DNA from: a virus
Length of the DNA stretch: 23,400 nucleotides
IMG/VR virus record: IMGVR_UViG_3300005735_000219
Coordinates: 1 to 23,400 of that record
Strand: one strand, 5' to 3'
Shown here: positions 1-23,400 of the stretch, in pieces
Layout of the letters: each line of letters starts with the position of its first letter
How positions within the stretch are numbered: the first letter of the stretch is position 1
Position numbers and translations under genes: made by a program
The notes under the pieces: generated by a model
Told to the model about the DNA's origin: nothing
Database searches by the model: none
What the model saw: the letters and a program-made list of their open reading frames with translations, nothing else

Positions 1-92
1 AAAAAGAGAAGATCCACTTTATAGTTTAGTAAGATAAAAGGATTAGCCTATATCCTCAAACATACCTGGCAAATTAAAATTATATAAAAATT
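1..92. other. Left-edge non-coding stretch before queC
   Basis: No gene can be assigned. All three forward frames close within 40 bases (stops at 22-24, 27-29 and 35-37), so a preceding gene could end here, but the frame cannot be chosen. A weak hairpin, AGGAT at 39-43 pairing with ATCCT at 52-56 across an 8-base loop, lies midway. The last 20 bases are almost pure A/T and provide the A-rich initiation region of queC. I looked for a preQ1 riboswitch because of the downstream gene and did not find its conserved pattern. Confidence 0.4.
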
Positions 93-941
93 ATGTTATT
101 TACTGAAGAACAATTAGGTAAAATGAATGCAAAGCATGCTGTAGTATCACTTTCAGGTGGTATGGATTCTACTACTGTATTGCTGAAATGTTTAAAAGAA
201 TTCGAAACTGTAACTGCTTTAAGTTTTGACTATGGTCAAAAACACCGAGTTGAACTTGAGCGTGCTCAATCACTTATTGATTATTTAAATAAGCAATGCA
301 ATGATAATGATTGCTATGGTGGTTGTAGAATTAAATATAGAGTAATCAAACTCGATGGTTTAACAGATTTACTCAATTCTGCTTTAGTAGAAGGTGGAGA
401 TGAGGTTCCAGAAGGACATTATGCTGAAGAAAATATGAAAGCAACTGTTGTTCCTAATCGTAACAAAATCTTTGCTTCTATTACCCAAGCAGTAGCACTT
501 TCCGTTGCTGATAAAACAGAAGAAAACACAGTTATCGCTATGGGAATTCATGCGGGAGACCATGCTATTTACCCAGATTGTAGACAAGAATTTCGTGATT
601 TAGATTTTGAAGCCTTCCGCTCAGGTAATTGGGGTTCTGAACGAGTTATGGTTTATACACCATATTTACACGGTGATAAATTTACTATATTACAAGATGG
701 TGAATATCTAACGGAGTACCTCAAATTGGATTTTAATGATATTTATAGACGTACTAATACAAGTTACAAACCTTACCCAAGTGGTAATAGTGATTATAAA
801 TCAGCATCATCTGTTGAACGTATTGAAGCATTTATTGCTTTAGGTCGCCCAGATCCAGTACAATATGAAGATGAAACAGGAGAAGTTAGTTGGGAAACAG
901 CAGTAAAACACGTAACTAAAGTATTAGCAGAACATGAGTGA
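93..941 (+). CDS. queC: QueC-like 7-cyano-7-deazaguanine (preQ0) synthase lacking the zinc cysteines
   Basis: QueC uses two ATP to convert 7-carboxy-7-deazaguanine, through its amide, to preQ0. The PP-loop SGGMDSTT is at residues 21-28, followed by FDYGQKHR (45-52), VPNRNKIF (120-127) and YPDCRQEF (160-167), all diagnostic of QueC. Length is 282 residues, against about 220-240 usually; part of the excess is an insert with Cys69, Cys74 and Cys78. The C-terminal zinc site, normally four cysteines before an ER-EAF-like segment, reads Ser224, Asp234, Ser237 and Ser240, so every ligand is replaced. The ATG at 93 was chosen for its A/T-rich lead; ATG at 123 (MNAKHAVVS) would match the usual QueC start better and is a fair alternative. 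The gene overlaps the next by 8 bases. Family assignment is firm; whether it completes the preQ0 reaction is open. Confidence 0.92.
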   Translation: MLFTEEQLGKMNAKHAVVSLSGGMDSTTVLLKCLKEFETVTALSFDYGQKHRVELERAQSLIDYLNKQCNDNDCYGGCRIKYRVIKLDGLTDLLNSALVEGGDEVPEGHYAEENMKATVVPNRNKIFASITQAVALSVADKTEENTVIAMGIHAGDHAIYPDCRQEFRDLDFEAFRSGNWGSERVMVYTPYLHGDKFTILQDGEYLTEYLKLDFNDIYRRTNTSYKPYPSGNSDYKSASSVERIEAFIALGRPDPVQYEDETGEVSWETAVKHVTKVLAEHE

Positions 942-1182
942 CGGAAAAACAGAAGCATATAGAGGTACTTATTGGAATAGTAAATCTGATTACAATTGGG
1001 AATATAAAGATACTAAAATTAAAAAACAAGAACTCCCCGATGCTAGAAAACACCAAATTATTTCATTTATTAAATCAGGGGTTCGTATCTTAGGATATGG
1101 ACTCTTGGTTATAAATCTCCCAATAGCTGTTGGTGTTCTTATATTAAGTGAAATAATAGGAATTGTAGAAGAATTAGTATGA
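934..1182 (+). CDS. Small hypothetical membrane-anchored protein
   Basis: I do not recognise this 82-residue protein. The first half is hydrophilic, charged and rich in Tyr/Trp (residues 1-40). Residues about 43-80 are strongly hydrophobic, from about SFIKSGVRILGYG to the end, and could form one long or two short membrane segments with an N-in orientation. It starts inside the last codons of queC (8-base overlap) and its stop overlaps the carbamoyltransferase start by 4 bases (ATGA). It is therefore probably translated by coupling within one operon. No catalytic motif is visible. Confidence 0.7.
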   Translation: MSDGKTEAYRGTYWNSKSDYNWEYKDTKIKKQELPDARKHQIISFIKSGVRILGYGLLVINLPIAVGVLILSEIIGIVEELV

Positions 1183-2777
1183 AAATTTTAGGAATACAAG
1201 GAGGTAGCCATAGTTGTGGTATTGCGGGAATGGATAATGGAAAAATTGTATTTTCTTTCGAAGAAGAACGTTTTAATAGAATTAGAGCATATAAAGATTT
1301 TTATAAAGATTTTTTTAGATATCCTATAGAAAGTTTTAAAAATTTACATAAATTTGATTTTAATTTAGAAGATGTAGATTATATTACTAGCCATTATCAG
1401 TTACACGTAATGAAAGATATGTGGAAATCTATATCTTCTCTCCCATTCCCCGAAGAAAAGTATATCTTAACAAACCACCATGATGCTCATTGTAATTTAG
1501 CTTATTATTGTAGTGGATTTGAAGAAGATACTTTAGTTATTTCTTTAGATGCTAGTGGTGAAACTCATAGTAATAAGGTTTATTTAGGTTCAAATGGAAA
1601 TATGACTTATATTGATGGTATTGATTTATCTCATAAGTCTTTAGGTCATTATTATTCTATGTTAACTGAATTTTTGGGGTTTAAACGTCTTAAAGATGAA
1701 GGAAAAGTTGTAGGTAGATCATCACATGGTTCTTTTAGTCAAAAGTTTTATAATATTTTTAATGATTGTATTAAAGTAGAAAATGGTAAAACCGATAAAG
1801 ATAATGGTAAAATCTTTTTAGGGGGTGTATATGAAGATTTTTATAAATTATTTTTTGAACAAATAGGAAGTAAATTTTATGCTCATTTAAAAGATGATAT
1901 TGCTTATACCGGACAATTAGTATTTGAAGAAAAAATATTACAAATAATTAATCATTACCATAATCTTTATCCTCAAGTTAAAAAAGTTGCATTGGTTGGA
2001 GGTGTTTTTGCTAATGTAAAGTTAAATAAAAGAATTAATGATTTAGAATGGATTGATGAAGTATTTGTAGCCCCTCCAATGGGTGATGAAGGTATTGCTT
2101 TAGGGGCATGTTTAGCAGTTCATAAAAAATTTCATCCTGAATTTAAACCATTTAAATTAGATAATGTATTTTTAGGGACTGAATACTCTGATGGAGAATT
2201 TGAATTTGATGATACTAAATTTAGTAAAAGACCATATACTGAAGAACAATTAGCATATGATTTAAAAGAAGGTAAAGTAGTTGGTTGGTTTCAAGGTAGA
2301 TATGAGCATGGTCCTAGAGCTTTATGCAATAGAAGTATTATCGCTGATCCTAGTGTACCTGGTACTTATAAAAAAGTAAACGATAGATTACAGCGTAATG
2401 ATTTTATGCCTTTTGCTCCTGTTGTTATTGATGAGTATGCAGATAAAGTATTTAATGTAAATAAATCTAGGTACACAGCCGAATTTATGACTATGTTATA
2501 TGATACTAGAAAAGAATGGTATGATAAAATTCCTGCAGTAGTACATCCAATTGATAAAACAGCTAGAATTCAAATAGTAACTGAAAATAGTAATTCTAAA
2601 TTTTATAAACTGATAAATAAATTTAATGATATTACTAGCATTCCTGTGTTAATGAATACAAGTTTTAATGTACATGGTGAACCTATAGTTTGTCGTCCTG
2701 AAGAAGGGTTCGTACATTTAGACAATGGTATTGTTGATGTACTAGTGGTTAATAATTATGTGTATACAAAAAAATAA
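1179..2777 (+). CDS. NodU/CmcH/TobZ-family O-carbamoyltransferase
   Basis: Family members transfer a carbamoyl group from carbamoyl phosphate, by way of carbamoyl-adenylate, to a hydroxyl of a sugar, antibiotic or modified base. The 532-residue protein has both expected lobes. The N-terminal Kae1/HSP70-like lobe has the metal-binding HHDAH at about 100-104, ISLDASGE and GGVFANVKLN. The C-terminal YrdC-like lobe has GWFQGRYEHGPRALCNRSI, RNDFMPFAPVV and MNTSFNVHGEPIVC. Length is near the family norm, so it looks intact. It lies inside the deazaguanine gene cluster with a 4-base overlap upstream. Some phage and virome members of this family have been tied to carbamoylation of 5-hydroxymethylcytosine in DNA. 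That makes a DNA-modification role attractive here, but the acceptor cannot be read from sequence; a glycan or small-molecule acceptor remains possible. Confidence 0.93.
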   Translation: MKILGIQGGSHSCGIAGMDNGKIVFSFEEERFNRIRAYKDFYKDFFRYPIESFKNLHKFDFNLEDVDYITSHYQLHVMKDMWKSISSLPFPEEKYILTNHHDAHCNLAYYCSGFEEDTLVISLDASGETHSNKVYLGSNGNMTYIDGIDLSHKSLGHYYSMLTEFLGFKRLKDEGKVVGRSSHGSFSQKFYNIFNDCIKVENGKTDKDNGKIFLGGVYEDFYKLFFEQIGSKFYAHLKDDIAYTGQLVFEEKILQIINHYHNLYPQVKKVALVGGVFANVKLNKRINDLEWIDEVFVAPPMGDEGIALGACLAVHKKFHPEFKPFKLDNVFLGTEYSDGEFEFDDTKFSKRPYTEEQLAYDLKEGKVVGWFQGRYEHGPRALCNRSIIADPSVPGTYKKVNDRLQRNDFMPFAPVVIDEYADKVFNVNKSRYTAEFMTMLYDTRKEWYDKIPAVVHPIDKTARIQIVTENSNSKFYKLINKFNDITSIPVLMNTSFNVHGEPIVCRPEEGFVHLDNGIVDVLVVNNYVYTKK

Positions 2778-2788
2778 AAATAAATAAT

Positions 2789-3037
2789 ATGAAACAATTG
2801 TGGTATTTTAGTGCTCCTTGGTGTGGGCCGTGTAAAATGTTTGGTCCAACTATGGACAGAGTAGAATCGCAGGGTATACCTGTTAAAAAAGTTAACATTG
2901 ATTATGAACCCGATGCTTCAACCAAATTTGGTATTAGAAGTGTCCCTACCGTTATTTTGGTAGAAAATGAACAAGAAGTATCTCGTTTTGTAGGTGCTAA
3001 ATCTGAACAACAAGTAATAGATTTCTACAATGGGTAA
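2789..3037 (+). CDS. Mini-thioredoxin
   Basis: A thiol-disulfide oxidoreductase of the thioredoxin fold. The active site WCGPCK is at residues 11-16, and the cis-proline loop SVPT has Pro53. At 82 residues it is shorter than bacterial thioredoxin (about 105), mainly through loss of the N-terminal strand and helix, as is common for phage thioredoxin/glutaredoxin proteins. A likely role is supplying electrons to ribonucleotide reductase or another phage enzyme, though no reductase gene is in this window. It follows the carbamoyltransferase after 11 A/T-only bases (AAATAAATAAT) and overlaps queD by 8 bases. Confidence 0.93.
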   Translation: MKQLWYFSAPWCGPCKMFGPTMDRVESQGIPVKKVNIDYEPDASTKFGIRSVPTVILVENEQEVSRFVGAKSEQQVIDFYNG

Positions 3038-3494
3038 ATTCACTAGTACAAAAGTATTTGATGGATTTAGCACAGTATTCCGTCAATGGAGAGCTGAAAC
3101 AACTCATTGTAGGTTTGTTCATGGTTATGGAGTTTCCTTTAAAGTATGGTTTGAAGGTGAGCTCGATGAGAGAAATTGGGTTTGGGACTTTGGAGGTATG
3201 AAACGTGCTAAAGGTCAAATTGATGGTATGTCTCCTAAAGCATGGATGGATTACATGTTTGATCATACAATGATTATTGCTGAAGATGATCCTTGGGTAG
3301 ACGCTTTTAAACAAATGGAAACATCAGGCGTAGCCCAGGTAAGAATTGTACCTGCTACAGGAGCAGAAAAATTTGCTGAATATATTTACAACAAATTAAA
3401 CCCTTTTATTCAAGAGGAAACTGATGGTCGTGTTAGAGTGACTCAAGTTGAATTTAGAGAACACGGAAAAAATAGCGCAATCTATGGTGAATAA
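3030..3494 (+). CDS. queD: QueD-like 6-carboxy-tetrahydropterin synthase
   Basis: QueD converts dihydroneopterin triphosphate, the FolE product, to 6-carboxy-5,6,7,8-tetrahydropterin. This 154-residue protein has the T-fold signature: FRQWRAETTHC (17-27), VHGYG (30-34), WDFGGMK (52-58), FDH (77-79) and VEFREHGKNSA near the C-terminus with Glu144. His26, His31 and Tyr33 stand where canonical QueD has three zinc histidines (the HGH motif reads HGY). Cys27, next to His26, is the probable catalytic cysteine. The FRQW...HGY form occurs in a recognised QueD subfamily, so this is probably subfamily character rather than decay. It starts 8 bases inside the thioredoxin gene and overlaps queE by 11 bases. 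Confidence 0.88.
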   Translation: MGKFTSTKVFDGFSTVFRQWRAETTHCRFVHGYGVSFKVWFEGELDERNWVWDFGGMKRAKGQIDGMSPKAWMDYMFDHTMIIAEDDPWVDAFKQMETSGVAQVRIVPATGAEKFAEYIYNKLNPFIQEETDGRVRVTQVEFREHGKNSAIYGE

Positions 3495-4290
3495 AAAATT
3501 ATGGTATAAAAACGCACCTTTAGGGCGTATTGAAGATTATGACAAGGTATTACCAATCGTTGAAGTCTATCGTTGTGTACAGAGTGAAGGAAGTCGTTTT
3601 GGACGTCCAACCATTGCTGTACGAACCACTGGATGTACTCACCGTTGCTATTTCGGCGAAGGTGGGTGGTGTGATAGCTGGTATACTTCAATCCATCCTG
3701 AAAAAGGTACGTTTACATTTAATGACATTATTAAAATTTATGATGAGAACCCTCATGTTAAAGAAATGATGTTAACAGGTGGTAGTCCAACTATGCACCC
3801 TAAATTAGTAAATGAATTAACACATTTTGCTCATGAAAGAGGAATCCTCATTACTATCGAGACTGAAGGCTCTCATTTCCTTGAAACCGATTACCCGATT
3901 AATCTCCTTTCTATCTCACCTAAGTTTAGTAATAGTGTCCCTGTTGTTGGTGTTGCCACTCCCGGTGGGGGGGTTACGGATGAAAAGATGGTTAAAACGC
4001 ACAATCGTCTTCGCCTTAACACTGAAGCCATTAGAACGAGTATTAATTATCATACTGACTATCACTATAAGCCTGTGTGGGATGGCACTGATGAAGGCCT
4101 CATTGAGATCGAGAACTACAGACAAGAGCTCGGTATTCCAAAAGACAAAACTTTCGTTATGCCTGCCGGAGATACTAGAGAAGAATTAGTAAAAATGTAT
4201 CCTATTGTGTTTGAAATGGTAGCTGAGCATGGTTATAATATGACTGGTAGAGATCACATCATTGCTTACGATACAGAACGAGGAGTATAA
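3484..4290 (+). CDS. queE: QueE-like 7-carboxy-7-deazaguanine synthase (radical SAM)
   Basis: QueE is a radical-SAM enzyme that rearranges 6-carboxytetrahydropterin to 7-carboxy-7-deazaguanine. I place the start at ATG 3484 (268 residues, 11-base overlap with queD). An ATG at 3448 in the same frame would overlap queD by 47 bases and add an atypical 12-residue leader. Substrate-pocket features include VQSEGSRFGRPT (32-43). The cluster cysteines are Cys51, Cys55 and Cys63, spaced CX3CX7C rather than CX3CX2C, with the typical CDSWY following. LTGGSP (97-102) is the GGEP-like SAM motif with Ser for Glu, and LLSISPKFSNS is the QueE-specific SPK segment. A run of seven G at 3967-3973 lies in a GC-richer stretch of the gene. 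Confidence 0.9.
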   Translation: MVNKKLWYKNAPLGRIEDYDKVLPIVEVYRCVQSEGSRFGRPTIAVRTTGCTHRCYFGEGGWCDSWYTSIHPEKGTFTFNDIIKIYDENPHVKEMMLTGGSPTMHPKLVNELTHFAHERGILITIETEGSHFLETDYPINLLSISPKFSNSVPVVGVATPGGGVTDEKMVKTHNRLRLNTEAIRTSINYHTDYHYKPVWDGTDEGLIEIENYRQELGIPKDKTFVMPAGDTREELVKMYPIVFEMVAEHGYNMTGRDHIIAYDTERGV

Positions 4291-4418
4291 TGGATAGAGC
4301 ACTTGAATTACTAGAACAAATTGAAGAAAACGTTTCAGTATGTTGTGCCATTACTATGGAGCCAGATGAAGTTCTAGCTCTTATTGAAGAATTAAGAACA
4401 ATTTTAGAAGAAAAATAA
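4290..4418 (+). CDS. Tiny helical hypothetical protein (42 aa)
   Basis: An ATG at 4290-4292 opens a 42-codon frame ending in TAA at 4416-4418. The start shares one base with the queE stop, and the stop shares one base with the start of the next gene, both as TAATG junctions. This exact fit between neighbours is the main evidence that it is real. The predicted peptide is acidic and leucine/glutamate-rich (ALELLEQIEEN near the start, ALIEELRTILEEK at the end), probably two amphipathic helices, with a Cys-Cys pair between them. Function unknown; a small dimerising or adaptor protein is possible. Confidence 0.65.
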   Translation: MDRALELLEQIEENVSVCCAITMEPDEVLALIEELRTILEEK

Positions 4419-4768
4419 TGTATACTTATAATGCAAAATTAGATAGAGTAGTAGATGGAGATACTGTTGATGCTCTAGTAGATTTAGGATTTGATACTTG
4501 GAAAAAAGTTAGAATTAGAATGGTGGGAATGGATGCTTGGGAATCCAGAACTAGAGATTTAGAAGAAAAGAAAAAGGGATTAGCAGCTAAAGCTCGTTTA
4601 ATTGAAATTCTTGAAGGTAATGATGGTGATTTTATTTTAGTATCTCATGGAGTAGGTAAGTATGGTAGATGTTTAGGAGAAATTTTTGTTAATCCTGGAG
4701 ATGATAGTATTAATAATCTCTTAATTACTGAAGGCCATGCTAAAGAATATTACGGAGGAAAAAGATAA
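4418..4768 (+). CDS. Staphylococcal nuclease-like (thermonuclease) protein
   Basis: A compact SNase/thermonuclease-fold protein of 116 residues that should cleave DNA or RNA with Ca2+. Visible hallmarks are VVDGDTVD (11-18, with metal-site Asp13/Asp15), VRIRMVGMDAWE (31-42) and GKYGRCLGEI (80-89). By spacing, Arg34, Asp39, Glu42 and Arg84 correspond to the catalytic Arg35, Asp40, Glu43 and Arg87 of the Staphylococcus enzyme. The segment INNLLITEGHAKEYYGG is the usual C-terminal signature. No signal peptide is seen, so it acts in the cytoplasm, perhaps in host nucleic-acid degradation. It abuts the following gene with no spacer. Confidence 0.9.
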   Translation: MYTYNAKLDRVVDGDTVDALVDLGFDTWKKVRIRMVGMDAWESRTRDLEEKKKGLAAKARLIEILEGNDGDFILVSHGVGKYGRCLGEIFVNPGDDSINNLLITEGHAKEYYGGKR

Positions 4769-5311
4769 ATGTTTAGTAAATTAGTTATGAATCCATTATT
4801 TACCCCAGAAGAAATTCAGTTTCAAGTAAAATTACTAGCTAAAAAAATTAGTGATAAACATAGAGGAGATGGAACTCCAGTTATTATGATTGGTTTACTT
4901 AACGGAGCATTTATGTTTTATAGCGATTTAGTTAAAGCTATAGATATTGATGTGGAAGTAGATTTTATGCGTATTAAATCGTATATAGCGAAAAATAAAC
5001 AAGGTGATATTCAAATTACTAAAGATTTAGAAACAGCTATTAAAGGTAAACATGTTTATATTGTAGATGATATTTTAGATTCTGGTAATACTATGTCTAA
5101 AGTAATTGAATATTTAGAAATTAAATGGCCTAAAACAATTAATGTTGTTACTCTATTAAAAAGATCAAATACTCCTTTTGATTTAAAAAATTTTAAAGTT
5201 GAAGGTAGTCAATATTTTTCATTTAAATTACAAAATGAATGGGTTGTAGGTTATGGAATGGATAATGATAAAGGTTTTTGCAGAAATTATGACTCTATCT
5301 TTGAGTTGTAA
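4769..5311 (+). CDS. hpt: Hypoxanthine/guanine phosphoribosyltransferase-like protein
   Basis: A type I phosphoribosyltransferase that would join a purine base to PRPP to give IMP or GMP. The PRPP-binding motif IVDDILDSGNT is at 98-108. The N-terminal half has IGLLNGAFMFYSDLV (41-55), where hpt proteins carry the PPi loop, and VDFMRIKSY follows. The C-terminal WVVGYGMDNDKGFCRNYDSI matches the VGYGLD...RN pattern of HPRT. At 180 residues it has normal length. In a deazaguanine cluster one may ask whether it accepts a deazapurine, but the closest match by eye is ordinary hypoxanthine PRT. It begins on the base after the SNase stop. Confidence 0.9.
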   Translation: MFSKLVMNPLFTPEEIQFQVKLLAKKISDKHRGDGTPVIMIGLLNGAFMFYSDLVKAIDIDVEVDFMRIKSYIAKNKQGDIQITKDLETAIKGKHVYIVDDILDSGNTMSKVIEYLEIKWPKTINVVTLLKRSNTPFDLKNFKVEGSQYFSFKLQNEWVVGYGMDNDKGFCRNYDSIFEL

Positions 5312-5317
5312 AATTTC

Positions 5318-5349
5318 TTTCTTATATTACATTAAATAAAAAGTTATAA
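5318..5349 (+). promoter_or_regulatory. Shared upstream element B, copy 1 (before folE)
   Basis: The short gap before folE contains TTTCTTATATTA, then CAT, then an A-rich tract ending in AAAAAGTTATA directly before ATG. A near-identical arrangement precedes the gene at 11291. Most of this genome lacks intergenic sequence, so conservation across two gaps suggests a phage promoter or translation-initiation element. It does not match the TAnnTTTG element known for Bacteroidota sigma factors well. The function is inferred. Confidence 0.45.
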
Positions 5350-6045
5350 ATGGAAAATAAACGTAGAAAAGTACACGAAGAATTAGAAGTTGTACAAACC
5401 GGTTTTGCTAATGGTGTAGCACCTGGTTTCCCTTTTACTGATAAGGAAAAATTAAAAATGATTGATGAAGCAGAGAAAGCTTATGGTAAGTTTTTAGATG
5501 CTTTAAAATGTGATTGGCGTAATGATCCTAATTCAATGGAAACACCAAGACGTGTAGCTAAAGCATATGTAAATGATTTATGGGCTGGTAGATATACAGC
5601 AATGTCCCCTATTACTTCATTTCCTTCAGATGGATATGATGGAGTAATTATTGAACGTAATATTCCACTTACATCTATGTGTTCCCATCACCATCAAACA
5701 ATTGGAGGAGTAGTTCATATTGGTTACATTGCAGGTGAAGAAGGTCAAGTAATTGGTTTATCAAAACTAAATAGAATTGTAGAATTATTTGGTCGCAGAG
5801 GTGCTATCCAAGAACAATTAACATCAGCAATTCACAATGCAGTAGATAAAATTACTGAAGGTAATAAAGGGGTTATTGTAACTATTGTAGGTACCCACAA
5901 TTGTGTAAGTTGTAGAGGTGTTAAACATCAAGGTGCTGCTATGGTTACTACTAAAGCATCAGGTGCATTTAGAGATGATACAAATCAAGCAAGAAAGGAA
6001 TTTTTTGATAGTTTAAAAATTAATAACGGAGGACACAACATTTAA
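5350..6045 (+). CDS. folE: GTP cyclohydrolase I
   Basis: FolE converts GTP to 7,8-dihydroneopterin triphosphate, the first step of both folate and 7-deazaguanine synthesis, and so feeds QueD. The 231-residue protein has PRRVAKAY (67-74), the zinc site SMCSHHHQTIGG (Cys111, His114 and later Cys185), IGLSKLNRIVELFGRR (135-150) and HNCVSCRGVKHQGAAMVT (183-200). The usual CEHH is CSHH here. The N-terminal 40 residues are extra and polar compared with the minimal enzyme. It is one of the few genes with a real gap in front and carries candidate element B there, so it may head its own transcript. Confidence 0.95.
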   Translation: MENKRRKVHEELEVVQTGFANGVAPGFPFTDKEKLKMIDEAEKAYGKFLDALKCDWRNDPNSMETPRRVAKAYVNDLWAGRYTAMSPITSFPSDGYDGVIIERNIPLTSMCSHHHQTIGGVVHIGYIAGEEGQVIGLSKLNRIVELFGRRGAIQEQLTSAIHNAVDKITEGNKGVIVTIVGTHNCVSCRGVKHQGAAMVTTKASGAFRDDTNQARKEFFDSLKINNGGHNI

Positions 6046-6047
6046 TT

Positions 6048-6707
6048 ATGACACAATTTGAACAAGAAATAGAATTAATCTTACTAAACAGTTTAGGTAC
6101 TCTTAATTCACTAAGAGATAGAGACCAGTTAAGTATGACACCTGAAAGTGAATGGGCTCAACATGTTGCTAAACAAATAGCAGGTCAATTTAAAGGGAAT
6201 TATGTCCCATTTGTAAGCGAAGTAGAAACATTTAACGCCACAATGGGCAAACCAAACAATTATGAACCAGTTATCCCAGAAGAAAACGAGTGGATGTTTG
6301 TTTACAACTTCATCCTTGAGGAACTTGAAGAGTACAAAGAAGCATGTGAAACAGGAAACATTGTTGAAGTACTTGATGCTCTATGTGACATTGCCTACGT
6401 CTCGATTGGTAACGGAGCTATGCTACATGGTCTTAAAGATAAGTTATGGGATGCCTATCAAGAAGTACAAGCGTCCAATATGTCAAAGGCTTGCGTTAAC
6501 GAAGAAGAAGCACAAGCGACTGTTGAACTACGAAGTAAAGAACAGGGCGAAGCGTGTCACTATGAAAAGGTTGGAGACTATTATATTGTCTATAGAAGCC
6601 GTGACAAAAAAGTAATGAAAAATATTAATTACTTTAGACCAGATCTTACTCAATTCTTTGATAATGATGAATTATCTAAATTTAGAAACGAAACCTTAGG
6701 TATTTAA
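6048..6707 (+). CDS. MazG-like NTP pyrophosphohydrolase domain protein
   Basis: An all-alpha NTP pyrophosphatase-like protein (MazG/phosphoribosyl-ATP pyrophosphohydrolase group), expected to hydrolyse (d)NTPs or a related nucleotide to the monophosphate and PPi. The N-terminal cue is VETFNATMG (59-67). The metal-binding helices carry EELEEYKEA (91-99) and EVLDALCDIAYV (107-118, Asp110 and Asp114). A C-terminal tail from about 165 (YEKVGDYYIVYRSRDKK) is a short beta-rich extension. Length is 219 residues. Bases 6220-6590 use noticeably more C/G at codon third positions than the flanks. It lies two bases after folE and overlaps the polymerase start by one base. Confidence 0.82.
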   Translation: MTQFEQEIELILLNSLGTLNSLRDRDQLSMTPESEWAQHVAKQIAGQFKGNYVPFVSEVETFNATMGKPNNYEPVIPEENEWMFVYNFILEELEEYKEACETGNIVEVLDALCDIAYVSIGNGAMLHGLKDKLWDAYQEVQASNMSKACVNEEEAQATVELRSKEQGEACHYEKVGDYYIVYRSRDKKVMKNINYFRPDLTQFFDNDELSKFRNETLGI

Positions 6708-9385
6708 TGTATCAAGCAATCTATTTCGATAGAAACGATTACAAGTATTATTTAAGGGATGATAAGTTAGGATGGAAAAATGAATTCACTTATCAAGGGG
6801 ATCGTTATGTAAAAGATCCTGAAGGTGAATTAAAAACTATTTTTGGGGAAAGTGTTTCTAAAGCCTCAAAATTTAACTTTAAAGACCCCAATTTTTTTGA
6901 AAATGATATTGATGCTAATACTAGAGTACTAGTAGACCAATATTATAAATCTGATGATACTCCTTCTTATCATAATATAGTTTATTTTGATATTGAGTGT
7001 GAAATCGTAGGAGCATTAACCCCAGAAAATATTAAGGATCCTAAAGGTAAGATTACTTCTGTCGCTTTATATTGTAATAATAAATATTATTGTTTAATAT
7101 TAGACGAATCAAAACGTATCCAACCAGTTTCTGGGGATAAAGAAATCATTCGTTATAATACTGAACAAGAATTATTAAATGGATTTTTGGATTTATGGAT
7201 TAAATTAGACCCTACTATTATAACAGGATGGAATAGTGCTTATTTTGATGTTCCTTACCTTTATTATAGAATTGAAAAAATATTAGGGAAAGAAGTAGCA
7301 ACTTATCTATCTCCAATTAATAAAGTTCAATCAACAACTCGTAGAGATAGAAAAACAGGAAATTTTATGGCTTCTGTAACATTAGGAGGTATTAATCATT
7401 TAGATTATATGCTCCTATTTCAGAAGTTTATTACTAAACAAGAACCTTCTTATAGATTAGATGATATTGGATTAAAATATGCTAAATTATCTAAAATTGA
7501 ATATGAAGGTTCACTTGATAGATTATTTGAAACTGATATAGATAAATTTATTGATTATAACCTTCGAGATGTTGAAATTATCGTTGAACTAGAAAATTCA
7601 CTTAAATTTATTGAATTAACAGTTAATATTTGTCATTTATGTCATGTTCCTTATGATACAATATATTATTCGACTGTATTAAATGATGGAGCTATTTTAA
7701 CATATTTGAAACGTAAAGGAATCGTTTCACCAAATAAACCCACTACATATAATCCTAATCTTAACATTAGTGCTTTAATGAAAGGTATAAACGCTAACCA
7801 AGAGTTAACATACCAAGAAAAGCAAGATAAGATCGAGGCCCTTAAGAAAACTCAAGAATATGCTGGTGGCTATCTAAAAGACCCAGTACCTGGGTTATAT
7901 GAGTGGGTTATTGATTTGGATTTTACTTCATTATATCCTTCAATTATTCGTTCACTTAATATTGGTGTTGAAACTTTAGTAGGACGTATTGTAAATAGTA
8001 ATAAATATGACAATCAATGGTCATTAAAGGAACTTAAAGAAATGGATCCTGAAGAAACTGTTTCTATTGAAAAATTAAAAAAAAATTATACAGTATCTAG
8101 AATTGATAATGTTCCTGTAGGTAAAATAGTTCAACAAATAGAACGAGATGATTTATTAATTTCAGCACCTGGTGTTTTATTTAGAAAAGATAAATCAAGT
8201 GTAGTTTGTGAAATATTAGCTGATTGGTTTGCTAAACGTGTTGAATATAAAAATAAAATGAAAAAAGCTTTTAAATCAGGTGATGCTGTTAAAGGTGAAT
8301 TTTATAATAAACGTCAACATGCTTATAAAATTAAATTAAATGATGTTTATGGTGTGTTTGCTCAAAATGGTTGGAGATACACTGATGGACATAAAATGAT
8401 ATCTAAAGCAATTACACTTACTGGTCAACGATTAACCCAAGATTCAATTAAGTTTGTAAATAATTGGTTAAATGAACAATTAGGAACAGATAAAGATTAT
8501 ATTGTAACATCGGATACAGATTCATTATTTGCCCAAGTAAAAGACTTAATTTTACATAGAAATCCTAATTTGATTGATGCTGATAGAGAGGTTATTGTAG
8601 AAGAAACACTTAAAGTAGCCCAAGAAATTCAAGAGTTAGCAAATAAGAATTTACATAAAATGGCTCAAGAATTATTCAACATTAAATACCCAGATGAAGA
8701 ACATTATTTTGAGTTAAAACAAGAGGTTGTACTTGAAAGGGGTTACTTTTCAGGTAAACGTAGATACGCTCAATTTATTGTAAATAAAGAAGGAGTACCA
8801 ACAGAAGAATTAGATATGAAAGGACTTGATCTAATGAAATCAAATTTTCCTCCTTTATTTAAGAAGTTTGGTGAGCATATTCTTACTGAAATTATGTTTG
8901 GTAAGGCAAAACCTGAAATTGATAAACAAGTACTTGATTTTAGAGAATCACTTAGAACTGTTGAATGGAAACAAATCCTTAAACCAACAGGACTAAAACG
9001 AATGAGAGAATATGCTGGTAAAAAACCTGGCGCTGGTGAGATATTTACTCAATTAGAGAAAAAATGTCCAATTAATACAAAAGCAGCACTTCGTTACAAT
9101 GATATTCTTAAATTTAAAGGATTAGATGATAAATATCCCATCTTTCAGGTTGGAGATAAAATGTATATTGCGTATCTTAAGGAAAACCCATACAGAATAG
9201 ATGTAATTGGTTTTAATGGGTATAATGACCCCCCTGAGATTCTAGAATTTATTGAAAAATATATTGATAGAGATGGATTATTCGAATCAGTTATTAAAAA
9301 TAAACTCGAAAACGTATATCAAGACATTGGTTGGGGTATGCCTGTATTTAATAGAAAAGTAAATAAGTTTTTTAAATTCACATGA
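6707..9385 (+). CDS. 43: Family B replicative DNA polymerase, T4 gp43-like
   Basis: The phage replicative polymerase with 3'-5' proofreading, 892 residues, close to T4 gp43 (898). Exonuclease motifs are YFDIECE (93-99, Asp95/Glu97), TGWNSAYFDVP (173-183, Asp181) and YNLRDVE (284-290, Asp288). Polymerase motif A is DFTSLYPS from Asp405, motif B is KIKLNDVYG (541-549) and motif C is SDTDS (602-606). KRRYAQF follows as the KKRY element. All catalytic residues appear intact. The C-terminus ends FNRKVNKFFKFT, a hydrophobic/aromatic tail suited to clamp binding as in T4. The stop overlaps the clamp gene by 4 bases (ATGA). Confidence 0.98.
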   Translation: MYQAIYFDRNDYKYYLRDDKLGWKNEFTYQGDRYVKDPEGELKTIFGESVSKASKFNFKDPNFFENDIDANTRVLVDQYYKSDDTPSYHNIVYFDIECEIVGALTPENIKDPKGKITSVALYCNNKYYCLILDESKRIQPVSGDKEIIRYNTEQELLNGFLDLWIKLDPTIITGWNSAYFDVPYLYYRIEKILGKEVATYLSPINKVQSTTRRDRKTGNFMASVTLGGINHLDYMLLFQKFITKQEPSYRLDDIGLKYAKLSKIEYEGSLDRLFETDIDKFIDYNLRDVEIIVELENSLKFIELTVNICHLCHVPYDTIYYSTVLNDGAILTYLKRKGIVSPNKPTTYNPNLNISALMKGINANQELTYQEKQDKIEALKKTQEYAGGYLKDPVPGLYEWVIDLDFTSLYPSIIRSLNIGVETLVGRIVNSNKYDNQWSLKELKEMDPEETVSIEKLKKNYTVSRIDNVPVGKIVQQIERDDLLISAPGVLFRKDKSSVVCEILADWFAKRVEYKNKMKKAFKSGDAVKGEFYNKRQHAYKIKLNDVYGVFAQNGWRYTDGHKMISKAITLTGQRLTQDSIKFVNNWLNEQLGTDKDYIVTSDTDSLFAQVKDLILHRNPNLIDADREVIVEETLKVAQEIQELANKNLHKMAQELFNIKYPDEEHYFELKQEVVLERGYFSGKRRYAQFIVNKEGVPTEELDMKGLDLMKSNFPPLFKKFGEHILTEIMFGKAKPEIDKQVLDFRESLRTVEWKQILKPTGLKRMREYAGKKPGAGEIFTQLEKKCPINTKAALRYNDILKFKGLDDKYPIFQVGDKMYIAYLKENPYRIDVIGFNGYNDPPEILEFIEKYIDRDGLFESVIKNKLENVYQDIGWGMPVFNRKVNKFFKFT

Positions 9386-10116
9386 TAGATAAATTAGATT
9401 TAGTTTCAATTATTTCCAAATACCATTTAGGTGGTATGGTTAAAGCTGTAAGATGGAATGTTAAAAATAATCATTTAGGAATTGGTTTTAATTCTCCATC
9501 AATGGAAATGATTGGTAATTTAGAATATAAAGATTTTCCTTTAGAAGATGCTACTATTGCTATTAGTGATACTGCTCAACTAAGTAAATTAGTAGGAATT
9601 ACAAATGGATATCTTAACTTAGAATTTGTTAAACAAAACAAACTCCCAATTCAGTTAATAATTGCTGACAATCAATATACACTAAATTATGCTTTAGCTG
9701 ATCTTATGTTATTTGCTGAAGCAGGCCAACTAGAACAAGAACCGGAATACGACGTTATAGCTGAATTAGATAATGAAAGCATAACAGCCATTGTAAAAGC
9801 AAAACAAGCATTAGTAGACACAAATACAGTGGTACTAAGATCATCACCTAATGATGATGGTGAGGATAGATTAGAAATGTGCTTCGCAGGTAATATTGCT
9901 TTCTCAAATAAAGTATCATTTTACTTAAATGAAGTAGAAATGAAAAATCAAGATTTAAATGAGAATTATGACTCAAACATGATTAAAGAAATTATGTATG
10001 CTAATAAAGATATGCCCCAAGGTAGAATGAGTGTATCAGCTGAAGGGCTAATGAAGCTAGAATTTGAAGACGAAAAAATAAAAAGTACCTACTATACAGT
10101 AGCCAAAGAAAAGTAA
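9382..10116 (+). CDS. 45: Sliding clamp, T4 gp45-like
   Basis: A 244-residue protein (T4 gp45 has 228) translated by 4-base overlap directly after the polymerase. It would form the trimeric ring that tethers the polymerase to DNA. Sequence similarity to T4 is low by eye, but the pattern fits the two-domain clamp fold: IISKYHLGGMVKAVRW and FPLEDATIAISDTAQLSKLVG in domain 1, acidic linker EQEPEYD (about 118-124), then ITAIVKAKQALVDTNTVVL and a MSVSAEGLMKLEFE strand pair in domain 2. In T4-like phages gp45 also acts as a late-transcription co-activator, which may apply here. Assignment rests on position, size and these patterns. Confidence 0.85.
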   Translation: MIDKLDLVSIISKYHLGGMVKAVRWNVKNNHLGIGFNSPSMEMIGNLEYKDFPLEDATIAISDTAQLSKLVGITNGYLNLEFVKQNKLPIQLIIADNQYTLNYALADLMLFAEAGQLEQEPEYDVIAELDNESITAIVKAKQALVDTNTVVLRSSPNDDGEDRLEMCFAGNIAFSNKVSFYLNEVEMKNQDLNENYDSNMIKEIMYANKDMPQGRMSVSAEGLMKLEFEDEKIKSTYYTVAKEK

Positions 10117-10331
10117 TGTGTAAGTTAGATTTACATGGTGTAAGACACGCAGATGTAGTCAATAAATTAAATAGATATTTTTTCTGGGAAAAACCAGGAT
10201 GGAAACAATATACTATTATTACAGGTAATTCTAATGAAATGAAAAAAATAGTTATTAAATGGCTTCAAGACCATGAATATAAATATTATATTCCCTCTCA
10301 CAATTTAGGAGAAATACAAGTAAGTGAATGA
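10116..10331 (+). CDS. Stand-alone Smr-domain protein
   Basis: A 71-residue protein that is essentially one Smr (small MutS-related) domain. LDLHG is at 4-8, the helix that follows carries the usual spacing, and ITGNSN (35-40) replaces the classic TGxG loop. Smr domains can nick or bind branched DNA or cleave RNA, and some rescue stalled ribosomes; which applies is unknown. Here the second glycine of TGxG is missing (TGNSN), so activity may differ. It starts on the last base of the clamp stop codon (TAATG) and overlaps the next gene by 4 bases. Confidence 0.78.
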   Translation: MCKLDLHGVRHADVVNKLNRYFFWEKPGWKQYTIITGNSNEMKKIVIKWLQDHEYKYYIPSHNLGEIQVSE

Positions 10332-10699
10332 AAAAACCAGATAATTTTGCCGAAAATAAAGCATTACTTCCTTATGGGGATAGTGTAGCAGCACCTGCTA
10401 TTGTTCCTGAAAATATAGATGATTGGAAACTTAGAGGGGTAAATAAAGTAAATAAACAGTTTAAAACAAAATTTGATGAATTAAAAGATGAGTTTAAACA
10501 ATTACTAGAAGAATATCAATGGAATGAATTAGTATATCAATCCAAATTTGGATATGAACCAGTAATAGGAGAAACTTATCATTTATATGTTGGTAAAGAT
10601 GGTAACCCTTTTTTATCTTTAATAGCACCAAATGAGTGGAATAAAGAACATCTTGGTTCTTTTAAACTAAATAGTGAACAAAAATGGATAAAAATTTAA
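10328..10699 (+). CDS. DUF2452 protein (C1orf50-like)
   Basis: This 123-residue protein matches the pattern I know for DUF2452, a family of unknown function found in Bacteroidota and, as C1orf50, in animals. The shared pieces are a charged helical middle (about 40-70, KVNKQFKTKFDELKDEF) and then YHLY (84-87), SLIAPNEW (97-104) and LGSFKLNSEQKW (109-120). The human protein carries YYLY, SIISPKEW and LGAYKLQHDLSW in the same order. No signal peptide or membrane segment is seen. It overlaps the Smr gene by 4 bases and ends the polymerase/clamp group before the chaperone island. The family call is from memory of the pattern, not a search. Confidence 0.75.
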   Translation: MKKPDNFAENKALLPYGDSVAAPAIVPENIDDWKLRGVNKVNKQFKTKFDELKDEFKQLLEEYQWNELVYQSKFGYEPVIGETYHLYVGKDGNPFLSLIAPNEWNKEHLGSFKLNSEQKWIKI

Positions 10700-10704
10700 T
10701 TTTA

Positions 10705-10722
10705 ATATATGTATAACAAAAC
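10705..10722 (+). promoter_or_regulatory. Shared upstream element A, copy 1 (before hsp20)
   Basis: ATATATGTATAACAAAAC occurs here and, with one base changed, at 19309-19326 before the ribbon-helix-helix gene. Its first half, ATATA-TG-TATA, is nearly palindromic. It lies 68 bases before the hsp20 start and merges into the left arm of the inverted repeat. It may be a phage promoter or an operator; the sequence alone does not decide. Confidence 0.45.
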
Positions 10723-10736
10723 GACCCAAGGGCGCA
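10716..10736 (+). repeat. Inverted repeat flanking hsp20, left arm
   Basis: ACAAAACG then ACCCAAGGGCGCA, strikingly GC-rich for this genome. Its partner lies on the opposite strand at 11229-11250, just after the hsp20 stop. Aligned in the inverted orientation, 19 of 22 columns agree, with one single-base gap and two mismatches. Confidence 0.75.
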
Positions 10737-10755
10737 AGTTTTTTATGTTTAACCC

Positions 10756-10772
10756 GCTGATCTTCGGACAGC
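10756..10772 (+). other. UUCG-capped hairpin in the hsp20 leader
   Basis: GCTG pairs with CAGC and TC pairs with GA around a TTCG loop closed by C-G, the stable cUUCGg tetraloop; one A is bulged. It lies 18 bases before the hsp20 start. No T-run follows directly, so it looks less like an intrinsic terminator than a leader structure, but termination of upstream transcripts is not excluded. Confidence 0.45.
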
Positions 10773-10790
10773 ACAAATTTTATTAATGAT

Positions 10791-11222
10791 ATGAGTACAT
10801 TATTTTACGAGAGAAATCTCTCACCATTCGATTTATTATTTAAAGACTTTTTTAGGTCTGATTTAAACTTCCAACCGGCTACTGAAGCCAAACATTCCCA
10901 CCCCGTAGATATTTATGAAACAGAAGAAGGACTTCATTTTGAAGTTGCTTGTACTGGTCTTACAAAAGAAGATATTGAGTTAAATATCGAAGGGGATATT
11001 CTTAAAATTTCTTATAGTAAAGATGCTGAAGCAGCTGATGCTGAAGCTAAAGGACGTAACTACATTCATAGGGGTGTAGCAAAACGTTCATTTAATTTAG
11101 GTTATAAAATTGCTTCTAAATTTAGCTTAGCAAACGCTACAGCTGAAATGGAAAATGGATTACTAACAATTGAAATCCCATTTGCTAAAGAAGCTAAACC
11201 TAAAGTTTTAAAAATTAAGTAA
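10791..11222 (+). CDS. hsp20: Hsp20 small heat-shock protein
   Basis: An ATP-independent holdase of 143 residues with an alpha-crystallin domain at about 37-132: PVDIYETEEGLHFEVACTG, LTKEDIELNIEGDILKISY, then RSFNLGYKI and AEMENGLLTIEIPFA. The GLLTIEIP strand is the family hallmark. The C-terminal KVLKIK supplies the IxI-like tail that mediates oligomerisation. The N-terminus, MSTLFYERNLSPFDLLFKDFF, is the usual aromatic arm. It probably works with the downstream GroES/GroEL pair to keep phage proteins folding. It is unusual for this window in having long gaps on both sides (91 and 68 bases), both carrying repeat arms and candidate regulatory elements. Confidence 0.95.
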   Translation: MSTLFYERNLSPFDLLFKDFFRSDLNFQPATEAKHSHPVDIYETEEGLHFEVACTGLTKEDIELNIEGDILKISYSKDAEAADAEAKGRNYIHRGVAKRSFNLGYKIASKFSLANATAEMENGLLTIEIPFAKEAKPKVLKIK

Positions 11223-11228
11223 CCCGAA

Positions 11229-11250
11229 TGCGCCCTAGGGTTGGTTTTGT
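11229..11250 (-). repeat. Inverted repeat flanking hsp20, right arm
   Basis: Plus strand reads TGCGCCCTAGGG then TTGGTTTTGT, beginning 7 bases after the hsp20 stop. It contains the perfect 8-base palindrome CCCTAGGG at 11233-11240. On the minus strand it matches the left arm at 10716-10736 in 19 of 22 columns. Confidence 0.75.
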
Positions 11251-11258
11251 AAATTAAA

Positions 11259-11290
11259 TTTCGTATATTAACATCAAATAAAAAAGTTAT
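11259..11290 (+). promoter_or_regulatory. Shared upstream element B, copy 2 (before the groESL operon)
   Basis: TTTCGTATATTA, then ACAT, then a CAAATAAAAAAGTTAT tract directly abutting the ATG at 11291. It matches the element before folE (5318-5349), differing by one substitution in the core TTTC-TATATTA and a few single-base changes beyond. It would drive the gene pair leading into groES and groEL. Promoter or initiation role inferred. Confidence 0.45.
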
Positions 11291-11581
11291 ATGACAACAA
11301 TTAAAGATCCAGTACTAGAACCATATCACATTACTCGTGATGGTCATGGTTTTTCAGTAGTAGAAACAGTTACCCCTCAAGCTAAATACCTTGAAAAAGG
11401 TAGTGAAGGTAAAGATTATGAAAAAGCAATTTGTTATCCTTCTACATTAGGAGGTTGCTTGAAAAAAATAGCAGAATACAAGTTAAATACAGGTCAAGAA
11501 TATCAAAGTATTAGAGAATACTTAGATGAGTTTAATTCAGTTTATAGTAAAATCCAAGAAACATTTAATTTAGAAGTATGA
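11291..11581 (+). CDS. Hypothetical protein upstream of groES
   Basis: A 96-residue soluble protein I cannot assign to a named family. It opens with MTTIKDPVLEPYHITRDGHG, continues through FSVVETVTP and a YLEKGSEGKDYEKAICYPS stretch, and ends in two predicted helices (CLKKIAEYKL and SIREYLDEFNSVYSKIQETF). Similar short proteins with a DPVLE...Y opening followed by a GxxY...Y segment are common in phages, without known function. The stop overlaps the groES start by 4 bases, so it is probably co-translated with the chaperonin genes; a link to chaperonin function is only suggested by this. Confidence 0.75.
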   Translation: MTTIKDPVLEPYHITRDGHGFSVVETVTPQAKYLEKGSEGKDYEKAICYPSTLGGCLKKIAEYKLNTGQEYQSIREYLDEFNSVYSKIQETFNLEV

Positions 11582-11889
11582 GTTTAGAAGCTTTATTTAA
11601 TGCCGTAGTTGTAAAACCGGTAGAATTTGAGGAACAGATGTATGGTAACATCGTAGTTCCTGACATGGGAAAAGAAAAGAACCAAACAGCTGAAGTTGTT
11701 GCTGTAGGACCAGGCCATTATTCTATTACAGGAACATTCATTAAAACCGTATCCAAAATTGGAGATACAGTAGTATTACCTACAATGGGTTTTACTAAAT
11801 TTGAATGGGATGGTGTAGAATATTTAATTGGTAAAGAAAATGATATTTTAGCAAAAATTAGTAAAAAAGAAGAAACAACAAATGAGTAA
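11578..11889 (+). CDS. groES: GroES co-chaperonin (Cpn10)
   Basis: The 103-residue lid subunit of the chaperonin. It follows the Cpn10 order: an N-terminal strand VVVKPVEFE, the mobile loop that docks on GroEL (about 19-34, EQMYGNIVVPDMGKEK), then AEVVAVGPGH, IGDTVVLP and a C-terminal ENDILAKI strand. The roof-loop region is slightly long (GHYSITGTFIKTVSKIG). It is much closer to bacterial GroES than to the diverged T4 gp31 type. It overlaps groEL by 8 bases, so both proteins should be made from one message, as in bacterial groESL operons. Confidence 0.93.
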   Translation: MSLEALFNAVVVKPVEFEEQMYGNIVVPDMGKEKNQTAEVVAVGPGHYSITGTFIKTVSKIGDTVVLPTMGFTKFEWDGVEYLIGKENDILAKISKKEETTNE

Positions 11890-13510
11890 AGTTATTGAAT
11901 TTGGACCAGAAGGTCGTAAAAAATTAGTTAATGGTATTGATAAATTAGCAAATGCCGTTGTATCAACATTAGGTCCTAATGGACGAAATGTAGTTATTTC
12001 AAATGGAGGGGCACCTCAATCTACTAAAGATGGAGTAACAGTAGCAAAATCAATTACCTTAAGTGATAATGTAGAAAGTGTAGGTGCTGAAATGGTAAAA
12101 CAAGCAGCAATTAAAACAGCAGAAAATGCTGGTGATGGTACTACCACTTCTACTTTACTAGCTCGTGAAATGGTACAGGCAGGTTTGTCTCACCTAAATA
12201 ATGGTGCTAATGCTGTAGAAATTAAACGTGGTATTGACACAGCTGTACAGCAAGTAATTGAAACTCTCCGTGCTAATTCAGAAGATATTTCATCTGAAGA
12301 ACAACTACAACAAGTAGCTACTATCTCAGCTAATAATGATCCGGAAGTAGGTAAATTAATTGCTACAGCTATGTCTAAAGTAGGTCGTGAGGGTGTAGTA
12401 ACAATAGAAGAATCAAAATCAGGAGATACTTATCTTGAAACAGTAGAAGGTATGCAATTTGATAGAGGTTATAAGTCACATTATTTTGTAACTAATAATA
12501 ATACAATGACTTGTAATCTTGAAGATACACTTATCTTAATTGCTGATAAGAAAATCACTCAAGTTAAAGAATTACTTCCTGTACTAGAAGCTGTTTCAAA
12601 TCAAAATAAATCACTTTTGATTGTTGCCGAAGATATTGATAGTGAAGCATTAGCTACTCTTATTGTAAATAAAATGAGAGGTACTATTAAAGTAGCAGCT
12701 GTTAAAGCTCCTGATTTTGGTGATCGTAGAAAATTAATCCTAGACGATATGGCTATCCTAACTGGTGGCCAAGTATTCAGTACTGATAAAGGTATGAAGC
12801 TTGAAAAGTTTGAATGGGACTGGTTTGGTGAAGCGCGTCTTGTAACAGTAACAAAAGATGAAACAACAATTGTTGACGGACGAGGAGGAGCTGATGCAAT
12901 ACAAACACGTATTGAGGAAATCCAACAACAGATTGAAAAATCAACCTCATCATTCGAAAAAGAAAAACTTCAAGAAAGATTGGCAAAATTCACAGGAGGA
13001 GTAGCTATTGTTCATGTTGGTGGACATACTGAAACTGAAATGCGTGAGAAAAAAGACCGTGTAGATGATGCTTTACAAGCAACTCAAGCCGCTCTTGAAG
13101 AAGGTATTATACCTGGTGGAGGTGCTGCTTTATTGTATGCTCGTGAAACAATTGAAAACAAAGATAGTATTGGTTCTCAAATTGTATACAAAGCATGTGG
13201 TAAACCTTTTGAACAAATCCTTACTAATGCAGGATACAGTACAACAGAAGCTCAGATGATTGGTAAATACCAATTAGTAGATTCAGGTAATGATATTTGG
13301 GCAGGTTATAACCTTAAAACGGAAGAGGTTGTAAACATGAAAGAAGCAGGTATTATTGATCCTTCTAAAGTAACTCGTACAGCACTTGAAAGTGCAGCAT
13401 CGGTAGCAAGTACAGTATTACTCACAGAATGTGTAGTAGTAGATGATCCAGATAATGAAAAAGACGCTATGGACCCAATGGCTGGAATGGGAATGGGTGG
13501 AATGTTTTAA
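11882..13510 (+). CDS. groEL: GroEL chaperonin (Cpn60), full length
   Basis: A 542-residue chaperonin subunit (E. coli GroEL 548) with all three domains. The equatorial ATP site has LGPNGRNVVIS (30-40) and GDGTTTSTLLA (84-94). The apical domain has RGYKSHYFV, LLPVLEAV, IAEDIDSEALATLIVN and RGTIKVAAVKAPDFGDRRK, and KEKLQERLAKFTGGVA leads back to the second equatorial part with PGGGAALL. The C-terminus ends DPMAGMGMGGMF, a Gly-Met tail. The highly conserved LGPKGRN reads LGPNGRN and APGFGDRRK reads APDFGDRRK. It appears intact and active. With groES it could form a complete phage-specific folding chamber, possibly for a capsid or replication protein that host GroEL handles poorly. Confidence 0.98.
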   Translation: MSKVIEFGPEGRKKLVNGIDKLANAVVSTLGPNGRNVVISNGGAPQSTKDGVTVAKSITLSDNVESVGAEMVKQAAIKTAENAGDGTTTSTLLAREMVQAGLSHLNNGANAVEIKRGIDTAVQQVIETLRANSEDISSEEQLQQVATISANNDPEVGKLIATAMSKVGREGVVTIEESKSGDTYLETVEGMQFDRGYKSHYFVTNNNTMTCNLEDTLILIADKKITQVKELLPVLEAVSNQNKSLLIVAEDIDSEALATLIVNKMRGTIKVAAVKAPDFGDRRKLILDDMAILTGGQVFSTDKGMKLEKFEWDWFGEARLVTVTKDETTIVDGRGGADAIQTRIEEIQQQIEKSTSSFEKEKLQERLAKFTGGVAIVHVGGHTETEMREKKDRVDDALQATQAALEEGIIPGGGAALLYARETIENKDSIGSQIVYKACGKPFEQILTNAGYSTTEAQMIGKYQLVDSGNDIWAGYNLKTEEVVNMKEAGIIDPSKVTRTALESAASVASTVLLTECVVVDDPDNEKDAMDPMAGMGMGGMF

Positions 13511-13513
13511 AAA

Positions 13514-13714
13514 GTGAAAGACGCAGTAAATCTAATAGGAAAAAATATTAGGTACGGAGGTACAACTTATATAATTGACAAAATATATTTTATACCTCAA
13601 GCAGTACATAATAGGCATAATTATTATTTTGGATTAAAGGCTTTAGATAATACTTGGTTAAATGTTTCCTATACAGAATTACTCCCTTATTTAAAAGAAC
13701 AAATTAAGTTATGA
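13514..13714 (+). CDS. Small hypothetical protein (GTG start)
   Basis: A 66-residue protein not recognised. It starts with GTG at 13514, three bases after the groEL stop; no ATG is available before codon 30 or so. The sequence has alternating hydrophobic/aromatic positions (IRYGGTTYIIDKIYFIP, HNYYFGLKALDNTWLNV) that suggest a small beta-barrel such as an SH3-like or Tudor-like fold, followed by a short helix. It overlaps the next gene by 4 bases. Confidence 0.62.
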   Translation: MKDAVNLIGKNIRYGGTTYIIDKIYFIPQAVHNRHNYYFGLKALDNTWLNVSYTELLPYLKEQIKL

Positions 13715-13977
13715 GTAAAAAAGAAGTTATAGAAAAAACTATTGAAATTGCTAAGCGTGTCCCTCCTGGGGACCGCTGGCAATTAAAAGGTGAAAAAGAA
13801 GTTCATAAAACACTTACTGAAACTTTAGAGGCATATTTTCAAAAAACAGGTAAACCTGCTGAATTTAGGCTTGCTCCTTTAAAGGGAAAATTGTATGTTA
13901 TCACTACCGAAGAGCATGAAATAAAAGAACCTGAACCAAAGAAATTTAGCATTTATGGCGATTACGAGTTTGAATAG
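13711..13977 (+). CDS. Small hypothetical protein before clamp loader
   Basis: An 88-residue charged protein of unknown function. It consists of an N-terminal helix (KKEVIEKTIEIAKR), a GDRW segment, a second helix (EVHKTLTETLEAYFQKTG), and a beta hairpin (AEFRLAPLKGKLYVITTEE) ending in an acidic tail. The helix-helix-hairpin order is compatible with a small nucleic-acid or protein binding module, but no family is evident. The last 23 bases overlap the clamp loader reading frame, a longer overlap than elsewhere in this window. Confidence 0.65.
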   Translation: MSKKEVIEKTIEIAKRVPPGDRWQLKGEKEVHKTLTETLEAYFQKTGKPAEFRLAPLKGKLYVITTEEHEIKEPEPKKFSIYGDYEFE

Positions 13978-14881
13978 AGAACATACATTATTAGTAGAAA
14001 AATATCGTTCATCTAAGTTAGATGAATATGTTGGAAATGAGAATATTAAGAAAACAATATCACAATACTTAGATCAAAACGATATACAAAACCTTATATT
14101 CTATGGACCAGCCGGTACAGGTAAAACAACTCTTGCTAAACTCATTGTTCAAAATCTTGATTGTAGCCACCTTTATATTAATGCCTCGGATGAACGAGGT
14201 ATTGATACGATTAGAGATAAAGTATCGTCATTTGCATCAGCAGCTAGCTTTAGCCCACTTAAGGTGGTCATTTTGGATGAAGCTGATTTTCTTACTATCC
14301 AGGCGCAGGCTTCGCTCCGCAATGTCATTGAAACGTATTCGCGAACGACTCGCTTTATAATGACTTGTAACTTTGTAGAGCGTATTATTGATCCTCTACA
14401 ATCACGTTGTCAGGTACTTAAAATCATCCCTCCTAGTAAAAAAGAGGTAGCAGTACATCTTGCTAAGATTATGGCTCATGAAGCTATTTCTTATGATGTA
14501 GAAAACATTAAAGTTATTGTAAACCAATACTATCCAGATTTACGTAAGTGTCTTAATACTATTCAATTATCAACTCAAGACCAAAAACTAGTAATAGATA
14601 AATCAGTACTTGTATCATCTAATTATATGACTCAAGTACTTAAAGAATTAAGCAATGCTAAACCGAATTGGAGAAATATTAGACAAATTATCGCTGATGC
14701 AAACGTTAATGATTTTGAGGAACTTTACCGTTATTTGTATGATAATGCTTCTAAGTACGCAGATGGAATGGAAGGAATGGTTGCTATTTACATTAACGAG
14801 TATAGCTATCAGTCTAATTTCCGTATTGATAAAGAAATTAATGCAATGGCGCTCATTCAAAAATTAATAGAATTAAAATGA
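13955..14881 (+). CDS. 44: Clamp loader AAA+ ATPase subunit, T4 gp44-like
   Basis: The ATPase that opens and loads the sliding clamp, 308 residues (T4 gp44 319). It has the RFC/gp44 order: LVEKYRSSKLDEYVGNE (13-29), Walker A GPAGTGKTT (51-59), Walker B VVILDEAD (104-111), sensor 1 TCN (137-139) and SRC (150-152, Ser-Arg-Cys arginine finger). The C-terminal collar region follows from about 230. The ATG at 13955 gives an N-terminus like that of T4 gp44 (a few residues, then E-H-L--KYRP); a TTG at 13970 is a less likely start. Bases about 14200-14400 are richer in GC-ending codons than the rest. The stop overlaps the next gene by 4 bases. Confidence 0.95.
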   Translation: MAITSLNREHTLLVEKYRSSKLDEYVGNENIKKTISQYLDQNDIQNLIFYGPAGTGKTTLAKLIVQNLDCSHLYINASDERGIDTIRDKVSSFASAASFSPLKVVILDEADFLTIQAQASLRNVIETYSRTTRFIMTCNFVERIIDPLQSRCQVLKIIPPSKKEVAVHLAKIMAHEAISYDVENIKVIVNQYYPDLRKCLNTIQLSTQDQKLVIDKSVLVSSNYMTQVLKELSNAKPNWRNIRQIIADANVNDFEELYRYLYDNASKYADGMEGMVAIYINEYSYQSNFRIDKEINAMALIQKLIELK

Positions 14882-15078
14882 AACAATTCCTAGAACATAA
14901 ATACACTAAACTATTATTTAGTTTCTCAATTATGGGTTCAGCCATACCTTCAATTTATGCTGATTTTACTACAGGATATAGTGGTACTTGGACTCATTAT
15001 GGAATGATATTAACTGGTATTTTATATTTTATAGAATCATCTTTATGGACTTTAGATTTATGGAAAAAGAACAATTAA
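14878..15078 (+). CDS. Small membrane protein, partner of the mini-CorA gene
   Basis: A 66-residue protein with two probable membrane segments (about 11-28 and 40-58: KLLFSFSIMGSAIPSIYA and YGMILTGILYFIESSLWTL) and a short basic C-terminus (WKKNN). No family recognised. It overlaps the clamp loader by 4 bases (ATGA) and the next gene, also a membrane protein, by 19 bases. The two may act together in the inner membrane; that is inference from position only. Confidence 0.65.
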   Translation: MKQFLEHKYTKLLFSFSIMGSAIPSIYADFTTGYSGTWTHYGMILTGILYFIESSLWTLDLWKKNN

Positions 15079-15440
15079 AAAAAGCACTCGAGTATTATGA
15101 AGTTGTAATCTTTGAAAATAAAGATTATGATACTAATGATTTTTACAATTTAAAGCGAGAATTACTAAAAGGAGAATACCTTGATTTAATTCAAATTTTT
15201 GAAGTGTTAGAATCTATGATTGAAAAAAGACATAATGATCTTATGAATCGTAGAATTAATATTTTAACAGTATGGTCTACAATATTCCTTCCTTTATCAT
15301 TCTATACTGGACTTTGGGGAATGAATTTTGATGACGTACCTTTAATATCAGATGATAATGGATTCTGGGTATTTTTAGGATTAACAATTATTACAATAGG
15401 AGGAATGTTTGCCTACTTTAAAAGAAACAAATGGATTTAA
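15060..15440 (+). CDS. Miniature CorA-like membrane protein with GMN motif
   Basis: I start this gene at ATG 15060 (126 residues). The open frame extends back to 14988, but that part lies inside the previous gene and encodes an implausible leader. Residues 1-60 are charged helices (KEQLKKALEYYEVVIF, DLIQIFEVLESMIEKRHND). Residues 61-126 match the C-terminal end of CorA Mg2+ channels: MNRRINILTVWSTIFLPLSF (TM1), TGLWGMNF with the selectivity-filter GMN at 87-89, an acidic loop, then TM2 (about 102-120) and a basic KRNKW end. Full CorA proteins have about 316-370 residues with a large N-terminal cytoplasmic domain, absent here. It could form a pentameric ion pore or interfere with host CorA. 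Confidence 0.8.
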   Translation: MEKEQLKKALEYYEVVIFENKDYDTNDFYNLKRELLKGEYLDLIQIFEVLESMIEKRHNDLMNRRINILTVWSTIFLPLSFYTGLWGMNFDDVPLISDDNGFWVFLGLTIITIGGMFAYFKRNKWI

Positions 15441-15461
15441 TAAATTAATAAAAAATAAATT

Positions 15462-15689
15462 ATGCAACAACAAATGCAACAACCACAAATTGATTTGACT
15501 AAAACAACAGCAATCAATCCTGAAAACGGTAAAGTATGGTCTCAAGGAGTAGTACTTAGAAAAGTTTCTAAATTTGTAACAGGTACATCTGAAGATGGTA
15601 TTATCCCTATCCCAGTATTTTATGATGCTGAAACCGGGGAAATTTGTATGGATACCCTACCTAAAGAACTTAGAGAAGAATATAAATAA
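15462..15689 (+). CDS. Small hypothetical protein, Gln-rich N-terminus
   Basis: A 75-residue protein beginning MQQQMQQPQIDLTKTT, then GKVWSQGVVLRKVSKFVTG, PIPVFYDAETGEIC and a C-terminal LPKELREEYK. The middle looks like a small beta structure. Similar short proteins are known in tailed phages, but I can give no function. It follows an A/T-only 21-base spacer and is separated from the methyltransferase by 9 bases. Confidence 0.7.
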   Translation: MQQQMQQPQIDLTKTTAINPENGKVWSQGVVLRKVSKFVTGTSEDGIIPIPVFYDAETGEICMDTLPKELREEYK

Positions 15690-15698
15690 TTTAATATT

Positions 15699-16232
15699 AT
15701 GCATCACGAACCAATGCATTTTATTTATGAAACAAAAAATGTCTTTCCTGAGTTTTTTGAGAATAAAAGGTGGCTAGAAATAGGTGCTTCAAATGGACAT
15801 CCAAATCCAAAAAACCATTCTCGCAATTGTGAATGGGTAGGTGTTGATTTAAGTGAAGGAGAAGGTGTAGATTGGGTAGGTTTAGGACATCATTATAGAG
15901 ATAAAAAATTATTTGATGTTGTATGTGCTTTTGAAGTGTTTGAACATGATCCTTATTATGATTTAACAGTTACTAATATGATAAATCATCTTAAATCAGG
16001 AGGTATGTTTATAATGACTTGTGCAGGTTTAGGTAGACCAGAACATGGAACTTCACGTTCTCATCCTGAGGCATCACCTTTCACTCAAGATATAGATCAT
16101 TGGAAAGATTTTTATCAAAATAGAACTCCTGAGGATTTTAAAAAAATACCTAGTTTTTCTAATTTACATTGTGGATATTGGGGAATAAATGAAATTACTT
16201 GTGATTTATACTATAGAGGAAGAAAACGATGA
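15699..16232 (+). CDS. Class I SAM-dependent methyltransferase
   Basis: A 177-residue Rossmann-fold methyltransferase. SAM-binding motif I is LEIGASNG (26-33). The acidic residue of the second strand is in VGVDLS (47-52, Asp50). FDVVCAFEVFEHD (72-84) is the motif IV strand with a Methyltransf_11-type FEHD ending, and HLKSGGMFIMTCAG follows. The substrate is not evident: there is no DPPY/NPPY motif of N6-adenine or N4-cytosine DNA methylases and no PC motif of C5 methylases. Small-molecule, glycan or nucleotide-level methylation is therefore more likely. An internal ATG (residue 6) is an alternative start. It overlaps the next gene by 4 bases. Confidence 0.82.
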   Translation: MHHEPMHFIYETKNVFPEFFENKRWLEIGASNGHPNPKNHSRNCEWVGVDLSEGEGVDWVGLGHHYRDKKLFDVVCAFEVFEHDPYYDLTVTNMINHLKSGGMFIMTCAGLGRPEHGTSRSHPEASPFTQDIDHWKDFYQNRTPEDFKKIPSFSNLHCGYWGINEITCDLYYRGRKR

Positions 16233-16651
16233 AACTCTGGGATTGGCTTAACCAAATAACATATGAGAAGCAAGAATGGTCTTCTTTTACAGAAGATCAA
16301 CAAGCTTCTTTTAATCCTTACATGATTCATAGGTTTGTAAGTATGTATAACGGATATATAGATATCGCAAATGTTGCGCAAAAAATACCGTTAACTGAAA
16401 AAGAAAAAGTTTATACAATTTACAAAACCTTGTTACCTAAAAAAAAGATGTATTTGAAGTATGTTAAAAACCAAAACCAAAAAAATTACAAAGAACTAGC
16501 TGAGTACGTCTCAGATTACTTTGAAGTTTCACTTGGAGAAGCAGATGAATATATTGATATTCTCCAAGAATATGGCGTAAGAGATATCCTATGGAAAATG
16601 GGAGTTAATGAAGACGAAACAGAAAAATTGATTAAAAAAGCAGAGTTATGA
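16229..16651 (+). CDS. 62: Probable clamp loader small subunit, T4 gp62-like
   Basis: A 140-residue helical protein. FNPYMIHRFVSMYNGYIDIAN (about 29-49) followed by LLPKKKMYLKYVK (about 68-80) and a C-terminal three-helix region (ELAEYVSDYFEV, EADEYIDILQEYG, EDETEKLIKKAEL) matches the pattern of gp62 proteins of marine T4-like phages. Those read roughly PF-INR-LSMH-D---AN, then RPRKRFSKW. gp62 is the non-ATPase partner that completes the gp44 pentamer. In T4 the 62 and 44 genes are adjacent; here it lies about 1.3 kb after 44. The call is pattern-based and made without alignment. Confidence 0.7.
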   Translation: MKLWDWLNQITYEKQEWSSFTEDQQASFNPYMIHRFVSMYNGYIDIANVAQKIPLTEKEKVYTIYKTLLPKKKMYLKYVKNQNQKNYKELAEYVSDYFEVSLGEADEYIDILQEYGVRDILWKMGVNEDETEKLIKKAEL

Positions 16652-16866
16652 ATTTGTTAAGAGATATGCTTATTAAATCAGCAGAAGCAGACAAGGCAAA
16701 AGCCTTATTATCTTTAGAACTATTAGGTGATAGAGCAGTAGGTATTGGAGATCATTCAACCGAAGATTTTTATAAAAACGCTGAAGAAGCTATTAATATG
16801 TTAGCTGATGCTGATGATAGATTAGAAGCAATTAAAAAATATTTAGTTAAAAAAGAAGTTATATAA
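16648..16866 (+). CDS. Small helical hypothetical protein
   Basis: A 72-residue, almost wholly helical protein (LLRDMLIKSAEADKAKALLSLELL, then a GDRAVGIGDHS turn, then TEDFYKNAEEAINMLADADDRLEAIKKYL). Alanine and leucine spacing suggests a helical hairpin or a dimerising coiled coil. No family recognised, though small proteins with a VGIGDHS-like turn between two helices occur in other T4-like phages. The start overlaps the gp62-like gene by 4 bases, so it is probably co-translated. Confidence 0.7.
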   Translation: MNLLRDMLIKSAEADKAKALLSLELLGDRAVGIGDHSTEDFYKNAEEAINMLADADDRLEAIKKYLVKKEVI

Positions 16867-16872
16867 ATAAAA

Positions 16873-17325
16873 ATGTCAACACAACCTAAAACACGACCTG
16901 ATTGGGAAACCACCACTACAGGACAAACAAACCCTGAGTATAAAACAGGAACATATCCTGAATCTAAAGCAAGTTATAATGAAATTATAGGTTCAACTAT
17001 AGGAGATTTTGAAAGACTATATCCTGAATTAGCAGAAGAATTTCAGGCTGTTCAAAAAGAACAATATGAATTATTTGCCGCTAAAATGTTAGATTATGGA
17101 TTATCAAATATCTCTTTAGGTTCAGATTTATCTACTAGAGAAGATAAAAATCTTTCATTAACCGGGATATGGCTTCGTTGTAACGATAAGATTAATCGTT
17201 TAAAAAATATGTTAAAACGCCAAGGTAAAAATTATGTTCAAGGTGAGGCAATGATTGATAGTTTTATTGATATTGCTAATTATGGAATTATTGCTATGTT
17301 AGTAATAAGAAATAAATGGAAATAA
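16873..17325 (+). CDS. DUF1599 (Nmad1-type) protein
   Basis: A 150-residue protein whose residues 55-150 follow the DUF1599 pattern. A QYELFAAKMLDYG helix (65-76, Asp74-Tyr75-Gly76) is followed by SLTGIWLRCNDKINRLKNML (95-114) and a final helix IDSFIDIANYGIIAMLVI (128-145) with Asp129, Asp133 and Asn136. This family has been described as a nucleotide-modification-associated domain and resembles the MazG-like all-alpha fold, with acidic residues positioned for metal. The first 45 residues are polar and probably disordered (PKTRPDWETTTTGQTNP). A role in handling a modified nucleotide pool would suit the deazaguanine genes; this is inference. Confidence 0.68.
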   Translation: MSTQPKTRPDWETTTTGQTNPEYKTGTYPESKASYNEIIGSTIGDFERLYPELAEEFQAVQKEQYELFAAKMLDYGLSNISLGSDLSTREDKNLSLTGIWLRCNDKINRLKNMLKRQGKNYVQGEAMIDSFIDIANYGIIAMLVIRNKWK

Positions 17326-17328
17326 GTT

Positions 17329-18294
17329 TTGGCAAAAAAGAAACCCCCTAAAATAGTTAGGGAAATACAAGAAAATCCTCCAAAAGAGGTAAATTTTGCT
17401 TATGAAAAAAATATTTCTTATTCGCAATTAAGTATGTATACCCAATGCCCTAAAAAATGGGCATTACAATATAGGGATGGGCATAAGGTATTTGAACAGA
17501 GTATCCATATGACCTTTGGTACAGCATTACATGAAAGTTTACAAATGTATTTAGATGTAATGTACACTAAAAGTGGGGCTGAAGCTGATAGAATAGATTT
17601 AGAAACTGATTTTGAAAATAGATTTATAAATGAATATAAGAAAGGTCTTAAGAAGAATGATGGCACGCATTTTGCCGACGCGAAAGGACTTCGCGAATTC
17701 AATTCCCACGGAATTGAAATTATAAGATACATTAAAAAGAATAGAGGTAAGTATTTCTCTAAACGTGGTTGGTGGTTAGTTGGGTGTGAGGTACCAATTG
17801 TATTAGCGCCTGATCTGCGTTTACCACGCGTTAAATACATGGGTTTTTTGGATGTCGTAATGTATAACGAAAATACAAAGAAATTCGTTATAATTGATAT
17901 AAAAACATCAACTAAAGGATGGGGTCCTAAAGAACGTAAAGATAAAACTAAACAATACCAACTAGTTTTATATAAAAAATTCTTTGCTGAACAATACAAT
18001 GTTGATATAAACGATATCGATATTGAATTCTTTATAGTGCGTAGACAGCTCTGGGAATCAAGTGATTTCCCCATTAAACGAGTACAACAATTTAGACCCC
18101 CTTCAGGTAAAACTTCAGTTAATAGAGCTACTAGAATGCTTGAAGAATTTATAAAAAATTGTTTTACAGAGGAAGGATTTAGTAATAAAGAAATGCCTGA
18201 AACACCTAATAATAATTGTAAATGGTGTCCTTATTTTAAAACACATTTATGTGAATCAACATTTGAAGATAAATCTAGTAAATTTTTTAAATAG
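17329..18294 (+). CDS. PD-(D/E)XK nuclease with 4-Cys (Fe-S) cluster, Cas4/AddB-like
   Basis: A RecB/Cas4-type exonuclease of 321 residues. SYSQLSMYTQCPKKW carries Cys40; FGTALHESL has His68. The catalytic core has GFLDVV (Asp175) and IIDIKTS (Asp190, Lys192), then KQYQLVLY (the QxxxY motif). CKWCPYFKTHLC gives Cys297, Cys300 and Cys308. One N-terminal plus three C-terminal cysteines is the arrangement that holds a 4Fe-4S cluster in AddB, Cas4 and Dna2. It probably processes DNA ends in recombination or degrades host DNA. It starts with TTG at 17329, three bases after the previous stop; the next ATG would remove the first cysteine helix. Two patches (about 17655-17700 and 17790-17850) have GC-rich codons. 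Confidence 0.88.
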   Translation: MAKKKPPKIVREIQENPPKEVNFAYEKNISYSQLSMYTQCPKKWALQYRDGHKVFEQSIHMTFGTALHESLQMYLDVMYTKSGAEADRIDLETDFENRFINEYKKGLKKNDGTHFADAKGLREFNSHGIEIIRYIKKNRGKYFSKRGWWLVGCEVPIVLAPDLRLPRVKYMGFLDVVMYNENTKKFVIIDIKTSTKGWGPKERKDKTKQYQLVLYKKFFAEQYNVDINDIDIEFFIVRRQLWESSDFPIKRVQQFRPPSGKTSVNRATRMLEEFIKNCFTEEGFSNKEMPETPNNNCKWCPYFKTHLCESTFEDKSSKFFK

Positions 18295-19301
18295 TGAAAG
18301 ATATAATTTTTATTCCTTCTTATACTCCTACTAAAGAAAAACAATCATTACTTCGTAATTTAGTACATGGATTAAAAAATAAAGGATATAAAGTAGCAGT
18401 ATGTACTCATAGTATTACTCCTAATGATATTATAAATGAATGTGATTACTTTTTTTATGATAAAGAAAATAAAATAACTTATGATCCTAATATCCAATAT
18501 TGGTATCAATATAGTATAAATTCTTCAACAAAATTCCATTTTAAACTCTATAATATAATGGCTACTCATATAGTACCTATTATAAAAATGGTATATCCTT
18601 CTTTACAATATTTAAAAAGTTTAGGATATAAAAAAGTACATTTAATGGAATATGATAGTAAAATATTAGATTATAGTGTATTTAAACAGAATTCTTTACT
18701 ATTAGATGAATTTGATATAATTTCATATTATTACGATGATTCTTTTCCTGTAAATAAGTCAAATATAAATTCATTCTTTTTTGGGTGTTTTAAATCAATG
18801 AATATATCTAACTTAGATTTTTCATCTTTATTTTTAACTGAAAATCAATTAGTAGATTTATATCGAGAATATTTTAATAATAAAAAATGGCCCTGTACTG
18901 AAAAAATAATTTATGATAAATTATCCCCTAATAAAAAAATATGCTGGTTGCCTCTAAAAACTCTTGCCCCTAATATTTTATTAGACCAATCAGAAAGTAC
19001 TCCTTACAGTGAAGGGAAAGAATTTACAATCCATAATCACCATAATTATTTTCATTTTTTCGGAATAAATAAATCAAATAAGGATGAATATTTTACTATT
19101 ATTATTAATGATAAATCTTTTGAATTTATTATTCCTTATAAATTAAATAAGTGGAAATGGAGGTGGATAAAATTAACTGAATATAATGAAAATAGTGTAA
19201 TAAAAATATATAAAAATAATAAATTTATAATAAAAATAGACATGAAGGATCCTAAAGAAAAAGAATGGATAACTAAATGGTCAAAAATTAAATTTTCTTA
19301 A
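18294..19301 (+). CDS. Glycosyltransferase-like protein (uncertain)
   Basis: A 335-residue protein starting with GTG that shares one base with the preceding TAG stop. The N-terminal half looks like a nucleotide-sugar binding Rossmann-type domain: DIIFIPSYTPTKEKQSLLRNL, GYKVAVCTHS, then KKVHLMEYDSKIL and DIISYYYDDSFP. The DD within YYDDS could be a metal-binding acidic pair of a GT-A enzyme. From about 225 the protein changes to a beta-rich, aromatic and lysine-rich domain (FTIHNHHNYFHFFGI, WKWRWIKLTEY) that could be a carbohydrate-binding module. It is the most A/T-rich and Asn/Lys/Ile-rich gene of the window. It precedes two clear glycosyltransferases. The family call is tentative. Confidence 0.5.
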   Translation: MKDIIFIPSYTPTKEKQSLLRNLVHGLKNKGYKVAVCTHSITPNDIINECDYFFYDKENKITYDPNIQYWYQYSINSSTKFHFKLYNIMATHIVPIIKMVYPSLQYLKSLGYKKVHLMEYDSKILDYSVFKQNSLLLDEFDIISYYYDDSFPVNKSNINSFFFGCFKSMNISNLDFSSLFLTENQLVDLYREYFNNKKWPCTEKIIYDKLSPNKKICWLPLKTLAPNILLDQSESTPYSEGKEFTIHNHHNYFHFFGINKSNKDEYFTIIINDKSFEFIIPYKLNKWKWRWIKLTEYNENSVIKIYKNNKFIIKIDMKDPKEKEWITKWSKIKFS

Positions 19302-19308
19302 AATCCCT

Positions 19309-19326
19309 ATATATGTATATCAAAAC
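19309..19326 (+). promoter_or_regulatory. Shared upstream element A, copy 2 (before RHH gene)
   Basis: ATATATGTATATCAAAAC differs by one base from the copy at 10705-10722. Here ATATA-TG-TATAT (19309-19320) is a perfect inverted repeat with 5-base arms. It lies 17 bases before the start of a ribbon-helix-helix-like gene, in the only gap over 40 bases in this half of the window. Either a promoter with a very short leader or an operator for autoregulation is possible. Confidence 0.45.
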
Positions 19327-19343
19327 AATAAATAATAAAGATT

Positions 19344-19535
19344 ATGAGTAAAAAAGACATGACATTAACTTCGGTCAAAGTTCAAAGTGGTTTGTTCGAC
19401 AATTTTAAAATTGCTTGTGTAAGGTATAAGTTTTCTCTACAAAAGCTTGCTGATCGTACAATTCATTTGTATCTTACAGATGAAGATTTTAGAAAAAAAA
19501 TTCACGGACATACAGATTTGAAAATCGAAGATTAA
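19344..19535 (+). CDS. Ribbon-helix-helix-like small DNA-binding protein
   Basis: A 63-residue protein whose layout fits the MetJ/Arc ribbon-helix-helix fold: a short strand with alternating side chains (LTSVKVQS, about 8-15), helix A (LFDNFKIACVRYK), a turn, and helix B (SLQKLADRTIHLYLTDEDFRKKI). Such dimers insert the strand into the DNA major groove and usually regulate their own promoter. The inverted repeat ATATA-TG-TATAT just upstream is a natural candidate site. It sits alone between glycosyltransferase genes with its own upstream element. The family is inferred from pattern and size. Confidence 0.6.
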   Translation: MSKKDMTLTSVKVQSGLFDNFKIACVRYKFSLQKLADRTIHLYLTDEDFRKKIHGHTDLKIED

Positions 19536-19549
19536 AATTTAAATAATTA

Positions 19550-20998
19550 ATGAAAAATAGTTTTGAACACCTTCCTAAAAATGATAGGAAGAAAATCCTT
19601 CTTATAACGGATGACTTAAGAGTCCATTCGGGGGTAGCTACAGTAGCTAGAGAAATAGTAATACAAACAGCCCACCATTTTAATTGGTGTCAAATAGCCG
19701 GATCAATTAAACACCCTGATAAAGGAAAAAGATTAGATTTAAGTGATAACACTAATAAAAATTTAGGCATTAATGATTCTCATGTTATGCTATATCCTGT
19801 AGATGGATATGGAAATCCAGATATTTTAAGAGAAATCATTAAAACAGAAAACCCAGATGCTATTTTATTAGTTACGGATCCTAGATATTTTGAATGGTTA
19901 TTTGCTATTGAAAATGAAATTCGTAAAGAAATTCCAATTGCTTATTTAAATATTTGGGATGAATATCCTGCTCCATTATATAATAAAGCTTATTATGAAG
20001 CTTGTGATTTGTTAATGGGTATTTCAAAACAAACTACTAATATTAATAAAATAGTATTGGGAGATAAAGCAGATAATAAAGTAATTAGGTATGTTCCTCA
20101 TGGATTAAATACTGATTTATTTTTCCCGATAGATGACACTTATCCTAAATTAAAAGAATTTAAAGATTTTAGAAAAAAATTATTTAGAAATAAACAATTT
20201 GATTTTGTAGCATTTTTTAATTCTAGAAACATTAGAAGAAAACAAATACCTGATACTTTATTAGCTTTTAGATACTTTTTAGATAAATTATCACCTGAAG
20301 AAGCCAATAAATGTGCTTTAGTTTTACACACAGATACTAGAGTAAGTGAACATGGAACTGATTTAAATGCTGTTATAGAATTATTATTAAACGATTATAA
20401 AGATCAAATTATATTTACTGATCAAAAATTCGGTGCTGAACAAATGAATTGGTTATATAATTGTGCTGATGTACAAGTATTATTATCATCTGCTGAAGGT
20501 TGGGGATTAGCATTAACCGAAGCTTTATTAACAGCCACACCTATTATAGCGAATGTAACTGGGGGTATGCAAGATCAAATGAGATTTGTTGATAATGATG
20601 GCAAATGGTTTACTCCAAGTATAGAAGTCCCTTCTAATAATAGAGGTACTTACAAAAAACATGGTGAATGGGCTTACCCAGTATTTCCAACAAATCATTC
20701 ATTACAAGGTTCACCAAAAACTCCATATATTTGGGACACAAGATGTACCCCAGAAGATGCTGCTGAACAAATCATGAATGCTTATATGGATGGAATAAAT
20801 GTAAGAGTTGAAAAAGGATTGAAAGGTAGAGAATGGGCAATAGGAGATGAAGCTGGTTTTACTATGAAACACCAAGCTAATAGAGTTATGGAAGCATTTA
20901 ATAAATTATTTGATACTTGGACCCCAAGAAATCATTTTGAGTTTATAAATACCAACCAAATAGAAGAAAAAGTTATACAACATAAATTAATATATTAA
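19550..20998 (+). CDS. GT-B glycosyltransferase (GT4-like)
   Basis: A 482-residue retaining-type GT-B enzyme. The N-terminal Rossmann domain starts KKILLITDDLRVHSGVATVARE (14-35), the glycine-containing acceptor loop. The domain junction has YVPHGLNTDLF (181-191). The donor-binding domain has FDFVAFFNSRNIRRKQ and then the EX7E motif EGWGLALTE (Glu316, Glu324), followed by ATPIIANVTGGM. The donor is probably a UDP- or GDP-sugar. Targets could be modified DNA bases, phage structural proteins or host surface glycans; sequence does not decide. It overlaps the next gene by one base. Confidence 0.9.
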   Translation: MKNSFEHLPKNDRKKILLITDDLRVHSGVATVAREIVIQTAHHFNWCQIAGSIKHPDKGKRLDLSDNTNKNLGINDSHVMLYPVDGYGNPDILREIIKTENPDAILLVTDPRYFEWLFAIENEIRKEIPIAYLNIWDEYPAPLYNKAYYEACDLLMGISKQTTNINKIVLGDKADNKVIRYVPHGLNTDLFFPIDDTYPKLKEFKDFRKKLFRNKQFDFVAFFNSRNIRRKQIPDTLLAFRYFLDKLSPEEANKCALVLHTDTRVSEHGTDLNAVIELLLNDYKDQIIFTDQKFGAEQMNWLYNCADVQVLLSSAEGWGLALTEALLTATPIIANVTGGMQDQMRFVDNDGKWFTPSIEVPSNNRGTYKKHGEWAYPVFPTNHSLQGSPKTPYIWDTRCTPEDAAEQIMNAYMDGINVRVEKGLKGREWAIGDEAGFTMKHQANRVMEAFNKLFDTWTPRNHFEFINTNQIEEKVIQHKLIY

Positions 20999-22326
20999 TG
21001 AAAAATACATTTGTTATAAGTTCACCATTTGATACCTATTCAGGATATGGTGCTCGTTCAAGAGACGTAATTAAAGCAATCATCGAAACTGATAAATATG
21101 ATGTAAAACTTTTATCTCAAAAATGGGGAAATACGCCTTTTGGGTTTTGTAAAGACAACCCAGAATGGGAATTCTTATTAGATTTAGTAATTCCTATGCC
21201 TTTAACTCAACAACCTGATATTTGGGCTCAAATTACTGTACCTAATGAATTTCAAGCAGTAGGTAAATATAATATTGGTATTACTGCTGGGTTAGAAACT
21301 GATTTAGTTCCCGGAGAGTTTATTGAAGGTGTTAATAGAATGGATTTAAATCTAGTTTCATCAGAACACTCAAAAAAAGCATTTGAAGCCTCTAAGTTTG
21401 AAAAAAAAGATCAACAAGGTAATCTATTAGGAAAGGTTTCATTAACAAAACCTATTGAAGTATTATTTGAAGGAGCAAATTTAGATGTATATAAAACTTT
21501 AGATACACCTATGACTAATGATAATTTATATAAATTAATCAACCAAATACCAGAATCATTTGCTTATTTATTTGTAGGGCATTGGATGCAAGGTAATATT
21601 GGTGAAGATAGAAAAAATATAGGTTTAATGATTAAAGCATTTTTTGAAACCTTTAAAAATAAATCTAAAAAACCAGCATTAATTTTAAAAACATCTCAAG
21701 TAGGGTCTTCTTATATGGATAGAGAAGCAATTTTATCAAAAATTAAATCTATTAGAGAAACTGTTAATTCAAATAACTTACCTAATGTTTATTTATTACA
21801 TGGTGAATTTACAGATATTGAAATGAATGAAATTTATAATCATAAAAAAGTAAAAGCTATGATTAGTTTAACTAAAGGAGAAGGATTTGGACGTCCATTA
21901 CTTGAATTTAGTTTATCCAAAAAACCTATTATAGTAAGTGGGTGGAGTGGTCATATGGATTTTCTAAACCCAGAATACAATGTAATGATTGCTGGTAAAT
22001 TAACTCCTGTACATCCTAGTACTCAAAATAAATTTGTAGTAAATCAAGGATTTAAATGGTTTTCTCCTGACCATGGACAAATTGGTAATTCATTTAAAGA
22101 TGTATTTGAAAATTATAAAAAATATAAAGATTTAGGTAAACGTCAAGCATATCAAAGTAAAACTAATTTTAGTTGGGAAAATATGAAAGAGTTATTATCT
22201 TCTATTTTAGATAAAAATATTCCTGAAATAGCAACTCAAGTAGAATTAAAATTACCTAAATTAAATATCAATACACCTTCTTTACCCCAACCAACACTTA
22301 GTTTACCTAAATTAAATAAAATTTAA
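20998..22326 (+). CDS. GT-B glycosyltransferase with LPKLN-repeat tail
   Basis: A 442-residue GT-B enzyme, distinct from its neighbour. The N-terminus has FVISSPFDTYSGYGARSRD (5-23) with the glycine loop. The donor domain has LFVGHWMQGNIGEDRKNI (191-208) and the EX7E motif EGFGRPLLE (Glu295, Glu303), then PIIVSGWSGHMDFL. After about 410 it leaves the fold and ends in a Pro/Leu-rich tail in which LPKLN occurs at 419-423 and 436-440 around SLPQPTLS; this may tether it to a partner. It starts on the last base of the previous stop codon (TAATG). The acceptor is unknown. Confidence 0.9.
   Translation: MKNTFVISSPFDTYSGYGARSRDVIKAIIETDKYDVKLLSQKWGNTPFGFCKDNPEWEFLLDLVIPMPLTQQPDIWAQITVPNEFQAVGKYNIGITAGLETDLVPGEFIEGVNRMDLNLVSSEHSKKAFEASKFEKKDQQGNLLGKVSLTKPIEVLFEGANLDVYKTLDTPMTNDNLYKLINQIPESFAYLFVGHWMQGNIGEDRKNIGLMIKAFFETFKNKSKKPALILKTSQVGSSYMDREAILSKIKSIRETVNSNNLPNVYLLHGEFTDIEMNEIYNHKKVKAMISLTKGEGFGRPLLEFSLSKKPIIVSGWSGHMDFLNPEYNVMIAGKLTPVHPSTQNKFVVNQGFKWFSPDHGQIGNSFKDVFENYKKYKDLGKRQAYQSKTNFSWENMKELLSSILDKNIPEIATQVELKLPKLNINTPSLPQPTLSLPKLNKI
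22252..22317 (+). repeat. 15-bp direct repeat in glycosyltransferase tail
   Basis: TTACCTAAATTAAAT occurs at 22252-22266 and again at 22303-22317, both in frame and encoding LPKLN, separated by 36 bases. The perfect DNA identity suggests recent duplication or slippage of a short tail unit rather than protein-level selection alone. Confidence 0.7.
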
Positions 22327-22328
22327 AA

Positions 22329-22952
22329 ATGTTTACATACGACAAAAAATACAAATTTACAGAGAAATGGTTTGATCCTATAATTCCATCCTGGCAGCAG
22401 ATCTTCGAGATGAGAAAGGATAAACCTATTAAAAGTGTTCTTGAGGTAGGAAGTTTCGAAGGAAGAGCAACTATTTTTCTTTGCTCTGAAATACTTAAAG
22501 ACGGAACTAACTATGATGTAGTTGATTCATTCGGGGGGAGTTTAGAAGAGTCTGGAATGAGTGGTACTAAAGAAAGATTAAAGGAAGATGACTTTATATA
22601 CCAAAACTTTAAACATAACATAAATCACCACCCAGATATAAACTTTAACATACATAGAGGACTTTCTCAAAATATTTTACCTGTTTTAGCAGAAAATAAA
22701 AATAAATACGATTTTATTTATATTGACGCTTCTCATGAAGCTGATGATACATTTGTAGATGCTTATTATGCTCATAAAATGTTAAAAAAAGGAGGTTTAT
22801 TAATATTCGATGATTACGGATGGAAAGATCCTGAAAGACCCCATCCATTACATTCACCAGAATTAGGTATAAGAATGTTTTTTACTATGTATGATGACTC
22901 ATATAAAATAATTGGTCAAGGATATCAAATTTATGTAGAAAAAATTAAATAA
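22329..22952 (+). CDS. Class I SAM-dependent methyltransferase (Methyltransf_24-like)
   Basis: A 207-residue methyltransferase. Motif I is SVLEVGSFEGRAT (36-48); YDVVDSFGG follows with the acidic residue that binds the SAM ribose. YDFIYIDASHEADDTFVDA is the motif IV strand, with the YIDASH signature of Methyltransf_24-type O-methyltransferases that act on sugars or small molecules. KMLKKGGLLIFDDYGW continues the fold. It directly follows the two glycosyltransferases, so methylation of a glycan made by them is a reasonable guess. The spacing is two bases after the upstream stop with an A-rich lead. Confidence 0.87.
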   Translation: MFTYDKKYKFTEKWFDPIIPSWQQIFEMRKDKPIKSVLEVGSFEGRATIFLCSEILKDGTNYDVVDSFGGSLEESGMSGTKERLKEDDFIYQNFKHNINHHPDINFNIHRGLSQNILPVLAENKNKYDFIYIDASHEADDTFVDAYYAHKMLKKGGLLIFDDYGWKDPERPHPLHSPELGIRMFFTMYDDSYKIIGQGYQIYVEKIK

Positions 22953-22959
22953 TTTAAAA

Positions 22960-23400
22960 ATGGATAATTTAACAACCTGCCCCAGATGTGGTTCAGATGC
23001 GTGTTACGTAGATGAAGTAAATAAAGATATTAAAACTCATTTTTGTTATGGATGTGGTTTTCAAACTAATTCATTAATGAAAGAAGGTGAAGAGTTTTAT
23101 GTAGAACAAACAGAAACATTACCTGAGTTATACAAAGATTTAATCCATACAGATGAAAATGATCTAAAATGGATGCCTTCCGCAATTAACATACCAGATA
23201 AAGGAATGGTATTTGCAAATGGTACTGATGTTTCTAATTGGAGATGGAGTGCTGTTAAAGCCGTTCCTGTTAAAGAAGATGAAAAAGAAAAATATCCTAT
23301 TCCTAATAAAGAAGGAAAATATTATGAATGGAGAATGGATATGGAAACTATAACTGATTTCCCTGAACGTGATTATATGGACGCTCTTTCATATATTGGA
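22960..23400 (+). CDS. Zinc-ribbon phage protein, cut by the right edge
   Basis: ATG at 22960 opens a frame that runs to the end of the window (147 codons, no stop). The N-terminus is a zinc ribbon: CPRCG (7-11) and CYGCG (29-33), CX2C pairs about 18 residues apart. Then come TNSLMKEGEEFY, TLPELYKDLI, a KWMPSAINIPDKGMVFANG segment, WRWSAVKAVPV and YEWRMDMETITDFPERDYMDALSYIG. I recall the TNSLM...TLPELYKDL...MDAL-YIG series as a conserved, unassigned protein of T4-like marine phages. Function unknown; nucleic-acid binding through the ribbon is plausible. Confidence 0.82.
   Translation, partial: MDNLTTCPRCGSDACYVDEVNKDIKTHFCYGCGFQTNSLMKEGEEFYVEQTETLPELYKDLIHTDENDLKWMPSAINIPDKGMVFANGTDVSNWRWSAVKAVPVKEDEKEKYPIPNKEGKYYEWRMDMETITDFPERDYMDALSYIG

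Follow-up and report, generated by a model that had tools for sequence, protein, structure and literature searches.

A set of phage genes for the synthesis of preQ0 from GTP lies at the left end of the viral contig analyzed here (the window, which is the entire 23.4-kb record), and it very probably serves, together with a predicted flanking DpdA gene, to modify the phage's own DNA; queC is probably controlled by a leader pseudoknot, and guanine may be salvaged by a linked hypoxanthine-guanine phosphoribosyltransferase (HGPRT). In this model, FolE, QueD, QueE and QueC would convert GTP to preQ0, and a DNA-guanine transglycosylase of the DpdA type, its gene lying just beyond the left end of the record, would replace guanines in the phage DNA with preQ0 or a close derivative of it. 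The modified guanine should shield phage DNA from host nucleases; 7-deazaguanine DNA modification is a known phage defense. The window is probably a piece of a large tailed phage with a Bacteroidota host.

Gene content of the preQ0 cluster

An earlier note had placed folE, queD, queE and queC together within positions 93 to 6045, with genes for a carbamoyltransferase, a thioredoxin, an SNase and a phosphoribosyltransferase among them, and the ORFs and family matches agree with both statements. The left end of the window is only 92 bases before queC, and the following features were assigned.

2 to 37, + strand: truncated ORF, 3′ end (KREDPLYSLVR-stop) of a 71-aa-type gene cut by the contig edge (frame-2 translation)
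39 to 72, + strand: queC leader pseudoknot (cmsearch 46.6 bits, E 8.8e-10; covariation; no Rfam match)
93 to 941, + strand: queC, 7-cyano-7-deazaguanine synthase (Pfam QueC, 5.5e-38; PHROG QueC-like, 2.4e-41)
934 to 1182, + strand: small ORF of 82 aa, C-terminal part hydrophobic (ORF call; homologues in relatives)
1179 to 2777, + strand: NodU/TobZ-type O-carbamoyltransferase (Pfam, 1.6e-58; PDB relatives of TobZ/GdmN/novobiocin type)
2789 to 3037, + strand: thioredoxin (Pfam, 1.5e-17)
3030 to 3494, + strand: queD, 6-carboxytetrahydropterin synthase type (Pfam PTPS, 8e-14; PHROG QueD-like, 7.7e-42)
3448 to 4290, + strand: queE, radical SAM 7-carboxy-7-deazaguanine synthase (PHROG QueE-like, 2.1e-47; TIGR03365, 2.7e-15)
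4418 to 4768, + strand: SNase-type endonuclease (PHROG endonuclease, 1.3e-34)
4769 to 5311, + strand: HGPRT (TIGR01203, 8.9e-43; PDB HPRTs, 5.9e-31)
5350 to 6045, + strand: folE, GTP cyclohydrolase I (Pfam, 2.6e-42)
6048 to 6707, + strand: MazG-like NTP pyrophosphohydrolase, the conserved end of the cluster (Pfam PRA-PH, 5.7e-8)
6707 to 9385, + strand: family B DNA polymerase, polB (Pfam, 6.2e-32; synteny)

Family profile searches (including Pfam and PHROG) returned no match for the ORF at 934 to 1182, which has homologues at the same position in the related records L002 to L004, L016 and L019. The start of queE is more likely the ATG at 3484 than position 3448. The mazG-like region shows 77% DNA identity to Flavobacterium phage immuto, and polB marks, by synteny, the lineage in which dpdA lies upstream of queC (the polB lineage). 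As in phage 7-deazaguanine DNA modification systems, FolE, QueD, QueE and QueC are encoded together. The group 2 phages of Hutinet et al. 2019 (such as CAjan and Rosebush) combine DpdA with the preQ0 pathway (PMC6884629); the window shares with them these four enzymes, an expected DpdA and the lack of an amidotransferase and of QueF, whereas the DpdA of its lineage is about 262 aa long and is missed by Pfam TGT.

The transglycosylase gene of the relatives and the expected base

According to the earlier note, the window lacks tgt, dpdA and queF, and this was borne out: neither the TGT profile (PF01702) nor DpdA and QueF profiles built from phage relatives gave a match in the 23.4 kb. The TGT result is uninformative, because Pfam TGT fails on records that carry DpdA homologues of this type (0 of 22 related records were matched, while 10 of the same 22 carry one). 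Since the record is short and ends so close to queC, little can be concluded about the genome from what the window lacks.

A gene for a DpdA-type transglycosylase was found directly upstream of queC in all 31 distinct polB-lineage queC loci with at least 2.7 kb of upstream sequence, and the dpdA-queC gap in the lineage has a median of 357 b. In none of 37 polB-lineage loci did dpdA lie between mazG and polB. The 11 residues encoded at positions 2 to 37 are identical to the C terminus of the product of L002:2123-2338, a gene that, in the closest relative, separates dpdA from queC; a further homologue of this spacer gene is located at L024:9732-9947. In addition, two contigs, both with dpdA upstream of queC, contain an exact copy of a 24-base segment of the leader. 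On these sequence comparisons, the lack of a user enzyme in the window is most likely a contig-edge effect. The proposal of the earlier note that a DpdA-like enzyme is encoded elsewhere in the genome is supported by the 31 loci and by the spacer-gene end, and it can be made more precise: dpdA would lie just past the left end of the record, which stops before it.

A different explanation would be that the phage has no transglycosylase and that its preQ0 genes boost host tRNA queuosine, thereby aiding translation. This is consistent with a window devoid of these three genes, and among 48 phages with preQ0 genes but no recognized DpdA, a queuosine role has been suggested for some (Hutinet et al. 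2019, PMC6884629). We consider it very improbable, however, given that dpdA was found in every relative of the lineage with sequence upstream of queC, that the window stops exactly before the place of dpdA while retaining the end of the neighboring gene, and that Pfam TGT is blind to this DpdA type. A host-queuosine boost is not needed as an alternative.

A PDB sequence profile search with the DpdA alignment gave weak matches only (DpdA 7ui4, E 0.17); the assignment of the relatives' DpdA was settled by a fold search. An AlphaFold model of one relative's DpdA (pLDDT 96) yielded TGTs as the top Foldseek matches, DpdA 7ui4 among them, with Z 17.2 against 1iq8 (archaeosine TGT) and Z 17.1 against DpdA 7ui4 (VIA). 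As modeled, the product of the relatives' dpdA has the TGT fold. Three aspartates (D53, D84 and D206) are conserved without exception across 39 sequences; by motif likeness, D84 would correspond to the TGT general base and D206 to the TGT nucleophile. Among isolates, the nearest homologues occur in immuto (37%) and in Campylobacter CP220-like phages, where the protein is unannotated (34%); a distant one is encoded by Cellulophaga phiST (20%). We take this DpdA type to be the DpdA3 subfamily of Cui et al. 2023. Phage immuto (MW353175) shares with the window lineage the order queC...queD-queE-(PRT)-folE-mazG, a DpdA homologue and the queC leader pseudoknot. Its dpdA, however, follows mazG, together with a formyltransferase gene and queF and then a family A polymerase, whereas in the window lineage dpdA precedes queC, QueF was not found and the polymerase belongs to family B.

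QueF was seen only in records of the sister polA lineage. The profile search did not find it in polB-lineage records, a null that is no proof, as most viral records are fragments. Weak sub-cutoff matches in six records were rejected, being located in small open frames; the sole one compared by coordinates, G008:1884-2039, overlaps folE, the product of which is a fold relative of QueF. Because QueF is absent from the polB lineage, the expected base would be dPreQ0 rather than dPreQ1. The dpdA genes of the relatives support the suggestion of the earlier note that preQ0 or one of its derivatives may be present in the DNA. With the polB lineage, 7-deazaguanine modification would extend to phages that have not been cultured, and to a DpdA type that escapes standard domain searches.

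The queC leader pseudoknot

The leader at 39 to 72 forms a 34-nt H-type pseudoknot about 22 nt before the start codon of queC. Stem P1 pairs 39-43 with 52-56 (AGGAU:AUCCU), P2 pairs 46-48 with 68-70 (GCC:GGC), and L3 covers 57-67. It was the sole strong cmsearch match in the window, and each of 22 records contained one strong match, only before queC. Spacing to the queC AUG was 18 to 25 nt in 48 of the 52 distinct elements. In the stems, 99.5% of the cells were paired, compared to at most 42% when the stems were slid, and 27 cells were double changed, compared to 4.3 upon shuffling. The P1 type changed at least 17 times on the QueC tree, which has many weak branches, with pairing retained; variation in P2 is slight (of its three standard pairs, two are invariant), and the covariation support stems mostly from P1 and a few variant P2 types. 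In viral contigs, 74 of 79 pattern matches had a paired P1 and were followed by queC as the first recognized gene. Of the 46 matches in bacterial genomes, 44 had neither of these two features, and the remaining two pair and sit before queC.

A DNA-level dyad (promoter or operator) is disfavored, because the arms covary with complementarity kept, occur once per record and hold a fixed spacing to the start codon. The leader is absent or unrecognized in about one-fourth to one-third of the queC loci and is therefore not essential to the pathway. Rfam searches with the window, its leader and the L027 leader gave no relevant match at E values up to 5-10. This compact, strongly covarying RNA, which in these phages precedes queC and no other gene, is apparently a new, undescribed element.

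The pseudoknot is predicted to fold within the ribosome-binding region and probably controls the translation of queC; its ligand may be a 7-deazaguanine. PreQ1-I riboswitches are likewise small H-type pseudoknots in queC leaders at the ribosome-binding region, and their specificity cytosine lies directly before the P1 3′ strand, as UC or AC (PMC11625349). In the phage leader, by contrast, the base before P1′ is U and the P1 closing pair is U-A, with no guanine, in 52 of 52 distinct elements, although both positions were fixed by the collecting patterns and exceptions could be missed. Membership in preQ1-I was rejected, as the specificity cytosine and the closing-pair guanine are both lacking; the phage leader also differs in its very short L2 and in having no Rfam match.

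The leader might instead be an autogenous protein-binding site, as in the leader of T4 gene 32, and not a metabolite sensor. An H-type pseudoknot near the start codon, upstream of one gene only and lacking cytosine where preQ1-I has its specificity base, would suit such a site. We regard this as less likely than not, on arguments that are not decisive: two conserved unpaired segments, CUAU and AUACCU, resemble a ligand pocket, and bacterial queC leaders as a rule sense products of the pathway (PMC11625349). Tentatively, and with confidence that falls somewhat short of calling it probable, we propose that the leader represents an undescribed phage riboswitch class, responsive to preQ0 or to another 7-deazaguanine, which switches off queC translation and by which the phage would meter the supply of the base written into its own DNA, while HGPRT recycles the displaced guanine and drives the exchange towards completion. 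If the leader binds preQ0 or preQ1, it would constitute a metabolite switch inside a phage DNA modification pathway.

HGPRT and carbamoyltransferase within the cluster

The phage HGPRT contains a conserved PRPP loop and a VGYGxD motif and, judged by sequence, looks like an ordinary guanine/hypoxanthine enzyme. It shares the fold family, the PRPP loop and the purine-binding motif with HPRT but differs in being phage encoded and in adjoining preQ0 genes wherever it was found in viral contigs (52 of 52 distinct phage homologues). The gene is present in 25 of 41 complete polB-lineage clusters, all 41 of which hold dpdA. In isolated phages, only distant matches were obtained, in unannotated or bacterial-looking records, and our literature search returned no paper that ties a phosphoribosyltransferase to phage 7-deazaguanine systems. 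We hypothesize that HGPRT salvages the guanine that DpdA releases by base exchange; the linkage suggests a way to drive the exchange enzyme forward and to reuse its waste product. The constant proximity to preQ0 genes and the order of a MazG-type hydrolase and then a polymerase downstream would also fit an entry of 7-deazaguanine before replication, with HGPRT making a preQ0 nucleotide for the polymerase and no DpdA involved. This is hardly credible, however, with HGPRT in only part of the complete clusters and dpdA in all of them, and with an HGPRT that resembles the ordinary enzyme.

The carbamoyltransferase is probably a passenger gene. Its nearest homologues (69 to 71%), those of L115 and L074, are encoded downstream of polB, and the carbamoyltransferases of the lineage occupy differing locations and are only 25 to 35% alike across groups. 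A role in the preQ0/DNA modification pathway was rejected as unproven because place and type shift between relatives. Phage 5hmC carbamoyltransferases of the same superfamily exist (PMC8670742), several relatives carry a carbamoyltransferase, and the NodU/TobZ-type domains are shared with the MetaGPA enzyme; the gene could accordingly belong to a DNA modification such as 5-carbamoyloxymethylcytosine. We regard this as improbable in view of the shifting place and low likeness, the position of the closest homologues and the nearby glycosyltransferases, which suggest a glycan substrate. Furthermore, no dCMP hydroxymethylase (a thymidylate synthase homologue) was found in the window. Related loci carry ThyX or ThyA genes.

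Gene content of the window and position of dpdA in relatives

The window is a complete virus record of 23,400 bases, itself a fragment. The four genes for synthesis of preQ0 from GTP, claimed in the earlier note, were confirmed at unchanged positions by open reading frames and family matches:

93-941, queC
3030-3494, queD
3448-4290, queE
5350-6045, folE

The described interleaving with genes for a carbamoyltransferase (here of NodU/TobZ type), a thioredoxin, an SNase and a phosphoribosyltransferase (here of HGPRT type) likewise held, as did the absence of tgt, dpdA and queF, none of which was detected in the 23,400 bases by family searches or by profiles from phage relatives. The gene set belongs to an already known sort of system; the new part is the leader RNA before queC. 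Downstream of the preQ0 cluster the window encodes a MazG-like hydrolase and a DNA polymerase of family B (polB), and beyond these lie chaperonins (Hsp20, GroES and GroEL genes are consecutive at 10791-13510), a clamp loader, a PD-(D/E)XK nuclease and glycosyltransferases.

The same cluster is found in Flavobacterium phage immuto, where DpdA and QueF are annotated as well. Relatives were sampled as 22 IMG/VR contigs found via the polymerase and a further 80 found via QueC. A DpdA homologue was present in 10 of the 22 polymerase-found records, in which the Pfam TGT model detected none of these homologues. Two cluster arrangements were observed. In the polA/immuto type (family A polymerase), mazG is followed by dpdA and then by a formyltransferase and queF, whereas in the polB type, which includes the window, dpdA lies immediately upstream of queC. 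This position was found in all 31 deduplicated loci of the polB type whose sequence extends 2.7 kb or more upstream of queC (median gap, 357 bases); dpdA was located between mazG and polB in 0 of 37 loci of this type (duplicates removed).

In the window, queC starts only 92 bases from the left end. Positions 2-37 translate to KREDPLYSLVR*, identical to the C terminus encoded by a small gene that separates dpdA from queC in the related locus L002; an equally placed homologue of this gene is present in a second relative, L024. The contigs of L024 and L031, which both carry dpdA upstream of queC, contain an exact copy of 24 bases of the window leader. Because of this synteny, the shared spacer-gene end and the leader match, we infer that dpdA probably sits just past the left edge of the window, and the missing user enzyme would be explained as a contig-edge effect. 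The earlier suggestion of a DpdA-like enzyme elsewhere in the genome is supported by the same synteny and gene remnant. Across loci, the polymerase family at the cluster end tracks both the presence of queF and the place of dpdA (L001 and L098-L127 versus window-type loci).

DpdA homologues and the expected base

The DpdA of the relatives has approximately 262 amino acids, with 29 residues (including D53, D84 and D206) invariant in 39 sequences. The best fold matches of an AlphaFold model of one relative's protein (pLDDT of 96) were tRNA-guanine transglycosylases, with DpdA 7ui4 within the top 14; structural alignment gave Z scores of 17.2 against archaeosine TGT and 17.1 against 7ui4. Among isolates, homologues were found in immuto, as an unannotated protein in Campylobacter CP220-like phages and, distantly, in Cellulophaga phiST. 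Cui et al. reportedly named DpdA3 in 2023, a type said to permit complete replacement of G; the DpdA of the window's relatives may be of this type. The homologue in Campylobacter phage CP220 (L155:7995-8771, CPT_0056; 34% identity, E value of 2e-35) is annotated as hypothetical and belongs to a phage group previously believed to lack DpdA. Campylobacter phages had been grouped with phages carrying preQ0 genes without DpdA, yet are rich in dADG (Hutinet et al. 2019, PMC6884629).

Among 40 records searched, real QueF matches were restricted to the three that belong to the polA lineage; the other hits were weak and under the cutoff. No QueF was found in loci with polB, most records being fragments. 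For that reason we only infer, as the simplest expectation, that the base in the window lineage would be dPreQ0, or else a derivative that an unrecognized enzyme produces.

A leader pseudoknot before queC

Alignment of the leaders revealed a common element ending about 22 bases ahead of the queC start. The pattern GCCTAT..CTGGCAA occurred once per locus in 50 loci of both lineages, immediately before queC where checked. The element folds as an H-type pseudoknot with a P1 stem of 4 to 5 pairs and a P2 stem formed by the loop GCC with a downstream GGC. The 113 loci yielded 52 distinct elements, and in every one of these the four innermost P1 pairs were intact (GCGU:ACGC, ACGU:ACGU, GGAU:AUCC, GUGU:ACAC and GGGU:ACCC), and P2 varied as GCC:GGC, ACC:GGU, GCUAC:GUAGC and GGCCC or GACCC:GGGUC; the collecting patterns preset the P1 inner U-A pair and most P2 letters and left the three covarying P1 pairs unconstrained. 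Across the 48 elements of standard form, pairing held in 99.5% of cells, compared to at most 42% in slid structures, and changes on both sides occurred in 27 cells, compared to 4.3 after shuffling. On the QueC tree, which has many weak branches, the P1 type switched at least 17 times. A covariance model gave one strong match per record in 22 records, including positions 39-72 of the window, and one match in immuto. In one branch, the 3′ end of the dpdA coding region extends into the pseudoknot, whose sequence encodes an extra tail of the protein, RPYPEHTGS (L088:3613-4449 and L076:9150-9983).

Specificity was assessed by scanning public collections with a sequence pattern lacking the P1 constraint. 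Among the 79 viral matches listed, 74 combined all four P1 pairs with queC as the first recognized gene downstream, and 3 more had P1 pairing and were situated at a contig end. In bacterial genomes, 44 of 46 matches had neither P1 pairing nor queC; the remaining 2 pair and precede queC-queD-queE. Four contigs of one Melainabacteria assembly (L157, L174, L197 and L199) carried an identical sequence within 60 bases of a contig end, perhaps a repeat that interrupted assembly.

The distance from the element to the first in-frame AUG was 18 to 25 nucleotides in 48 of 52 elements, a spacing that points to control of translation. The element might act in the manner of a queC riboswitch, with a putative ligand-sensing role; protein-mediated control is also possible. 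No Rfam family matched it. Unlike preQ1-I, which features a cytosine preceding the P1 3′ strand and a guanine closing pair (PMC11625349), the element has neither, and membership in that class was rejected since both tested features are absent.

Accompanying genes and enzyme motifs

The cluster phosphoribosyltransferase is an HPRT of normal appearance. All 52 distinct phage HGPRT homologues adjoin preQ0 genes, and the gene is present in 25 of the 41 complete clusters of polB type and in 5 of the 7 of polA type; this linkage fits the hypothesis that HGPRT salvages guanine set free by DpdA. The carbamoyltransferase varies in position among several relatives, with distant subtypes, and the nearest relatives of the window protein (69 to 71%) are encoded downstream of polB. 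We treated it as a passenger gene; alternatively, it may act in cytosine modification, as described for a carbamoyltransferase by MetaGPA (PMC8670742), or in glycan decoration.

In QueE of the window and its relatives, the iron-sulfur motif is CX3CX7C (78 of 99 distinct homologues) where CX3CX2C is usual. HGY replaces the bacterial HGH in QueD (83 of 83 homologues), and its metal site may therefore differ from the bacterial one. QueC of the window and its relatives has no cysteine-rich zinc motif of the bacterial kind (CX2CX2C in 0 of 93 homologues). Near the cluster, ThyX and ThyA are interchanged from one relative to another (L002:371-1009, L024, L035, L106 and others).
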